From Chitinophaga sancti (GTDB taxonomy: Bacteria > Bacteroidota > Bacteroidia > Chitinophagales > Chitinophagaceae): 64,000 bases of DNA. The translations under genes were made by a program, and so were the position numbers. Below the pieces are notes generated by a model that was not told the DNA's origin, did no database searches, and was given only the letters and a program-made list of their open reading frames with translations. Positions 1 to 64,000 of the stretch are shown in pieces. Each line of letters opens with the position of its first letter. Position 1 is the stretch's first letter. The stretch lies in assembly GCF_034424315.1 (NCBI RefSeq), contig NZ_CP139972.1, positions 868,001-932,000 of the forward strand, in the 5' to 3' direction.

Positions 1-526
1 AATCCGCTACCGTCTCATTCCCCGGTATATCAACCGCCACCGCCACAATCCTTTCCGCTTCCGCCAAATTTGCAATTTTGTAATACCAATCAATACCATT
101 CCTGCCTAAAACCGCGTTCCCTTTTTCCAGGATCACACCAGCCGAATCCAACACCCGTACTTCCACCTCAGCCACCCTGAATTTATTTTTCGCCGTTACA
201 ACAACGGTAGCTTCTTCCAGTTTAATATGCTGAATTTCCGGAGAATGATAAGCATCCTGCAAGGCCATATTAAATGCATTCTGCCCAGGGCCTGCCTTGG
301 ACTGATAATAGGCCTTTAATTCGGGGTCTTTGATGAGTTGCCTGGCTTTAGCAGCCGCCAATTGCATCATTTTCCTTTGTGCAAGCTGTTTTTTAGTCGG
401 CTTTTTGGTCGATTTGCGGCGTTTTTTTGCCACAATCACCTGGTTATTCCGCCTGTAAATTGTGATTTCATCGCCAAGCTAACCGTTGACGTAGTTAAAT
501 AGCAGACTGTCTCTAAGAAGAGCCAT
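1..526 (-). pseudogene. Unrecognised protein, cut by window edge and interrupted by an in-frame TAG
   Basis: On the minus strand an ATG at 526-524 opens MALLRDSLLFNYVNG and then meets TAG at 481-479. The same frame continues without a further stop to the window edge as LGDEITIYRRNNQVIVAKKRR and about 130 more residues. The two parts join naturally: a short N-terminus, a glycine/'GDxxxY' turn, a basic KKRRKSTKK stretch, then a helical 'KKQLAQRKMMQLAAAKARQLIKDPELKAYY' type region and a beta-rich C-terminal part. This N-terminal layout resembles small Bacteroidota proteins of unknown function. The gene may therefore carry a nonsense mutation, or be translated from an internal GTG (439 or 433). 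The C-terminus is outside the window. Function unknown. Confidence 0.5.
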
Positions 527-625
527 AGGTTAGTTTTTTTGGGGTACAATATTAAGGTAGTTAGAATGTTGGATATTCAGTGCGTCTTTTAGTAGATATG
601 AGTATTAACACGCCACTTTTTATTC

Positions 626-674
626 ACGATAAGTACACTTGTATATCGAATGGATATACAAGTGTACTTATCGT
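626..674. repeat. Perfect 22-bp inverted repeat, 5-nt spacer
   Basis: Arms 626-647 and 653-674 are exact reverse complements around GAATG. The core of the arm is AAGTACACTTGTATA. The hairpin is AT-rich and has no T-tract, so it does not look like an intrinsic terminator. It lies in the roughly 640-bp gene-free stretch 527-1169 between the interrupted gene and the RloAB pair, where I see no other open frame worth calling. It could be an operator, a recombination site or a remnant of a mobile element end. Confidence 0.85.
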
Positions 675-1067
675 ATACTTATGGTGAACTTATAATGTAA
701 TAAATGAACAAAAGCTTCACTGAGGACAACTAAGGTGAATGCTATAAAGCCGGCAAGGATCTTGTGCTTAAAAGATAAAACCTACCTTCTTTTTACCTTA
801 TCTAAGGGTGTCTTATAATTTACATTATGTTAAATATAATTCAGCAACATGAAATATTGGGTTACCAAAACATATAAACGCGAACCCTCCTTCTCCTTAC
901 CTTCTTTGAAACTATACCCGCGGAAAGATGCATAGCAACTATCATCTAGTGGCGGATATGACTCGCATTAATGAGTTTACTGTGAAAAAAACGAGCTAGT
1001 AAGCTGGTTATTAGATATTTATATTATTTGAGATTCCCCCTAAAAGACTGTGATAAAGTTTACAGTG

Positions 1068-1141
1068 GTGATTTTTTCACATTTCATCTAAAGAACCTGA
1101 ATGTTTTAATACGTATTTTTGGTTTACGGTGAAAAAATCAC
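1068..1141. repeat. 13-bp inverted repeat upstream of the RloA-like gene
   Basis: GTGATTTTTTCAC at 1068-1080 is repeated as its exact reverse complement at 1129-1141, with 48 nt between. The right arm ends 29 nt before the chosen ATG at 1170. Position and symmetry fit an operator pair or an mRNA leader hairpin controlling the defence operon; this is inference. Confidence 0.6.
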
Positions 1142-1169
1142 TAAAATTGTAGTAAGTAAACCCATAATA

Positions 1170-2555
1170 ATGCTAATTAGATTTTCGGTAGAGAATTTTT
1201 CGTCATTCAGTGAAAGACAAACGCTTTCTCTAATACCAGGAAGAACCACGCTCAAATCAGAACATAAAACGGAAGCAGTCAATGGGATATCCACCCTGAA
1301 AACTGCTGTGATATATGGTGCGAACGCCTCGGGCAAATCGAACCTAACCAAGGCTATTTCATTTGGTATGAGACTGGTGCTTAAAGGAACTAAGGTTGGC
1401 GCGCCAATTGACTTCCAGCACTTTCGGCTTGACGAAGCCTTTTGCAAGGCAGACTCACGAATGGAATTTGAAATACAGCATAAAGGGAAGAACTATGCCT
1501 ACGGCTTTGTTTTCAACCGAAAAATGATTGTTGAAGAGTGGCTCTATGAAGTCAAAAAGAACAGCGAAATCAAGTTGTTTGAACGCGACAATCGCAAGAA
1601 GCAGGCATTTAACCTGGATTACTTTCTGAAGCTGAATAGAAAAGACGAAGACAAGCAGTTTCTCTCCTTCATCGCTAAAGGCACACCAGATAACCAGCTG
1701 TTTTTAACTGAGATCAGGGAACGGAAGACCAAAGGCAATGTGTCTAATATTGAAGACCTGACCAACGTGATTGACTGGTTTTTCAATAGCCTTAAAGTTA
1801 TTTCGCCCGAAGGTAAATACAAACAGGGTTTGAAGTTTGAGATTGACAGAAAGCAGGACGTGATGAAAATTTTTCAGGAATTCCTGGATTACTTTGATAC
1901 CGGCATTGACAGCATCTCACTGGAAACCATTGACCGCAGCAAAATAGAAATACCCGAACCTATTTTAGAATCTATAGAAAATGATCTTTTCAATGAAGAT
2001 TCAGAGTCTGAAGTCGGTATGATTTCCGATTATAGAAATACCTATGTGGTAAAAATGGAAGATGGAGATGTGATGTACCAGAAGTTTATGACCAAACACA
2101 AGATAAAGGGCAGCAGTAAGTTCGAGCTTTTTGATATGCGAGATGAGTCTGACGGCACCAACCGCATCATTGACCTTATCCCTTTGTTGATGGACTTAAT
2201 GAAAGGCGGGAATGTCTTTGTGGTAGATGAAATGGAAAGAAGCCTGCACCCTAACATCATTTATGACCTGATAGATTTTTTCACTTCCAAAGCAACTAAC
2301 GTCAACAGTCAGTTGATCGTAGCGAGTCATGAATCGACATTGCTTACTCAAAAGCTGCTGCGAAAAGATGAGATATGGTTTGTAAGTAAAGATGAAAGTG
2401 GCGCCAGCAAATTGCATTCTTTGGAGGAATATGATGTACGCTTTGACAAGGAAATCAGGAAAGACTACCTGTTGGGCCGCTACCGGGGTGTACCCCGTTT
2501 CGGAAACAGAAATAACATTACAGTTATTCCTAATCAGAAAACGAATGACCATTAA
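1170..2555 (+). CDS. RloA-like AAA/ABC-type ATPase of an abortive-infection pair
   Basis: A 461-residue ATPase of the AAA_15/AAA_21 (OLD/RloA/AbiLi) type. From the start used here it begins MLIRFSVENFSSFSE, the usual N-terminus of this family; an ATG at 1119 would add 17 unconserved residues. Visible motifs are Walker A GANASGKSN (about residues 50-58), a signature-like DESDGTNRI, Walker B GGNVFVVDEMERSLHP and the switch histidine in VASHES. The body is a long helical insertion between the two nucleotide-binding halves. It is followed after 3 nt by a RloB-like gene, the arrangement of RloAB/AbiL-type phage defence pairs, in which the ATPase is thought to sense infection or hold the nuclease partner. 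Assignment to the family is firm; the defence role is by analogy. Confidence 0.85.
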   Translation: MLIRFSVENFSSFSERQTLSLIPGRTTLKSEHKTEAVNGISTLKTAVIYGANASGKSNLTKAISFGMRLVLKGTKVGAPIDFQHFRLDEAFCKADSRMEFEIQHKGKNYAYGFVFNRKMIVEEWLYEVKKNSEIKLFERDNRKKQAFNLDYFLKLNRKDEDKQFLSFIAKGTPDNQLFLTEIRERKTKGNVSNIEDLTNVIDWFFNSLKVISPEGKYKQGLKFEIDRKQDVMKIFQEFLDYFDTGIDSISLETIDRSKIEIPEPILESIENDLFNEDSESEVGMISDYRNTYVVKMEDGDVMYQKFMTKHKIKGSSKFELFDMRDESDGTNRIIDLIPLLMDLMKGGNVFVVDEMERSLHPNIIYDLIDFFTSKATNVNSQLIVASHESTLLTQKLLRKDEIWFVSKDESGASKLHSLEEYDVRFDKEIRKDYLLGRYRGVPRFGNRNNITVIPNQKTNDH

Positions 2556-2558
2556 TTT

Positions 2559-3254
2559 ATGCCAAGAGAAAGAACAGATTTCATCCGGGAAAGTGGCTCC
2601 AAAGACAAAGAAAAGATCATCGTATTGGCGTACGAGGGTGCGGATACCGAACGGCTTTACTTTGAAGCCGTAAAGAACTGTCACCGCTTTAACAAAGATC
2701 TGATAGAGCTTCATGCACTCAAAAGACCACCTGGCGACCATGCGAGTTCTCCCAGGCATGTCTTTAGTAAGTTGAAGCGCGAAGCGAAAGATGAGTACAA
2801 TTTTGGCCCCAAAGATGAACTGTGGATGGTCATTGATACAGACCGGTGGCGCAATATACCCGAGATTGTGGCAGAATGCCAGACGCAGAAAAACATGTTT
2901 GCAGCTGTGAGCAATCCTTGTTTTGAGCTATGGTTACTGTTACATAGACAAGACATATCCGGCTTTGATGCCGCTCAGACCGATGCGATTTTGAAGAATC
3001 GCAAAAACGGAGGACGGAGAACCCACGTCGAGCGCCTGCTGATGGCCGCTTTAGGCGGATCTTATAACAAAAGTAATATCCGTGCGGATGATTTCATCCC
3101 CGGATTGGACCAGGCAATAATACAAGCAAAGGACCGTGATGCAGCCGGAGAAGACTACCCCACCGTTGTAGGCAGCCATGTCTACAAAATTGTCGAAAAA
3201 ATCATACTTCCTGGAATAGCGGCAGCTTTTATGATCGAAGCGGAAGAACCGTAG
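2559..3254 (+). CDS. RloB-like TOPRIM-type protein, partner of the ATPase
   Basis: A 231-residue protein of the RloB/AbiLii family. The TOPRIM-like acidic sites are visible: E26 in YEGADTE, and D93/D95 in VIDTDRW. The family marker NPCFELWLLLH sits at 119-129. The proposed role is a metal-dependent nuclease that acts on nucleic acid (tRNA or DNA) once released by its ATPase partner, giving abortive infection. The gene starts 3 nt after the ATPase stop, so the two are almost certainly co-translated. The C-terminus is intact. The sequence does not show which nucleic acid is the target. Confidence 0.8.
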   Translation: MPRERTDFIRESGSKDKEKIIVLAYEGADTERLYFEAVKNCHRFNKDLIELHALKRPPGDHASSPRHVFSKLKREAKDEYNFGPKDELWMVIDTDRWRNIPEIVAECQTQKNMFAAVSNPCFELWLLLHRQDISGFDAAQTDAILKNRKNGGRRTHVERLLMAALGGSYNKSNIRADDFIPGLDQAIIQAKDRDAAGEDYPTVVGSHVYKIVEKIILPGIAAAFMIEAEEP

Positions 3255-3336
3255 GAAGAAGCTGGTAAAGCCGACATTTAGGTGCAAAGTTTTTGTGCCA
3301 ATAAAAATTAAGTTCGAAACTTGTTCCTGGCAGCAC

Positions 3337-3795
3337 TCACCTACTATACCTCACCTTCTCCGGCTTCGTCGCCCTTATAAACTCCACCATCTCACTAAAG
3401 CACTCATTATGCGAGAACAAGCCCAAAGCCGGCCCGTACTCCGTCTGCCTTTTCACCTGCACACACTTCTCAAACGCTGACGCCTCCCTCGCACTAAACT
3501 CCACGACATCCCCTTTTATATAAATCCTCATCACATACACCATACCTTCCCTATTCTTCTCCTCCGTCGTTATAAAATGAAACTCCCTGTTCATTTTATC
3601 CGGCGTATACCCGTATTCCAATAACTGCTGACATAAATAAGTAAACAATGAGTCACCCTGCGAAGAATAAGCCACCAGTATTTTATTGGCTCCTTTAAAT
3701 GGTGCGTCTTCTAATTGTTGTCCAAACGTGATGCTACAGCATAAGCATAACAATGGTAATAGTGCATACTTCAATGGTAATAACAGGTACTTCAT
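3337..3795 (-). CDS. Secreted hypothetical protein
   Basis: A 152-residue protein with a clear signal peptide: two lysines, then a leucine/cysteine-rich hydrophobic core ending ITFGQ, with likely cleavage near residue 25. The mature part (about 125 residues) contains 'NKILVAYSSQGDSLFTYLCQQLLEYGY' and an alternating pattern that suggests a small alpha/beta fold in the periplasm. I do not recognise the family. It is transcribed alone, divergently from the DUF4349-like lipoprotein gene. Confidence 0.7.
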   Translation of the reverse strand: MKYLLLPLKYALLPLLCLCCSITFGQQLEDAPFKGANKILVAYSSQGDSLFTYLCQQLLEYGYTPDKMNREFHFITTEEKNREGMVYVMRIYIKGDVVEFSAREASAFEKCVQVKRQTEYGPALGLFSHNECFSEMVEFIRATKPEKVRYSR

Positions 3796-3801
3796 CTAAT
3801 T

Positions 3802-3840
3802 GGGTTTGTATTTTCTAATGTACGGGTTTGTACTTTCTAA
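3802..3840. repeat. 17-bp direct repeat in the divergent promoter region
   Basis: GGGTTTGTATTTTCTAA (3802-3818) recurs as GGGTTTGTACTTTCTAA (3824-3840), one mismatch, period 22, which is two helical turns. It lies between the start of the minus-strand secreted protein gene (3795) and the plus-strand lipoprotein gene (3965). A regulator bound on one DNA face would fit; not proven. Confidence 0.5.
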
Positions 3841-3964
3841 CCTGAACGGTTCCCCCAATTTAACATTTTTTAAACTTTTCTTCAAAGGTTACCTTTCGCA
3901 TTTCGTCGTATAAAAAGAAAACACACTCAAAGAAATCACACGCTAAAAAATTAAACTAACTTTT

Positions 3965-4876
3965 ATGCGCCCTTATTGTTACCTGGTGGTTCCCGCCATG
4001 ACATTCTATGCCTGCTCCGCAGGAAATTCCAGCTATGAAGCTACACTAGATTCTACTACTGTTGCATCTGAATCCAACTCGTATACCAAAGCTGTAGAAA
4101 CCGCAGCCCAGGCTGGTGAGGAGGTTCCGGCCCTCAACTCACCTGCACGTAAACATGTCAGGACTGCTGATGTGAATGTGCGTGTAGCCAATGTGTTTAG
4201 TGCCGCTACCACACTCGAACATGTGACCAAAGGGATGGACGGATATGTCGTGGAAAGTACACTTTCCAATGAATTGGGCGCTGCTCAGGACATTCCCTAC
4301 AAAGGTGATTCTATGAAGCATGTACAGCTCTATACGGCCATTGCAAACCTTACGCTGAAAGTGCCTGCTGCACAGCTGGATTCACTCGTAAGCACGCTCA
4401 ATAATGTCGCTGTTTTTGTAAGCACGCGCACCCTGAAAGATGATGATAAGACACTGGAATACCTGAAAAATTTCATGAAGAATGAAGAACCCCTGACACC
4501 AGTGGCCGTGACGAAAAAGTCTGATCCGCTGCAAACGGCAACTTACCAGGATGAGAAGAAAGATGAAAAAGTTGAACGGAAGATTGCCAACTTCGCGATT
4601 CTTGATGATGCGAATTATGCGACTTTGAAAGTGCAGTTATCTCAGTCAGAACAGGCAGATGTACAAATTGTGGTGAATCCTGAAAGCGTGACCCGTGCAA
4701 GGTTTGGAACAGAGCTGCTGACTGCTTTGAGTACAGGTACAACAGCTCTGCGGAATGTCGTTTTGTTCTTTTTACAGCTTTGGCCTTTTGTGCTGTTGGC
4801 AATTGCTGGTGTAATTGGATATAGGAAATTAGCGTCAAAAAAAGTGGTGGTGGCTCCTTCTAAAACAGAAAATTGA
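3965..4876 (+). CDS. DUF4349-type membrane-anchored lipoprotein
   Basis: A 303-residue envelope protein. The N-terminus is a lipoprotein signal with the lipobox FYAC (Cys17). After a Ser/Thr-rich linker comes 'RTADVNVRVANVFSAATTLEHVTKGMDGYVVESTL', which has the look of the DUF4349 domain (about residues 57-250, with a predicted coiled-coil-like middle). A single transmembrane segment (VLFFLQLWPFVLLAIAGVIGY, about 265-290) sits near the C-terminus and is followed by lysines. Molecular role unknown; other members are inner-membrane proteins with a periplasmic domain. The gene stands alone. Confidence 0.7.
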   Translation: MRPYCYLVVPAMTFYACSAGNSSYEATLDSTTVASESNSYTKAVETAAQAGEEVPALNSPARKHVRTADVNVRVANVFSAATTLEHVTKGMDGYVVESTLSNELGAAQDIPYKGDSMKHVQLYTAIANLTLKVPAAQLDSLVSTLNNVAVFVSTRTLKDDDKTLEYLKNFMKNEEPLTPVAVTKKSDPLQTATYQDEKKDEKVERKIANFAILDDANYATLKVQLSQSEQADVQIVVNPESVTRARFGTELLTALSTGTTALRNVVLFFLQLWPFVLLAIAGVIGYRKLASKKVVVAPSKTEN

Positions 4877-4891
4877 TAAGTTGGTGCGTTG

Positions 4892-5090
4892 AAAATTAAC
4901 AAGCGGGTTGCATATAAAAAGATCTGCGAACGCTTTAAATTTAACAAGCAAATGCTTCAAAATTAACAAGCGGGTTGCATCAAAAAAAATCATGCGAACG
5001 CTTTAATTTTAACAAGCATAAGCTTCAAAATTAATAAGCGAACCGCATTAAAAAACCCATGCGAACGCTTTAATTTTAACAAGCAAAAAA
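4892..5090. repeat. Three tandem copies of a 67/68-bp hairpin-bearing repeat
   Basis: Units start at 4892, 4959 and 5027. Each contains AATTAACAAGCGGGTTGCAT or a close variant, an A-rich centre, then GCGAACGCTTTAA and TTAACAAGC. Within a unit the AAGCG..GCAT and ATGCGAACGCTT blocks are nearly inverse complements, so each copy can form an imperfect hairpin with A/T-rich flanks. The array fills the space between the convergent ends of the DUF4349-like gene and the FAD/Fe-S dehydrogenase and may serve as a shared termination region. Confidence 0.8.
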
Positions 5091-5094
5091 CAAA

Positions 5095-8043
5095 CTAAAC
5101 CAACGCATCAAACAACACCTCCGCCGGATGCAAAGCCGTCTTCCCGGTGCCATCCAATATCTGATGACGACAACTGGTACCAGGTGCAGCTATTATCACA
5201 TCCTCCTTTTGACTCCTTACAGCAGGAAACAACACCAATTCCCCTATCTTCATCGACGTTTCGTAATGATCTTTATCAAAGCCAAATGATCCCGCCATTC
5301 CACAGCAACCGGAATTAATCACCGTTGCCTCATAATGCGCCGGCCATGACAGCACCTTTTTGATATAATTGACCGAAGACAATGCCTTCTGATGGCAATG
5401 CCCATGGATCATAATCTTACGCTCATCCGTCCTGAATGATTCCTTCCGGATACGGCCTTCATCCATTTCTGCTGATAAGAACTCTTCAAACAACCTGACC
5501 TTCGATGCCAATTCTTTCGCTCTCTCTTTCAGCTCCCCTGAAAGCAGATCGATATACTCATCCCTGAATGTAAGTATGGCAGAAGGTTCCAGCCCAATCA
5601 AGTTGTAAGGCTGATCAATGAGGAATGATAATAGCTGCACATTTTTTGCCGCGATACTTTTTGCTCTCTTCACCAATCCCTTCGACAAATGTGTACGACC
5701 ACTTTCTATATGATCCGGGATGATCACCTCGTAATCCAGGGCTGTCAACAGTTCTATGCAACGCTGGCCAATATGCACGTCGTTGTAATTCGTGAACTCA
5801 TCACAGAAGAGATATACCTTATGTGCAAACGAACGACCTGCCTGTTGCTTCTTAAACTGCCTATACCACGCACGCAATGTTTGCGACTGTAAAGCCGGCA
5901 CATGTCGTTCCTGCGCCATATTCATCATACCTTTCAGTATGCCTGATGTAAATTTATTCTTAAACGCAAAATTGTATACGCCAGGGGCTACCGATGCCAT
6001 TTTACTCAGGAAGGGGAACTCCCCTATCATCCGCGCTTTCAGCGGCGTACCATTGGTATCGTAATACTGCTGCAGGTATTCTGCCTTCAGTTTGGACACA
6101 TCCACACTTGACGGGCACTCCGCTTTACAACCTTTACAGCTGAGACAAAGATCCATTGCATGACCGATCTCTTCATGATTAAAGGCCTGCGCTGTATTAT
6201 CCTGCGCCAGGAACTGACGCAATACATTTGCCCTGGCACGGGTAGTGTCTTTTTCGAAACGGGTCGCCATGTAACTCGGACACATGGTGCCGCCCGCGAA
6301 ATGTGTCTTGCGGCAGTCACCAGAACCGGAGCATTTCTCTGCCAGTGACAAGATGCCGTTGTTACCAGAGAAATCGAAATAGGTTTTCACCTTGCCACCC
6401 ACAGCAGGTTGTTTAAAACGGAAAAACTCGTCCATCGGTGGCGGATCAATGATCTTGCCTGGGTTGAAGAGGTATTCAGGATCGTATAATTGCTTCACCT
6501 GTTTACAGCAATCGTAACATTTATCACCCATCATGAAGCGGATGAATTCACCACGCAAACGGCCATCACCATGCTCGCCACTCAGTGAGCCCTTGTACTT
6601 TTTGACAATGGCGGCTGTTTTTTCCAGGACCGCACGGAACTGCTTTCTGCCTTCTTCAATTTTCAGGTTGATGATGGGTTCCACATGCAATTCACCGGCA
6701 CCGGCATGTGCATAGTAGGATGCTTTCAGTCCCATTGATGTCAGCATTTCCTGTAGGTCGTTGATGTATTCAGGCAGGTTCTCCGGCGCCACTGCACAGT
6801 CTTCGATGAGGTTCACCGGTTGTGCATCGCCTTTGATATTGCGAAGTAAACCCAGACCTGATTTACGCAGGTTCCAGGCTTTGTTAATATCATTGCCACG
6901 CAGCAATGGATAAGCATAGCCTAAGTTTTTCGCTTTTATTTCGCTGATGAAGGCGCTGGTTTGTGCCTGCAGTTCTTCTTCGGAATGACACATGAATTCT
7001 ACCATGAGAATCGCCCCCGGCTCTCCTTCCATGAAGAAGCGGTTTTGCTGGTGCTCAGGATGGCCCTTGGTGAAATTCATGATCACATCATCTACCAGTT
7101 CTGAGGCAGTTACCGGATGTTTGACCGCGATAAGGTTTACCTGCAATGACTCTTTTACTGATGTACAATGCACGGCCACCAGGCCATTCACTTTAGGCGG
7201 CGCATCCAGGAGTTTGAGTTTGGCTTCGGTAATGAATGCCAGGGTACCTTCTGAACCTGCGATGAGGTGAGAAAGGTTGAAAGGCGCATCGCCACCATAA
7301 GGCGTGGTATCCAGGAGGGCATCCAGGGCATAGCCGCTGTTCCTCCTTTTTACCGTGCGGGCAGGATATCCCTCCCGGATGGCCTGCTGATTTTCTTTAT
7401 TGGAAAGCAGGGCGTGCAGGGTTCTGTAAATGCTGCCTTCGAGGTTATTGAGCACCATCTTTTGCTGCAGGCCCTTTTCGTCGAGTTCTTCAAATGTGGT
7501 GGTTTCACCATTGCCCAGTACAACTTCTACCGAAAGCAGGTTGTCGCGGGTAGCACCCCAGACCATGCTGTGGAGACCACAGGAATTGTTCCCGATCATG
7601 CCACCGATCATGGCACGGTTGGAAGTAGACGTTTCAGGACCGAAAAATAGCCCATAAGGAGCCAGTAATTCGTTTAAAACGTCTCTTTCGAGTCCAGGTT
7701 CCACCCGCACCCATTTTTCCTCTTTATTGACCTCTAAAAGGCGGTTCATGTAGCGGCTGATGTCTACGATCAGACCCTGGCCTACTACCTGGCCAGCCAG
7801 GGAGGTGCCGGCGGTACGGGGAATGAGGGGAACCTTGTGCGTTTTGCTGAATCTGATTAAGGCGGCAATGTCGGCTTTGTTCTTTGGCAGGGCTACACCC
7901 AGGGGGTATTCCTGGTACACGGAGGCATCTGTTGAGTATGCCATGAGGATGGTGCGGTCCAGGGAGTCTTCTGAGAAGTAGAGATCGCCTGCCAGTTGTG
8001 GTTTGAGTTCCTTGAAAGCCTGCTTGAGTTGTTCCTTGATCAT
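5095..8043 (-). CDS. FAD-linked oxidase / Fe-S protein, D-2-hydroxyglutarate dehydrogenase (YdiJ) type
   Basis: A 982-residue fusion. The N-terminal half is a VAO-type FAD domain (PLGVALPKNKADIAALIRF; RTAGTSLAGQ; GPETSTSNRAMIGGMIGNNSCG) with an FAD-oxidase C-terminal domain (SGEHGDGRLRGEFI). The second half is a GlpC/LutA-like module: cysteines in CSGSGDCRKTH (about 570), a 4Fe-4S motif CLSCKGCKAECP (about 631-642), then two CCG blocks (HGHCHQKAL about 878; NSGCCGMAGSFG about 910). The layout and length match E. coli YdiJ (1018 aa), which oxidises D-2-hydroxyglutarate and passes electrons to the respiratory chain. Close relatives use D-lactate, so the substrate is not certain. It is transcribed alone from the minus strand. 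Confidence 0.88.
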   Translation of the reverse strand: MIKEQLKQAFKELKPQLAGDLYFSEDSLDRTILMAYSTDASVYQEYPLGVALPKNKADIAALIRFSKTHKVPLIPRTAGTSLAGQVVGQGLIVDISRYMNRLLEVNKEEKWVRVEPGLERDVLNELLAPYGLFFGPETSTSNRAMIGGMIGNNSCGLHSMVWGATRDNLLSVEVVLGNGETTTFEELDEKGLQQKMVLNNLEGSIYRTLHALLSNKENQQAIREGYPARTVKRRNSGYALDALLDTTPYGGDAPFNLSHLIAGSEGTLAFITEAKLKLLDAPPKVNGLVAVHCTSVKESLQVNLIAVKHPVTASELVDDVIMNFTKGHPEHQQNRFFMEGEPGAILMVEFMCHSEEELQAQTSAFISEIKAKNLGYAYPLLRGNDINKAWNLRKSGLGLLRNIKGDAQPVNLIEDCAVAPENLPEYINDLQEMLTSMGLKASYYAHAGAGELHVEPIINLKIEEGRKQFRAVLEKTAAIVKKYKGSLSGEHGDGRLRGEFIRFMMGDKCYDCCKQVKQLYDPEYLFNPGKIIDPPPMDEFFRFKQPAVGGKVKTYFDFSGNNGILSLAEKCSGSGDCRKTHFAGGTMCPSYMATRFEKDTTRARANVLRQFLAQDNTAQAFNHEEIGHAMDLCLSCKGCKAECPSSVDVSKLKAEYLQQYYDTNGTPLKARMIGEFPFLSKMASVAPGVYNFAFKNKFTSGILKGMMNMAQERHVPALQSQTLRAWYRQFKKQQAGRSFAHKVYLFCDEFTNYNDVHIGQRCIELLTALDYEVIIPDHIESGRTHLSKGLVKRAKSIAAKNVQLLSFLIDQPYNLIGLEPSAILTFRDEYIDLLSGELKERAKELASKVRLFEEFLSAEMDEGRIRKESFRTDERKIMIHGHCHQKALSSVNYIKKVLSWPAHYEATVINSGCCGMAGSFGFDKDHYETSMKIGELVLFPAVRSQKEDVIIAAPGTSCRHQILDGTGKTALHPAEVLFDALV

Positions 8044-8122
8044 GACGCAAATTTACGGCTTACAATTTAGAACATTCAGGCAGAAAAGTGCAGGATTATT
8101 TGTTAAACCAGCATAAAACGGC

Positions 8123-8166
8123 AAAAAAATAGCTTCCCCTTCTGGCGAAGGTAGAAGCTGTTTTTT
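8123..8166 (-). terminator. Intrinsic terminator after the CE2 esterase gene
   Basis: AGCTTC (8131-8136) pairs with GAAGCT (8154-8159), with an inner CCTTC/GAAGG stem. On the minus strand the hairpin is followed by seven T (8129-8123). A T-run at 8161-8166 makes it look bidirectional. It separates the esterase gene from the dehydrogenase gene on the same strand. Confidence 0.8.
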
Positions 8167-8174
8167 GGGTGCAT

Positions 8175-8382
8175 ATACAGGAAAAATTGGTCAGCTGCTT
8201 TGTTTAAGCAGCCCTGCCCAGCGCAATATTTCGCTGGGCTAAGGGGGTAAACCAGGTCAGCTGCCGATTTGAAGGACCTGGCCTTACATGCAGGTAAAAC
8301 TGATCAGCTACAGTGTTTAAGCACCTTTGCCCAGTGCAATATTTCGCTTGCTATGGGTATAAACCAATTCAGCTGCCTATTT
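8175..8382. repeat. Two diverged copies of a 95-bp repeat, period 113
   Basis: Copy 1 (about 8175-8269) and copy 2 (about 8288-8382) share the blocks TCAGCT, GTTTAAGCA, GCCCAG.GCAATATTTCGCT, GGGTA.AAACCA and TCAGCTGCC, and are roughly 75-80% alike by eye. Each carries internal inverted elements (CCCAGCG..CGCTGGG in copy 1). The repeat fills the 3' side of the CE2 gene. No coding sense is apparent. Confidence 0.75.
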
Positions 8383-8385
8383 ATA

Positions 8386-9462
8386 TCACCATTTTATATT
8401 CTTACTAATATACGCGATCAGCTGATTCGCCATCGCCTCCTGCTCCTTTGCATTCGGATGCCCCGGCGTATCCTTATACGGGAAGAAACAAGTCCTGATC
8501 TTTGCATCATGCAATCCCGCCACTGCTTCCTTGATATATCCCGGCCATGCAGACCCTTTGCGCGTTGCATCCATATTTCCCAGCGCACAAATAATCTCTG
8601 CCTTCGGATGCTTTGCCCTGATCTTCTTCACCAGTTCACTGTAAGCCGCGACAATCGCTTTTGCATCCGGCGCCTTTTCTCCAAACTTCGCCTTGAACTG
8701 CTCATGCTCCGGTCTCATTACCAGCCAACTATCATTCTGAAACAAATTGATCACCACCAGGTCAGGCGTATATGTGCTGAAATCCCATTTGCTTGCCGCA
8801 TCCGTTGCATCCACCCGGTCGTACATCTCAGGCATGATGAGGGGGAACCAACTTATCAGGACTCCTATACCACTCTTTGCCACCAGGTGATACTCCGCAT
8901 TAAAATGCCGGGCTGTGAGCGATGCATAACTGATATAGGAATTCTCATAAGGAGCGCTGCCCCTATCCTTCCCGCTGCTATCTTCTACCGCATAGCCACA
9001 GGTAATGGAATTACCATAGAATTCAATCTTTCTCTTTTTCGTAACAGGTGCAGGCAGCAGGGAGCCGTCTACTTCGAAATTATACAACCAGGTTTTGCCC
9101 ATAGCCCATTCCGTACGCTTAAACAATTCCAGTTTGTGATGCCCGTTTTTAAGTCCGCTTACCAGCGTATAGGTATGTACGGTACTATCCGGCTGAATTT
9201 TACTGATCACCTTTCCATCTATCACTACATTATAGAAATTTTCTCCCCGCTCATCTTTCAGCTTCACTTTTACCCCTGTTCCCTTAAAATTTATGCTCAC
9301 CGTTGTCGCTGACCAGGATAGCTGTGCACTATTATCTGTCTGGACTACACGCCCCATATAATGGATGTGTGGGTCATTACTTTTAATGATTAAATTTTGT
9401 GCCTGCGTATGCAAATGAATCATTATCACGCATGTAAGCAACAGGCAAAGGCGTTTTTTCAT
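8386..9462 (-). CDS. CE2-type SGNH carbohydrate esterase, secreted
   Basis: A 358-residue secreted enzyme with a signal peptide ending HTQAQ (about residue 22). Residues 25-135 form a beta-rich 'jelly-roll' domain and residues 145-358 an SGNH hydrolase, the two-domain plan of CE2 acetyl esterases. The nucleophile block is FYGNSITCGYA (Ser152; N replaces the usual D of GDS), NLFQNDSW gives the block III Asn, and H335 lies in DTPGHP. CE2 enzymes remove acetyl groups from xylo-, gluco- and mannan oligosaccharides, so this gene may assist the mannan locus at the right end of the window, though it is not linked to it. It is not in an operon. Confidence 0.85.
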   Translation of the reverse strand: MKKRLCLLLTCVIMIHLHTQAQNLIIKSNDPHIHYMGRVVQTDNSAQLSWSATTVSINFKGTGVKVKLKDERGENFYNVVIDGKVISKIQPDSTVHTYTLVSGLKNGHHKLELFKRTEWAMGKTWLYNFEVDGSLLPAPVTKKRKIEFYGNSITCGYAVEDSSGKDRGSAPYENSYISYASLTARHFNAEYHLVAKSGIGVLISWFPLIMPEMYDRVDATDAASKWDFSTYTPDLVVINLFQNDSWLVMRPEHEQFKAKFGEKAPDAKAIVAAYSELVKKIRAKHPKAEIICALGNMDATRKGSAWPGYIKEAVAGLHDAKIRTCFFPYKDTPGHPNAKEQEAMANQLIAYISKNIKW

Positions 9463-9565
9463 ATCAAATGGATTTGTCGATGATGGAAATTAAGCGAGAA
9501 TCTTTAATTATTAAAAATAATTATTTATTTTGCCGCGGTTATATATATAAAATTGTTGTTAGCTC

Positions 9566-12500
9566 ATGAGATTTGTTAAGCAAACCGTGCTTTACTTCAA
9601 GGAGGGGACATCTGACAAAACTTACGAAATAGACCTATGTGAAACTGGCCCCGGACAATACATTGTGAACTTCCGCTATGGCAAGCGGGGAGCTGCACTT
9701 AAAGAAGGTAGTAAAACAGCCACCCCCGTTACACTGGTGGAGGCTACCGCTATTTTCGATGCATTGGAAAAGGAAAAACGTAGCAAGGGATATACCGGCG
9801 AAGGCGATGGTGTAGCCACCGTAGCTTATACCCCTATCTCGGTAGAGGATGTCGCTGACCCCGCCCACAAAGCAATCCTGAAAAGGCTGGATGATGCCAT
9901 GACCGGCAAACAATCCTTTAAGACAAAATGGTCGACATCCCGCGTGATCTGGGCTGCCGGCGAATTGAAAATTCGTGCGGCCGCTCCTGTTATCCTGCGC
10001 CTGATTGAGAAAGGCAATGCCATGCAGCGTTATGCTTGTATCTGGGCATTGGGCCGATGTGGTGACCCCGCTGCCGTTTCATTAGTCAGCTCCTATATAG
10101 ATAATAGCACTTACCCGCAATACCTGCGGCAAATGGCTGCAAACGCTGTGTTGCAACTCCTGTCGGGCGAGGAACGTACTGCTTTCATTACCCGTTCGCT
10201 ACACGCCCTGCCACCAGAGTTCCAGGCAGCCATCACTGCGCAGGATATGCAGGCGCTCACACAACTGCTGGATCAGCGGGTGATGAAACTCACCGAGCCT
10301 ACTTACCAGTTGCTGGAAGACCTGTATATCGTTGCAGCTGATAATATGCCTGTCAGACAACTGCTGCATAGTTTATTCGCTGCCTTACCTTTACGCCCAT
10401 CGTATTTCCGGCATATCCGTCACCTTTATAAGCAGGCGGAAATGCGTGATGATCATGGGTTGACGGCGCTCTTCTCCGGGCGTTTTGAAAGGGAAACGCA
10501 TATGTTCAGCACCAATGGTAAACCACCTGCTGAACTGAAGAAGCCATTGAGCAGACTAGCTTATTCCAATCGCACACGTCGCCATTTAAGGGCCAGGACA
10601 CTGCGCCGCCTGCAGGCATATGGTATGCGTGGAGAAATGGAATATGTAAAACTCGCCACTGCACTCCTGTTACAATATGATGGGTCTTTGTCAATGTACA
10701 AAAGAGCGGCTTTCAGCCGGACTGTATACGGATATGATACCACCACAAGGCGCTATACTTCCCGTGAGATCCGCTATCCTGCTAATTCAGAGGCGGTTTT
10801 CCTGAACTATATATTAAGAGGCAATAACCCTGATTTAGTATTAAAAACCCAGGGAAGCCGCTGGGAATATATAGATCCCGAAGCCAACCAGGATGAAGCA
10901 AAGCCAAAGCAGGAGGAGCCGCCTAAGAAAGAAGGTTTCCTGAATCAACTGGGCAATCTTTTCAAAGCACCTAAGAAGGAAGAATCCGGGCAGCCAAAAG
11001 AATCCACTGAAAAAGTGGTAGTGGATGAGCCACACAGCGATATTCCTTTCAGGGCGCTCTGGCACCAGTTACCACAGGCATTCATCCAGCTGCTCATCAG
11101 TGGCCGCATGGAAGACGTACATGCCTTTGCGTATGCAGAACTGCAGGCGAGTCCGCAGTTTGAAGCCATCAAAGAAAAAATCGATGCCAATGTGATTAGT
11201 GGCCTGCTCATTAATCCTTATTCCATTCCGCAGCAATTCGGGCTGGCACTGGCAAAAGAAAAATATAATCCTGCCTCCCCTTCTCTTCAGCTCTTTGTAG
11301 CGCTGATGAATAGTCCGCTGAAAGAAGCCAGGGAACTGGGTATTGAATGGATCAGGCAACACCTGGAATTCTGTTTCCAGCATACCGAATTCGTATCAGC
11401 ACTCATCCTGGCTGTCTATGACGATGTAAGACAGATTGCCGTAGATCGTCTCAGCACTACACCGCTGCCGCTCGATAAGTGTCGCGTGATAATAGGCAGC
11501 GTGGTGGGCGTATTGCTGACACCCCGGGGATCTGATGCTGCCGTATATAAAATACTGACTGCTGGTTGCCGCATATTGGAACAGTACATGGTGACTGCCC
11601 TGGAAGAAGTAGATTTCAAGATCGTAGAAGATTTACTGAAATCCGGTATTCCACCGGCAGAAGCATTTGGTGTGCGATTGTTATTATTGAAGAAACAACC
11701 GCTGCAGCAGATCTCTGACGAAATCATTGCAGGCATCCTTGAAAATGCTTATCAGCCGGTAAGAGAAGGTGGTATTGCGATCCTGGCCAGTTTGACGAAT
11801 GAAGAACTGCTGGCGCGTCCTGCCTTGTTATTCCAAACCTGTATTGCTTCGTATACAGATGTACGTCAGGGTGTTCGCCCTGTACTGGCAAGGCTCCAGA
11901 AGGAATACAAAGACCTTGCGATATGGCTGGTGAATGAACTGGTGCCTTTGCTCATGCGAAAGGAAACAGCTGCAGGTTTGCATAGTGACCTCGCCGATAT
12001 ACTGAGCAATGAACTGGTAGACCACTTGCATGATATTGACAAGGCCACTGCCTTACGACTGACTTATTCCAATTACCCAGCTACCCAGGCATTTGGTGTG
12101 CTGGTGCTGGAAAAATATATTCCACCTGAAGCATTAAGCCTCAAACAGGTGATTGCTACCGGTAATCATGAATTGCTGGAAGTACGTGAATGGTGCTGGC
12201 GTTTCTTCGAACAACAGTTGCCGCGTATCCGTTACGAAAGGGATGATGCAATCGGTTTGCTGGATGCGAAATGGGATGATACCCGCACTTTTGCTATACA
12301 GTTTTTCCGGACTCACTTCAGGGATGAAGACTGGTCGCCGGAAACACTCGTTGCCATAGCTGACAGCGTAAACCCAATCGTACAGGCATTTGGCAGGGAA
12401 TTGCTGACACGTTTCTTTAAAGAAGCAGATGGTCTCAGTTACCTGTTAAAACTTAGTCAGCATCCGGGTGTAGCGATGCAAACTTTTGCGACCAATTACC

Positions 12501-12805
12501 TGGCGCAGTATGCAGCGGGTCAGCTGGATCGCCTGCAGGAACTGGAGTTTTATTTCCGTTCAGTACTGAGCAGGGTCAATAAAGCGAGGGTAGCGAAAGA
12601 ACGCATCTTTGCATTCCTGGAACAGGAATCCCTGAAATCAACAGCAGCAGCGCAATACATAGCAGGTATCATCGCACATATCTCTGCAACGGTGGCTATT
12701 GGCGACAAAGCCCGTTGTATCCAGATCATGCGTAAGATACACCTGCAATACCCGGATATTACGCTGCCGGTTCAATTCATCGCTATTCCTGAGCATTCAT
12801 CTTAA
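9566..12805 (+). CDS. Retron accessory protein: WGR domain + HEAT/ARM repeats
   Basis: A 1079-residue protein. Residues 3-78 are a WGR-type domain (LYFKEGTSDKTYEIDL … NFRYGKRGA … TLVEATAIFDALEKEK), a fold that binds nucleic acid ends in PARP-like proteins. From about residue 95 to the end come helical HEAT/ARM repeats (e.g. RYACIWALGRCGDPAAVSLV). They are broken near 430-495 by a Lys/Glu/Pro-rich linker (KPKQEEPPKKEG … KAPKKEESGQPK). No catalytic motif is visible, so I take it as a scaffold or sensor. It starts the ARM-SWIM-ncRNA-RT cluster and lies 11 nt before the SWIM gene. The pair resembles E. coli MolR/YehI (WGR) and YehQ (SWIM). In retron surveys a HEAT/ARM protein of this kind marks, as I recall, type XIII. 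Confidence 0.85.
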   Translation: MRFVKQTVLYFKEGTSDKTYEIDLCETGPGQYIVNFRYGKRGAALKEGSKTATPVTLVEATAIFDALEKEKRSKGYTGEGDGVATVAYTPISVEDVADPAHKAILKRLDDAMTGKQSFKTKWSTSRVIWAAGELKIRAAAPVILRLIEKGNAMQRYACIWALGRCGDPAAVSLVSSYIDNSTYPQYLRQMAANAVLQLLSGEERTAFITRSLHALPPEFQAAITAQDMQALTQLLDQRVMKLTEPTYQLLEDLYIVAADNMPVRQLLHSLFAALPLRPSYFRHIRHLYKQAEMRDDHGLTALFSGRFERETHMFSTNGKPPAELKKPLSRLAYSNRTRRHLRARTLRRLQAYGMRGEMEYVKLATALLLQYDGSLSMYKRAAFSRTVYGYDTTTRRYTSREIRYPANSEAVFLNYILRGNNPDLVLKTQGSRWEYIDPEANQDEAKPKQEEPPKKEGFLNQLGNLFKAPKKEESGQPKESTEKVVVDEPHSDIPFRALWHQLPQAFIQLLISGRMEDVHAFAYAELQASPQFEAIKEKIDANVISGLLINPYSIPQQFGLALAKEKYNPASPSLQLFVALMNSPLKEARELGIEWIRQHLEFCFQHTEFVSALILAVYDDVRQIAVDRLSTTPLPLDKCRVIIGSVVGVLLTPRGSDAAVYKILTAGCRILEQYMVTALEEVDFKIVEDLLKSGIPPAEAFGVRLLLLKKQPLQQISDEIIAGILENAYQPVREGGIAILASLTNEELLARPALLFQTCIASYTDVRQGVRPVLARLQKEYKDLAIWLVNELVPLLMRKETAAGLHSDLADILSNELVDHLHDIDKATALRLTYSNYPATQAFGVLVLEKYIPPEALSLKQVIATGNHELLEVREWCWRFFEQQLPRIRYERDDAIGLLDAKWDDTRTFAIQFFRTHFRDEDWSPETLVAIADSVNPIVQAFGRELLTRFFKEADGLSYLLKLSQHPGVAMQTFATNYLAQYAAGQLDRLQELEFYFRSVLSRVNKARVAKERIFAFLEQESLKSTAAAQYIAGIIAHISATVAIGDKARCIQIMRKIHLQYPDITLPVQFIAIPEHSS

Positions 12806-12816
12806 ACCCTGATCAC

Positions 12817-14463
12817 ATGTTATTCAATTATAGATATAGCGGCAGTACGCAGGTATATAGCAATGCTACATCAGCAGGAATTTCATTTGCACCTGATACA
12901 AGACGTGAGCCTACTTTCTTTAATGGAAAGTTGCATAAAAAGCTGGCGTTCAGGGAAGCAATTTCTGCGTTGCATGATGTAGTGGTGTCAGATCTGCGAT
13001 TCAAGCCAAAAGATAAAACCGAGTATAAGGAATGGGCCGCGCAGCAGGAAGCTGTATGGCTGGCGCAATATATGGGTCAGTATGATGCCAAAGCCAGTCA
13101 GGCGAAGATTAAACAGCTCCGTGAAGAACTGAATACTGTCAACATAGAGCGTGACAAGGTGATGGCGCCTTATTACACGGCACGTCGTAAATACTTCGAT
13201 TACCTGTACCAAAAAGACAAAGATGCCTGGTTTGTGCTGGACCCCGTGATCAGCGTGCATCCTGATGAGATCTTTTTCGAGTGCTTTAGCCAGGATGAAT
13301 CTGCTTACGGCAAACTAAGTGCGAGTTACAATGTATTTAAAGAGGTCAACGAATTTGAATGTGGTACTACCAACATTGATTATTCAGCGAACCTGTATAA
13401 CGAGTTCCAGAAGATCCGTGACTATAAGGAAACGACCTTCACGGTAGATCCTTCCGGTTTCGCCGTGCAAACGACAAAGGAGGAGCTCTTCAAAGAAGTA
13501 AAGATCGATTTGCCGGATAGTTGGGTCAGGGGATTCCTGCAGGTGAGTTCAGCAATGACCTTACCCGCTGCCAGCTTTGATCTGCACCCGATGGATGTAT
13601 ATAATTTCTGTGCACAGCTGCGCCGCTTCAAGGAAAAGAAAGGACCGCGTTCTATTCGTTTTATATTGGAACCCGGGCAACCTGTGAAAGCGATCTTTGA
13701 TCCCTGGGGTACGGAGATCGTGTGTGCGAGATCGGTATATACCGGTGCACAGCGCAGGGAGATCCGGATCTGGGGCCGCCGCCGTTTGTTAATATTGGAA
13801 AGACTGATCCCGGTAGCAAAGAAATTTACCGTTCACCTGACGGGGAATGGCCTGCCTTCCTTCTACATTGCGGATCTGGGCGATATGCAGTTCACACTGG
13901 GATTGAGTGGCTGGACGGCGAATGACTGGTCTCGTGCCGGGCAGTTTGACCTGATGGCGCCGAGAGGAACCGTGGACGATGCTACCAAGTTAATGATCTA
14001 TGGCGATCTGCAACAGCACTGGTTTGGTACACCGGAGCAGATAGCTGCACGTACCGGTACTACGAAAGCTGCAGTAATGGCGGCATTGGGGATCTATACA
14101 CAGGCGGGGATAGCGATTTATGATCTGCATTCAGGTTTTTATCGTTTACGTGAACTGAGCCGCGATCCATTACCACTGGACCAGTTACGCTTTTCAAATC
14201 CTGCGGAAGCCGCCGCTACCAGGCTTGTAGGCAGTGTGAAGTTCACTGCACAGGAAGTGCCGGGAGTAGGTGTACAACTGGAAGGTACGATCGGATCAAG
14301 AAATCGTTCATACAAACCCGTTATAGTAATTGATGCAGATGAAAGGATGGCTTCAGCACATTGTGACTGTAATCATTACCAGATGAATAAGTTACATAAA
14401 GGTCCGTGCGAACATATGCTGGCACTGCGTATGGCGTATGAACAGGAAAAACAAAAAGTATAA
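12817..14463 (+). CDS. Retron accessory protein: winged-helix + SWIM zinc finger
   Basis: A 548-residue protein. Residues about 1-390 are of unrecognised fold and include a charged helical segment (KQLREELNTVNIERDKV, about 100-116). Residues about 394-453 look like a winged helix (TPEQIAARTGTTKAAVMAALGIYTQAG … GFYRLRE). The C-terminus holds a SWIM finger with C516, C518, C531 and H533 (CDC…CEHMLALRMA), matching CxCx(n)CxH. SWIM domains bind DNA or mediate protein contact. The combination 'WH + SWIM' next to an ARM protein and a retron RT is the effector set I associate with type XIII retrons. It probably shares an mRNA with the ARM gene; the retron RNA lies 111 nt downstream. Confidence 0.85.
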   Translation: MLFNYRYSGSTQVYSNATSAGISFAPDTRREPTFFNGKLHKKLAFREAISALHDVVVSDLRFKPKDKTEYKEWAAQQEAVWLAQYMGQYDAKASQAKIKQLREELNTVNIERDKVMAPYYTARRKYFDYLYQKDKDAWFVLDPVISVHPDEIFFECFSQDESAYGKLSASYNVFKEVNEFECGTTNIDYSANLYNEFQKIRDYKETTFTVDPSGFAVQTTKEELFKEVKIDLPDSWVRGFLQVSSAMTLPAASFDLHPMDVYNFCAQLRRFKEKKGPRSIRFILEPGQPVKAIFDPWGTEIVCARSVYTGAQRREIRIWGRRRLLILERLIPVAKKFTVHLTGNGLPSFYIADLGDMQFTLGLSGWTANDWSRAGQFDLMAPRGTVDDATKLMIYGDLQQHWFGTPEQIAARTGTTKAAVMAALGIYTQAGIAIYDLHSGFYRLRELSRDPLPLDQLRFSNPAEAAATRLVGSVKFTAQEVPGVGVQLEGTIGSRNRSYKPVIVIDADERMASAHCDCNHYQMNKLHKGPCEHMLALRMAYEQEKQKV

Positions 14464-14504
14464 AAAAAAATAGCAGGGAATAGCAGAATATTGAAGAAAA
14501 GAAT

Positions 14505-14512
14505 TATCTTTG
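14505..14512 (+). promoter_or_regulatory. Candidate -7 box for the retron RNA
   Basis: TATCTTTG matches the Bacteroidota -7 consensus TAnnTTTG. A start 5-8 nt downstream would give a leader of about 55 nt before the a1 repeat at 14575, so the retron RNA and RT could be transcribed apart from the two upstream genes. No convincing -33 TTG is found at the expected 19-21 nt spacing, which lowers confidence. Confidence 0.4.
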
Positions 14513-14574
14513 ATCCCGTAATGATAGAGAGTTATTCATCTCCAAAAATGAAATCTCTTTCAATAAAAAGTTCT

Positions 14575-14807
14575 TTATAAAGAGGAAATGATTGCACTTG
14601 CGCCCGTAAGGGACGAATGATGTTTCGTCATTCAGGTAACATGACTATACATGCTTCACTAAATGCAATCTTTACTTTGGGAGGGGCGTACTATAGTGCA
14701 TTTTACAGTACTCGCCCCTGGGGCCATAAAATGCACTATAGTACGCCCCTCCCTGGAGTTGATTGATTTAGTCAAAGGCTTGCACGAAGGCCATTTCCTC
14801 TTTATAA
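14575..14807 (+). ncRNA. Retron msr-msd RNA
   Basis: All parts of a retron template can be seen. a1 (14575-14590, TTATAAAGAGGAAATG) and a2 (14792-14807) are exact 16-nt reverse complements. Just 3' of a1 the msr region has a CCC-GTAA-GGG hairpin (14603-14612) and an 8-bp hairpin with a TTT loop (14615-14633, GAATGATG/CGTCATTC with one G-T pair). The msd is a perfect 27-bp stem (14679-14705 with 14727-14753) and a 21-nt loop. G14590 or G14594 is a candidate branch guanosine at the a1/msr junction. Length is about 233 nt. It sits directly upstream of a reverse transcriptase with the retron-specific motifs, which it should prime and template. Exact cDNA ends cannot be read from sequence alone. 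Confidence 0.9.
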
Positions 14808-14933
14808 TTTACGATTGCCGATCAGTAGTTTTTACATCTACATGGATGGCTTTTTTACATCTTCACTTCCCTTTTCTCAAATTTCTGCTACTCCCCTGCT
14901 TCCATTCATTCATCATTTTATCTGAACTGGAAT

Positions 14934-16430
14934 ATGTCAGCAGGTTTGACCCGTCAACAATTATACGATCAGATTCGGGCTTCCTCTAAGGAAGAAGTAA
15001 TTCTCGAAGGAATGCAACGCCTCGGCTTCTGGGCAAAGAGCGAAATCATGCCCAGTCTTCCGGAAATGATCATTCAAAAGGAAGGTGAACTCCGCAGAGA
15101 ATTAAACCAACTCCTCAACGAACAGGGCCGATACAGAAATAAACAGCAGGTCCTTAACGACATGCGAAAAGAACGCATGGCTGCCGCCAAGGCAAAACGT
15201 GCGGAAACAAAAAAACGGAATGAAGAGAAACGCCTGCAAAGAGCGGCTGCATGGGCTGAAGAGAAAAAGAAAACCATCCTCTACCTCGGCGAAGACGTTT
15301 CTGCAGGCTTAAATAAAACGACCTCTAATACCGAACAACTACAGAAATTCGGTTTACCTGTATTGAATGATGCCGTTCAACTGGCAGCAGCAATGGGGCT
15401 GAGCCTCGGCAAACTCCGCTTCCTGGCATTTGACAGGAAAGTAGGTACCGTATCCCATTACAAACGCTTTTACCTGCCTAAAAAGTCAGGCGGCCGCAGG
15501 CTGATCTCTGCGCCCATGCCACAACTCAAAGCGGCACAGTACTGGGTACTGGAGCATATCTTGTACAAGGTGCCAAACAGTGAAGCCGCTCATGGTTTCG
15601 TTCCCGGCAAATCTATCGTTACTAATGCGCGTAATCACGTCGGCCAGGACGTGGTGATCAATATCGACCTCAAAGATTTTTTCCCGACTATTGAATATAA
15701 ACGTGTCAAAGGGCTTTTTGTCAAGCTGGGTTACAGTGAACAGGTTGCCACCATCCTTGGCCTGCTCTGTACCGAACCCGAAGTAGACCAGGTAGCCCTG
15801 GATGGCAAGGAATACTTTGTCGCAAATACCCCCCGGCACCTGCCGCAGGGTGCACCTGGGAGTCCGGCCATCACGAACCTGATTTGTTACGGCCTGGATA
15901 AACGATTTGAAGGCCTGGCGAAGAAATTCGGTTATACCTACTCCCGGTACGCAGATGATATGACCTTCTCCACAAAAGGCGAAGCCGCCGACAAGATCGG
16001 GCAATTACTCTGGTCCGTGAAACAGGTGGTGAAGGAAGAAGGTTTCCACATGCACCCAGATAAACTGAAGGTGATGCGGAAAGGTGATAAAAGAGAGGTG
16101 ACCGGGATCGTGGTGAATGAGAAACTGAGCCTGGACAGGGAAACCCTCCGCAAATTCAGGGCCTTGCTGCACCAGATTGAAAAAACCGGCCTGGCAAACA
16201 AGCAATGGGGTAATGGAAACATTATCAGTAGCATAGAGGGCTTTGCGAACTATGTGGCAATGGTAAAACCAGAAGCCGGCAGGCAGCTGAAGGATAAGAT
16301 TAAGTTATTGATGAACAGGGATGATCTTAAGGCCCAGGCAAGGGCGATGATGACTGGTGCGCCCGTTCCTGCTGCTAAGGAGGATAATTCCCCTAAAAAG
16401 GAAGATGGAAATTGGTGGAATGTGGTATAA
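14934..16430 (+). CDS. ret: Retron reverse transcriptase (type XIII-like)
   Basis: A 498-residue RT. The N-terminal part (1-140) is an extension with a long basic/coiled-coil stretch (about 60-115, rich in K, R, E, A). The RT core follows: IDLKDFF with D245 (motif A), QGAPGSP at 305-311, and the catalytic YADD at 339-342. The retron hallmarks are present: NARNH at 231-235 (the NAxxH of region X) and VTG at 389-391 (region Y, in thumb/RNA recognition). All three catalytic aspartates are intact. It should copy the adjacent msr-msd RNA into branched msDNA. It starts 126 nt after the a2 repeat, behind a pyrimidine-rich leader. It is the last gene of the cluster and is followed by a strong terminator. 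Confidence 0.93.
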   Translation: MSAGLTRQQLYDQIRASSKEEVILEGMQRLGFWAKSEIMPSLPEMIIQKEGELRRELNQLLNEQGRYRNKQQVLNDMRKERMAAAKAKRAETKKRNEEKRLQRAAAWAEEKKKTILYLGEDVSAGLNKTTSNTEQLQKFGLPVLNDAVQLAAAMGLSLGKLRFLAFDRKVGTVSHYKRFYLPKKSGGRRLISAPMPQLKAAQYWVLEHILYKVPNSEAAHGFVPGKSIVTNARNHVGQDVVINIDLKDFFPTIEYKRVKGLFVKLGYSEQVATILGLLCTEPEVDQVALDGKEYFVANTPRHLPQGAPGSPAITNLICYGLDKRFEGLAKKFGYTYSRYADDMTFSTKGEAADKIGQLLWSVKQVVKEEGFHMHPDKLKVMRKGDKREVTGIVVNEKLSLDRETLRKFRALLHQIEKTGLANKQWGNGNIISSIEGFANYVAMVKPEAGRQLKDKIKLLMNRDDLKAQARAMMTGAPVPAAKEDNSPKKEDGNWWNVV

Positions 16431-16451
16431 ACCCTGAAGAATGATACTTTT

Positions 16452-16483
16452 AAGCGCTTTTGCACAGGCAAAAGCGCTTTTTT
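16452..16483 (+). terminator. Intrinsic terminator of the retron operon
   Basis: A perfect 12-bp stem (AAGCGCTTTTGC, 16452-16463, with 16468-16479), ACAG loop, and a T-run to 16483. It begins 22 nt after the RT stop. Confidence 0.9.
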
Positions 16484-16994
16484 CAACGCAATATTTTGTT
16501 AACTGTTTAAACAATTATTTTTTTCTGTTAACCCGTCATTAACTATTTCCTGATGCTTTTGAACTATTTTGCGTCATCAACTGTTAATTTTTTAGCTGAT
16601 CACACAAGCTAACTGTCCTCTATTTTGTTATCAAGTTATCAATCAACAAGTTCTATATTAACGCAGCATTCTGTATGAGTTTTATCTGTATGTGCCCCCT
16701 AAGACCTGGTACCGCTAAACACAAAGGGAAGTTTTGGCGCATATGCAAACCGCATGCGAAATGTGCCCGTTATCACTAAACAAATCTCTATGAAAGAACA
16801 TGACAAAGGGGGTCCTTTTATTACTTAAGCATTACACGCAATTGTAGCTAACCACCCCAAATTTAATCAGCTCAGCTCATTGCCTGCTCCTTAACTCTGA
16901 TACCATCACATTTGACTGGATTTTCTGTACAAGCCGGGAACTTGTCGTTAAGTCTGCGTAAATGTTATGTTCCGTTAATTTAAAATATCGGTAC
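16484..16994. other. AT-rich intergenic region, no gene seen
   Basis: About 510 bp between the retron terminator and the first hybrid kinase. Its left part is rich in GTTAA/TTAAC words (16499-16620). It holds only very short frames, e.g. a 34-codon Cys-containing one starting ATGAGTTTTATC at 16675, which I do not call. It probably carries the kinase promoter; I could not fix the boxes. Confidence 0.5.
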
Positions 16995-18791
16995 ATGAAC
17001 CTACTACAACGAATCGTTACTACTGGCTGCAGTAACGTGAAGGGAACTTCATTGCAGGAGGTTGAAGACACACAGCGAACTATACGAATTGTCAACGCCT
17101 TGTGTCTGATCTGTGCTGTAATATGTGTATCCTTCAGCGTATGCTGCCACTACCTTCTTGGAAACCAAATCTTTGTATGGCCGGCTATCACAGCAGCCCT
17201 TGCCTTTTTTTCTATCATTTGTCTGAACGGGCTTGGAAAACACACTCTCGCCAGCACACTACTGATTGTAGTGAACAATGTGACCATTCAATATTACAGC
17301 GCCGTTATGGGCCGGGTCACTGAAATTCATCTCTTGTTTATTTTCCTGATCGGTTTATCATTACTACTTTTTCAAAAACCTTCCCAGAGAAGGATGATGA
17401 TTGGCATTACTATTGGCTGTTTTATGGCCGGTGAGGTCAATATGTACTTTGGATTCTTTCCGCCCCTGCTGAATTTCGTAAACACTGTTACGACTGAGTT
17501 CGTGATCCGCTGGGTCACTATTCCCGGGATCCTGGTCCTGGATCTGCTGGTGTTTTCCTTTTATGTTAAGCATGTAGACCGCCTGCGGAACCGGGAAATG
17601 TTGCATGTGCAGGAAATGCTGGAAGGGGTGCGCTTGCACAATGCAGACCTGGAAGCGCTCACGGCAAAACTGGCCAGGGCCACAGATGCGAAGACGGTTT
17701 TTGTACGGGAAACCAGTCATGAGATCCGTACGCCGCTGAATGCCATCTTCGGTATCAGTCAGCTACTGCAGCTCAAGGTGGCGCAGGACAGGAACCTCGC
17801 TCCCATCCGGCTGCTGGCCGATCATTTGTATGCCGCCAGTTTTAACACCCGGGAAATCATTAACAATGTACTGGAGTTTTCTCGGATCGAAGCCGGTAAG
17901 GCGGATATGGCCGAGAGTTCATCACTGGACGTCCGGGAATGGCTGGAAAATGTGGTCAATATTCACCAGTATATAGCAGGGATTAAAATGGTGCGGATCC
18001 GCTATAATATAGCCGAGGAGATGCCGGAATTCCTGATGGCAGATAAGCTGCTGCTGACCAAGATGCTTAACAACCTCTTGTCGAACGCGATCAAATTCAC
18101 CGCAAGCGAAAGCAATGTTTTTATTCACATATTTGTGAAGGGAGACAGGTGGTTTATTACCGTGGCCGATGAGGGAGATGGGATTAGTGAGGACCGGCAG
18201 TCGACTATTTTCGAGGCATTTGTATCTGAGCGGAATATCTTCCAGGAAGGCACCGGTTTGGGCCTGCACATTACCCGGCACCTGGCGGAGGCCATGGGCG
18301 GAAGTATAGAAATAAAAAGTAAGAAAGGTGTGGGCACCACGTTTATGGTGAATTTGCCACTGGAAGGAGTTTCCCGGCAACCTGGCAAGGTAGCAGCGGA
18401 AGTGCCGGGAAGAATGCTGCATCTCAATGCTGCCGCCATCCTGATCATAGAAGATGATAAAATGAGCCAGATGATCCTGACCCGGTTTTTGTCAAGTTTG
18501 GGTAGCAGGGTCACGGTGGCAGGTAATGGTGTGGAAGGAATGTTGTTAGGCCGGGCTTCCAAGCCGGATATTATCATCCTGGATGCGCATATTCCGGGAA
18601 TGAGTGGGATGGATACATTGACGCAGATCCGGGAGGACGATGTGTTGAAGAATGTGCCGGTGATTATTGCGAGCGGAGATGCGTTTAATGGTGCCAGTGA
18701 GGAGATGATCAATGCGGGCGCGAATGATTATTTAGTGAAGCCGATTGAGTTTAAGGCCCTGCATGCGACGCTGACGAAGTATATTGAATAG
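16995..18791 (+). CDS. Hybrid histidine kinase (membrane sensor, HisKA, HATPase, receiver)
   Basis: A 598-residue sensor. The ATG at 16995 (MNLLQRIVTTG) is preferred over 16962. About six membrane helices (residues ~33-190) are followed by a short coiled linker. HisKA has H242 in RETSHEIRTPLNAI. The ATPase domain has N-box LLSNAIKFT, G1 ADEGDGI and G2 GTGLGLHI. A C-terminal receiver has acidic pocket IIEDDKMSQ, phospho-acceptor D530 (ILDAHIPGMSG) and the KPIEF lysine. There is no output domain, so the signal must leave through another protein. It is closely similar in plan to the kinase at 23474. The gene is alone, ended by a terminator shared with the converging gene. Confidence 0.9.
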   Translation: MNLLQRIVTTGCSNVKGTSLQEVEDTQRTIRIVNALCLICAVICVSFSVCCHYLLGNQIFVWPAITAALAFFSIICLNGLGKHTLASTLLIVVNNVTIQYYSAVMGRVTEIHLLFIFLIGLSLLLFQKPSQRRMMIGITIGCFMAGEVNMYFGFFPPLLNFVNTVTTEFVIRWVTIPGILVLDLLVFSFYVKHVDRLRNREMLHVQEMLEGVRLHNADLEALTAKLARATDAKTVFVRETSHEIRTPLNAIFGISQLLQLKVAQDRNLAPIRLLADHLYAASFNTREIINNVLEFSRIEAGKADMAESSSLDVREWLENVVNIHQYIAGIKMVRIRYNIAEEMPEFLMADKLLLTKMLNNLLSNAIKFTASESNVFIHIFVKGDRWFITVADEGDGISEDRQSTIFEAFVSERNIFQEGTGLGLHITRHLAEAMGGSIEIKSKKGVGTTFMVNLPLEGVSRQPGKVAAEVPGRMLHLNAAAILIIEDDKMSQMILTRFLSSLGSRVTVAGNGVEGMLLGRASKPDIIILDAHIPGMSGMDTLTQIREDDVLKNVPVIIASGDAFNGASEEMINAGANDYLVKPIEFKALHATLTKYIE

Positions 18792-18881
18792 AAGGATGTT
18801 CGGGAGAGTGGTTATTAGAAGTGATGGGCCTTGTAACCTGTGTAATTATTTGTGGATTAATAGAGGGTGCATATAATGAAA

Positions 18882-18911
18882 GAACCTGTATCATGAATTT
18901 GATACAGGTTC
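18882..18911. terminator. Bidirectional terminator between convergent genes
   Basis: GAACCTGTATCA (18882-18893) pairs perfectly with 18900-18911 around TGAATT. A-rich sequence lies on the left and a CTTTCTATTT tail on the right. It lies between the kinase stop (18791) and the stop of the minus-strand gene (18932). Confidence 0.8.
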
Positions 18912-18931
18912 CTTTCTATTTAAGAATGATG

Positions 18932-20551
18932 TTAAAACTGCACCCAGGCAATATTCGCCATCCTGTTCTCCCCTTTTCTCGTAATCAGTAGCGTCACATA
19001 CTGGCTCTTTTCCTCTTTATAATCACTGGCGCCCAGCATGCAATAAAATCCTTTGTATGTCTCCGGTGTGCCAAACAGGAACAACCGCTCCCCTGCTGCA
19101 TTATAACAAACAGCATTTGCCTCTGCCAGGTAGCGCAACGGTTTCTTATCCGTATACACGCCACCAGGATCCAGGTAAGCAAGGTAGTCATTGAACAACA
19201 CAAAATTACCATGCTTTGTATGCAGGTACTCATAAGACAGGTATGGCGTGGTATTCAGTGCCTGTATCCTGTTACGGAACATCCATTGTCCTTTACTACG
19301 GCGGTACAGGAACATAGGATCATACAATCCGTTTGCAATCTGCATCTTGATTTGCGCGATCCCTGCTACTGCAAGCCCACTACTATCTAAACTAACAATA
19401 CCGATATCATTCATATTGGTATGCAGGTTGTTCCAGGCATTGGTGCCACTGGAATTAAAGAGGGCAATATTTTCAAATAAGATAGTCGCTTTACCATCAT
19501 CTGTAGTGATCATACGCTGGGGAACACCGGTATAAGCGCCCGCATATTTCAGCTTCTCCTGCGCGTAGCTGCTCACCTTATCCAGGGCTACCGGCTGATG
19601 ACGATATTCTTCTAAAGTACCGGCATCCAGGTAACTCAGCTGCATGTCTATACCAGATGTTTTAGTACCTTTCCCGGTAGCATTTGTGAAGAGCAATACA
19701 AGTTTTTGTGAAGCGGGCATGTATTGAATATTCGCATGCATATCCTGCATATTAGCGGTATATGGCAGCAACTGGTACCTCACCTGCGTATCATGGATCT
19801 TTGATACGGCTATCATTGCACTGGTATCCTTCACGTTCCTGCGTATACGTAGTGCAGCGGTGGCCAGGTATACCTGGTCTTTGTCTACAGCCATGTCCAG
19901 GTAAGCATGATAAGGGTAATCAGCTGAAGGCAGGTAGGAAGTACTACGGCCAATCTGCTGGTGATCAGGTGAATATTGGAACACCTGCACTCTTTCGCCC
20001 GGCGTTTCTTTCTTATCCAATTCACCACCTGCAAACGATGCTACCGCATAATATCCGCTACGAGGGTCTTTTGCAACATAGAAATCGTGGGAGGCAAAAT
20101 TGTCCTGCACGACCACATCCCTGTGTTGGATGCCTGGCAATTCTCCAAGCTGGTCTTCTTTTACCAATGCACCTGTTTTCCCATCCAGGATCAACCGATA
20201 CAGGCGTGGTTTCATTTTTACCAGTTGCTGGAGGAAGAGTACGACTTGTCCGTTGATCTCATAGATACCATCTATCTCGGAATCGTTCAGTGCATTTGCA
20301 TCGAACAATTTACAAGGGAGGGTATTTGTCGCCGCCACCTGGTGCTGCGGATCGTACATGTTGACAATGATGCCTGCTTTCTTATCAAAATGAAGATAAG
20401 CAGTGTAGCTGTTATCGAGCAGTAAGATCTTATCAAAACCGTCACCCGGCTCAGGGAAAGTATTACTCAATTGTACCTGTGGTACCTGCGCGGAAAGTTG
20501 TGATGCAAATAACAGGGCAAGAAGGCTGGTGCCTTGCCAGAAGTATCTCAT
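18932..20551 (-). CDS. Secreted hypothetical protein
   Basis: A 539-residue protein starting MRYFWQGTSLLALLFASQLSAQ, a good signal peptide with cleavage after SAQ. An upstream ATG at 20596 would add 15 residues ahead of it and is less likely. The mature part has repeated short beta-strand/turn units with phrases such as FDKILLLDNSYTAYLHFDKKAG and YYAVASFAGGEL, consistent with a beta-propeller-like periplasmic or surface protein. No enzyme motif is seen and the family is not recognised. It is divergent from the M1 peptidase gene, from which it is separated by about 150 bp. Confidence 0.7.
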   Translation of the reverse strand: MRYFWQGTSLLALLFASQLSAQVPQVQLSNTFPEPGDGFDKILLLDNSYTAYLHFDKKAGIIVNMYDPQHQVAATNTLPCKLFDANALNDSEIDGIYEINGQVVLFLQQLVKMKPRLYRLILDGKTGALVKEDQLGELPGIQHRDVVVQDNFASHDFYVAKDPRSGYYAVASFAGGELDKKETPGERVQVFQYSPDHQQIGRSTSYLPSADYPYHAYLDMAVDKDQVYLATAALRIRRNVKDTSAMIAVSKIHDTQVRYQLLPYTANMQDMHANIQYMPASQKLVLLFTNATGKGTKTSGIDMQLSYLDAGTLEEYRHQPVALDKVSSYAQEKLKYAGAYTGVPQRMITTDDGKATILFENIALFNSSGTNAWNNLHTNMNDIGIVSLDSSGLAVAGIAQIKMQIANGLYDPMFLYRRSKGQWMFRNRIQALNTTPYLSYEYLHTKHGNFVLFNDYLAYLDPGGVYTDKKPLRYLAEANAVCYNAAGERLFLFGTPETYKGFYCMLGASDYKEEKSQYVTLLITRKGENRMANIAWVQF

Positions 20552-20701
20552 AGGGTATAAAAAGGTTATGAATGTAAATGTATAATTAATTTTCAAATAT
20601 TTAATCTGAACAGACTGATTGTTTGCCCTTTATCCTTTTTTGCTTTTCCTTTCGGCCCTTTTACTATATTTATGCATAATTATTAACAATTGAATGATCT
20701 A

Positions 20702-23302
20702 ATGAGAAGCAACAAGTTCTTACTTTTTTGTATGTTAGGAGCATGTATCTCTGGTGCAGCACTGGCCCAGAGCGAAGCCCCCAAATATGATCCGCATGCA
20801 GCTTTCAGTCCTCTATTCTATCCTACTAACGGCAATGAGTATCGCAGCGCTTCCGGTGCTCCAGGCCACAAATACTGGCAAAACAAGGCAGATTATGCCA
20901 TCAGTGCCACCCTGGATACAGGTGCGCACCGGTTAACAGGTTCCGTGGCGATTACATATACCAACAACAGTCCTGATCAGCTGCCTTTCCTCTGGCTGCA
21001 GCTGGATCAGAATATTTTCAGGGAAGATAGCCGTGGTTCTGCAACTGCTGTGGTAAGCGGGGGGCGTTTTGCCAACAAGTCTTACACGAAGGGAAATGAA
21101 ATCAAATCTGTGAGTATTGTTGCAAGTGGCAAATCTACACCTGTAAAATTCCTGGTGACTGATACCCGCATGCAGCTCTTCCTGCCACAGCCACAGGCTG
21201 CTAACGGGGCTGCTATAAAGATCAAAATTGAGTATGCTTTCGATATTCCGCAATATGGTACTGACCGTATGGGCCGCTTAACGACCCAGAACGGATGGTT
21301 ATATGAAGTAGCCCAGTGGTACCCGCGCATGGAAGTATATGACGACATCCTGGGCTGGAACAGTATTCCTTACCAGGGTGCAGCTGAGTTCTATCTTGAA
21401 TATGGCAATTTCGACTATAAGATCACGGTTCCTGCCGGCCTGGTGGTAGTAGGTAGCGGGGAACTCGTAAACCCTGCGGAAGTATTGACTGCCAGAGAAC
21501 AATCCCGCCTCGCTGCCGCTTATAAAAGCGAGAAAACGGTGATGATCAGGGATAGCAGCGACGTGGTTAAGGCCGCTGATAAACGCAAAGGTAACCTGAC
21601 CTGGCATTTTGTATGTAAAAATGCAAGAGATGTATCCTGGGCGGCGAGTAAGGCGTTTGTATGGGATGCCGCACGGATAAACCTGCCTGGTGGCAAAAAA
21701 GCCTTGGCACAATCCGTATATCCTACCGAAGCGATCAGGCGCCCGAATGGCTGGATCAGGTCTACTGAATTTGTAAAAGGCTGTATTGAATATTATTCCA
21801 AACAATGGTTTCCATACACCTACCCTGTTGCGACAAACGTAGCCGGCAGCATTAGCGGGATGGAATACCCGGGTATCGTATTTTGCTCCTGGAGAAGCAG
21901 CGGTTCCGGTCTCTGGGGAGTAACTGATCACGAATTTGGTCATAACTGGTTCCCGATGATCGTGGGTAGCAATGAGCGTAAATACGCCTGGATGGATGAA
22001 GGCTTCAATACCTTTATCAACCAGGGTTCTACCGAGGCATTCAACAAGGGCGAATACTTTACGCCACAGACATTGCAGAACATGGGTCGTGGCATGGTAG
22101 GCCCTGACCCGATCATGACAATTCCTGATGTGGTGCAGAACAGCTACCTGGGAACAGCGGCCTATTTCAAGCCATCTGCGGGCCTGAACATTCTGCGTGA
22201 TTATATCTTAGGCAAGGAGCGTTTTGAATTTGCATTCCGTACTTATATCAATCGCTGGGCGTTTAAGCATCCTACACCATGGGATTTCTTCCGTACCATG
22301 GAAAATGCTGCGGGCGAAGACCTGGCCTGGTTCTGGCGTGGCTGGTTCCTGGAAAACTGGGCACTGGACCAGGCGGTGAAAGATGTGAAATATGTAAGCG
22401 GTGATCCTTCCAAAGGCGCGCTGATCTCTATCGAAAACCGCGATCAGCTGGTACTGCCTGCAGTCGTAGCTTATACAGAGAGTAATGGTAAATCTGATAC
22501 CGTACGCCTCCCTGCCGAGATCTGGCAACGTGGTGCTACCTGGACATTTAGAGTCAACACAAGTTCCAAGCTGACAAGTGTGGTGATCGATCCTGCGAAA
22601 GGATTGCCGGATGTAGATCCATCCAACAATACCTGGAAAGGTGAGGTACGTAAGGTAGCTGCGGGTGTAACTGCGACGGATGTCATCAACCGTTACTTTA
22701 CGGCTATAGGTGGTATCGATAAACTGAATGGCATTAAAGACCAGTCTATGGCGGCTATCGGCAGCGTACAAGGCACTGAAATCTCTATGGTGAAGAAGTT
22801 TAAGTCTCCTGACAAGTACTATATGGACATCTACATTGCTGCCATGGGGGCACATGCGAGCCGCCTGATTATCAATGGCGATAGTGTGGTAGCTGAACAA
22901 ATGGGTAACAAAATGCCCGTGGATGCCAGCATGAGAAATGAACTGAAATCCAGCCTGGAACTCTTCCCTGAAAAGCAATACCTGAGCGACGGTGCGAAAG
23001 TGGTATTGTCTCCGGATTTTGAACAGGTCAATGGCCGGGATGCTTATAAGCTGAGCGTGACTGAACCGGATGGTGAACTGATTGAACTGTATTTTGATGC
23101 GGCTACTTATTACAAAGTGAAGTCTATCAACAAGCAGGGCGAGCAGGTAACCGGTATGCTGGAGTTCAGTGATTACAAAGATGTGAGTGGTATTAAATTC
23201 CCATTCACCCTGGTCAACACCATCGGTGGTAATCAACAGATTAACTTCAAGGTAAGTGAGGTGAAAATCAACAGTGGGTTAACGGATGGGGAATTTAAAT
23301 AA
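20702..23302 (+). CDS. Secreted M1-family (gluzincin) metallopeptidase
   Basis: An 866-residue protein. The start [15 protein letters not shown] gives a signal peptide ending ALAQ; an in-frame ATG lies 12 nt upstream at 20690. The N-terminal beta domain (about 60-250) is followed by the catalytic domain with HEFGH (His410, His414) and the third ligand Glu433 in WMDEGFNTF, the HExxH-18-E spacing of M1 aminopeptidases. The exopeptidase motif appears as [10 protein letters not shown], a variant of GAMEN, so substrate choice may differ from classic aminopeptidase N. The last ~220 residues form an extra domain ([23 protein letters not shown] …) like the lipoprotein-type beta domain seen in other Bacteroidota zinc proteases. 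It is monocistronic. Confidence 0.88.
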
Positions 23303-23341
23303 TTTAACAATTAAGTTCCGGTAAAAATATTATTTTACATC

Positions 23342-23373
23342 AATCGCTTCTGCCGCTGGTAGAAGCGATTTTT
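23342..23373 (+). terminator. Intrinsic terminator of the M1 peptidase gene
   Basis: AATCGCTTCT (23342-23351) pairs with AGAAGCGATT (23361-23370) and is followed by TTT. Confidence 0.8.
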
Positions 23374-23473
23374 GTATGTAGCATTTATATTTAGTTCGTT
23401 ATATTGCAACAAATTGATCAGGATCAACTAATTAGGATAAGATTTAGGCATGTTGTAATAAACCCAAAAGCGG

Positions 23474-25216
23474 ATGCATATCAGAGACACACTTACAACT
23501 ATTACACACACAGGTGCTGATGTGGATGACCTGGATCTGCGTACCCGTATCATCAAAGTGAATACGATGTCGTTGGTCATTGGGTTGTTAGCGACTTTCT
23601 TTGCATGGTTCTTTTATGCTATTTCCGGGAAGATGGAAATCCTGGCGGCTGCCTCCCTGGAAGGGGTAGCTTATTTCTCTATTATCTGGATCAACAAAAA
23701 GGGTAAATATAACCTGGGTGCTCTCCTGGCACAGTTGATTCCTAATCTCGCTACTTTATATTTTGGGATTATCTTATCGGCAGTCATAGAAGCAAGTCTG
23801 CTGGCTATATTTTTAATTGGTTCCAGTTTCCTGATCATTAAGGAAAGAAAGTACCGGGTGATTTCGGTGTCGCTGACTGTGATTGTGCTGGTCCTGTTAC
23901 AGGTAAATGAGGAACTGCGGATTATTAGTCCGCTGACCTTTGGATATACCAATCAGCGCATCATTCACTTTTCTGCTATAAGCGTTGTATTTAGTCTGAA
24001 TATTCTCATTATTGCCCTCTATGTGAACCAGAATGATATTCTTGTGGCAGAGCTGCGGGAACGGGGTGAGAAACTGGAAAAGGCGAATGATTACAAGAGC
24101 GTATTTGTGCGGGAGACGAACCATGAAATCCGGGTACCCCTGAATGCAATTCATTCTATCAGCCAGTTATTAGTGATCCAGAGCAGGCAGCAGCAGGAGC
24201 TGGCGCCCATCCGGGCTACGGCGGAACACCTGTGTGCAGCGAGTTATCATGCGCTGGAAATTATCAATAACGTATTGGAACTATCACGTATCGAAGTGGG
24301 TAAGATGCACGAGGTATTCCGGGAGCCTTTTGATGTAAGGAACTGGATTGATAATATCGTGGTCACCAGTCAGTACATTGCCAGGAATAAGGGGGTGAAA
24401 ATAGCGCTGGATTACGACCGGCAACAAATGCCTGCGCAGATCGACAGTGACAAGGTGAAGCTGACACAGATTGTGAACAATATCCTTTTTAATGCGATAA
24501 AATTTACGGCTGATAATTCCACTGTCAGCATCCAGGTATCTACCGAAAAGAACAGCTGTTATATCCGGATCCGCGATGCGGGTAAGGGTATGGAAAAGGA
24601 GCAGCTGGAAAAGATCTTCGATCCGTTTACTACGGGTAAGAATGATTTCTCCAATGGTACAGGCCTGGGCTTGCATATTGCACGTCACCTGGTGAGTTTA
24701 TTAGGTGGCGCCATTACGGTGGAGAGTATCCCGGGAAAGGGCACATCGTTTTGTATAGCATTCCCCCTGGTGGCATTTGAAGGGAACCAGCCCGTGCAAC
24801 CGGTGATGAAGGAAATGCCGCCACTGCCTTCCTTTACAAATATCCGGATGATGATTGTGGAGGATGACCAGATGAGCCAGATTTACCTGACGCGTTATTT
24901 GTCAAGCCTGGGATGTCATTTACTGACAGCAGCTACAGGAGAGCAGGCGCTGGGTATTATGCAGGAGCAGCCACCGGATATTGTATTGCTGGATAGTCAT
25001 CTGCCGGATATGGACGCCCTGGCCCTGCTGGAGAAATTTAAATTGATACCACAGTTAAAAGATATTCCCGTTATCATCACCACCGGTGATGTTTTTGAAG
25101 AGAGCAGGAACGCGATGCTGAATGCAGGCGTTGCCGGATATGTTACTAAGCCCATTGATTTTAATATACTGACCCAGGAGATCAACAACTGCCTCAAGCT
25201 GCCCGCCCTGTTTTAA
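23474..25216 (+). CDS. Hybrid histidine kinase, paralogue of the one at 16995
   Basis: A 580-residue protein with the same order: about six membrane helices (~30-180), HisKA with His217 in RETNHEIRVPLNAI, HATPase (NILFNAIKFT, IRDAGKGM, GTGLGLHIA), and a C-terminal receiver (IVEDDQMSQIYLTRYLSSLG; acceptor D507 in LLDSHLPDMDA; KPIDF). The shared phrases DDxMSQ..LTR(F/Y)LSSLG, AP(I)R and IINNVLE(F/L)SRIE mark it as a sister of the first kinase. No dedicated response regulator gene is nearby. It is followed by a ~210-bp stretch (25217-25427) in which I see no gene, before the terpene synthase. Confidence 0.9.
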   Translation: MHIRDTLTTITHTGADVDDLDLRTRIIKVNTMSLVIGLLATFFAWFFYAISGKMEILAAASLEGVAYFSIIWINKKGKYNLGALLAQLIPNLATLYFGIILSAVIEASLLAIFLIGSSFLIIKERKYRVISVSLTVIVLVLLQVNEELRIISPLTFGYTNQRIIHFSAISVVFSLNILIIALYVNQNDILVAELRERGEKLEKANDYKSVFVRETNHEIRVPLNAIHSISQLLVIQSRQQQELAPIRATAEHLCAASYHALEIINNVLELSRIEVGKMHEVFREPFDVRNWIDNIVVTSQYIARNKGVKIALDYDRQQMPAQIDSDKVKLTQIVNNILFNAIKFTADNSTVSIQVSTEKNSCYIRIRDAGKGMEKEQLEKIFDPFTTGKNDFSNGTGLGLHIARHLVSLLGGAITVESIPGKGTSFCIAFPLVAFEGNQPVQPVMKEMPPLPSFTNIRMMIVEDDQMSQIYLTRYLSSLGCHLLTAATGEQALGIMQEQPPDIVLLDSHLPDMDALALLEKFKLIPQLKDIPVIITTGDVFEESRNAMLNAGVAGYVTKPIDFNILTQEINNCLKLPALF

Positions 25217-25427
25217 TCCCTATACTTCCCGTATCTTCACTTTATATAATATTGGTTTACAACCCGTAATATGCTTTCATATACTCAGCCTTCAACAGGC
25301 TCCTAGTCGTTAATGCCGCGCTTATACTTTTGAATGTCTTCCCTTGTGCAACTGCGGAGTTCCCGCCGCGCTATCCCGTAACTGATCCAAGCTAGTTTTT
25401 CTTTCACTCATAAAAATACACACAAGT

Positions 25428-26402
25428 ATGAAGACTATTAACGTTCCGCGGCTTTACTGTCCTTTTGAGTCAAGGATCAGTCCATTTGTAGACAAGGTAG
25501 ACAGACACACTACCAATTGGCTACACAAATTTCAACTTTTGTCCGGGGAGGAACTGTACGAAAAGTACGCAAATTACAAGTTCGCCTGGATGACCTGCAG
25601 GACTTACCCGGATGCAGATTACGATTTTCTTTGTGCGGCAAACGATCTGAACTCGCTGCTTTTTGTTATGGATGATTTACTGGACCATGCATCATCAGAG
25701 ACTGCGGGGTACCGTACTGCAGATTATGTACAGGGTATCATTGGGGGCTTTGTGAATGTATTGCGGTTCAACAAGCGGATTCCTATTTCTGTGAACCCGA
25801 TCATGGCGGCTTTCAGCGATTTCTGGGAAAAGATGCGGCGACTGAGCAGTGCTTCCTGGCAGTGCCAGTTTACGCTGAGCTTGAAAGCGGTATTTGAGGC
25901 GGGCATGTGGGAGATTGAGAACTCCCGTGCGCAGCGGCATCCGAGCATGCTACAGTACATGAAAATGCGGCCTTTTTTTGCTGCAGCCAACCTGGCTACT
26001 GACCTGCTGGAAGTGGCTACCAAACAGAATCTGCCCGTTTTTGTATTGCAAAATGAAGAGTTTCAGCGCCTGGTGGAGCTGGCACGGCGAACCATTTGCT
26101 GGTCTAATGACCTGTTCTCGTTGTCCAAAGAGCTTGAGCATGGAGATGAGCACAACCTGGTGGTCGTGATTGAACATGAGCGGAATATTTCCCTGGAGCA
26201 GGCCATAGAAGAGACGGCCCGGATCCATGACAGGGAGATGGCACAGTTTGAAGCATTGCGGACACAGGTACCTTCTTTCGGATTGCGTATAGATAGTGAG
26301 ATTCAGCATCACCTGGATGCCATGGGTACGATGCTGAAGGGATTTATGGATTGGTCTATTTATGACACGGCAAGGTATGAGTTCAATTATGTAACTGAAT
26401 AG
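25428..26402 (+). CDS. Class I terpene synthase
   Basis: A 324-residue enzyme with the bacterial terpene cyclase signatures. The aspartate-rich motif is D82-D83-L-L-D86 (MDDLLDHA), the NSE/DTE metal triad is N227, S231, E235 (NDLFSLSKE), and the C-terminal RY pair is R316-Y317. It should ionise a prenyl diphosphate (FPP or GGPP) with three Mg2+ and cyclise it; the product cannot be predicted. A Chitinophaga diterpene synthase making 18-hydroxydolabella-3,7-diene has been described, so a diterpene is possible. No prenyltransferase, P450 or other tailoring gene is adjacent. It is monocistronic and ended by a strong terminator. Confidence 0.9.
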   Translation: MKTINVPRLYCPFESRISPFVDKVDRHTTNWLHKFQLLSGEELYEKYANYKFAWMTCRTYPDADYDFLCAANDLNSLLFVMDDLLDHASSETAGYRTADYVQGIIGGFVNVLRFNKRIPISVNPIMAAFSDFWEKMRRLSSASWQCQFTLSLKAVFEAGMWEIENSRAQRHPSMLQYMKMRPFFAAANLATDLLEVATKQNLPVFVLQNEEFQRLVELARRTICWSNDLFSLSKELEHGDEHNLVVVIEHERNISLEQAIEETARIHDREMAQFEALRTQVPSFGLRIDSEIQHHLDAMGTMLKGFMDWSIYDTARYEFNYVTE

Positions 26403-26412
26403 CATTACAATT

Positions 26413-26447
26413 AAAACCTGCTTTGGCTGTCGGTCAAAGCAGGTTTT
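26413..26447 (+). terminator. Intrinsic terminator of the terpene synthase gene
   Basis: A perfect 13-bp stem, AAAACCTGCTTTG (26413-26425) with 26435-26447, starting 10 nt after the stop codon. The flanking A and T runs make it usable in both directions. Confidence 0.85.
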
Positions 26448-26664
26448 ACCCGGTTCCGCCCGCTTGATTATCAATAATTTTAAGTTAGCTGTAAATTTGT
26501 TTTAGGTAATGTTTAATATTATTTTATATATTTAATGTCATTGTAGTGCGGGGAATAATAAACCCTTCCCGCGATTGTAGCGATTGGTGCCCCTGTTTCC
26601 CAGGTTACCCGGATATTTAAATTTTGTACACTTTAGAAAGTTTTAATCATATAATCCTGCTATC

Positions 26665-27720
26665 ATGAAAGTATCTGCTATCAGTTTTCCCAGCGTGTTC
26701 GAGTCAGCGTATGGAAACACAGAGAATTCCTCAAAAGACCTGTTGAACGGTTTAAAAATCAAGAAAGACGATAACTGGTACATAGTCGGCAACCTTGCGA
26801 GAAGAGGTGGCATTAACCCGGGGCGTATTACGAATGCAGCTCCCCAGGAAGATGACTATGAAATACTCTTCAAAGCCGCTATGGTTAACGTATTGGATAA
26901 GGTACAACAGCCTTTGTCTGTGACCATGGGCTTCCCATTTTCCACTTATAATATTTACAAAGCAGCAGCAGAACAATTCCTGAGCAAAAGACATTTCCTG
27001 ATAGAATATGATACGCAGACTTTCAATAATAAGGGTACGGTCAAGAAAGGGATGCTGGATATCGAGCGTTTTGATGTGATCCCTGAAATAGTAGGTGGTA
27101 TTATTGGGTTGAAGAAGACCCTGAATGAACAGAAGAATGATAATTTTATTGCGGTGAGCTTTGGTTTTGGAACGATAGAAGGCGGTCTGGCTACGGCCGA
27201 TGGCCTGATAAACCGTACCTGCTTTAGTAGTCATGGTATTAAGTATGCGATTAACAACCTGGCCCGTGAGCTGAATAAAACTTATTACCTGGATATGAAG
27301 AATGAGCATCAGCTGGATGATGCCTTCATGAAGGGTTCTATTTTTACAAACCGTAAGCGTATTGACCTCAAAGAAACCCGTAAAGTTCTGCTGAAGCAGT
27401 ATTACAAGGAGGTGGTATCTCCGCTGCTGCGTAATTACTTTACGGATCAGGATTTTGAAAGCTGTAGCAAGATATACCTGATGGGTGGCGGTGCACATTA
27501 TCGTGAACTGACAGATTGCTTCCTGGAAGAGTTCAAGGATTTTATTCCGGTAGAAGTGGCCCCGGAACCTGAAAACCTCATCAGTATAGGTTATCTTTAT
27601 AATTCACTGCGGATCTCTGATGACAAGCATCAGCGTAGTGTGGGATTGGATCTGGGCAATGCCTCATCCATCATCTCCATCTTTGAGGACGAAAATATAT
27701 CTGCGGTTTCAAAAATCTGA
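26665..27720 (+). CDS. Actin-like (ParM-family) ATPase with phosphate-1 motif at the C-terminus
   Basis: A 351-residue actin-fold protein. It opens directly with ISFPSVFESAYG and YIVGNLARRGG, which in ParM/Alp proteins follow the first beta-hairpin. Phosphate-2 appears as SFGFGTIEGG (the usual Asp is Ser), and the adenosine motif is IYLMGGGAHY (about 270). The expected N-terminal phosphate-1 motif is missing from the start but a good match, VGLDLGNASSIISIF, occurs in the last 25 residues (~327-341), so the fold looks circularly permuted. It should form filaments with ATP. The bactofilin gene begins immediately downstream, suggesting a cytoskeletal pair rather than plasmid partition; no plasmid genes are nearby. 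Confidence 0.75.
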   Translation: MKVSAISFPSVFESAYGNTENSSKDLLNGLKIKKDDNWYIVGNLARRGGINPGRITNAAPQEDDYEILFKAAMVNVLDKVQQPLSVTMGFPFSTYNIYKAAAEQFLSKRHFLIEYDTQTFNNKGTVKKGMLDIERFDVIPEIVGGIIGLKKTLNEQKNDNFIAVSFGFGTIEGGLATADGLINRTCFSSHGIKYAINNLARELNKTYYLDMKNEHQLDDAFMKGSIFTNRKRIDLKETRKVLLKQYYKEVVSPLLRNYFTDQDFESCSKIYLMGGGAHYRELTDCFLEEFKDFIPVEVAPEPENLISIGYLYNSLRISDDKHQRSVGLDLGNASSIISIFEDENISAVSKI

Positions 27721-27721
27721 C

Positions 27722-28165
27722 GTGTCTGCAATAATAGAAATACTAAAAAATGCTTTCCGGAAGAGCATGTTCCTGATACCGAAGGAGGTGTCCGTGCAGG
27801 GCGCTATTGAGTCGCCCATTCCGGGCCGTATAGATGGAACAGTTCGTGGAGATGTGCGTACTAATGGTTTGCTGACGATCGGTCATACCGCGAGTATAAG
27901 AGGTAATGTGTATGCAACGGATCTGATCCATTTTGGCAAAGTATATGGTGATATCTTTATCACGAATAAGGCGGTGATTAGTAATAAGGCGTATATAAAG
28001 GGTGATGTGACTGCCTTGATCCTGGAGCTGGAGGAGGAAGCGGTGATAGAGGGCGCTATCAGGAAGCATGTGAATGACCTGGAAAATGCGATCCCGGTAG
28101 ATACGGAGCCTGAGCCTGAGAAGCCGCCGGCGATAGAAGATGAAAAACCGACGAGTTGGTTTTAA
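27722..28165 (+). CDS. Bactofilin
   Basis: A polymer-forming cytoskeletal protein of about 147 residues from the GTG at 27722, one nt after the actin-like stop; an ATG at 27767 would give 132 residues. An in-frame ATG at 27620 would overlap the previous gene by 100 bp and is unlikely. The core is the right-handed beta-helix of bactofilins, with short hydrophobic rungs: VQGAIESPIPGRIDGTVRGDVRT, IGHTASIRGNVYAT, VYGDIFITNKAVISNKAYIKGDV. The tail is acidic and Pro-rich (EPEPEKPPAIEDEKPTSWF). Bactofilins form nucleotide-free filaments at the membrane that shape or anchor envelope machines. A terminator follows. Confidence 0.88.
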   Translation: MSAIIEILKNAFRKSMFLIPKEVSVQGAIESPIPGRIDGTVRGDVRTNGLLTIGHTASIRGNVYATDLIHFGKVYGDIFITNKAVISNKAYIKGDVTALILELEEEAVIEGAIRKHVNDLENAIPVDTEPEPEKPPAIEDEKPTSWF

Positions 28166-28172
28166 ATATTGA

Positions 28173-28202
28173 GGGCTGTTGCTATACGCAACAGCCCTTT
28201 TT
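28173..28202 (+). terminator. Intrinsic terminator after bactofilin
   Basis: GGGCTGTTGC (28173-28182) pairs with GCAACAGCCC (28188-28197), TATAC loop, five T. It sits 7 nt after the stop codon and just before the converging gene end at 28205. Confidence 0.9.
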
Positions 28203-28204
28203 CA

Positions 28205-29281
28205 TTAGTGTCTTGGTTTAGCTCTTTCGTACTGGAGGGGCCATTTCAGGGAATCATCTTTCAGGTGATGAGCTGCATGCAGCGGGAAGTACGGATCCCT
28301 GAGTAATTCCCTGGCCAGGAAAACCAGGTCTGCTTTTCCGGTGCTCACGATCATTTCTGCTTCATCGGCAGTGGTGATCAGGCCTACGGCGCCGGTCTGG
28401 ATACCGGTTTCCTTTTTGATATGATCAGCGAATCCGGTTTGGTATAAAGGCCCTACCGGGATTTGCTGCCTGGGATCCAGGCCGCCGGAGGAGGTATCGA
28501 TGAGGTGTACGCCGGCATCTTTCAGGATACCTGCCAGTTGGGTGCTTTCCGGCAGATCCCAGCCACCTGCTACCCAGTCGGTGGCGGAGATGCGGACGAA
28601 TAAAGGATTTTCCTTTGGCCAGACTTCCTGAACGGCGGTTACGATTTCCCTGAGCAGGCGGATCCGGTTTTCAAAGCTGCCCCCGTATTCATCTGTGCGG
28701 TGATTACTGAGTGGGGAAAGGAACTGGTGAATGAGGTAGCCGTGGGCGGCATGGATCTCAATCACTTTAAACCCTGCTTTGAGCGTGCGTACGGCCGCTG
28801 CTTTGAAATCAGCGACAACTTTATCAATTCCTGCCTTATCAAGCGCTTTTGGCTGTCCGTAATGCGCTGAAAAGGGAATAGCGCTGGGAGCCATGATATT
28901 TTCCCAGCCACCTTCGCTGGTGGGAACGAGTTTATTGCCTTTCCAGGGTTCGGTGGTGCTGGCTTTACGGCCGGCATGGGCGAGCTGGACACCGGCAACG
29001 GCGCCGTGGGCATGGAGGAAATCTACGATGTGTGTGAGTTTGTCGATGTGTTCATCTTTCCAGATGCCCAGGTCTGCTGGTGAGATACGGGCTTCCGGGG
29101 AAACGGCGATGGCTTCGGTGAGGATGAGGCCTGCGCCGCCTACGGCCCGGCTGCCAAGGTGAACGAGGTGCCAGTCGTTGGCAAAGCCGTCTGTAGCGCT
29201 GTATTCGCACATGGGGCTGACTACGATCCTGTTCCTGAGTGTCACTGCGCCTATCTGTAGCGGCGTGAATAGTGCTGCCAT
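28205..29281 (-). CDS. Old Yellow Enzyme family oxidoreductase (YqjM/NamA type)
   Basis: A 358-residue FMN-dependent NAD(P)H oxidoreductase. It begins MAALFTPLQIGAVTLRNRIVVSPMCEYSA; Cys25 in SPMCEYS is the YqjM-class cysteine that tunes the flavin. Further marks are HLGSRAVGGAGLI, the substrate-binding IEIHAAHGYLIHQFLSPLSNHRTDEYGGSFENR, and a C-terminal FMN phosphate site (GLITTADEAEMIVSTGKADLV). Members reduce activated C=C bonds in enones and quinones or nitro compounds, often as stress or detoxification enzymes. Length is normal. The gene stands alone. Confidence 0.92.
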   Translation of the reverse strand: MAALFTPLQIGAVTLRNRIVVSPMCEYSATDGFANDWHLVHLGSRAVGGAGLILTEAIAVSPEARISPADLGIWKDEHIDKLTHIVDFLHAHGAVAGVQLAHAGRKASTTEPWKGNKLVPTSEGGWENIMAPSAIPFSAHYGQPKALDKAGIDKVVADFKAAAVRTLKAGFKVIEIHAAHGYLIHQFLSPLSNHRTDEYGGSFENRIRLLREIVTAVQEVWPKENPLFVRISATDWVAGGWDLPESTQLAGILKDAGVHLIDTSSGGLDPRQQIPVGPLYQTGFADHIKKETGIQTGAVGLITTADEAEMIVSTGKADLVFLARELLRDPYFPLHAAHHLKDDSLKWPLQYERAKPRH

Positions 29282-29372
29282 ATTATTGTTCTTCTTTTGT
29301 GATCGAATTTAGAGAGAAATGGGGATATGGGGATTGCAAAAAGCAATGGAAGAGTTATGAAAAACAAAGATT

Positions 29373-29500
29373 GGGGCGGGGGTGAGTTTGAAGGGATGTT
29401 TGTGATAATGCGGCCGGGCGGGGAGTTTGAATGGTGGAATCAATGATGAATCAGGCTGGGTTTTAAGTTAAATGGCGCGGCTGGGGGTGAGTTTGAATGC
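29373..29500. repeat. Three G-rich direct repeats upstream of the OYE gene
   Basis: GGGGGTGAGTTTGAA or a close form occurs at 29378-29392, 29419-29431 (GGGGAGTTTGAATG) and 29484-29498. It lies in the 285-bp gene-free stretch between the OYE start and the cold-shock terminator. Read on the minus strand the copies are C-rich TTCAAACTC(A)CCCC boxes. The spacings (about 40 and 66 nt) are not regular. No coding sense is apparent. Confidence 0.55.
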
Positions 29501-29512
29501 CTGTATAAAACA

Positions 29513-29541
29513 AATATCCCGGCTTTTGGGGCCGGGATATT
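29513..29541 (-). terminator. Intrinsic terminator of the cold-shock gene
   Basis: AATATCCCGGC (29513-29523) pairs perfectly with GCCGGGATATT (29531-29541). On the minus strand the stem is followed by TGTTTT. It lies 26 nt after the cold-shock stop. Confidence 0.8.
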
Positions 29542-29566
29542 CTTTTCAGTGTATGAAAAAGCAAGC

Positions 29567-29770
29567 TTAGTCGATACGGCGAACGTTAACTGCGTTTAAT
29601 CCTTTTCTACCTTCCTGCACTTCGAACTCCACGCGGTCGTCTGCCTGGATCTCATGGATTAAACCGTTTACGTGAACAAAAGTCTCTTTATTGGATTCAT
29701 CATGTTTAATGAAGCCGTAGCCTTTTGTCTCGTTAAAGAACTTTACAGTTCCTTGAAATTTGTTTGTCAT
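29567..29770 (-). CDS. Cold-shock (CspA-family) RNA-binding protein
   Basis: A complete 67-residue cold-shock domain: GTVKFFNETKGYGFI with RNP1 KGYGFI, RNP2 as FVHV, and the C-terminal strand GLNAVNVRRID. It acts as a single-stranded nucleic acid chaperone in the cytoplasm. The roughly 70-nt space to the next gene (29771-29842) is A/T-rich and would hold its 5' leader; such leaders often control cold induction, but I see no defined structure here. Confidence 0.95.
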   Translation of the reverse strand: MTNKFQGTVKFFNETKGYGFIKHDESNKETFVHVNGLIHEIQADDRVEFEVQEGRKGLNAVNVRRID

Positions 29771-29842
29771 TTGAAAAAATTAAAAATTTGTAAAGGATAA
29801 AGGTAAATGATTAAGGCTCTTTTACCAAATATTAATTTTCAA

Positions 29843-30946
29843 TTAATTACCAAGAGCCACACTAATGTCCTGATACATCACCCTAAAACAACGGCTGGCA
29901 CTCTGCAAAGTATCCTTAGGTGTTTTCCGGCCGTAATACTCGTCCATAAAGGATTCCGCGTTAGACCATACGGTCTGCATCATGCCCTGATAACGGTCTT
30001 TCATTTCGGGTGTCGCGGTATTTCTGAAAGCGATCATATCTTTTACCTGTTGTTGGGCAAATGTTGGTTTTCTCCAGGGGCAGGTGATCACATTCAGCCC
30101 TTTGATGGCAAAATAAACCGGTGTTTTCTCCGGACGATCGTAGTGCCAGTCGCAAATCATCACATCTTTAGGGATCAGGTCCACCGCGCGGGAGGTATTG
30201 TTCATACTTGCTTCCCACATGCCCAGACCGGTGGTTTTACCGTCCAGCAGGCGGTCGCCCCAGATCCAAAGCTGGCGGCCTTTTTCTGCCAGGTGATTGC
30301 GCAGGGTGGCCACTTCGCCGGCATAGAGTTCCGCCTTATCCCTGCCACCACAACGGGGGCATTTCTCCTCTCCTATGTAAAATACCTCGTCCATACCCGC
30401 ATGGAAGGCAGTGGTTTCAAATACATCGCAGAGTTCATCCATTACCTCAAAAACCACTTTGTGCAGGCCGGGTGCCAGCGGACAATAGCTCTTACAATAC
30501 AGCCCCTCGGCGTTCGGCCATTCATATTTCTCCGGCATCTTTACCCAGGGTGTTTCGTCGAACTGCGGGTATCTGGTAAGCAGGTAAAAGACCTCGCCCG
30601 CCCAGGACTGGTGACCTAAGAGGTTGAACTGAGGAATTAAACGAATGTGATTTTTCTTGCATACAGCTACCAGCTTTTTAATATCCGCTTTGGAAAGCGG
30701 GTTCTCGTCGCGGAGTTCGGGATGGCTTTCGTATTTGTAGTTGTAGTCGATACGCAGGATCAGGGTATTCACCTGTCGGGGTGCCAGCTCCTGGTCAATG
30801 AATTTTATGAATTCGTTCAGCCCGGATGGTGAGGGCGATCCGATACAGAAACCGCGAACCGGTAATACGCTATCTGGCTGGGTTTGGGCGTAGGAAACAT
30901 GTCCTATTACGCAGCATAACAGGGAAAGTAAGATGACGTTTTTCAT
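29843..30946 (-). CDS. GH20-like secreted glycoside hydrolase
   Basis: A 367-residue protein with a signal peptide ending VSYAQ. The body is a TIM-barrel-like domain with GH20-type features: LRIDYNYKYESHPELR, IRLIPQFNLLGHQSW, and the catalytic pair D186-E187 in FHAGMDEVFYIG, as in beta-N-acetylhexosaminidases. Two Cys-rich spots (YCKSYCPL and CPRCGG) are unusual for classic GH20. It lacks the N-terminal GH20b domain, so it belongs to the short 'GH20-like' group and the exact substrate is uncertain. It has no operon partner; the B12 operon on the same strand ends about 90 bp upstream of its start. Confidence 0.75.
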   Translation of the reverse strand: MKNVILLSLLCCVIGHVSYAQTQPDSVLPVRGFCIGSPSPSGLNEFIKFIDQELAPRQVNTLILRIDYNYKYESHPELRDENPLSKADIKKLVAVCKKNHIRLIPQFNLLGHQSWAGEVFYLLTRYPQFDETPWVKMPEKYEWPNAEGLYCKSYCPLAPGLHKVVFEVMDELCDVFETTAFHAGMDEVFYIGEEKCPRCGGRDKAELYAGEVATLRNHLAEKGRQLWIWGDRLLDGKTTGLGMWEASMNNTSRAVDLIPKDVMICDWHYDRPEKTPVYFAIKGLNVITCPWRKPTFAQQQVKDMIAFRNTATPEMKDRYQGMMQTVWSNAESFMDEYYGRKTPKDTLQSASRCFRVMYQDISVALGN

Positions 30947-31034
30947 ATTGATAAAGTACGAAATAGTCTAATTATGCAAAGGGAAATTACACCAGCGGAG
31001 GCGCGGGGTCGGTGACAACCCATCCTCCACAGGA

Positions 31035-31853
31035 TTATAAGCTCAGATCAACCGCTCCCCTTATTTCCGTGGAGATCTCCCCAATTGTTGCATTCCCCTT
31101 GCTATTCTGGCCTGTATATACTTTTACAAATTTGATTGAAGACAAACTTACCTTATTCCCATTGTCATCCACCGCATTTGCCACATCAAAACTATTATAC
31201 CCATTGGTGCCATAGTCGCCCGTCCAGTTATCTGCATACCCAAATGCAAGCCCCGGATTTGTAATATACCCGGAACTGTCTTTTAATGTAGCCGGCAGTT
31301 TGATCCCGGTGAATGAAACGGAATCCTTTGCGCTGATAAATGTTGGATAATAGGTCTGTGTATGGTAAGCATTGATTGCCACAGTACCAGAATCCCCCTG
31401 ATTATCTTTCCACTTTACATCCGCATATCCACCCGGATTATAATATGTGATCTTATAATTCCTGACAGCACTGCTATACTGATCTCCGGCTAATACATAC
31501 CAGGCATCATCCGGTAATCCATTTCCATTTACATCCTGACTAACCATTACTACACCTGGTTCTGACAGGGATGCAATAGCATTGCTATATATCCCAAACC
31601 TGCTCACGCCGTGGTCAAACCCAAAAGTCACATAGCCGCCAAATGCCCCCAGTGTCAGTAGATTCTCCGTACTGCCAACCAGCTTTTGCGCCGCTGCACT
31701 ATCCCCAATACTGGTGTTTACGAATTGCCCGGGTGCAGGTTTATATTCAAACACGGCACTGATATATTTACTCTTTACAAGCGGAGAATCATCCTTTTTA
31801 CAAGCGCTGAATAAAAGAATACCTGCTATGAATAATGAGATCTGGTGTTTCAT
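31035..31853 (-). CDS. Surface lipoprotein of the B12 uptake operon (BtuH-like or related)
   Basis: A 272-residue lipoprotein (signal MKHQISLFIAGILLFSAC). The mature protein has a beta-rich sequence with VTFGFDHGVSRFGIY, VMVSQDVNGNGLPDDAWYVLAG (a calcium-loop-like DVNGNGLPDD) and WTGDYGTNGYNSFDVANAVDDNGN. It is the last gene of a cobalamin-riboswitch operon, 3 nt after the BtuG-like gene. In Bacteroidota, additional surface lipoproteins of such operons bind cobalamin for BtuB; this is the likely role, inferred from context. The exact family is uncertain. Confidence 0.65.
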   Translation of the reverse strand: MKHQISLFIAGILLFSACKKDDSPLVKSKYISAVFEYKPAPGQFVNTSIGDSAAAQKLVGSTENLLTLGAFGGYVTFGFDHGVSRFGIYSNAIASLSEPGVVMVSQDVNGNGLPDDAWYVLAGDQYSSAVRNYKITYYNPGGYADVKWKDNQGDSGTVAINAYHTQTYYPTFISAKDSVSFTGIKLPATLKDSSGYITNPGLAFGYADNWTGDYGTNGYNSFDVANAVDDNGNKVSLSSIKFVKVYTGQNSKGNATIGEISTEIRGAVDLSL

Positions 31854-31856
31854 AAT

Positions 31857-32954
31857 TTATTGAATAAAGGTGATCTGGGAAGGAATATTTCCAGTGGTAA
31901 CACTCCATTTCTTTGCACCTGTTTTATCAAAGCAATATAAGGTGCCGGGCAGTAAATAATCCTTTACATCCGTTATTAAAATATCTCTTGTCACAGGATC
32001 TATAGCTATCCCATAGGGCGTCGTAATTGCCTGGTTCTGAATAAACCCATTGCTGACAATTGACTTCGTTTTTACATTCACAATTCCATAAGTAATCGTA
32101 TTAGAACCTGTGTTATTACTCCATTCCACACTCATAATATAGGCAGAATCTCCCTGGATCGCGAGGTTGCTTACACCCAGGTTTAATGAATCTGTGACGG
32201 CATCTGTATTTGTATTAACGATGTATAATTTAGAAGGCCTGTTAGTATAATTACCTCTTGAACTTACATATATATTACCGTATCCATCTGCTTTTACATG
32301 GTGCAGGTTGACTGCTACATCAATTGTTTTGCTGACTGTAAAAGTGTTTAAATCTATCACAGACAAGGTGTGGTCATAATTACTGGTCGTGTATCCGCCT
32401 GAATTCGCCACATACATTTTACTGCCGGCGATCGCCATCTCTTCCGGCTGACGGCCTACTGTCACGGTGCGCAATACCTGGAAGGTAGACGTATCTGCCT
32501 CGGCAACAAATCCGGATCCATCTGTGCTACCGCTGGCAGCTGCGAACGAGCTGATATATGCTTTGCCGTTATAGAAGGAAAGATACCGGCCACTGCGTAC
32601 ACTGATCTCTCCCAGGTGTTTGGCGGTATGTTTATCCATCACTTCTACCCTATCCGATCCGGTGATCACCGCATATAATTTATTACCATAGATCTTCATG
32701 TCATTCCCTACATCCCCCAGCTCTTTTACAATGGTGGGGTTGATCTCTCCATATATATTCAGGTGGTAGTCTCCTTTGCCACCATTGAAATAATCCAGCG
32801 AGGTCTGGTTCAATCCCATATTCCCTTCATTCAGTAGATAAAAGGAGGTCTGGTTTGTATTGTCTGTAACATGTGTCACCTGGCTGGAACTGTTGTCAGA
32901 TCCGCTTTTTCTACATGCACTTATTACCAGTAAAACGAAGATCCACTTTCTCAT
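31857..32954 (-). CDS. BtuG-like beta-propeller lipoprotein
   Basis: A 365-residue lipoprotein (lipobox ISAC, Cys14). It consists of seven-bladed-propeller type repeats of the YncE/DUF5074 kind: FYLLNEGNMGLNQTSLDYFN, NDMKIYGNKLYAVITGSDRVEVMD, GRQPEEMAIAGSKMYVANSGG, YDHTLSVIDLNTFTVSKTIDV. BtuG proteins sit on the cell surface, bind cobalamin or cobinamide very tightly and hand it to BtuB. It lies 4 nt after the BtuB-like gene, and a second propeller lipoprotein precedes BtuB. Confidence 0.8.
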   Translation of the reverse strand: MRKWIFVLLVISACRKSGSDNSSSQVTHVTDNTNQTSFYLLNEGNMGLNQTSLDYFNGGKGDYHLNIYGEINPTIVKELGDVGNDMKIYGNKLYAVITGSDRVEVMDKHTAKHLGEISVRSGRYLSFYNGKAYISSFAAASGSTDGSGFVAEADTSTFQVLRTVTVGRQPEEMAIAGSKMYVANSGGYTTSNYDHTLSVIDLNTFTVSKTIDVAVNLHHVKADGYGNIYVSSRGNYTNRPSKLYIVNTNTDAVTDSLNLGVSNLAIQGDSAYIMSVEWSNNTGSNTITYGIVNVKTKSIVSNGFIQNQAITTPYGIAIDPVTRDILITDVKDYLLPGTLYCFDKTGAKKWSVTTGNIPSQITFIQ

Positions 32955-32958
32955 ATCA

Positions 32959-34899
32959 TTAAAAATTTACACTGGCAGTCATACGATAATAACGCCCCGG
33001 CATGGGATAGTTATAGATTACATCGTAGTACTGGTTGAATATATTATTGATCTCTCCTGTTAGTTTCAGCTGACTGATATGCCATGATAAAGACAGGTCA
33101 TGGGTATACCAGGGGGCTATATAATATTCAGGGATATTGACACTACCATAGTAACGTGCGCCAACATACACAAAGTTATAGTTCAGGTCCCAGGCCTTCC
33201 AGGACAGGTTCGTGGTTACAGAACCACTGTGCAGCGGCACATATACGATCTGTTGATCATTGTTGTCTGTCGCTTTTTGGTAGGTGTATTTTAAGGAAAA
33301 ATTGGTACCCACCTCTTTAAAGAATCGTGGGGAGGTTTGCACGCCTGCATCTATACCATAGATATTGACTAATCCTATGTTCTGCATCTGCCAGCGAAAA
33401 AGCTTCCCGGGCACGGCTACGATCTTGTCAGTAACCCTGCTGTAGTAGGCATCGGCCTGGATGGCAACATATTGCCACCAGCCATCGGAGGTCTTCGTAT
33501 AACTGGCGCCGAGATCGTATTGCCGGCTATATTCAGGTTTCAGGGTAGGATTGCCGGTGGTGGTATAATAGAGGTCATTGAATGTTGGCAGGCGGAAGAT
33601 CTCCTTGTAGAAGGCCCGGAGCCGTAATGCCGGCATAGCAGCTGGTTGCCAGGAGGCAATGATTGTTGGCGTATATGCCCTGCGATTGCCGCCGCTGGTA
33701 TAAAGCTTTGTGCTTTCATTGATGATACTTGCCAGCAGGCTACCCTGTATATCTACGCGATGCAAATGTAATTGGGTGGCAGCTGCCAGCAGTGTTGTAA
33801 TTCTTGTAGGTATAGAGAAGTGATCCAGGTTCACCGCCGTCATCTGGTTCAGCTGGAAATCTGCAGAGAGGGCCAGGTCCCACCAGTCTTTAATACGGTA
33901 CTGGTTAGCGGCAGACAGATAATATTCATGCTGGTGGAAACGATTCATAAGCGGACCCGTTGCCGTTACGATCGCCGTATCGAGGTAGCGCACATTATCC
34001 AGCATATACTTGGCATTCAGCTGCAGGCTGTATTTACCAAAAGTCTGGTTATAAGCTCCCTGTATAAATGCATTCCGATCCCATTGTCTCTGCCCGTTTT
34101 CAAAATGCCCTTTTACCACCGGACCGGGTAGGCCACGTGCGGAGTTATAATAGTATCCCTGTACATGCCAGTTGCTGCTATCTTTGCCATTGCCATAGAT
34201 GGCGGCTTCCACCCGCCATGCATCGATGTCGCCGTTTTTGCGCACGGCGGTAGTATCGTAATCATTGTAGCGATAACGGAATTTATATTGTCCGTCGGCA
34301 TGTGTCCATTCTGAGCTGACTACGGCGGCCATCCGCGCAGAGAGCTTCTGTTCTATCCGCAGGGAAGGATTGATCAGTCCAAAACTACCAGTCTTAAAGC
34401 CTGCTTTACCGTGTAAGGTTTCCGCATCGTGAAAGACAGGTCTTTTAGACTGCAGGTAGATAGATGCTGCAGATGCAAATCCTTTTGCAGGCTGGAAGAT
34501 CACCCCTTTCTGGGCGTTGTAGAGGTCTATCTGTTCAATATTATCAAGGGAAAACCGGCCCAGGTCTACTGTGCCGTTCTGGGCATTGCTCAGCTGAATG
34601 CCGTCATAAAATACCCCCAGCTGGTTGGTACCCATGCTGTGTACGTTCAGGGTTTTGAGGCCGCCTACGCCGCCATAATCTTTGATCTGTACGCCAGAAA
34701 AGTAGCGGGCAGCATCTGCTACGGAGAGGCTATTCATCTTTTCCAGGGCTTTGCCACCAAGGGTTTGAACGGGTGTAATGGCACCGGGTTTAGTGGAGAA
34801 GATGGTGATGGTCTGTAAGGTATGGGTCGTATCTTTTTGCTGTGCCTGTAAAGTAAGGCACAGCAAAAAGAATAATAATATAATACTTGTTACTTTCAT
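32959..34899 (-). CDS. btuB: TonB-dependent receptor, BtuB-like (cobalamin)
   Basis: A 646-residue outer-membrane receptor with a signal peptide ending LQAQQ. The plug domain begins TPVQTLGGKALEKMNSLSVADAARYFSGVQIKDYGG and includes GTNQLGVFYDGIQLSNAQNGTVDLGRFSLDNIEQIDLY. The 22-strand barrel ends NNIFNQYYDVIYNYPMPGRYYRMTASVNF, with a terminal Phe. There is no N-terminal carboxypeptidase-like domain, so it is a vitamin/siderophore-type receptor rather than a SusC. The cobalamin riboswitch ahead of the operon and propeller lipoproteins on both sides indicate B12 uptake. Confidence 0.88.
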   Translation of the reverse strand: MKVTSIILLFFLLCLTLQAQQKDTTHTLQTITIFSTKPGAITPVQTLGGKALEKMNSLSVADAARYFSGVQIKDYGGVGGLKTLNVHSMGTNQLGVFYDGIQLSNAQNGTVDLGRFSLDNIEQIDLYNAQKGVIFQPAKGFASAASIYLQSKRPVFHDAETLHGKAGFKTGSFGLINPSLRIEQKLSARMAAVVSSEWTHADGQYKFRYRYNDYDTTAVRKNGDIDAWRVEAAIYGNGKDSSNWHVQGYYYNSARGLPGPVVKGHFENGQRQWDRNAFIQGAYNQTFGKYSLQLNAKYMLDNVRYLDTAIVTATGPLMNRFHQHEYYLSAANQYRIKDWWDLALSADFQLNQMTAVNLDHFSIPTRITTLLAAATQLHLHRVDIQGSLLASIINESTKLYTSGGNRRAYTPTIIASWQPAAMPALRLRAFYKEIFRLPTFNDLYYTTTGNPTLKPEYSRQYDLGASYTKTSDGWWQYVAIQADAYYSRVTDKIVAVPGKLFRWQMQNIGLVNIYGIDAGVQTSPRFFKEVGTNFSLKYTYQKATDNNDQQIVYVPLHSGSVTTNLSWKAWDLNYNFVYVGARYYGSVNIPEYYIAPWYTHDLSLSWHISQLKLTGEINNIFNQYYDVIYNYPMPGRYYRMTASVNF

Positions 34900-34900
34900 A

Positions 34901-35959
34901 TTAGTGGAACACGACCATGGCAGGATATAAGAAGCCGGTGTAGTTCAGTGTATTTTTCAGGCTGGCGTCTGCAGCGCTGTATGTATACAAGGTGTTATTC
35001 GCATCATTTCCCCATACACTGGCATTCGTAATGAGGACCAGGCTATTCTTTGCCGCATCGTAACCGATACCTTTACCATAAAAGTAATGGTTAGCAGGCA
35101 GGGTGATGTAAGCACTGCCCAGGGAGCTGTTGTTGCCGGATACATAGCGGTATACTTTCTGGTCATCGCCCAGTACATATACTGCGTTTTCCTGCGTGGA
35201 AGCTACGATAGAACTGCTGTTGAATACATATTGATTATAGCGGACATTGAAGGTGGTGGTAATGGTATCCACTTTCAGGGTAGCAGGGTCGATCTTCAGC
35301 AGGGCATTTGTTTGCGCGGCATAAACATAGCCATCTTTGCCCTGTGCAAAACCTGCTATAGCAGTGCCCAGGTTCTTTGCTACGCTGTAATCGCCGGCCT
35401 TGAGTGCAAGGATACCATTATCTGACAAGGCAAATACATAGTTGCCTGATTTCAGCATATCGCCCACTGAGCCGATCACGCCACTGATCTTAGTACCCAG
35501 TGCCAGTGAAGAGAGGGTTACAGGGTAGATCCCCTTATCGGTGCTGAGCAGACCACTGGTATTATCGATACCGATAAAAGCATGACCATTTGCAGGCAGA
35601 CTGGAGTTCCTGGCGCTTTCTTTCAGGGAATATTCATCCGCAGCGACCAGCGGACCTCCGAAATTTGTTACCAGGTAAAGTTTACCATTATAGATAGTAC
35701 CGTATTCCAGTGTGGTAGTGGTGGTTGCCAGCGGACTACCTGTGTTTACAGCAATGTAATTGTCCTGTGACAGGGTATCTGCATTATAGTTATGGAAGCT
35801 CAGGTCTCCGGCTTTTACCTGGAAATTACCTTCATTTACGATGAAGTAGCCATTGTCGTAAGCGCCTTTGGAGGCAACCGTGTTGTCGTCATCTTTGCTA
35901 CAGGAAGCCAGGAAGAATACTGTGAATGCTAGCAGGAGTGCGTGTAATTTTCTTTGCAT
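34901..35959 (-). CDS. Second beta-propeller surface lipoprotein, first gene of the B12 operon
   Basis: A 352-residue lipoprotein (lipobox LASC followed by SKDDDN). It shares with the BtuG-like protein the opening motif GYFIVNEGNFQVKAGDLSFHNYNAD, then shows DUF5074-type blades (GTIYNGKLYLVTNFGGPLVAADEYSL; GKDGYVYAAQTNALLKIDP). It is the promoter-proximal gene, about 115 nt downstream of the riboswitch, and ends 2 nt before BtuB starts. A role in cobalamin or corrinoid capture is inferred from this position. Confidence 0.78.
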   Translation of the reverse strand: MQRKLHALLLAFTVFFLASCSKDDDNTVASKGAYDNGYFIVNEGNFQVKAGDLSFHNYNADTLSQDNYIAVNTGSPLATTTTTLEYGTIYNGKLYLVTNFGGPLVAADEYSLKESARNSSLPANGHAFIGIDNTSGLLSTDKGIYPVTLSSLALGTKISGVIGSVGDMLKSGNYVFALSDNGILALKAGDYSVAKNLGTAIAGFAQGKDGYVYAAQTNALLKIDPATLKVDTITTTFNVRYNQYVFNSSSIVASTQENAVYVLGDDQKVYRYVSGNNSSLGSAYITLPANHYFYGKGIGYDAAKNSLVLITNASVWGNDANNTLYTYSAADASLKNTLNYTGFLYPAMVVFH

Positions 35960-35998
35960 GCTGTTTTAAATTGTAAAAATTGTAAGGTTCCTTCCGGA

Positions 35999-36074
35999 AT
36001 AGATCATTCAGCATGACGAGCATGATATACTTGTATAACCCGAAGCTTTTCACCCGAAAGCGCTGAATGGATCT
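35999..36074 (-). promoter_or_regulatory. Inverted repeat between riboswitch and first gene (possible expression platform)
   Basis: ATAGATCATTCAGC (35999-36012) can pair with GCTGAATGGATCTAT (36062-36076) with one bulged base. The long stem begins at the 3' edge of the riboswitch aptamer, where an expression platform is expected. Its mode (termination or start-codon masking) cannot be told; no T-run follows it on the minus strand. Confidence 0.5.
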
Positions 36075-36075
36075 A

Positions 36076-36250
36076 TTGCATACTGGCAGGTCTTCTGGCT
36101 CCCTGAAATTCCGGCGGCCTTCCCATCCTTGCTGGACAGTGGCATTGAGATGAGCCGGAAACAATACTCAGGTTACAGCTACGGGGATAGCTCCGGTTTT
36201 GCACCGGATTCCCTTTTAAGCTTACACATGATAAGCACCAAATGCGGTGC
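36076..36250 (-). promoter_or_regulatory. Cobalamin riboswitch
   Basis: On the minus strand the conserved core elements occur in order: GGTGC; AAGGGAATCCGGTGC; AACCGGAGCTATCCCCG; TAGCTGTAACC; GCCACTGTCC…GGATGGGAAGGCC; and the B12 box region GAGCCAGAAGACCTGCC. This is the adenosylcobalamin/B12 aptamer pattern. It controls the four-gene BtuG-like/BtuB operon starting at 35959, presumably shutting it off when B12 is plentiful. Confidence 0.93.
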
Positions 36251-36281
36251 AAACCTACGTCAAGGGGGTGGAATAACCAAA

Positions 36282-38117
36282 TTGAAACGTTTTTTCGCCT
36301 ATATTGCCGCAAATTTTAAAAAATCCGTTTTGTTGAGACAACTTTTCCTGTTTGTGGTCCTGCTTTGCGCTCTTACCTGTAGCTATGCCCAGGGTAACCT
36401 GAGTAAGACTGTATCCATTTCTATGACCCGTCAGCCTATGTCCGCTGTGCTGGATGCGATCGCGCATCAGGGCGATTTTCATTTTTCATATGTCAGAGAG
36501 ATGGTGCATGCCGATAGCCTGGTCTCGGTAAGGGCAGGCAACAAAACGGTGAAACAGGTACTCGATCAGTTGTTCCAGGGAAGTATGGCATACAGGGATG
36601 CAGGAAACCAGGTCCTGCTGCAGCCGAACCGGGAAAAGTATTTCTTTGTAAGTGGTCATGTTACTGATGGAAGTACGGGCCAGCCACTGCATAATGCAAG
36701 TGTATATGAAGGGGTGCAACTCATTTCGACCATGACGAATGATCAGGGCTATTACCGGCTGCGCCTGCGGGAACGCGACAAGGACAGGCCCATGCCCGTG
36801 ATGCTGACAGTGAGTAAGGAACTGTATAAGGATACGATCATGTTGGTGTCTGGCGGTTATGACCAGGAAATCAGTGTGAGTATCAAGCCTGCGCCTCCTA
36901 TTACCCTGGGCATCGTAGATGTGAACCAGTATTCAAGGGTTAGTGAGTCCTGGTTTGGAAAGGTGTTCCTGACATCCAAACAGCGTTATCAATCATTGAA
37001 CCTAAGTAAGTTCTTCGCAGATCAGCCTTATCAGACCTCCTTTTTACCAGGATTAGGCACGCATGGTAAGTTGAGTTCACAGGTAGTGAATAAAGTTTCC
37101 CTGAATTTTATAGGCGGGTATTCCGCGGGTTTGAATGGTGTAGAGATTTCAGGGGCGTTTAATATAGATCAGAGAGATGTGCAGTATGCGCAGTTTGCTT
37201 CATTGTTTAACGTGGTGGGTGGAAAAATGCATGGAGTGCAGTTAAGTGGTTTACATAACCAGGTGAGGGACTCGGTGAAGGGGCTCCAGGCATCCGGGTT
37301 TAGTAATATGACGACAAAAGGATATGAGGGTGTACAGCTGGCGGGTATCTTTAATGTGTCTACCGGTGAGACGAGGGGCCTGGGAGCTGCGGGGGTGGTA
37401 AATGTATACTGGAAAGATCATCACGGGCTGATGGCTGCCGGTATTGGAAATATGACCAGGGCCAGGGAGCATGGCGTGCAGGCAGCGGGTGTTTTTAACG
37501 TGGCGCAGCAAACCAATGTGGCGCAGCTGGCGGGTGTGATAAATCTGGCGGATACGGCAAGCGGTTTGCAGGTGGCGGGTGTGGTCAATGCCGTCCGGGT
37601 ACTGAAAGGCGTGCAGGTGGGGGTGTTCAACTATGCAGATTCTTCTGACGGATATAGTATCGGGGTGATTAGCATCGTGCGCAGGGGCTATCACCAGTTA
37701 TTAGTATATAATACAGAGTTATTACCGTTCAACCTGGCGTTTAAGTCCGGCAACAGTAAGCTGTACAGCCTGATCATAGCAGGGGGCAGTTTTGTAGAAG
37801 GTGCGAAGGCCTTCAGTTTTGGATATGGCCTGGGTAAATCGTTTAAAGACTATAGCGTGGAGCTGACGGAGCAGAATTTGTACCTGGGCAACAGGAAGAG
37901 CCTGGGTACGCTGGCGCGGCTGCAGGTGGCGTGGAACAGGGAGATTGGGAAGAATGCACGGATCTTTATAGGGCCGGCGTTTACATTATATTTTAGTGAG
38001 GAGGATTCGCATGTAGAGGGATACAAGTCGAGAGTGCCGGGGCCCTACGGGGCATTTACATTTAACGACCATATGAGGTGTTGGTTTGGGTGGCATGTAG
38101 GCTTCAGCTTCTTTTAA
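36282..38117 (+). CDS. STN-domain protein with nine ~16-residue repeats
   Basis: About 611 residues from the TTG at 36282, which places a signal peptide (KRFFAYIAANFKKSVLLRQ, then a hydrophobic core ending CSYAQ) at the start. In-frame ATGs at 36228 and 36129 would begin inside the riboswitch on the other strand. Domains: a secretin/TonB short N-terminal (STN) domain (TVSISMTRQPMSAVLDAIA … QVLDQLFQGSMAYR), a carboxypeptidase-regulatory-like beta domain (VSGHVTDGSTGQPLHNASVYE), then about nine repeats of G-[VL]-Q-x-[AS]-G-[VIF]-x-N plus six or seven residues (nt 37233-37680), and a beta-rich C-terminal region that may be a small barrel. Probably an outer-membrane or periplasmic protein; function unknown. 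Confidence 0.72.
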   Translation: MKRFFAYIAANFKKSVLLRQLFLFVVLLCALTCSYAQGNLSKTVSISMTRQPMSAVLDAIAHQGDFHFSYVREMVHADSLVSVRAGNKTVKQVLDQLFQGSMAYRDAGNQVLLQPNREKYFFVSGHVTDGSTGQPLHNASVYEGVQLISTMTNDQGYYRLRLRERDKDRPMPVMLTVSKELYKDTIMLVSGGYDQEISVSIKPAPPITLGIVDVNQYSRVSESWFGKVFLTSKQRYQSLNLSKFFADQPYQTSFLPGLGTHGKLSSQVVNKVSLNFIGGYSAGLNGVEISGAFNIDQRDVQYAQFASLFNVVGGKMHGVQLSGLHNQVRDSVKGLQASGFSNMTTKGYEGVQLAGIFNVSTGETRGLGAAGVVNVYWKDHHGLMAAGIGNMTRAREHGVQAAGVFNVAQQTNVAQLAGVINLADTASGLQVAGVVNAVRVLKGVQVGVFNYADSSDGYSIGVISIVRRGYHQLLVYNTELLPFNLAFKSGNSKLYSLIIAGGSFVEGAKAFSFGYGLGKSFKDYSVELTEQNLYLGNRKSLGTLARLQVAWNREIGKNARIFIGPAFTLYFSEEDSHVEGYKSRVPGPYGAFTFNDHMRCWFGWHVGFSFF

Positions 38118-38152
38118 AAGAAGAGGCAGGCCATATTCTCCTTAAAATTCCG

Positions 38153-38160
38153 TAAATTTG
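38153..38160 (+). promoter_or_regulatory. Candidate -7 box for aguB-aguA
   Basis: TAAATTTG matches TAnnTTTG and lies 33 nt before the aguB ATG. No clear -33 TTG is seen. Confidence 0.4.
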
Positions 38161-38192
38161 CCGCTTCTTTTTCAAAAATTAAACACTGGTAA

Positions 38193-39068
38193 ATGTCAAA
38201 AGTCAAAGTAGGTTTTGTGCAAATGAATTGTACGGCCAATAAGGCGGAAAACCTTGCCAAAGCCATAGAGCAGGTAAAGATTGCCGCCGCCAAAGGTGCA
38301 CAGATCGTTTGTTTACAGGAGCTGTTTACTTCCCTTTATTTTTGTGATGAAGAGAATTACGACAATTTCTCTCTCGCCGAGCCTATTCCTGGTCCTTCCA
38401 CAGATGCCCTTCAGAAGGTAGCTGGTGAACTGGGTGTTGTGATCATTGCCTCCCTCTTTGAAAAAAGAACGGCTGGCCTGTACCACAACACGACTGCTGT
38501 GCTGGATGCTGACGGATCTTACCTTGGCAAATACCGTAAGATGCACATTCCGGATGATCCGGCTTACTACGAAAAATTCTATTTCACGCCCGGTGATTTA
38601 GGCTATAAAGTTTTCAAAACCAAATTCGCGACCATCGGTGTACTTATCTGCTGGGATCAGTGGTATCCTGAAGCAGCGCGTATCACTGCCCTCATGGGTG
38701 CGGAAATCCTCTTCTACCCTACCGCTATCGGCTGGGCTACTTCACAGGATGAGGCGACCAATGTGGAACAATACAATGCCTGGCAGACCATTCAGCGCAG
38801 CCACGCCGTAGCTAACGGTATCCACGTGGTAAGCGTGAACCGTACCGGTTTTGAGCAGGAAGGCCGCATGAAGTTCTGGGGTGGTTCCTTTATCTCCAAC
38901 CCGTTTGGTACCGTGATCTACCAGGCTTCTCATGAAAATGAGGAAATCCATGTGGAAGAGCTGGACCTGTCTGTAACCGACAGATACCGCACCCACTGGC
39001 CTTTCATGCGTGACAGAAGGATCGACTCCTACGGCAACATCACTAAAAGATTTATCGACGAAGCATAA
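38193..39068 (+). CDS. aguB: N-carbamoylputrescine amidase
   Basis: A 291-residue nitrilase-superfamily enzyme. The catalytic triad is visible: E43 (CLQELFTSLYF), K116 (KYRKMHIPDDP) and C153 (VLICWDQWYPEAAR). The phrases DDPAYYEKFYFTPGD and FYPTAIGWATSQDEATN are typical of AguB. It hydrolyses N-carbamoylputrescine to putrescine, CO2 and ammonia. It overlaps the agmatine deiminase gene by one base (TAATG), so the two steps from agmatine to putrescine are translationally coupled. Confidence 0.95.
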   Translation: MSKVKVGFVQMNCTANKAENLAKAIEQVKIAAAKGAQIVCLQELFTSLYFCDEENYDNFSLAEPIPGPSTDALQKVAGELGVVIIASLFEKRTAGLYHNTTAVLDADGSYLGKYRKMHIPDDPAYYEKFYFTPGDLGYKVFKTKFATIGVLICWDQWYPEAARITALMGAEILFYPTAIGWATSQDEATNVEQYNAWQTIQRSHAVANGIHVVSVNRTGFEQEGRMKFWGGSFISNPFGTVIYQASHENEEIHVEELDLSVTDRYRTHWPFMRDRRIDSYGNITKRFIDEA

Positions 39069-40117
39069 TGAACGGACAACCAACATTGAAACAGCAGGGA
39101 TACTTCTTCCCTGCCGAATTCCATCCGCATGTCGCTACCTGGCTGAGCTGGCCGCATAAAGAAGCTAGCTGGCCCGGCAAGATCGATGCGATCTATCCCT
39201 ACTACAGCCAGTTTGTAAAATACCTGGCCATGAGTGAGCTGGTACGCATCAACGTGGCCGATGAAGCCATGAAAGCCGCTGCGGCTGCACATCTGCAAAA
39301 AGCCGGCGTGCAGATGGACAAGGTGGAATTCTTCCTGCATCCTACCAACGATGCCTGGTGCCGTGACCATGGCCCTGCTTTCCTGATCAATCCAACTGCT
39401 GCAGAGAAGAAAGTGATCGTAGACTGGGGATATAACGCATGGGGTGGTAAGTATCCTCCTTTTGATAAGGATGATGTGATCCCTACCCTGATCGCGAATC
39501 ATTTTAAATTGCCGGTATTCCACCCGGGGATCGTAATGGAAGGTGGTTCTGTAGAATTCAATGGCGCAGGTACAGTATTGACCTCTACCTGTTGCCTGCT
39601 GAATGAAAACAGGAACCCGCACCTCAACCAGGCACAGATTGAAACCTATTTACAGGATTTTTATGGTGTAGACCAGGTACTGTGGGTAGCCGAAGGTATT
39701 ATCGGGGATGATACAGACGGTCATATTGATGATACCGTTCGTTTCGTAAATGAAGACACTGTACTGACTGTAGTAGAAAGCAACAAGGAGGACGAGAACT
39801 ATGAGCTGCTGCAGACCAACCTGGAACAGTTGAAAGGAATGCGCCTGCTGAATGGTAAACAACTGAACGTAGTTGAACTGCCAATGCCGGATGCAGTGGT
39901 GTATGAAGACCAGCGCTTGCCGGCTTCCTATGCGAATTTCTATATCAGTAATAACCATGTGATCGTTCCTACCTACCGTTGTGCACAGGATGATAAAGCT
40001 CTGCAGATTATCCAGGAATGCTTTAAAACCCGTGAGGTGGTAGGCGTAGATTCTACTGAGATCATCTGGGGGTTGGGTAGTTTTCACTGCCTGAGTCAGC
40101 AGGAACCATTGGTATAA
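39068..40117 (+). CDS. aguA: Agmatine deiminase
   Basis: A 349-residue pentein-fold enzyme (PAD_porph family). It shows WLSWPHKEASWPGK near the N-terminus, the substrate-binding NDAWCRDHGPAF, GGSVEFNGAGTVLT, His219 in DDTDGHIDDTVRF, and the nucleophile Cys341 in GLGSFHCLSQQEP. It converts agmatine to N-carbamoylputrescine, the substrate of the preceding gene. This gives an arginine-decarboxylase-dependent route to polyamines; the decarboxylase is not in the window. Confidence 0.95.
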   Translation: MNGQPTLKQQGYFFPAEFHPHVATWLSWPHKEASWPGKIDAIYPYYSQFVKYLAMSELVRINVADEAMKAAAAAHLQKAGVQMDKVEFFLHPTNDAWCRDHGPAFLINPTAAEKKVIVDWGYNAWGGKYPPFDKDDVIPTLIANHFKLPVFHPGIVMEGGSVEFNGAGTVLTSTCCLLNENRNPHLNQAQIETYLQDFYGVDQVLWVAEGIIGDDTDGHIDDTVRFVNEDTVLTVVESNKEDENYELLQTNLEQLKGMRLLNGKQLNVVELPMPDAVVYEDQRLPASYANFYISNNHVIVPTYRCAQDDKALQIIQECFKTREVVGVDSTEIIWGLGSFHCLSQQEPLV

Positions 40118-40151
40118 AGTTCAGTAGAAATCCCGGATAAAATTATACGCC

Positions 40152-40187
40152 AAAAAGGCGCTGTTGCCCTCGCAACAGCGCCTTTTT
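40152..40187 (+). terminator. Intrinsic terminator of aguB-aguA
   Basis: GGCGCTGTTGC pairs with GCAACAGCGCC around CCTC, flanked by AAAAA (40152-40156) and TTTTT (40183-40187). The 16-bp stem including flanks can work in both directions. Confidence 0.9.
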
Positions 40188-40379
40188 TAAGCTAAAACAC
40201 ATCCCTGAATTCCGTTATATGAGGGTGTTTTAATGTCATCTTATTGTTAAAAAAGCTCAGCGGCCGCTACCGGCCTGATTCTTTTAGATGTGCACCACTG
40301 TTGCATATCGCCCGATTCTAGCAATTGCCCCGTTCGCACTCCTACCTTCCCCTTCACATTTCTTTCACATTTTCAATCT

Positions 40380-40387
40380 TACCTTTG
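40380..40387 (+). promoter_or_regulatory. Candidate -7 box for the L,D-transpeptidase gene
   Basis: TACCTTTG matches TAnnTTTG, 59 nt before the ATG at 40447. The -33 region has TTTC rather than TTG. The rest of the 330-bp stretch 40118-40446 holds the aguBA terminator and no gene. Confidence 0.4.
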
Positions 40388-40446
40388 CCCTGTCCTACTA
40401 TTTCGAGTGTACTATCCTTATTAAAAAAACCTAACCAATTCCTTAG

Positions 40447-41202
40447 ATGAAGAAACCTGTTATTAAAAAAATTACACAGTACACCTTTGCCGCCGGAGTT
40501 TTTGCAGTCACAACATTTGGAGTACTACCTTCTACCGGTCACAGGGCAAACAACACAATCGCGATCAACAAATCTGCTATGGGCAGTAAGGCGATGTTGT
40601 ACGATGCACTGGCATTGGATTCAATGGGATTATCCCGCACCGCATTCAACTACGCTATCCAGGGTATGGAAAAACTGGAGGCTGAGGGAAAACTGGCAAA
40701 CACTGACCTGATCACTATCGTGGATTTCAGTTTAGCTTCCAGTAAGAAGCGACTGTTCGTGATAGATCTGAAAAACGGGAAAGTGTTGTTCAATACCCTT
40801 GTGTCTCATGGTCGTAATTCCGGAACGGATGTAGCGACTACGTTTTCAAATTCTCCGGAGAGCTTTAAGAGTAGCCTGGGCTTTTATGTAACGGGTGATA
40901 CTTACAGGGGAGAGCATGGTTATAGTCTTCGCCTGGCAGGTCAGGAGCAGGGTATCAATGACAATGCAATGAGCCGGGGTATTGTGATGCACAGTGCTGC
41001 ATACGTGAATGAAAAGTTAGCGGCATTGCAGGGTTATATTGGACGGAGCCTGGGGTGTCCGGCAATTCCGGAGAAAGTGCACCGGAAGATTATTGAAATG
41101 ATTAAGGATGGATCTTGTCTTTTCCTGTATAGTCCGGATAAGTATTACATGGCACATTCCAGGATATTGGAATCCCTGCCGGTTGATACCACGATCGCAT
41201 AA
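40447..41202 (+). CDS. Murein L,D-transpeptidase catalytic-domain protein
   Basis: A 251-residue exported protein whose N-terminus (KKPVIKKITQYTFAAGVFAVTTFG) is a signal peptide. The catalytic domain carries GIVMHSAAYV with His182 and GRSLGCPAIP with Cys204, the His/Cys pair of L,D-transpeptidases of the compact 'YkuD-like, DUF-type' group; phrases such as TIVDFSLASSKKRLFVIDL precede it. It should form or remodel 3-3 cross-links or attach proteins to peptidoglycan in the periplasm. It is monocistronic and converges on a second, larger L,D-transpeptidase. Confidence 0.87.
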   Translation: MKKPVIKKITQYTFAAGVFAVTTFGVLPSTGHRANNTIAINKSAMGSKAMLYDALALDSMGLSRTAFNYAIQGMEKLEAEGKLANTDLITIVDFSLASSKKRLFVIDLKNGKVLFNTLVSHGRNSGTDVATTFSNSPESFKSSLGFYVTGDTYRGEHGYSLRLAGQEQGINDNAMSRGIVMHSAAYVNEKLAALQGYIGRSLGCPAIPEKVHRKIIEMIKDGSCLFLYSPDKYYMAHSRILESLPVDTTIA

Positions 41203-41365
41203 ACATCCATTTCCAAATAAAGGCAGATGTCCGTTCTTCATCCACCCTGGCCCCTCTTCATTACACATTTCGGCGCTCAATGACACATTATCACGCAACA
41301 GACACATCAGAAGAGTTAACAGATGCGCAGGAGTATGAAAAGGGCCAGGGGGATGTACGGAGTTT

Positions 41366-42997
41366 TTAGCGTACGTCAGTAAATAGTTTCGCAGCTATTT
41401 TACGGTCATGATCATAAATGTCTTCCACCACATGCAGCTGACCGTCTGTGCCTACCCAGGTAGTATAGTAGGTGATCATAACGGGTACCGGGTTCTTCAC
41501 CCTGACATACTTTTCTTTTCCACTGTTCATTGCACTATCAATCTTTTCTGCTGTCCATTCCGGCTGATCATGCAGCAGGTAATTCGCCATTTTCACAGGA
41601 TCAGACAACCTGATACAGCCATGGCTATACGCACGTTGATCCTTGTTGAATAATTCCTTTTGATTCGTATCGTGGAAATATATATTAAAGCTGTTGGGAA
41701 ACAGGAATTTCACCCTGCCCAATGGATTTTCTTTTCCAGGTACCTGCCTGATCACCGGCACACCGTTTCTTTCGCCGGTCACTTCCATATGATGACTTGC
41801 CAGGTAGCCTTTGTTCCTGCTCATGGCTGGTAATACTTCTTCTTTGATAATACTGCGGGGCAGGTTCCAGTAAGGACTGAACACGACCTGGTTGAGATCA
41901 CCGCTGAAACTGGTCGTACTTTTACCTTCCTTGCCGACTACCACTGCCATATCGAAATCTTTGTTCCTGCCATCCCATGCATGCAGCATGAACTCAGGGA
42001 TGTTCACCATGATCAGCCTGCCTTGCGGCACCGGTGGTATCCAGCGCATACGTTCCATGTTGATCAGTAATTTCTCCACGATTGTAATTGCTGGTACATT
42101 CATTTCACGTACAAGGGTATCCGTGATGATGCCCCTGGGTGTATGGCCATGGCTTGCTTCGAATTTATTGACCGCGGCTTCCATTGCGTCGTCAAATACG
42201 CCGGTCGTATCCTTACCATCCAGTTCGCCCGTTGCCTGCAATCGATGTTTGATAGCGGCGATGACCGGGCTATTATCTCCTTTCTTATATTTCTTTTTCT
42301 TCTCTACAGGAATACTATCCCAGCTGCCTTTCTTTGCAATGGATGTATATTTTTCCAGTTCCTTTATGAGGTCACCGTATACGTTCTTTATTTCGGTAGA
42401 ATGATAGCCTTTGCCGGAGATGACGGCATCAGCCAGTTGCAGGATCCCGTTCTTTTGCATGGGTACATAGTGCTCCATGATTTTCACGGCATCTTTATCA
42501 TCTTTATGTGCATCGAGAAAATAGGTAATGAAGCGCTGTGTCAGCTGCAACTCCGTCTTTACAATACTAGCATTAGTCGCTGAGATGGCTGAATCCTGTT
42601 CATTGTTCATGAGTGCATTGAGGCGATATTCCAGGGCCTTATTGGTTTCGCTGGTATCTACACTATAATCATAGAGGCTGCGAAACCCATAAGCCTGTTC
42701 ATTCAAACCAGCGGTATCGAACCATGCATATTCAAAATTGCGTGCGTTGTAAAAACTACGCAGCCTGTTCGCCAGGTTACTATCCAGTTGCTGGTTGGTA
42801 ATGAATTTCTCTACATCTTTGGGTCCAAGGAAAAGAGCATTGTACGCGTTTGCCGGGCTAATATCATTATTCCTGGGGCTAACAGGTATATCATTATGCT
42901 GTGCAGCGTGATCGCCGTTTGTTTTATTGTTTGTTCCGGATTTACAGGCTGCGAACAGGCAGATCGCAAAAGCCGAAATGATCAATGCTTTCTTCAT
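41366..42997 (-). CDS. L,D-transpeptidase lipoprotein, YcbB/LdtD-like
   Basis: A 543-residue lipoprotein (lipobox FAAC, Cys18). The middle has a peptidoglycan-binding-like segment (PVIAAIKHRLQATGELDGKDTTGVFDDAMEAAVNKFEASHG). The C-terminal YkuD domain follows, with IPEFMLHAWDGRNKDFDMAVVVGK, the lid region, and the active site H459/C461 in YSHGCIRLSDP. The overall plan matches YcbB-type enzymes (about 600 aa) that make 3-3 cross-links. It is not in an operon; a roughly 90-bp gap separates it from the phosphonate cluster. Confidence 0.9.
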   Translation of the reverse strand: MKKALIISAFAICLFAACKSGTNNKTNGDHAAQHNDIPVSPRNNDISPANAYNALFLGPKDVEKFITNQQLDSNLANRLRSFYNARNFEYAWFDTAGLNEQAYGFRSLYDYSVDTSETNKALEYRLNALMNNEQDSAISATNASIVKTELQLTQRFITYFLDAHKDDKDAVKIMEHYVPMQKNGILQLADAVISGKGYHSTEIKNVYGDLIKELEKYTSIAKKGSWDSIPVEKKKKYKKGDNSPVIAAIKHRLQATGELDGKDTTGVFDDAMEAAVNKFEASHGHTPRGIITDTLVREMNVPAITIVEKLLINMERMRWIPPVPQGRLIMVNIPEFMLHAWDGRNKDFDMAVVVGKEGKSTTSFSGDLNQVVFSPYWNLPRSIIKEEVLPAMSRNKGYLASHHMEVTGERNGVPVIRQVPGKENPLGRVKFLFPNSFNIYFHDTNQKELFNKDQRAYSHGCIRLSDPVKMANYLLHDQPEWTAEKIDSAMNSGKEKYVRVKNPVPVMITYYTTWVGTDGQLHVVEDIYDHDRKIAAKLFTDVR

Positions 42998-43093
42998 ACC
43001 CGGAATAAATGCAAAACCTGTGCCTGTGTCCGGGACTGCGCTTCACAGCCCCGGAACGATTGCGGATGAAAAGAATTTTCCGCAGTTTGGGTA

Positions 43094-44236
43094 TTAAATC
43101 CCATAAAGCAGGTCCACACTCTCTTTTGCATAACCTGCACCAGCGGTCATGCCCTTCCCTCCTATCCCTGTACGGATATGGATTTGCGGGCTTACATCCT
43201 TTTCGAATATATTATTTTCATTGTGCTGTGCGTAAAAGCCATTCCAGCAGGAGGCTATTTGCCTACTCCCGATATTGATGATATGTGAGGCTTCTTCGAG
43301 GATCAGTTCATTGATATAGTGATTGGTGTGAAACCCGAGATCGTCTGACTGATGGATAGGTGCATATTCGTGGCTGTCGCCAATGATAATGCTATTGTCT
43401 GTCGCCTGTTTGAATAAGATATGAATGCCCCATTTTTTTAGTTCTTCATAATGTTGAGGCGTTTTGATCCTGTTAAATGAAGGACAATAGGTAGCAAAAC
43501 TTTCATAGCGGCGGATGGTAAGGCCGGTGAGGATGTTTCCTTTTAGTGGTAGTTCCGGCATCGGGATAGAACGGAGCATCTGTAGTTTGCTTACTACCTG
43601 TCCGCTGGCGGAAAAGATTTCGGGGAATAATAATTTCCCTTCATGGCCGCAGCAGATGATGACTTTACCAGCCTGGAAATGTCCATTGATAATTACCTGA
43701 CCCTTTGCTTCTTCAATGGAAGTGACCGGGGTGTAATATTGGATCTGCAGCTTGTGTTGTTCTTTCAAGAACGCATGCAGGCGATGGATCATTTTATCCG
43801 GTTCTACACTGACTTCTTCAGGAAAGAAGAGGGCTTCTTTGGCATATGCCGGTTTGATGGCCGGGTAACGTTGTTGTACCTCCGTGGCAGAAAGTAATTG
43901 TGCCTGGTAGCCTATATGATCATAATGAGCTTTCAGCTCATGGATCAGTGCCTGTTCATCTTCATCAGAAGCGATGTAGATACTTCCGTTTTGTCTTACA
44001 GAAATATCTCCTTTCTGCTGGATAGATTTATAGAGGGCTAACCCGGTGAGGCCGTAGTCAAACCATTTATCTGCGAGGCCGGAAGGTACTACTTGTCCGA
44101 AGTTACGAACGGTAGCGCCAAGGGGGTAGCTATCCCTTTCCAGGATGAGTACTTTCAATCCTTTTTGCAGTGCATGAAAGGCATGGCTGGTACCAAGAAT
44201 GCCTCCGCCGATTATTATCAGATCAAATTGTTGCAT
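43094..44236 (-). CDS. FAD-dependent oxidoreductase of the phosphonate cluster (TIGR03364 type)
   Basis: A 380-residue DAO-family flavoprotein. The dinucleotide-binding start is DLIIIGGGILGTSHAFHALQKGLKVLILERD, followed by GATVRNFGQVVPSG; the C-terminal FAD contact is RTGIGGKGMTAGAGYA. The family is recurrently found beside phosphonate genes and is thought to oxidise 2-aminoethylphosphonate or N-methylated forms to phosphonoacetaldehyde. It is the last gene of the four-gene operon and lies 12 nt after phnY. It could replace the missing transaminase PhnW. Substrate inferred from context. Confidence 0.82.
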   Translation of the reverse strand: MQQFDLIIIGGGILGTSHAFHALQKGLKVLILERDSYPLGATVRNFGQVVPSGLADKWFDYGLTGLALYKSIQQKGDISVRQNGSIYIASDEDEQALIHELKAHYDHIGYQAQLLSATEVQQRYPAIKPAYAKEALFFPEEVSVEPDKMIHRLHAFLKEQHKLQIQYYTPVTSIEEAKGQVIINGHFQAGKVIICCGHEGKLLFPEIFSASGQVVSKLQMLRSIPMPELPLKGNILTGLTIRRYESFATYCPSFNRIKTPQHYEELKKWGIHILFKQATDNSIIIGDSHEYAPIHQSDDLGFHTNHYINELILEEASHIINIGSRQIASCWNGFYAQHNENNIFEKDVSPQIHIRTGIGGKGMTAGAGYAKESVDLLYGI

Positions 44237-44248
44237 AGTCCTGAAATT

Positions 44249-45679
44249 TTACCAGGGCAGGGAATAAGTTTTTGTGAAACTAAAGGTTTTCATTGCTTCA
44301 GTTACACCTTCTTTAATACCCAGCCCTGAGTCTTTAATGCCTCCGAAGGGAGAATGTTCAATTCTGTAACCTGGTACTTCGTTGATATTAACGGTGCCGG
44401 CTTTGATATGTTTGATGGCATACATGGCATGCTGCAGGTTGCTGGTCACTATGCCGGAAGATAGCCCATAGGCAGTACTGTTGGCAAGGGTTACCGCATC
44501 TTCGATATCTTTTACAGCCATGACAGGTGCCAGTGGCCCGAAAGCTTCCTGTACGACCATTTCTGCATGCCGGGGTACCTGTGTGAGCACGGCTGGTTGT
44601 AACAGCGCGCCCTGGCGTGTACCACCCTGAAGGAGTTGAGCGCCCTGTGCTACCGCCTTTTCAATTAATAGCTCCAGGTGAATAGCGGCTGCTTCGTCGA
44701 TGACGGTGCCTACGATCGTGTCAGGATGGGCGGGGTCTCCGCAGGTATAGGTCTTTGTTTTTTCAATAAAGTTCGTAACGAATTCATCGTGGATACTTTC
44801 CTGTACCAGGATGCGTTTAACCGCTGTGCAGCGCTGCCCGGAATTCCTGAAGGCACCTTCGGCTGCCAGGGTTACCGCCAGTTCCATGTCTGCATCTTCC
44901 AGGATGATCAAAGGATCGTTGCCACCCAGTTCCAGGATCACCTTTTTATAACCTGCGGTTTGTGCGATGCGTTTGCCCACTGCCACACTACCTGTAAATG
45001 ACACAACAGACACCCGCGGATCGCTGACCAGCACTTCTGCTACTTCATTTGTAGGCCCCAGCAATACACTCAGCATATGTGGGGGCAGGCCTGCTTCGTA
45101 GAGCAATTCTACAAAGCGGATGGCGGTAAGCGGTGTTTTCTCCGAAGGTTTCAGGATCACCGGTGTACCTGCTGCCAGTGCCGGGGCCACTTTATGAGCT
45201 ACCTGGTTCAGGGGATGGTTAAAGGGGGTGATGGCGACTGCCAGGGCCACAGGTTCCTGCACCGTATAGATCTTCCTGGCCCTGCCATGCGGAGAGACAT
45301 CGCAGGAAAAGACCTGGCCCGGTTCCTGGAGGGCGGCAATGGCGGCAAACAGTAACACATCCATTGCCCTTCCCGTTTCGTACATTGCCTCCCTGATACA
45401 GAGACCCGATTCTGCGCTAATTAAAGCCCCAAATTCGGCTTTTCTCTCCCCAAGGAGTGTTTGGGCCTTATTCAGGACCTGGTAGCGCTCAAAATGGCTC
45501 ATAAGCGGTTTTTGTACGAATGCCGCTTCGATGGTGGCCAGGGTATCTGCCCTTTTCACCGTGGAGAGGGTGCCAATTACCCGCTGATCGTAAGGACTGC
45601 GGATCGTGAGCTGATCCTGGCCCTGTATTATGTTGCCTGCTGCATAGCAATGCAGGGAGTACTTATTTACCGGTTCCAT
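44249..45679 (-). CDS. phnY: Phosphonoacetaldehyde dehydrogenase
   Basis: A 476-residue aldehyde dehydrogenase. The start MEPVNKYSLHCYAAGN (45679) is preferred over the ATG at 45745, which would run deep into phnA; it still overlaps the phnA end by 17 bp. Motifs: NAD-binding VAITPFNHPLNQVAHKVAPALAAGTPVILKPSEKTP, SFTGSVAVGKRIA, catalytic Glu in ILELGGNDPLII and nucleophile Cys in NSGQRCTAVKR. Between phnA and the FAD oxidoreductase gene the substrate is almost certainly phosphonoacetaldehyde, oxidised with NAD+ to phosphonoacetate. Confidence 0.88.
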   Translation of the reverse strand: MEPVNKYSLHCYAAGNIIQGQDQLTIRSPYDQRVIGTLSTVKRADTLATIEAAFVQKPLMSHFERYQVLNKAQTLLGERKAEFGALISAESGLCIREAMYETGRAMDVLLFAAIAALQEPGQVFSCDVSPHGRARKIYTVQEPVALAVAITPFNHPLNQVAHKVAPALAAGTPVILKPSEKTPLTAIRFVELLYEAGLPPHMLSVLLGPTNEVAEVLVSDPRVSVVSFTGSVAVGKRIAQTAGYKKVILELGGNDPLIILEDADMELAVTLAAEGAFRNSGQRCTAVKRILVQESIHDEFVTNFIEKTKTYTCGDPAHPDTIVGTVIDEAAAIHLELLIEKAVAQGAQLLQGGTRQGALLQPAVLTQVPRHAEMVVQEAFGPLAPVMAVKDIEDAVTLANSTAYGLSSGIVTSNLQHAMYAIKHIKAGTVNINEVPGYRIEHSPFGGIKDSGLGIKEGVTEAMKTFSFTKTYSLPW

Positions 45680-46913
45680 TAATCGTAAAATCAAATACAT
45701 CAAAGTTGCGGGCATCACCAGCCGCTTTTCGCATATAGGTTGCATTCAGGGGATGAGAAATGAGCAGGGGCACCATTTCCTCATAACGGCCGCCATGGGA
45801 ACGGAGACCGCTATCCAGTGCGGACAGGTCATGATGAGCAGGGCTACGACCCAGTACTACATTGCGGGCAGAAAGTACCACCAGGTCACCAATGCGGTCA
45901 GCCGGCTGTTCCAGTAAACGAACGGCAGTATCGCGGTCGTACACTTCTGTGATACCCGGCTGCTGTAATAACCAATTGCCTATTTCTGCTGTCCTGGCAG
46001 GATCTGCAAGATGCACGACTACATAGGAACCCAGGGCACCATGATGCTTTACATAAGGATCGGTGATGGGGCAGATCACCCGGTTACCTACGCCAAATTG
46101 CTTATCCAGCAGGGTTTCTACGTAGATTACGTTCGGACTGCCATCAGGTAATTGTTTCGCATTCATACCATGATCGGCGGTGGCACCTACAATGGCACCT
46201 GCTTCCAGTAACTGACCCAGTTCATGATCGATGGCTGCATAGAAATCCAAAGATTCAGGAGCCTCCGGTGCATAGGTATGCTGCATATAATCTGTGAGTG
46301 ACAGGTACAGGAAATCCGCTCTGCCTGCGCGCAGCAGGGCATTCCCAGCCCGTAATACAAACAGGCTGGCAGCAGCACTGTAGATGGCGGGAGCAGGTTC
46401 ACCTGTCAATTGTTCTGCATCATCAATGCCGTGTGTGGCAATTGTTGCAGCAGCAGCTTTCTCTGCAGAAAACGCAATCCCTTTCATATTGTGAGACAGG
46501 ATGTCGCGGAGCTTTTCTTTCGCGGTGACCACGGCTACTTTCCGGCCTGCATTGGCGGCTGCGGCCAGCAGGGTTTCTGCCCGCAGATACGAGGCGGCAT
46601 TCATCATCACTTCCTGGTCCAGGGCGGCATCATAGAAGTAGTTGCCACTAATGCCATGTACGGCAGGTGCCACACCGGTAACGATAGATGAATTGTTCAC
46701 GTTTGTAAAAGAAGGCAGTGCACCTCTTACCATTCCTCTATATCCCTGCTTTATCATTTTCTTCAGGTGAGGCATGCGGTCAAACGCAAGGGAAATATCC
46801 AGGTATTCATCGGCAGAGCCATCCAGGCAGATCACCACGATGGGCACAGCCGCCGGCTGGTAATGAATGCCGTTCGCAGTAAAGGGTAAGGTTGATATGG
46901 ACATGTGATTCAT
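45663..46913 (-). CDS. phnA: Phosphonoacetate hydrolase
   Basis: A 416-residue enzyme of the alkaline phosphatase superfamily. Metal-site and nucleophile motifs are visible: VVICLDGSADEYLD, the Thr nucleophile in PSFTNVNNSSIVTG, GISGNYFYD, YMQHTYAPE, GATADHGMNAK and the late HGALGSYVVVHL. It cleaves the C-P bond of phosphonoacetate to acetate and phosphate with Zn2+. It starts 2 nt after the PLP-enzyme stop and overlaps phnY, so the operon is tightly coupled. ATGs at 46913 and 46904 are both possible starts. Confidence 0.9.
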   Translation of the reverse strand: MNHMSISTLPFTANGIHYQPAAVPIVVICLDGSADEYLDISLAFDRMPHLKKMIKQGYRGMVRGALPSFTNVNNSSIVTGVAPAVHGISGNYFYDAALDQEVMMNAASYLRAETLLAAAANAGRKVAVVTAKEKLRDILSHNMKGIAFSAEKAAAATIATHGIDDAEQLTGEPAPAIYSAAASLFVLRAGNALLRAGRADFLYLSLTDYMQHTYAPEAPESLDFYAAIDHELGQLLEAGAIVGATADHGMNAKQLPDGSPNVIYVETLLDKQFGVGNRVICPITDPYVKHHGALGSYVVVHLADPARTAEIGNWLLQQPGITEVYDRDTAVRLLEQPADRIGDLVVLSARNVVLGRSPAHHDLSALDSGLRSHGGRYEEMVPLLISHPLNATYMRKAAGDARNFDVFDFTINGTGK

Positions 46914-46914
46914 T

Positions 46915-48192
46915 TTATGGTTCAGTGATGGCGGTGATGATGATGTCGAGAGCCTGGTCCATTTCTTCTCTTGTCGTGATCAGTGGCGGATACAGGGATA
47001 ATACCCGGCCGCTGGAAACTTTGAAACTCAAACCCTGCTCCAGGCAGCGGTACAATGCCTGCTCTGCATTGCCCGCTTCTATTGCCCAGAGCATTCCTTT
47101 GCCTCGGTGCTTAAATCTTTCCAGTCTTGTAGCGATATGCGCTTCCATTTCTTTCACATGATCCAGTATTTTATGTTCTTCCATATAGTCCAGTGCTGCG
47201 AGGGCAGCGGCTGCACCCAATGGGTTCTTTTCATGGGTATAATGTCCGAGTGAAAGATGCGCAGCCTTATTGTATTCTTCTTTACAAAGCATGGCTGCCA
47301 TTGGAATTAAACCTGCACCTAAGCCTTTGCCAAGCACGAGGATGTCAGGTTCGATGCCGTATTGCTGAAAGGCGTAAAGCGTACCCGTACGCCCCATGCA
47401 AATTGGAATTTCGTCCAGGATGAGGAGTACACCATTTTTGGAACAAATCTCCCGCAGCCTTTTCCAGTATGCTTTTGAAGGGATGATCACATCAGTACTA
47501 CGAATCGTTTCGGCCACCAGTGCACCGATATCTCCTTCTTTTTCGATCACATATTCAATGTAGTCTGCGTACATCATTTCATCTTTCCAGATCCCCCTGT
47601 GTATATCAGGTGGCGGTACATGAATACTACCAGTTAGCAGTGGGCCCATGTCCTGGTGAAACTGGTATTCGCCACCTACTGAAATGCTGTCCAGCGATGC
47701 GCCGTGAAAGGAGTCGTACAGGGAAATCGTCTTGTATTTCCCCGTTACCACCCGTGCCAGTTTCAGTGCCATCCCGATGGCAGATGTGCCACCCGGCGCA
47801 AATAATACCCTGCTTAAGGCTCCTGTGGTCAGTCTTTCGGCCAGTTGTATCGCTGGCACATTGGTAAACCGCCTGGGAGAAAAAGCAAGGGTATCCATCT
47901 GCGCTTTCACCCTGTCCGTGATATATTTATTCTGGTAACCGAGCTGGTGTACACTGTTACCATGAAAGTCCATGTACTTTTTTCCCTGCTGATTGATGAT
48001 GTAAATACCTGCTGCGCCGGTCAGTACATCCATACAGGGAGTAGAGAGCGATTGGTGCAGAAACACCTGTGCATCTGCCTTCAATAGCTCTGTAGTGGCG
48101 GCATCAATGTGCCGGCTCATCCATTGCTGCCTATTTTCGGAAAGGTTAATATCCCCTTCTTTTGCTGAGAATTCCGCTTCCATACCAGACAA
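46915..48192 (-). CDS. Class III PLP enzyme, likely PbfA-type hydroxy-AEP ammonia-lyase
   Basis: A 425-residue fold-type I, class III 'aminotransferase'-like protein. The cofactor lysine is K289 in LVLGKGLGAGLIPM; LLILDEIPICMGRTG holds the PLP-ring Asp, and FAPGGTSAIGMALKLAR the phosphate site. Class III members next to phnA/phnY include PbfA, which eliminates ammonia from (R)-2-amino-1-hydroxyethylphosphonate to give phosphonoacetaldehyde. A transaminase on 2-aminoethylphosphonate is the alternative; the usual PhnW is a class V protein and is absent here. First gene of the operon. The start at 48192 could also be 48183. Confidence 0.8.
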   Translation of the reverse strand: MSGMEAEFSAKEGDINLSENRQQWMSRHIDAATTELLKADAQVFLHQSLSTPCMDVLTGAAGIYIINQQGKKYMDFHGNSVHQLGYQNKYITDRVKAQMDTLAFSPRRFTNVPAIQLAERLTTGALSRVLFAPGGTSAIGMALKLARVVTGKYKTISLYDSFHGASLDSISVGGEYQFHQDMGPLLTGSIHVPPPDIHRGIWKDEMMYADYIEYVIEKEGDIGALVAETIRSTDVIIPSKAYWKRLREICSKNGVLLILDEIPICMGRTGTLYAFQQYGIEPDILVLGKGLGAGLIPMAAMLCKEEYNKAAHLSLGHYTHEKNPLGAAAALAALDYMEEHKILDHVKEMEAHIATRLERFKHRGKGMLWAIEAGNAEQALYRCLEQGLSFKVSSGRVLSLYPPLITTREEMDQALDIIITAITEP

Positions 48193-48219
48193 ATATCTAA
48201 AAGAATTTGTTTAGTGTAG

Positions 48220-48280
48220 CTTAACAAATTGTTAAGTAATAGTAAAACAATGGGGAGTGCCAGGTTTTAGTAATACTAAA
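48220..48280. promoter_or_regulatory. Two perfect palindromes in the divergent phosphonate promoter region
   Basis: CTTAACAA-A-TTGTTAAG (48220-48236) and TTTAGTA-A-TACTAAA (48266-48280) are exact inverted repeats around one base, in the 206-bp space between the operon start (48192) and the transporter start (48399). A half-site TTTAGT recurs at 48210-48215. They are likely operators for a dimeric regulator, the obvious candidate being the XRE-cupin protein encoded at 49650-50222. Confidence 0.6.
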
Positions 48281-48398
48281 CAATGACCCCGCCCGGTTTA
48301 GGGAAATTCTCACTGCCATATTAATTAAGACTTAATTTTTACTTAACCCTGGCTTAACATTCCCACAATATATTTACAAATATTAAACTTTCTCCCCT

Positions 48399-49679
48399 AT
48401 GCATCGCTTACTCAAAAATGCCTCCGGCCCCTGGTTCACCATCTGGTGCCTGATCGCCTCCTTTGGCACTTATTTCTGTATGTATGCCTTTCGTAAGCCG
48501 ATGTCTACAGGTCTCTATACTTCTTACACTTTATTTGGAATGGGTTATAAAGCCATCCTGATCATCTCCCAGGTACTTGGTTATATGACTTCCAAATTCA
48601 TTGGCATCAAAGTCATTTCCGAACTCCGCCCCGGCAGCAGGGTTAAACTCATCATAGCCTTGGTGGCCTTTTCAGCCATCGCATTATTGTTCTTCGGCCT
48701 GGTACCTTATCCCTATAATTTTATTTTCCTGTTCTTCAACGGGCTTCCGCTAGGCATGATCTGGGGGGTGGTTTTTAGTTTTCTCGAAGGCCGTAAGTAT
48801 ACCGAAGTATTGTCCATCGGGCTTAGCATCAGCATCATCGCCGCCAGCGGGATCTTAAAAACATTTTACCTGGAAGTGCATAGTTACTTTCCTCATATCC
48901 CTGAATTCTGGCTACCCTTCACCATTGGTGCCATTGCCTTTCCCTTCTTCTGCTTCTTTGTCTGGATGCTTTCCGTGATCCCTGCCCCAACTGCATCAGA
49001 TAAACTATTGCGTGCAGAAAGGCCGCCCATGACCCGGGCTGATAAAACGAATGTACTCCGTCAATACGGCCCCGGCATAGCAGGTATCATGATTGTTTAC
49101 TGTATGCTGGCCACTATGCGCGATTTCAGGGATAACTTTTCGGTAGAGATCTGGAATGAACTCGATTCACACTGGAGTAAAGCGGTGCTTGCGCAGACAG
49201 AAGTGCTCTGCAGCATCTTTGTACTCATTGCAGTGGGCGCCCTGAGTGCCATTAAAAATAATGAGAAAGCTTTTCATGCCACCATGGGTATGATCATTGC
49301 GGGGGTGTTATTGGGCGGAATCAGCACCTTCTTATATCATATACACCTTATTTCGGGATTCAACTGGATGCTGTGGTTAGGGATGGGCTTGTTCCTTGCC
49401 TATGTGCCGGTCCAGGTTGCTCTCTTCGAAAGGATGATCGCTTTATTTAATATCCGTGCTAATGCTGGTTACTTTGTCTATCTCTGCGATGCCGTGGGCT
49501 ACCTTGGCAGCGTTGGCATCCTCTTCTATAAGGAGTTCTTTGCTAAAACAGTGAAGTGGTCTGACACCATGGCCCAGTTTAGCTGTGTAATGACCATAGG
49601 TGGAGGGCTACTCCTCTTTACCTGTGTATTATTTTTTAAAAAATTACTCTTAGATAAAAAAGTAAGCTACCAGAATTAA
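48399..49679 (+). CDS. DUF5690-type MFS transporter, candidate phosphonate importer
   Basis: A 426-residue membrane protein with about 12 helices. It begins with a short charged/hydrophobic N-terminus (ASGPWFTIWCLIASFGTYFCMYAFRKPMSTG), like the organophosphate:phosphate-antiporter (GlpT/UhpT) branch of MFS, which has FRK/R in the same place. The central loop (KLLRAERPPMTRADKTNVLRQYG) divides the two six-helix halves. It is divergent from the phosphonate operon and shares its promoter region, so import of an aminophosphonate is a reasonable guess. Its last 30 bp overlap the converging regulator gene. No substrate has been shown to my knowledge. Confidence 0.78.
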   Translation: MHRLLKNASGPWFTIWCLIASFGTYFCMYAFRKPMSTGLYTSYTLFGMGYKAILIISQVLGYMTSKFIGIKVISELRPGSRVKLIIALVAFSAIALLFFGLVPYPYNFIFLFFNGLPLGMIWGVVFSFLEGRKYTEVLSIGLSISIIAASGILKTFYLEVHSYFPHIPEFWLPFTIGAIAFPFFCFFVWMLSVIPAPTASDKLLRAERPPMTRADKTNVLRQYGPGIAGIMIVYCMLATMRDFRDNFSVEIWNELDSHWSKAVLAQTEVLCSIFVLIAVGALSAIKNNEKAFHATMGMIIAGVLLGGISTFLYHIHLISGFNWMLWLGMGLFLAYVPVQVALFERMIALFNIRANAGYFVYLCDAVGYLGSVGILFYKEFFAKTVKWSDTMAQFSCVMTIGGGLLLFTCVLFFKKLLLDKKVSYQN

Positions 49680-50222
49680 AGCAGTGTCCTCCCCGATATT
49701 TGCAGGCCGGTGACCTTGCCTGCCATCAAAAAAGATGGAATCACCCGCGTATAATATATGCTTTTCGTTATTGATCAGGTACTCCACTGTACCCTGAATG
49801 ATATATTTATATTCATAGGCCTCCGTCTTCACCATATTGCTCCTTTTTGCACCTGGCTTTAGTTCCAGCATGACTATATCCACCGGAAAATTCTTCAGGT
49901 TACGGGTCATAATGCGTTTATACCGGAATCCTTTTGTTTTCTCCTTTTCAAATTCATAGTATTCCTCACTCCGCTTCACAATTACATGTGATGCACTGGC
50001 CTGTTGTTCGATGCCCTTAAAAAATTCATTGAGGTCCAGATCCAGGGAAGTTATAATATTCATCAATACCAGCAGGGAAGGAATGGTACGATTATTTTCA
50101 ATCTGTGAAATTAAACCTTTACTCACATCGGCCTTGCTGGCGAGTTCCTGTACGGTGATTCCTTTAGCTTTACGAATCTCTTTGATCTTGTTTCCGATTT
50201 GGATCAGTATATCTTCCTGCAT
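49650..50222 (-). CDS. XRE-family regulator with C-terminal cupin domain
   Basis: A 190-residue regulator. Residues 8-62 form the helix-turn-helix (IKEIRKAKGITVQELASKADVSKGLISQIENNRTIPSLLVLMNI). Residues about 110-190 are a small cupin (VMLELKPGAKRSNMVKTEAYEYKYIIQGTVEYLIN … DSIFFDGRQGHRPANIG) that would bind a small ligand. It overlaps the transporter gene tail to tail by 30 bp. Its place at the edge of the phosphonate cluster makes it the likely local repressor or activator. Confidence 0.88.
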   Translation of the reverse strand: MQEDILIQIGNKIKEIRKAKGITVQELASKADVSKGLISQIENNRTIPSLLVLMNIITSLDLDLNEFFKGIEQQASASHVIVKRSEEYYEFEKEKTKGFRYKRIMTRNLKNFPVDIVMLELKPGAKRSNMVKTEAYEYKYIIQGTVEYLINNEKHILYAGDSIFFDGRQGHRPANIGEDTALILVAYFFI

Positions 50223-50259
50223 ATTATAAGATAAGGCTTCAGCATAAAGATAGAATATT

Positions 50260-50267
50260 TATCTTTG
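50260..50267 (+). promoter_or_regulatory. Candidate -7 box for the metal efflux operon
   Basis: TATCTTTG matches TAnnTTTG. It ends 7 nt before the GTG at 50275, so transcription would start at or next to that codon. Either the mRNA is leaderless or translation begins at the ATG at 50302. Confidence 0.45.
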
Positions 50268-50274
50268 CACTGTC

Positions 50275-50655
50275 GTGGGAAAATTACGCCTATACATATT
50301 AATGGGGCTCTTTACGCTGCACACCATCTCATTCGATCAGCTCCTGAAGCTGCCGGTGCTGGTGGCGCACTACATTGAGCATCGCGCACAGGATGGAAAT
50401 CTGACTGTGATGCAGTTCCTTTCTATGCACTATTTGAGTAAAGATGATAACGACAACGACCAGGATCGCGACAACCAGTTACCTTTCAAAAAGGTGAACA
50501 GTGCCACCGTTCATCAGATTTTCACACCGCTCGCCAAAATTACAAACCTCAAGGTACAGGCAGTGGTTAATGAAGATATACAATACCCCGAGCCGGATGA
50601 AGACCGACTTCCCAATCCAGCTACCAGTGATCTTTTCCGTCCTCCACGGGTATAA
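50275..50655 (+). CDS. Small exported hypothetical protein at the head of the metal efflux operon
   Basis: A 126-residue protein from GTG 50275 (117 residues from ATG 50302). The N-terminus GKLRLYILMGLFTLHTIS looks like a signal peptide. The rest is rich in His, Asp and Gln, with an acidic run KDDNDNDQDRDNQ and a Pro-rich end. Similar short proteins are often seen upstream of CzcA/CusA genes in this phylum and might bind metal; I do not know a function. It lies 133 bp before the pump gene. Confidence 0.55.
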   Translation: MGKLRLYILMGLFTLHTISFDQLLKLPVLVAHYIEHRAQDGNLTVMQFLSMHYLSKDDNDNDQDRDNQLPFKKVNSATVHQIFTPLAKITNLKVQAVVNEDIQYPEPDEDRLPNPATSDLFRPPRV

Positions 50656-50788
50656 TCATTTTGGTATTATAGTACCACCTATTTCCTGACTTAGGAAGCG
50701 GCTATTCCCCCGGGAGTGATTCATTTAAATGTTTTTTTAAATAGTCACCAGGCTCCTTCCATTTCTATCTGATCGAATCTGATTTATT

Positions 50789-53700
50789 ATGCTAAATAAA
50801 ATAATTAGCTTTTCTGTAAAGAATAAGCTGATCATTGGGCTATTTGTTATTGCCCTCGTCGGCTGGGGTACCTACGAAGTAACCCGCTTACCTATTGATG
50901 CAGTACCGGATATTACGGACAACCAGGTACAGGTGATCACCGTATCTCCTGCCCTGGGCGCACCGGATGTAGAACGCCTCATTACCTTCCCTATCGAACA
51001 GTCCTGTAGTAATATACCAGGATTGAAACAACTCCGGAGTTTTTCCCGCTTTGGTCTTTCTCTCGTTACAGTCGTGTTCAATGATGAAACAGATATTTAC
51101 TGGGCACGTCAACAGATTGCAGAACGCCTGGCACAGGTGCAGGATGCGATTCCCAATGGTATAGGAAAGCCTGAAATGGCCCCTGTGACCACCGGGCTTG
51201 GCGAGATCTACCAGTACGTAGTAAGGCCTAAAAAAGGCTATGAAGGGAAATACACCGCTATGGACCTCCGTACCCTGCAGGACTGGACCGTACGCCGCCT
51301 GTTATTAGGTACCCCGGGAGTGGCGGATGTGAGCAGTTTTGGGGGGGTACTGAAGCAATATGAAATCGCTGTACGCCCCGAACAACTCAAAGCATATGGC
51401 ATTACCATCGCAGAGGTTTTTGACGCACTGGAGAAAAATAACCAGAATACCGGTGGTGCCTATATTGAAAAAGGCCCTACCGTGTTGTATATCCGAAGTG
51501 AAGGGCTGACCGGCAGTCTCGCCGATATTGAAAAGATCGTGGTGAAGAACCTCAATAATGGCGTGCCCCTGCTGATCCGGGATGTGGCTGAAGTACACCT
51601 GGGTGCAGCCACCCGCTATGGTGCCATGTGTTTTAACCAGGATGGTGAAGTAGCTGGTGCCGTGGTGATGATGCTGAAGGGTGAAAACTCTTCTGCAGTA
51701 ATTAAAAGAGTGAAAGCAAAAGTTGCCGAAATTCAGAAAGCATTGCCCGAAGGTGTTGTGATTGAGCCTTTCCTGGATCGTACCAAAATGGTGAACAATG
51801 CCATCCAAACGGTGGAGCAAAACTTAATGGAAGGTGCGCTGATCGTGGTTTTTGTATTGGTCTTTTTCCTCGGCAATTTCAGGGCAGGGCTCATTGTTTC
51901 TTCTGTAATTCCCCTTTCCATGCTGTTCGCTATTATCCTGATGAACAAGTTTGGCGTAGGCGGTAACCTGATGAGCCTTGGTGCGATAGATTTTGGCCTG
52001 ATCGTAGATGGTACGGTGATCGTGGTAGAAGCGATCCTGCACCGGTTTTCGCATTCCAAACATTTCAGGAATACCGGTCTTATTACCCAGGAGCAGATGG
52101 ATAAAGAAGTGAACACAAGCACCGGTCTGATGATCCGCTCTGCTGTATTCAGCCAGATCATTATCCTCATCGTATATTTCCCGATCCTTTCCTTACAGGG
52201 CATTGAAGGCAAGATGTTCAAGCCGATGGCCCTGACAGTTGCCTTTGCCATCTTAGGCGCATTCCTGTTGTCTATCACCTATGTGCCGATGATGAGTGCC
52301 TTGTGCCTGAATAAAAAGATCTCTCATAAACTTTCTCTGGCCGATAAGATGATGATGCGCCTGGAGCGGCTCTATCAACCGGTGCTAAGTCGTGTCATGA
52401 ACTTTCCGCGTACCATTATCGCAGGTATCTGTGTATTGATGATACTGGCCGTGATCGTGCTGGGGCAGATGGGTGGTGAGTTCATTCCCCAGCTGGAAGA
52501 AGGTGACTTTGCCGTGGAAACCCGCCTGCTCACGGGGAGTAACCTGAAGACGACCATTAAGGCCACTCAACAGGCTTCCGGTATCTTACTGAAGCAATTT
52601 CCTGAAGTACAGAAAGTGGTGACCAAGATAGGTAGTGCGGAAATCCCTACAGATCCGATGCCTCTGGAGGCTGCGGACATGATGGTGATCCTGAAACCCA
52701 AAAAGGAATGGACCTCTGCAAAATCATTCCCTGAGTTATCGCAAAAGATGACCGAAGCGCTTTCGGTGGTACCGGGTATCAGCGTAGGTTTCCAGTTCCC
52801 TGTACAGATGCGTTTCAATGAGTTGATGACAGGTGCCCGACAGGATGTAGTGTGTAAGATCTTCGGGGAGGACCTGGATTCACTGGCATTTTATGCGAAT
52901 AAACTGGGAGACGTGATCCGTACTGTAAAAGGTGCGGTGAACCTCTATGTAGAGAGTGTAACCGGTATGCCGCAGATCGTGATCAATTACAACCGTGATG
53001 CGATGGCCCGTTATGGATTGAATGTAAGTGATATTAACAGGGTCGTGAATACAGCCTTTGCCGGTCAGAGTGCCGGTGTTGTGTATGAAGGGGAGAAACG
53101 GTTTGATATGGTGGTAAGACTGGCTGGTGAAGCCAGGCAAAACATCTCTGACGTGGAAAACCTGTTAGTGCCCGCTGCAAATGGAATCCAGATCCCTCTC
53201 TACCAGGTAGCAGAGATCAAAGAGATCGAAGGCCCTAACCAGATCCAGCGTGAAAATACCAGGAGAAGGATCATTGTTGGTTTCAACGTGAACGGCCGTG
53301 ATGTGCAGACCATCGTACAGGAACTGCAACAGAAGGTAGCTGCGCAGGTGAAACTGCCTTTGGGATATTCTATTGTATATGGCGGTGCTTTTGACAACCT
53401 TACCGGCGCTAAACAACGTTTATCTATCGTAGTACCGATCGCGTTATTACTGATCTTCCTTTTGTTGTATTTCGCATTTTCTTCTATCAAGCAGGGCCTG
53501 CTTATCTACTCGGCTATACCCTTGTCTGCTATCGGTGGCATCTTTGCCATGGGGCTGCGTGGTATGCCATTCAGTATCTCTGCAGGCGTAGGTTTTATTG
53601 CGCTCTTCGGGGTCGCTGTATTGAACGGGATCCTGCTGGTGAATGAATTTAACCGGTTGAAGAAGGACGGCTGGCATGATGTACGGCGTATTGTGATCCA

Positions 53701-55132
53701 TGCTACCAAGTCCAAACTACGTGCGGTATTAATGACGGCACTGGTACCCTCACTGGGCTTTATTCCCATGGCCATCAGTACCGGCGCCGGTGCAGAAGTA
53801 CAGAAACCACTGGCCACCGTGGTAATTGGTGGTTTGATCGTATCTACTATGTTGACACTTTTTGTATTACCCGTATTATATATCCTTTTTGAGAAAGGAT
53901 TCCGCTTCTATAAGAAAGGGGCTGCGGTCGCTATTTTGTTATTACTCGGTGCTGGTTTGCATGCGCAGGACAAAATAAACCTGCAGCAATCCCTGGATAT
54001 GGCGGTGAAAAATAACCTGCGTATTAAAGCTGCAAAATCAGGCGAGGACTATTATGCCATGCTGCGCAAAAGTAGTTTTAACCCTGATAAAATGCAGATC
54101 GGCGCAGAGTACGGCCATATTAATAGTAAGGCAAATGACAACAGGTTCACTATCTCCCAGGGAATTGAGTTCCCCACGGTGTATAAGCGGCAGCGTGACC
54201 TGGGAACAGCGTATTGGCAGATTAGCCAGGCCCATACCCGGAATGCGGAGAATGAACTGAAAGCAAGGGTGAAGTCTACATTCTATTTGTTGCTGGCCCT
54301 GCAGGAAAAGAAACGCCTGCTGGTAGAAGCTGATAGTATCTATGCTGCCTTTGTAACGAAAGCTACCCTTCGCCTGAAAACAGGTGATACCGATGCGCTG
54401 GAAAAAGCCACTGCCGAAAACCAGCGTTTACAGATAGCTGCACAACTGACTATGCTGAACACGGATTATGCGGCAGCGCTTCAATTATTTGGTATCTTAT
54501 TGAATAGTAATACACCCCTGGCTCCCGTTGCAGACAGCCTGGTGTATCACCCGGCTACACTGCCGGAAAATTCAGGCAATGCTCCGCTCCTTCAATTACA
54601 ACAGAAGCAACTGGAAGCTACCAGTGCAGCATACAAACTGGAGAAAAGCAAAATGCTGCCTTCACTGAATATCGGTTATGCAAACGGTAGCATTATCGGA
54701 TACCAGAACATAGGCAGCGGGGAACAATTCTATGGAAGTGGTACCCGCTTCTCCGCAGTGAGTGCAGGTGTCGGTATTCCCCTCTTCGGTGGTGCACAGC
54801 GTGCGCGGATCAGGGCCGGTAATATCCTCATTCAGCAACAGCAGCAGGAACTGGCTGCGAGTAAACAACAACTGGATCAGGAACTGAGCAGGGCATTGAA
54901 TAATTACACCCGTTACCAGGAATTGTTACAAACTTACAAGACGGTACAATTACCCAATGCCGGCATCCTCATCGAAGGAGCTAATAAACGGCTCAACAGC
55001 GGCGAAACCAGTTACCTGGAATGGACGATTCTGATCAACCAGGCGATTGAAACCCGCAGCAATTACTATAATCTTATCATAGCACTGAACGATGTTGCTT
55101 TTGACATCGAAAAAATCAGCGGAATTAACTAA
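50789..55132 (+). CDS. czcA: Heavy-metal RND pump CzcA fused to an outer-membrane channel domain
   Basis: A 1447-residue fusion. Residues 1 to about 1035 are a full HME-RND pump: 12 membrane helices, porter domains (VTTGLGEIYQYVV, GGAYIEKGPTVLYIRSEG), and the proton-relay/metal motif DFGLIVDGTVIVVEA in helix 4, typical of Czc/Cus pumps. After the last helix comes a hydrophobic stretch AAVAILLLLGAGLHAQ (about 1044-1060, signal-peptide-like). Then follow ~390 residues of TolC/CzcC type (INLQQSLDMAVKNNLRIKAAKSG … GTRFSAVSAGVGIPLFGGAQRARI). The adaptor gene follows 18 nt later. Metal specificity (Cu/Ag, or Co/Zn/Cd) cannot be told from sequence alone. Confidence 0.92.
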   Translation: MLNKIISFSVKNKLIIGLFVIALVGWGTYEVTRLPIDAVPDITDNQVQVITVSPALGAPDVERLITFPIEQSCSNIPGLKQLRSFSRFGLSLVTVVFNDETDIYWARQQIAERLAQVQDAIPNGIGKPEMAPVTTGLGEIYQYVVRPKKGYEGKYTAMDLRTLQDWTVRRLLLGTPGVADVSSFGGVLKQYEIAVRPEQLKAYGITIAEVFDALEKNNQNTGGAYIEKGPTVLYIRSEGLTGSLADIEKIVVKNLNNGVPLLIRDVAEVHLGAATRYGAMCFNQDGEVAGAVVMMLKGENSSAVIKRVKAKVAEIQKALPEGVVIEPFLDRTKMVNNAIQTVEQNLMEGALIVVFVLVFFLGNFRAGLIVSSVIPLSMLFAIILMNKFGVGGNLMSLGAIDFGLIVDGTVIVVEAILHRFSHSKHFRNTGLITQEQMDKEVNTSTGLMIRSAVFSQIIILIVYFPILSLQGIEGKMFKPMALTVAFAILGAFLLSITYVPMMSALCLNKKISHKLSLADKMMMRLERLYQPVLSRVMNFPRTIIAGICVLMILAVIVLGQMGGEFIPQLEEGDFAVETRLLTGSNLKTTIKATQQASGILLKQFPEVQKVVTKIGSAEIPTDPMPLEAADMMVILKPKKEWTSAKSFPELSQKMTEALSVVPGISVGFQFPVQMRFNELMTGARQDVVCKIFGEDLDSLAFYANKLGDVIRTVKGAVNLYVESVTGMPQIVINYNRDAMARYGLNVSDINRVVNTAFAGQSAGVVYEGEKRFDMVVRLAGEARQNISDVENLLVPAANGIQIPLYQVAEIKEIEGPNQIQRENTRRRIIVGFNVNGRDVQTIVQELQQKVAAQVKLPLGYSIVYGGAFDNLTGAKQRLSIVVPIALLLIFLLLYFAFSSIKQGLLIYSAIPLSAIGGIFAMGLRGMPFSISAGVGFIALFGVAVLNGILLVNEFNRLKKDGWHDVRRIVIHATKSKLRAVLMTALVPSLGFIPMAISTGAGAEVQKPLATVVIGGLIVSTMLTLFVLPVLYILFEKGFRFYKKGAAVAILLLLGAGLHAQDKINLQQSLDMAVKNNLRIKAAKSGEDYYAMLRKSSFNPDKMQIGAEYGHINSKANDNRFTISQGIEFPTVYKRQRDLGTAYWQISQAHTRNAENELKARVKSTFYLLLALQEKKRLLVEADSIYAAFVTKATLRLKTGDTDALEKATAENQRLQIAAQLTMLNTDYAAALQLFGILLNSNTPLAPVADSLVYHPATLPENSGNAPLLQLQQKQLEATSAAYKLEKSKMLPSLNIGYANGSIIGYQNIGSGEQFYGSGTRFSAVSAGVGIPLFGGAQRARIRAGNILIQQQQQELAASKQQLDQELSRALNNYTRYQELLQTYKTVQLPNAGILIEGANKRLNSGETSYLEWTILINQAIETRSNYYNLIIALNDVAFDIEKISGIN

Positions 55133-55150
55133 CTCATTTAAATACTCATC

Positions 55151-56287
55151 ATGCGGGATATATTAAACGTTCTTGCAGGTTCACTGATCATCATGACCGG
55201 CTGTCATTCTTCAGCTGACAATAAAGAAGTCACCAAAGCACAGCCGGCAGACAGCAGCAGTAATACTGTGCAACTCAATGCCATGCAGGTGAAAAATGCA
55301 GGGGTCGAAACAGGCAAACCTGAACTGAAACAGATGCACAGCTCTCTGAAAGTAAGCGGTGTTATTGACGTACCTCCACAGAACCTCTACTCCATCAGCA
55401 TCCCACTAGGCGGCTATTTAAAGCGTATGAACCTGCTGCCGGGTATGCAGGTCAGCAAAGGCCAGGTACTGGCCGTACTGGAAGACCCCCAGTATGTGCA
55501 ATTGCAGGAAGACTACCTCGTAGCACAGAGCAAACTGAGCTACCTTGAGGCAGATTTTAATCGCCAGCAGGAACTGAATCAGTCCAAAGCAAACAGTGAT
55601 AAAGTACTACAACAGGTAAAGAGTGATTTCGAAAGCCAGAAGGTGATCGTACGTGCACTCTCTGAAAAACTGCACCTGATCAATATTAACCCGGCCACCC
55701 TGAAGTCCGCAAACATCAGTCGCCAGGTTAGTATCCTGGCACCGATCAGCGGGTATGTGAGCAAGGTGAATGTAAATACAGGCAAATACGTAGCGCCTAC
55801 AGATGTGTTGTTCGAACTGCTGGATCCGGCAGACCTGCACCTCAGCCTGACAGTATTTGAAAAAGACCTGTCGCAGATCAGCCCTGGTCAGACTGTGATT
55901 GCCTGGACAAATAACAGCAGCGAAAAATACCAGGCAGAGGTACATTTCATCACACAGGGTGTAGATGAATCCCATGCAGCTGAAGTACACTGTCATCTGA
56001 AAAAGTACGATAAGCGACTGGTGCCGGGAATGTTTATGAATGCTGAAATTGCGTTGAACAATGCAATGGTAAAAGCCTTACCGGATAATGCAATAGTGAA
56101 GTGGCAGGGAAAGAACTATGTGTTTAAAGTGGATAGAGGGAATACCTTTGCCATGTTGCCTGTTGAAACTGGCGCGCATACAGATGGTTTTACGGAGATC
56201 AGGACCAATTTGCCTGAAGGGGAATATGTGATCAATAATGCGTATCCGGTGTTGATGAAGATGAAGAATAGTGGGGATGAAGAATAG
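55151..56287 (+). CDS. czcB: Periplasmic adaptor (CzcB-like membrane fusion lipoprotein)
   Basis: A 378-residue membrane-fusion protein with a lipoprotein signal (SLIIMTGC, then HSSADNK). The order is beta-barrel/lipoyl half (SISIPLGGYLKRMNLLPGMQVSKGQVLAVLEDPQYVQLQEDYL), an alpha-hairpin coiled coil (about 115-185), the second lipoyl half (ISRQVSILAPISGYVSKVNVNTGKYVAPTDVLFELL), then the beta-barrel and membrane-proximal domains. It links the inner-membrane pump to the channel domain of the fused CzcA. It is the last gene of the operon. Confidence 0.92.
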   Translation: MRDILNVLAGSLIIMTGCHSSADNKEVTKAQPADSSSNTVQLNAMQVKNAGVETGKPELKQMHSSLKVSGVIDVPPQNLYSISIPLGGYLKRMNLLPGMQVSKGQVLAVLEDPQYVQLQEDYLVAQSKLSYLEADFNRQQELNQSKANSDKVLQQVKSDFESQKVIVRALSEKLHLININPATLKSANISRQVSILAPISGYVSKVNVNTGKYVAPTDVLFELLDPADLHLSLTVFEKDLSQISPGQTVIAWTNNSSEKYQAEVHFITQGVDESHAAEVHCHLKKYDKRLVPGMFMNAEIALNNAMVKALPDNAIVKWQGKNYVFKVDRGNTFAMLPVETGAHTDGFTEIRTNLPEGEYVINNAYPVLMKMKNSGDEE

Positions 56288-56333
56288 TTCTCTTGATGAA
56301 GATGAAGAATAGCGGGAACGAAGACTAATTCTT
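56252..56333. repeat. 41-bp tandem duplication across the czcB stop codon
   Basis: TTGATGAAGATGAAGAATAG starts at 56252 and again at 56293. The following 20 bp are alike but diverged. The first copy carries the czcB stop; the second is untranslated. The period is not a multiple of three. Confidence 0.75.
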
Positions 56334-56336
56334 AAA

Positions 56337-56372
56337 GAGGCTGTATCACAAGTCCGATACAGCCTCTTTTTT
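56337..56372 (+). terminator. Intrinsic terminator of the metal efflux operon
   Basis: GAGGCTGTATC (56337-56347) pairs with GATACAGCCTC (56356-56366), followed by six T. It lies about 50 nt after the czcB stop. Confidence 0.9.
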
Positions 56373-56500
56373 CTGAAAAAGGTTTTCATTACCGTTGGTG
56401 AATTCCCTCTTTCATGATTGTTTTTATTCTTATCCCTGATGGAGTCGAATACCTGTTTAAGCAATTCTCAACCGTTATTTATGAGCCAACCTCATTAAAA

Positions 56501-57664
56501 TCAAATTTTGTTATGCGCTATTATTGTATTGATGGTCGCAACAGTTACTGCAGACCGTAATCCATCTTCCGGCGTATTCACCACATAATCCAGTAATCTG
56601 TCAATAGTGCTCGTCGCCACATGCATCCTGGTATCAGAGGAGCCATAATAAATAAACACCTCCCCATTCTCATCTGCAATCCATCCATTACTAAACACTA
56701 CATTCGAAACATCCCCAACGCGCTCCTCTCCTTCCGGTGCCAGGAAATACCCCGCTGGTTTATGAATCACCTTTGTAAGATCCTGCAGATCCGTCATAAA
56801 CAAATACAATACATATCGCAGGCCGGCCGCTGTATTTCTTACCCCATGCGCGAGATGCAGCCATCCAAGTTTCGTCTTTATGGGCGCTGGCCCCAATCCG
56901 TTCTTACTTTCAGAAATAGTGTGGTACACCCTCGGATCGATGACAAGTTCTTCTTTGATCACAGCCTGTTCCATACTAGCCGCCAATCCGAATCCAATGC
57001 CACCGCCGGAACCAGTATTGATAAACCCATCCTGGGGTCTTGTATAGAAAGCATATTGCCCGTTTACAAATTCGGGATGCAGTACTACATTGCGCTGCTG
57101 TGGGGATGGTGTAATTAAATCAGGCAGGCGCTCCCAGTTACGCAGATCTCTGGTCCGTACAATCCCGCACTGGGCCACCGCTGCTGACTGGTCGGCAGGC
57201 GGTGCTGCAGGGTCTTTCCGTTCTGTACAGAACAATCCATAGATCCAGCCATCTTCATGCTGTACCATCCTGATATCATATACATTCGTATCCGGATCTG
57301 CCGTTTCCGGCATCGTCACCGGCTCATCCCAGAAACTGAAACGATCCGTTCCGTTCGGACTTTCAGCCACTGCAAAGAACGACTTCCTGTCTACGGATTC
57401 CACCCTTGCCACCAGCAGGTATTTATCTTCAAATTTGATTGCTCCTGCATTAAACACCCCATTGATCCCATATCGTTCCATGAGATAAGGATTCGTTTCT
57501 TTCCGCAGGTCATAGCGCCAGCATATTGGCGTATGCGCTGCCGTTAGTACAGGGTGTGCATACCTGTCATACACGCCATTGCCCAGTGGTAACCGGCTGT
57601 TAGGCCGGCTAAGCAATACCTCGGATGATTGCTGCAATGCTGCCAGCCGCTGTTCAAAATTCAT
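56501..57664 (-). CDS. GH130 beta-mannoside phosphorylase (mannosylglucose phosphorylase type)
   Basis: A 387-residue five-bladed beta-propeller enzyme. Marks of GH130 subfamily 1 are [24 protein letters not shown] near the N-terminus, [22 protein letters not shown], the catalytic Asp region [29 protein letters not shown], and [24 protein letters not shown]. No signal peptide, so cytoplasmic. It phosphorolyses beta-1,4-mannosyl-glucose (or mannobiose) to mannose-1-phosphate. The 4-O-mannosylglucose substrate would require a mannobiose 2-epimerase, which is not in the window. It ends the mannan operon, 27 bp after the symporter gene. Confidence 0.87.
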
Positions 57665-57691
57665 AGTCGTTCATTTTTATTGATTTCACGT

Positions 57692-59515
57692 TTAATTTTC
57701 CAGTTTGTTCCACCAGGTGCGTTTTAAAATAAATGCAATCACCACAAGGATGCATACCGTTACCAGCAGTGGCCATTGACACCAGAGCACCACGTACATC
57801 GGCAGAATGGTCAGGCAGCATTGGGCAATGATGCCCAGTACCACGTTGAACATATCCAGTCCAAAGCGGCGGTTGGCCTGGAAGCCCGGATCTTCTGCTA
57901 TCACCAGTGCATGTACCGGTGCCCAAAAGCCCCATGGCTTCACCGTGCGGTAAAATGTTTTCAAGGTATCCATCGCTGTAGGTGGTGCCGCATAAGTGCC
58001 TGCCACACAGCCTACCAGCGAAATGAGAAATAATAATGGCCAGTTGTATAAGGGTAAACCCTTAAAAATGAAGGGGAAGATCAATGCCGCAGCAATACCG
58101 CAAATCATGCCCCAGAAGAAGCCGCTGGCATTGAAACGCCACCAGTACCATTTGAGCATATTAGCGGCAATATAGCCCCCGTAAAGTGCGCCTACGATCC
58201 ATTGCAGGATGCTGTTCACATCCTTTGCAAAGAAGCCGAGTACAATACTGACAGCTACCGTCAATACCCCTACGGTATAGTTCATAGAAATGATCTTTTT
58301 ATTCGATGCCCCCGGGTTCACATACTTCAGGTAAATGTCATTCACGATATATGCCTGTGCGGCATTCAGCGTGCCGCTAAATGTGCCCATAAACGCCCCC
58401 AGCAAGCCTGTCAGCACAATTCCCAGGATGCCCGCCGGCAGAAATGCATTGATGGCTGCCGGTAAGATCCTTTCGAAATCCGTACCCCCCGCACCTTTGA
58501 CGTCCAGCTGATGGTAGTACAACAAGGCCAGCACCGTTAAACCAATGATCATGGAATACCGTACCGGCAGGAGGATCAGCGATACAAAGCCTGTCATTTT
58601 ACTCGCTTCTTTCGGAGAGCGGCTGCTCAATACCTTTTGCATGTCGTAGTTGGGTGCCGGCCCGGCCAGACTGGCAAATACACCTTTGAACAGCATCATC
58701 ATAAAGAACAATCCGAAAAGCCCATACCCATCATCCGCGATTTTTTTATTCGCATCAGCAATCAGCGCTGACCAGTCCAGGTCCAGTTTCCATCCAAAGA
58801 AAGGATTGGCCCAGCCGTCAGGCACCGGTAGTGACTTGCCATGCAGGTGCACCATCGCAATGCCGGCGATTGCAAAACAACCCACCGTCATAATGATGTA
58901 CTTGATCATATCACTCAGTACAATGCTGTGCATGCCCCCCAGGATGGAATAGAACATAGCAAACAGGGTAAAGATGATACCATATACATGTGGTACATAC
59001 GCAGGCGACACATAGAACGGGATGTAGGGCTGTACCAGGTGCCAGGGTACAAATATTTCGATGAACTTACCCAGGCCTACAAAGCCATACGCCAAAAAGC
59101 CCAGGCAACCTAATAAGGCAAAAGCCACCACTACATTGTGTGAGGACTTCACGCCCCTGCCACTCAGCCCAAAGCGGGTGGCAAGCCATTCGGCGCCGGT
59201 GTTGGCATTGGAGCGGCGCAGCCATTTGGACAGGTACATCATATTGAATACCTGGTTAAATACCGGCCATAACCAGGGGATCCAGATGCTCTTCATACCG
59301 TACACAAAACAAAGCGCTACCATCCACATGGTACCACTGATGTCGAACATATCAGAGGCATCTGAGAGGCCTAATAAATACCATGGCAGCTGCTTGCCGC
59401 CCATGAGGTAACTCTCTTTGTTCTGCCGGGCTTTCTTACGGAGGAACCAGCCAATCATTACCATACCTATGAGATATAGCACAATGATGGCGGCATCGAA
59501 TAGTGTTAGTCGCAT
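57692..59515 (-). CDS. Sodium:solute symporter (SSS family), oligosaccharide importer
   Basis: A 607-residue protein with about 14 membrane helices. It begins with the SSS start LFDAAIIVLYLIGMVMIGWFLRKKARQNKESYLMGGKQLPWYLLGLSDASDMFDISG. LGGMHSIVLSDMIKYIIM matches the core family motif. The location between GH26 and GH130, 1 nt after the GH26 stop, indicates uptake of mannobiose or short manno-oligosaccharides across the inner membrane with Na+. Confidence 0.9.
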   Translation of the reverse strand: MRLTLFDAAIIVLYLIGMVMIGWFLRKKARQNKESYLMGGKQLPWYLLGLSDASDMFDISGTMWMVALCFVYGMKSIWIPWLWPVFNQVFNMMYLSKWLRRSNANTGAEWLATRFGLSGRGVKSSHNVVVAFALLGCLGFLAYGFVGLGKFIEIFVPWHLVQPYIPFYVSPAYVPHVYGIIFTLFAMFYSILGGMHSIVLSDMIKYIIMTVGCFAIAGIAMVHLHGKSLPVPDGWANPFFGWKLDLDWSALIADANKKIADDGYGLFGLFFMMMLFKGVFASLAGPAPNYDMQKVLSSRSPKEASKMTGFVSLILLPVRYSMIIGLTVLALLYYHQLDVKGAGGTDFERILPAAINAFLPAGILGIVLTGLLGAFMGTFSGTLNAAQAYIVNDIYLKYVNPGASNKKIISMNYTVGVLTVAVSIVLGFFAKDVNSILQWIVGALYGGYIAANMLKWYWWRFNASGFFWGMICGIAAALIFPFIFKGLPLYNWPLLFLISLVGCVAGTYAAPPTAMDTLKTFYRTVKPWGFWAPVHALVIAEDPGFQANRRFGLDMFNVVLGIIAQCCLTILPMYVVLWCQWPLLVTVCILVVIAFILKRTWWNKLEN

Positions 59516-59516
59516 A

Positions 59517-60599
59517 TTACTTGTATAATCCTATTGCCGCTGCATCGCGTTCAAACAGCGTTTTATCATTATTATAAAAAGTCCTGAAATCATCTGCAGA
59601 TCCCTGGCCGGGATAAGGCATGTAATAATGCATCTTTTTCATTGATTCATTATACCCATGATTACGCCAGAGTAATACCCAGGCTATTTTGTGAGATCCA
59701 ATAGCGTTTAGCAGGCTTTGCGTCCACCACCTGGCATCAGGTATTGCTTCATAACCTGTCTCTCCAAAAGCCGGGATCTTTCCTTTTTCTGTTGCAATAC
59801 TATCCAGCAATGCCAGCTGCTGCTGTACATTTTTCACATAGCCATCATCATATTGATAACTGTCAAAACTGATTACATCCACCATATCATCGCCCGGGTA
59901 TCTTTCCAGGAAAATCTCCCGCTTTGTTTCTCCTCCTGTATTGTATACATAAAGTAAATTATGCAGGTGCTTTTCCGCTTTCAGGTAGTAAACCGTAAAA
60001 CGCCAGAGCGTGATAAATTCTGCGGGTGTACAGGCACTACGCCCCCACCAGAACCAGTTCCCCGTGAGCTCGTGAAAGGGTCGGAACAGTACAGGAATTC
60101 CGTCCAGTGATTGCAGAAAACCAGCTACCTTATCCAGCCAGGCTTTATACAAAGCATGATTTACACCACCAGGCAGGATACTCGTTACCGTGCCATGCGT
60201 CGTATCCCAGGCCCCCTTTTCTGCACCTAAAGGGCTGCGCGCATGCCAGCTGATCGTGATCACGCCTCCCCGCTGAAAACCTTCTTTGATATACTGCCTC
60301 ATTTTCCTGAATGGAACCCCATCCAGGTTATTCGCACCACCAGACAATTCTATGCCACCAAGGTCCCAGCCATACAATCCCGGGTAATCTCCGCAAACGG
60401 CTTTTACATCACTATTCCCTTCCTTGTATTTCCAGTTCACACCATACGCCAGGTCATCCTGGTGCCCCACCAGGAAACCCTTTCCAGGTAATGCCTGCAA
60501 ATTTTTGTACAGGTTCTTCGTAGCCGTATTCGCCTGTTGATCTGCCTGTGCAAATACAGGCGTACTCAGAAAAAGAAGTATTACACAATATAGTTTCAT
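59517..60599 (-). CDS. GH26 endo-beta-mannanase, secreted
   Basis: A 360-residue enzyme from the ATG at 60599 (MKLYCVILLFLSTPVFAQ, signal peptide); an ATG at 60623 lies inside the preceding gene and is less likely. GH26 signatures are GHQDDLAYGVNW, GYDLGG-like YGWDLGGIEL, the acid/base Glu in LFRPFHELTGNWFWWG and the nucleophile Glu in PAFGETGYE. It cuts beta-1,4-mannan, often releasing mannobiose from chain ends in Bacteroidota. It lies between the IPT surface protein and the symporter. Confidence 0.92.
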   Translation of the reverse strand: MKLYCVILLFLSTPVFAQADQQANTATKNLYKNLQALPGKGFLVGHQDDLAYGVNWKYKEGNSDVKAVCGDYPGLYGWDLGGIELSGGANNLDGVPFRKMRQYIKEGFQRGGVITISWHARSPLGAEKGAWDTTHGTVTSILPGGVNHALYKAWLDKVAGFLQSLDGIPVLFRPFHELTGNWFWWGRSACTPAEFITLWRFTVYYLKAEKHLHNLLYVYNTGGETKREIFLERYPGDDMVDVISFDSYQYDDGYVKNVQQQLALLDSIATEKGKIPAFGETGYEAIPDARWWTQSLLNAIGSHKIAWVLLWRNHGYNESMKKMHYYMPYPGQGSADDFRTFYNNDKTLFERDAAAIGLYK

Positions 60600-60603
60600 A
60601 TGC

Positions 60604-61605
60604 TTAGAATAATCCCAGGTCATCGATATAGATCAAACTATTATTATTACTGAACTCCTGGATCACCAGTGCAGACAGGATATCCGGATTACCCAATGCG
60701 CTGAACGGTACACTGTAATCCGTCCACGCACCCTCAGTTAGGGTCAGCAATGCACTGGTACCAGCTACGCCATTGATGTACAGTTTCACCTGCATTCCTT
60801 TGGTCCCACTGCCTCCATAAATAGATAAGCGGATTCCCTGGTAGCTCTTTACATCTACCCAGGCACCACACTGAAATCCACCATAGCCACCGGTATATTG
60901 TACCTTGATGCTGCCAGTGCCCCTGTGTACCTTTTCTGTACTGCCATAGCTTGCATCCGCAGACCAGGGCCCAAACCACCAGTCAGCATTGGCGGCATCG
61001 TCATAGATGGCATAACTCATCCCGAATGGATTCGCAGATTTCGTAGTACCGCCTGTGGTAGTGGTAATATAGAAATATCCCGGTGTTGTATACGCATCCG
61101 GGATTTTGACCTGGATAGTCGTATCAGTCTTTGACAGGATGTCGGCAGTCAGCGTACCGACCTTCACCTGCTCCAGGTTTTGAAACCAGTTACCGGCGAT
61201 GTTCACAACAGTACCCGCATTGCCTACCGCAGGATTAAAAGCCGTAATGACCGGTGCAGGGATTTCGACCCTGAAGGCGTAATCGGCCTGACCATATTTA
61301 GTGATGACAGTTACCTTGTTCGTAAGACTGTCAGCAATGGCCGCCGGAATCTGTACTGTCACACTGGTATCAGTGGCATACAATGCGGAAGCACTTACCT
61401 CAAGTGTATTAAAGCGCACTGTTTGCGTAGTAGCCAGGTGCATCCCTTTTATCTGCACCCATGCTGACAGTGCACCGGAACTGATGCTGGTGCTCCTGTC
61501 TGTAGTAGTTGTGACGGATGAAATAATGGGTGCTGCAGTATCTCCGGCGTCGTCCTTTTTACAACTACCAAAAAGTACAAGGGCTATAAAGAGTAGTTTT
61601 TTCAT
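60604..61605 (-). CDS. Surface glycan-binding lipoprotein with IPT/TIG domains
   Basis: A 333-residue lipoprotein (lipobox LFGSC followed by KKDD). Two IPT/TIG Ig-like domains follow (PIISSVTTTTDRSTSISSGALSAWVQIKGMHL; PVITAFNPAVGNAGTVVNIAGNWF). The C-terminal ~130 residues resemble a carbohydrate-binding jelly roll (YGSTEKVHRGTGSIKVQYTGGYGGFQCGAWVDVKSYQGIRLSIYGG; last strand SLIYIDDLGLF). Such SGBPs sit beside SusD and hold mannan for the GH26 enzyme. It lies 21 bp after susD. Confidence 0.85.
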   Translation of the reverse strand: MKKLLFIALVLFGSCKKDDAGDTAAPIISSVTTTTDRSTSISSGALSAWVQIKGMHLATTQTVRFNTLEVSASALYATDTSVTVQIPAAIADSLTNKVTVITKYGQADYAFRVEIPAPVITAFNPAVGNAGTVVNIAGNWFQNLEQVKVGTLTADILSKTDTTIQVKIPDAYTTPGYFYITTTTGGTTKSANPFGMSYAIYDDAANADWWFGPWSADASYGSTEKVHRGTGSIKVQYTGGYGGFQCGAWVDVKSYQGIRLSIYGGSGTKGMQVKLYINGVAGTSALLTLTEGAWTDYSVPFSALGNPDILSALVIQEFSNNNSLIYIDDLGLF

Positions 61606-61626
61606 ACGTGAATTTTTAAAGGTGAA

Positions 61627-63255
61627 TCACCATCCGGGATTATTGCTTGTGATGGCTGAATTGGAACTTAACTCGCTGGTTGGGATGGGTAACAGCAGGT
61701 TTTTATTCGTCCTTACTTTAGATATATTATCCTGGCCAAGTGATATTTTATTCATCACCTGCAGGTACACGCCCCAGCGGATCAGGTCATACCTGCGAAT
61801 GTTTTCCAGTGAGAATTCCCGGCCTCTTTCTTCCAGTACAAAACTGCGGAACTCTTCCTGCGTAAGCCCTGTAGGTGCCGTCGTCGCTTTTGATCTTTGT
61901 CTTACCTGGTTCAGGTATTGATAAGCACTGGCATCCGGTCCTCCATTCACTTCGTTCTCTGCTTCTGCATACATGAGCAGCACTTCTGAATAGCGCATCA
62001 CCGGGAAGAAAGCATCGCTGGTAGATACGGCAGGATCTGATACATCGCTGAACTTGTTGACAAATGCCTTATTATCAGTACCGCCATTGTTGTAATAAGA
62101 ATTGCCATTGGCATCTTTGCTGTATTTGGCAGACTCCCAGGATGGATAGTAATAATTTGTACCGGCTGATGTTTTCCTGTAGGCAGTATACTGGTGGGTA
62201 ACGCCATCCACTACACGGGTATCCAGCCCTTCTTCATAGTTCTTATAATGGTTATTGGTCATCCAGACGGCGCCTAATCCAAAATTATAGGAACCGGCTG
62301 TAAAATAAGAATGCAGGTCATTTACAAAGGAAGAACCGGCGAGGGATTGAATCTCCCACAGGTGCTCTTTCCCATTGCGGTTAGCCTTTGTCCAGATAGC
62401 CGCCCAGTTGTCAAAGAGGGAATATTGTCCTGCCTGGATCAGCTCCAGTGCTTTATCTCTTGCCAGGGTATAACAGGCCTTACTGTTTAAACTATCATAG
62501 CCTGCTACCACGTTTTTGGTATAACTATAGTAAGCATTATCCTGCCCGCCCCGTACAGCAATATTGCCGCTCAGTGAGCCGGAACCCATGGTCAGGTATA
62601 CCTTTGCCAGAAATCCCTGCGCTACGCCTTTGTTCACACGGCCGGTCTGACCGGAGCGGGAATCAGTGGCATAAAATAAACTGGCTTCTGCACGTTTCAG
62701 ATCGCTCACAATGGTATCATAGACGGCTTTTACAGAAGAACGGGGAATATTCTGATTGGGATCTGCTGACAGTGAATGCATGCGCAAAGGCACACCGCCA
62801 TATAACTGTACCAGCTGGAAATATGCCCATCCCCTCAGGAACCAGGCCTCGCCCATCACCCTGCTTCTCAGGTCATTGGTAATGGCTGATGAGGCGATGC
62901 CCGGTACTTTCTCCAGCACCGTATTGGCCCTTGAAATCATGAGGTACAAACCAGACCATGGACGGTCAATACCCCAGTAAGTAGAGGGGTTACCGGCACC
63001 CGCATAACCCAGGTACCAGTCGGCGCCGGATACATGGTCATCATCAAGCAGTGTCAGGTTCCAGAATGGCTGGGTATAGAGATCGTAAGTATATAGTTCG
63101 CTGTAGATACCGTTTACGGCAGTCACCGCATCGTCTCCGCTGGTATAAAAATCATCCGGTGAGATGAAGCTGTAAGACGTTTCTTCCAGCTGCTTTTTGC
63201 AGGCGCTGACGAACAGCATACCTACCGCCGCTATTATAAGAATTACTTTTTTCAT
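61627..63255 (-). CDS. SusD/RagB-family glycan-binding lipoprotein
   Basis: A 542-residue SusD homologue with lipobox VSAC (Cys19). The N-terminal region has DFYTSGDDAVTAVNGIYSELY; TPR-like helices carry SRVMGEAWFLRGWAYFQLVQLYGGVPLR; the C-terminal RagB/SusD core has FPVMRYSEVLLMYAEAENEVNG and FVLEERGREFSLENIRRYDLIRWG. It forms the lid of the SusC transporter and binds mannan-derived oligosaccharides. It starts 13 bp after the SusC stop. Confidence 0.95.
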   Translation of the reverse strand: MKKVILIIAAVGMLFVSACKKQLEETSYSFISPDDFYTSGDDAVTAVNGIYSELYTYDLYTQPFWNLTLLDDDHVSGADWYLGYAGAGNPSTYWGIDRPWSGLYLMISRANTVLEKVPGIASSAITNDLRSRVMGEAWFLRGWAYFQLVQLYGGVPLRMHSLSADPNQNIPRSSVKAVYDTIVSDLKRAEASLFYATDSRSGQTGRVNKGVAQGFLAKVYLTMGSGSLSGNIAVRGGQDNAYYSYTKNVVAGYDSLNSKACYTLARDKALELIQAGQYSLFDNWAAIWTKANRNGKEHLWEIQSLAGSSFVNDLHSYFTAGSYNFGLGAVWMTNNHYKNYEEGLDTRVVDGVTHQYTAYRKTSAGTNYYYPSWESAKYSKDANGNSYYNNGGTDNKAFVNKFSDVSDPAVSTSDAFFPVMRYSEVLLMYAEAENEVNGGPDASAYQYLNQVRQRSKATTAPTGLTQEEFRSFVLEERGREFSLENIRRYDLIRWGVYLQVMNKISLGQDNISKVRTNKNLLLPIPTSELSSNSAITSNNPGW

Positions 63256-63267
63256 GATGTGGTCATT

Positions 63268-64000
63268 TTAGAAATTAGCACGAACACTGAACGTATAAGT
63301 TCTTGAACCGGGATACCCTCCCAGGTCTACGCCGAACAACGCAGGATTATCACCAAAGCCGTTTACCTCGGGATCATAGCCGGTGTATTTGGTAAAGGTG
63401 TAGAGGTTATTCACTGCCAGGGATACACGGAGTGCAGAAATACCCGGTAGTTTGTTCGGTACGTTATACCCTACCTGTACGTTCTTGATCTTCACAAAAC
63501 TGCCATCTTCTATATACCTGCGGGAGAAGTACATGCTGCGCCAGAACTGGTGTAGCGCTTTGGGTCCGGTCGCATTGCTGTTGTTCTTACCTGCCTGCCA
63601 TCGCCCATCCCACATGGCCTGGGTAATGTTCTTGTAATCGCCGATATTACCAAAGAAACGGTAGTTCATATTGATCACATCATTGCCCTGCACCCCACTG
63701 ACGAAGATGCTCAGATCCCAGTTTTTATAACGGAGATTGTTAGTGATGCCAAAGGTGTAATCCGGATTAGTGTTTCCAATGAAAGTACGGTCATTGGTGG
63801 TGATCCCCGGTTGTCCATCCTGGTCTTTGTATTTGATCTCACCAATGGTTCTCTTTACAATAGCGTCTGATTGTGAGGCGTAGTATGGATCATGGCGTAC
63901 CTCTGCTTCATTGTCATAATAACCATCTTCCTTGTATCCATAAATGGCCCCGATAGGATGACCGACCTTTTGAATAAATGGCGCATCGCTGGTATTGATG
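63268..64000 (-). CDS. SusC/RagA-family TonB-dependent transporter, C-terminal part only
   Basis: The frame is open from the right edge to the stop at 63268, giving about 243 residues of a protein that is usually ~1000 long. The visible part has the SusC C-terminal run: VGHPIGAIYGYKEDGYY, FIGNTNPDYTFGITNNLRYKNWDLSIFVSG, DGSFVKIKNVQVGYNVP, VSLAVNNLYTFTKYTGYDPE and the final strand YTFSVRANF. It imports mannan fragments through the outer membrane with its SusD partner. The N-terminus, plug and any upstream regulator lie outside the window. Confidence 0.95.
   Translation of the reverse strand, partial: INTSDAPFIQKVGHPIGAIYGYKEDGYYDNEAEVRHDPYYASQSDAIVKRTIGEIKYKDQDGQPGITTNDRTFIGNTNPDYTFGITNNLRYKNWDLSIFVSGVQGNDVINMNYRFFGNIGDYKNITQAMWDGRWQAGKNNSNATGPKALHQFWRSMYFSRRYIEDGSFVKIKNVQVGYNVPNKLPGISALRVSLAVNNLYTFTKYTGYDPEVNGFGDNPALFGVDLGGYPGSRTYTFSVRANF

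Follow-up and report, generated by a model that had tools for sequence, protein, structure and literature searches.

Retron reverse transcriptases (RTs) have anti-phage roles. Type XIII was reportedly set out as a retron class by Mestre et al. in 2020, and Retron-Eco1 (Ec86) has an effector that differs from the WGR-HEAT and SWIM proteins described below. In the general retron model, as presented in PMC12548924, the effector is restrained and then released, and PMC13405049 describes restraint and release for a type IX retron. In the open-licence literature, whose coverage leaves out most subscription-journal papers, we found no paper on the function, mechanism or anti-phage activity of type XIII retrons, and we found no recognizable effector enzyme for the class. 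The sole match there pairing 'retron' with 'type XIII' was PMC11953036.

A type XIII retron in Chitinophaga sancti

The window, i.e. the whole stretch of DNA that was analyzed, comprises 64,000 nucleotides from C. sancti. It holds a cluster of three ORFs and an msr-msd RNA, all on the + strand and with all frames open on translation, which the first-pass annotation had described as a complete retron spanning 9566..16483; all of its parts were found intact at these coordinates:

9566..12805, + strand, effector gene 1: WGR-HEAT/ARM-type repeats, 1079 aa, N-terminal WGR (PADLOC WGR_XIII, Pfam)
12817..14463, + strand, effector gene 2: SWIM zinc-finger protein, 548 aa (PADLOC SWIM_XIII)
14574..14807, + strand, msr-msd non-coding RNA: 234 nt, between the SWIM and RT genes (covariance models)
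14934..16430, + strand, retron RT: 498 aa, N-terminal extension before the RT domain (PADLOC RT_XIII, Pfam RVT_1)
16407..16427, + strand, RT C-terminal WW tail: GNWWNVV, preceded by a variable linker; may act in docking
16452..16479, + strand, intrinsic-terminator-like hairpin: 12 bp with U tail, -18.3 kcal/mol, z -4.1

The proteins were compared with the PADLOC-DB v2 type XIII models WGR_XIII, HEAT-ARM_XIII, SWIM_XIII and RT_XIII. Type XIII models ranked best for all three proteins, with near full model length covered, in agreement with the class that had been proposed for the cluster. The profile search of the two accessory proteins suggested by the first-pass annotation gave 1195.5 bits for WGR_XIII (model positions 1-972 of 973) and 793.2 bits for SWIM_XIII (1-507 of 509), and RT_XIII matched at 646.9 bits, the next model reaching 321.3. 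The gene content is identical to that of type XIII in PADLOC-DB v2, and no feature excludes membership. Judged by its sequence, the 9566-16483 cluster is a complete, intact type XIII retron, i.e. a further member of a class that is already known. The RNA family, the predicted msDNA ends, the shared sites, the stray copies of the msd, the RNAs in tandem and the RTs at a distance are described below.

The catalytic motifs of the RT are intact: NARNH (NAxxH), YADD and VTG, all three named beforehand, are present in its translation. By sequence, its best match among solved structures was the Retron Ec86 RT (7v9x, E 9.5e-63), from which it differs in its extended N-terminus and WW-ended C-terminus. 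WW plus 1-3 residues closes the C-terminus in 106 of the best 120 of 4503 RT relatives, and this tail may be a docking peptide for the effectors. The closing terminator that had been described is a stem of 12 bp (16452-16479) with U after it, which fits the downstream limit of 16483; the hairpin was absent from the + strand output of one pattern scan.

In the product of effector gene 1, Pfam detected WGR (23.1 bits, cut-off 22) and HEAT_2, which were found in 12/13 and 11/13 of the WGR-HEAT family members scanned, respectively. SWIM scored 19.2 bits in the product of effector gene 2, 0.4 under the 19.6-bit cut-off, and the motif was found (E up to 1) in 9/9 SWIM family members scanned. WGR and SWIM are nucleic-acid-binding kinds of domain. 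Domain scans of the C. sancti proteins and of 13 WGR-HEAT and 9 SWIM family members detected no nuclease or toxin domain in either effector, so at sequence level the earlier statement that neither accessory protein has a recognizable motif of these kinds is upheld; an enzyme fold hidden at that level could still be present. When solved structures were searched by sequence, the WGR-HEAT protein gave HEAT-repeat matches only, nearly all of them artificial repeat proteins, and the best match of the SWIM protein reached only E 0.35. No relatives of the SWIM protein were found among 50,697 phage records or, by pattern scan, in viral contigs.

The msr-msd RNA and its predicted product

The RNA contains the following elements:

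14575..14590, + strand, a1 arm: perfect 16-nt complement of 14792-14807
14792..14807, + strand, a2 arm: perfect 16-bp pairing with a1
14600, + strand, predicted branch (priming) guanosine: G within CTTGC, immediately internal to the a1/a2 side
14615..14633, + strand, conserved msr hairpin GAATGATGTTTCGTCATTC: helix 4, 100% paired in 44 genus copies
14654..14785, + strand, predicted msd template, 132 nt: copying would run from C14785 to ~14654, as judged from the CGAAG start and stray-copy boundaries
14679..14753, + strand, long msd hairpin: 27-bp arms 14679-14705 / 14727-14753, with compensatory changes

The RNA had previously been called foldable, and it does fold far better than shuffles, with z -7.9 for 14560-14770 (0/200 shuffles equally good) and z -9.5 for 14464-14933 (0/100). 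Among the 44 genus copies, both-sided changes were found at 24/79 pairs. When 16 RNAs from other genera were aligned with the first model and built into a covariance model of their own, this matched exactly 14574-14807 at E 2.4e-51 (next match 8.7). In the non-genus alignment, which is fitted to the model, 89.3% of cells were paired compared with 35-42% in slid controls, and 67/79 pairs change on both sides. All 22 of the 22 pairs of the msd hairpin (helix 10) vary in this alignment and 96.9% of cells are still paired; such keeping of pairing while sequence varies is expected of a part recognized by shape. Helices 5, 6, 9 and 12 pair poorly outside the genus (62-72%), and a measure of 'further pair types' gave no excess over shuffles (264/500 for the genus alignment, 417/500 for the non-genus alignment).

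The priming motif CTTGC is present in 92 and the template start motif CGAAG in 94 of 98 family RNAs. In 45 of the 91 RNAs scored, the stem reaches one or more pairs further out than the CTT/AAG of the motif itself; a count of three pairs outside the priming G in 91/91 RNAs was dropped because those pairs fall within the motifs that located the site. According to PMC6868368, Retron-Eco1 shares this logic, i.e. an a1/a2 stem, a priming G and a template beginning at C, whereas the conserved priming site of studied retrons is AGC and that predicted here is UGC. Two further candidate elements were rejected. A promoter for the RNA itself, TAnnTTTG, is found in the C. sancti window but at 1/44 genus loci versus 2.1 expected by shuffling, and TTAGCTC ahead of the WGR start, considered as an RNA target, is found at 35/43 genus loci and at none of the outside loci printed.

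Conservation of the unit

All three genes and the RNA are present in 44/79 genus genomes, one copy in each, and 35/79 are without an intact copy. The first-pass annotation had named, as a pattern that would speak against a retron, effector genes mostly lacking a neighboring RT and RNA; this was absent, as 44/44 full-length SWIM_XIII genes in the genus adjoin WGR_XIII and RT_XIII, with the RNA in the same genomes. A GTDB survey covered the loci of the 80 best among 542 SWIM relatives; 27 of these loci belong to this genus. An RT was found in the available flank of 68 of these best 80 (outside the genus, 41/53); of the 12 without one, seven are cut by contig ends and five are cyanobacterial loci with a type XIII RT elsewhere in the genome. 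WGR was missing at 6 of the same best 80, four of which have 7 kb of upstream sequence. Among 198 order-level genomes, 11 had SWIM_XIII (13 matches at E 1e-100); RT_XIII was present in 11/11, on one contig and within 7 kb in 10/11. An RNA match was absent at 4/53 non-genus loci (L137, L139, L142 and L161), and in whole-genome searches model R1 matched 10/17 genomes and model R2 20/20; minus-strand mirror matches of the palindromic hairpin were left out of RNA and stray-copy counts. As far as comparison of these genomes goes, a compact set of WGR-HEAT, SWIM, structurally conserved msr-msd RNA and retron RT is shown to be maintained as a unit.

Stray copies of the msd, and RNAs in tandem or far from an RT

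Fourteen stray chromosomal msd-only copies were found in five genus genomes. They are 79-95% alike to the msd of their own genome and are confined to retron-bearing genomes (5/44 versus 0/35 retron-less). The BLAST query was one 133-nt msd from another species, with msr copies lying outside the query, and it gave no stray copy in the C. sancti source genome; a search with the full-length RNA model recovered 1 of the 14. Boundaries were determined using the whole SWIM-RT spacer of each copy's own genome as query, together with reading of the flanks. In the alignment, the ends of 8/14 copies fall at the predicted first template base or up to 4 nt before it; a probability computed for uniformly placed ends takes no account of search bias and is not relied on here. 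L263 is an ambiguous ninth, aligned with gaps to 14 nt beyond the template start, its letters leaving the retron sequence right after CAC, and L257 stops 20 nt and L267 12 nt before the template start. The other end of the msd is present in L254, L260 and L264; L254 extends 22 nt past CTTCAC in a lenient alignment versus a start 1 nt before CTTCAC in another. One further msd-only stray copy was found in Nannocystis.

These boundaries would support both ends of the predicted msd template. The stray copies suggest that such retrons really make msDNA, of which they would be an indirect natural sign; duplication at the DNA level, or an older repeat family that gave rise to the msd, could also account for them. 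Should these footprints prove sound, genomes alone would be enough to read off how far retron msDNA extends.

Outside the genus, a single RT can be preceded by 3 to 4 tandem msr-msd RNAs, and the Calothrix RT is located 1.2 Mb away from the effector genes and the RNA. With the RNA-effector cassette found apart from the RT, or multiplied, a single RT may be able to act on more than one RNA, in trans as well. It may be that these are long-resident retrons whose msDNA is really made and occasionally captured by the chromosome, with an RNA-effector cassette that can be separated or multiplied; we hold this view with belief and doubt in about equal measure.

Chromosomal site

One shared site hosts 25/44 genus copies, and the same site is short and empty in 26/32 assessable retron-less genus genomes. 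A second shared context holds 17/44 copies, and of 14 other copies on the contig of a gene here called ychF, 13 lie 121-415 kb from it. No mobile-element domains were found in the four flanking proteins scanned. In this genus the retron acts as a resident of the chromosome, and the lack of SWIM relatives among the phage records and viral contigs sets it apart from many mobile defence islands. Chitinophaga is a cultivable genus of soil bacteria, and function could be tested using the defined RNA family, the predicted msDNA ends, the clean single-copy locus, the natural strains with empty sites and the msDNA-like footprints.

Related systems

Retron-Nex1 (Ne160) may be among the closest known systems; type XIII loci (L149, L153) are present in genomes of Nannocystis. 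A homologous SWIM protein (25% identity over 417 aligned positions, E 9e-15 in a single comparison, most of the length covered) is paired with a DUF6493/DUF7824/DUF7825 protein at loci L075-L078, where no RT match and no msr-msd RNA were found. The large partner in this RT-free pair could not be aligned to the WGR-HEAT protein (hhalign probability 7). This also disfavors a MoxR-vWA ancestry of the effector pair, an idea prompted by yehL-M-P-Q that was rejected: neither MoxR ATPase nor vWA domains were detected in seven cluster and flanking proteins or in ten proteins of paralogue loci, and neither WGR nor SWIM occurs anywhere in an eLife 2020 paper on MoxR-vWA conflict systems.

Possible mechanism

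We give about an even chance to a mechanism in which RT-msDNA restrains the WGR-HEAT/SWIM effector until phage infection frees it. In this mechanism the RT would bind the msr-msd RNA, prime on the 2'-OH of G14600 and copy from C14785 to ~14654, giving a branched msDNA of ~132 nt, most of it a single hairpin. WGR-HEAT and SWIM would then dock on the RT-msr-msDNA particle, possibly by way of the RT WW tail, and would be kept inactive there, in the way known from other retrons. If a phage enzyme altered the msDNA or RT, the effector pair would be freed and would halt growth by acting on nucleic acid via its WGR and SWIM modules, and not by a known nuclease domain. In favor of this mechanism stand the type assignment, the conservation of the unit and of its RNA, the ends of the stray copies and the published retron model. 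Against it stand the lack of a catalytic domain in sequence scans of either effector, their poor matches among solved structures, the resident behavior in this genus with no SWIM relatives in phage records or viral contigs, and the poor pairing of several small helices outside the genus. The msDNA could instead be a required scaffold or positive cofactor, with an assembled WGR-HEAT, SWIM and RT-msDNA complex attacking invader or host nucleic acid. The nucleic-acid-binding character of WGR and SWIM, the msd hairpin kept by pairing and not by sequence, and the Calothrix RT, so far from its effectors and RNA that a diffusible particle is plausible, all fit such activation. However, the general retron model is one of restraint and release (PMC12548924), and we consider activation unlikely.

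The single copy per genome and its shared sites or proximity to ychF would also be consistent with a resident chromosomal function of the msDNA other than defence in this genus, e.g. gene regulation, or chromosome or colony-level behavior, as would the lack of mobile-element domains in the scanned flanking proteins and of SWIM relatives in the phage records, and the related SWIM protein that adjoins a DUF6493 protein without an RT. Such a function is doubtful, as the patchy presence of the retron and the 26/32 short intervals indicate that it is dispensable, and the RT is homologous to retron RTs with anti-phage roles. Restraint with release on infection is still the reading that we prefer. 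That the cluster is a decayed or inert remnant is very improbable given three open frames, intact catalytic motifs and, in relatives, two-sided changes that preserve the pairing of the RNA, although decay may occur elsewhere in the genus: genome G052 has only the WGR end and a fused SWIM-RT frame, with no RNA, at a contig edge.

Cluster content and type

The cluster at 9566-16483 was confirmed as a complete retron, with three open reading frames, a folded RNA and a terminator-like hairpin all lying on the + strand:

9566-12805, +, WGR-HEAT protein, 1079 aa (ORF and Pfam)
12817-14463, +, SWIM protein, 548 aa (ORF and Pfam)
SWIM-RT spacer, +, folded, with msr-msd RNA, R2 match at 14574-14807 (folding and covariance model)
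14934-16430, +, reverse transcriptase (RT), 498 aa (ORF and Pfam)
end of cluster 9566-16483, +, terminator-like hairpin, 12 bp (folding)

The type XIII assignment of the first-pass annotation was borne out by profile search, as all three proteins were matched by PADLOC type XIII models over nearly their full length (WGR_XIII, 1195.5 bits; SWIM_XIII, 793.2 bits; RT_XIII, 646.9 bits, compared with 321.3 bits for the second-best RT model). The cluster belongs to an already known retron kind that is itself uncharacterised, and the family-level features of the type XIII retron make it testable. The motif TTAGCTC (9559-9565) abuts the WGR start codon in the window; the same was seen for 35 of 43 loci of the genus, whereas the motif was absent from this position in the loci listed from outside it.

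Distribution in Chitinophaga

Adjacent, full-length, single-copy WGR_XIII, SWIM_XIII and RT_XIII matches were found in 44 of 79 Chitinophaga genomes, including that of the window (one contig, 8.4 Mb), and the RNA was present in the very same 44. The other 35 lack an intact cluster, although one has a remnant (contig 260, 1-2389) in which the end of WGR is followed by the first codons of SWIM and the RT fused into a single frame, with no RNA; it lies at a contig edge and reflects either decay or assembly error.

The retron copies lie in few contexts: 25 of the 44 are between genes that, from our own reading of the sequences, we take to be ychF and a block with metX, 17 (window included) have a hybrid histidine kinase, identified by Pfam domain scan, downstream, and 2 share neither context. 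The distance between the presumed ychF and metX is 10.2-12.5 kb in the 25 genomes with the retron there; where no intact retron is present and both genes are on one contig (n = 32), it is 3.0-3.6 kb in 26 and 5.5-13.6 kb in 6. For 14 of the remaining 19 copies ychF is on the same contig as the retron, and 13 of these 14 are 121-415 kb away from it (121 kb for the window copy). The retron looks like an old resident of a few sites, with later rearrangement and loss.

Structure and conservation of the msr-msd RNA

The SWIM-RT spacer folds much more strongly than shuffled sequences, and the RNA, which has paired ends (a1/a2 arms) as well as a long hairpin, separates SWIM from RT in all 44 genus loci. 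In the 44-locus alignment 98.9% of cells were paired (slid controls, 39.5-45.9%), with double-sided change at 24 of 79 pairs. Outside the genus set, a covariance model built from these RNAs (R1) matched an RNA in 49 of 53 type XIII loci, each time with E <= 3.3e-6; these loci belong to Bacteroidota, Myxococcota, Acidobacteriota and Cyanobacteria. R1 gave no match in the 7 genus loci taken as SWIM or WGR paralogues. A second model (R2), built from 16 outside RNAs aligned by R1, contains no genus sequence and inherits the R1 structure; its match in the window is 14574-14807 (E 2.4e-51; next match, E 8.7). On a 2.8-Mb Methylobacterium replicon that carries a complete cluster, R2 likewise detected the RNA between the SWIM and RT genes. 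Across 54 outside RNAs, in an alignment fitted to the model, 89.3% of cells were paired (slid controls, 35-42%) and 67 of 79 pairs had changed on both sides; helices 5, 6, 9 and 12 were weakly paired (62-72%). A measure of further pair types gave no excess over shuffles in either alignment.

CTTGC lies immediately inside a1 in 92 of 98 RNAs and CGAAG immediately ahead of a2 in 94 of 98. In Eco1, as described in an excerpt of PMC6868368, reverse transcription begins at a C close to the priming G; by analogy, we predict priming at G14600 and C14785 as the first template base. The same excerpt gives AGC around the priming G as conserved, whereas the site predicted in the window would read UGC.

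Stray msd copies

We searched the 79 genus genomes with one genus msd (133 nt), setting aside the retron itself and mirror hits. Matches occurred in precisely the 44 retron-bearing genomes, and 14 stray copies were found in 5 of them (G013, 2; G015, 4; G016, 1; G017, 3; G069, 4); with this single query there were none in the 35 genomes without an intact retron or in the window's genome. Boundaries were determined by comparison with each genome's whole SWIM-RT spacer and by reading the flanks, which are unrelated between copies except for two repeats distant from them.

Eight of the 14 copies stop at, or 0-4 nt before, the predicted first template base and do not enter the following GAAG. In a ninth, ambiguous copy (L263) the letters diverge from the retron at the same base, yet the gapped alignment extends 14 nt further; two others stop 12 and 20 nt earlier. 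Three copies have the opposite end, starting about 4 nt or less from CTTCAC, although one of these (L254) is alignment-dependent, its start lying 22 nt further in a lenient alignment to the whole spacer. A stray copy in Nannocystis (121 nt, 89%) begins at the same CTTCAC and ends ~10 nt before the template start is reached; msDNA-like repeats were reportedly described in Nannocystis exedens in 1997. A common priming-side end with variable loss at the other gives these sequences the look of cDNA copies, and their boundaries lead to a predicted msDNA extent of ~14654-14785.

Loci beyond the genus

We surveyed the best 80 of 542 SWIM loci in GTDB genomes (27 from this genus, 53 outside). In this sample the examined flank contained an RT in 68 of 80 loci (62 downstream, 6 upstream; for non-genus loci alone, 41 of 53), and WGR was absent from 6 of the 80, four of which have 7 kb of upstream sequence. 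Of the 12 without an RT, 7 are interrupted by contig ends; the other 5, all cyanobacterial, lack one despite at least 4.9 kb on either side and have a type XIII RT elsewhere in the genome. A type XIII RT was present in 17 of 17 genomes examined. Calothrix is the sole separated case on one contig (8.95 Mb), with the RT at 3.05 Mb and WGR-SWIM-RNA at 1.86 Mb; no RNA, WGR or SWIM was found within ~9 kb of that RT.

Tandem RNAs precede one RT in four loci (L123, four; L116, three and a weak fourth; L155, three; L121, two), and a fifth (L119) has two on a contig that stops before any RT. A precedent is Retron-Nex1, for which an excerpt of PMC6868368 describes repeated msr/msd with no RT nearby.

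Some loci carry extra genes, namely WGR-beta-propeller, DUF4034/TPR, transglutaminase, scramblase-like, NYN and RNase III. An additional ~480-aa gene occupies the WGR-HEAT/SWIM gap in six Spirosoma, Emticicia and Runella-type loci (L115, L117, L127, L128, L129 and L135), identified as WGR-beta-propeller by scan in L115 and assigned from size and place in the others. RNase III-like genes lie in the SWIM-RT gap of two cyanobacterial loci, L143 (also with NYN) and L152, and L160 has genes of similar size in that gap.

Effector proteins and possible function

The earlier observation that the effectors have no recognisable nuclease or toxin motif held when distant members were included, as a Pfam scan matched the WGR-HEAT and SWIM proteins to no catalytic family. 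Across phyla, WGR-HEAT conservation is highest at the WGR end and residues ~900-1020 and lowest at 421-480; the SWIM protein is strongly conserved, with CxC...GPCxH at its end. Among the matches listed, 106 of 120 RT relatives terminate in WW followed by 1-3 residues, as do, under a slightly wider rule, 54 of 73 RTs of the surveyed loci (cyanobacterial RTs, 0 of 9). A shorter SWIM relative adjoins a DUF6493 protein without an RT (L075, L076, L251), and this pair is possibly a relative of the retron effector pair.

Our best guess for function draws on published retrons, for which excerpts of PMC12548924 and PMC13405049 describe restraint by RT-msDNA and release on infection: RT-msDNA would restrain the WGR-HEAT/SWIM pair, and infection would release it. 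The polarity, toxicity and trigger in this model are ones that we infer. The type XIII retron may instead have a non-defence role, given its resident chromosomal sites and its absence from phage records: a search of 50,697 phage records gave no relative of the SWIM protein, nor did a pattern scan of viral contigs, where the RT profile found only RTs <=34% identical (best 80 of 114).

Other features

A cobalamin riboswitch (113.7 bits) lies at 36067-36257 on the - strand. AcrB-type pumps and outer-membrane efflux proteins are normally encoded by separate genes; at 50789-55132 both domains occur in a single 1447-aa frame. The window's genome also contains ten more weak RT_XIII matches in 432-451-aa frames dispersed on the chromosome, nine of them equal in score, which are perhaps a multiplied group II-type RT.
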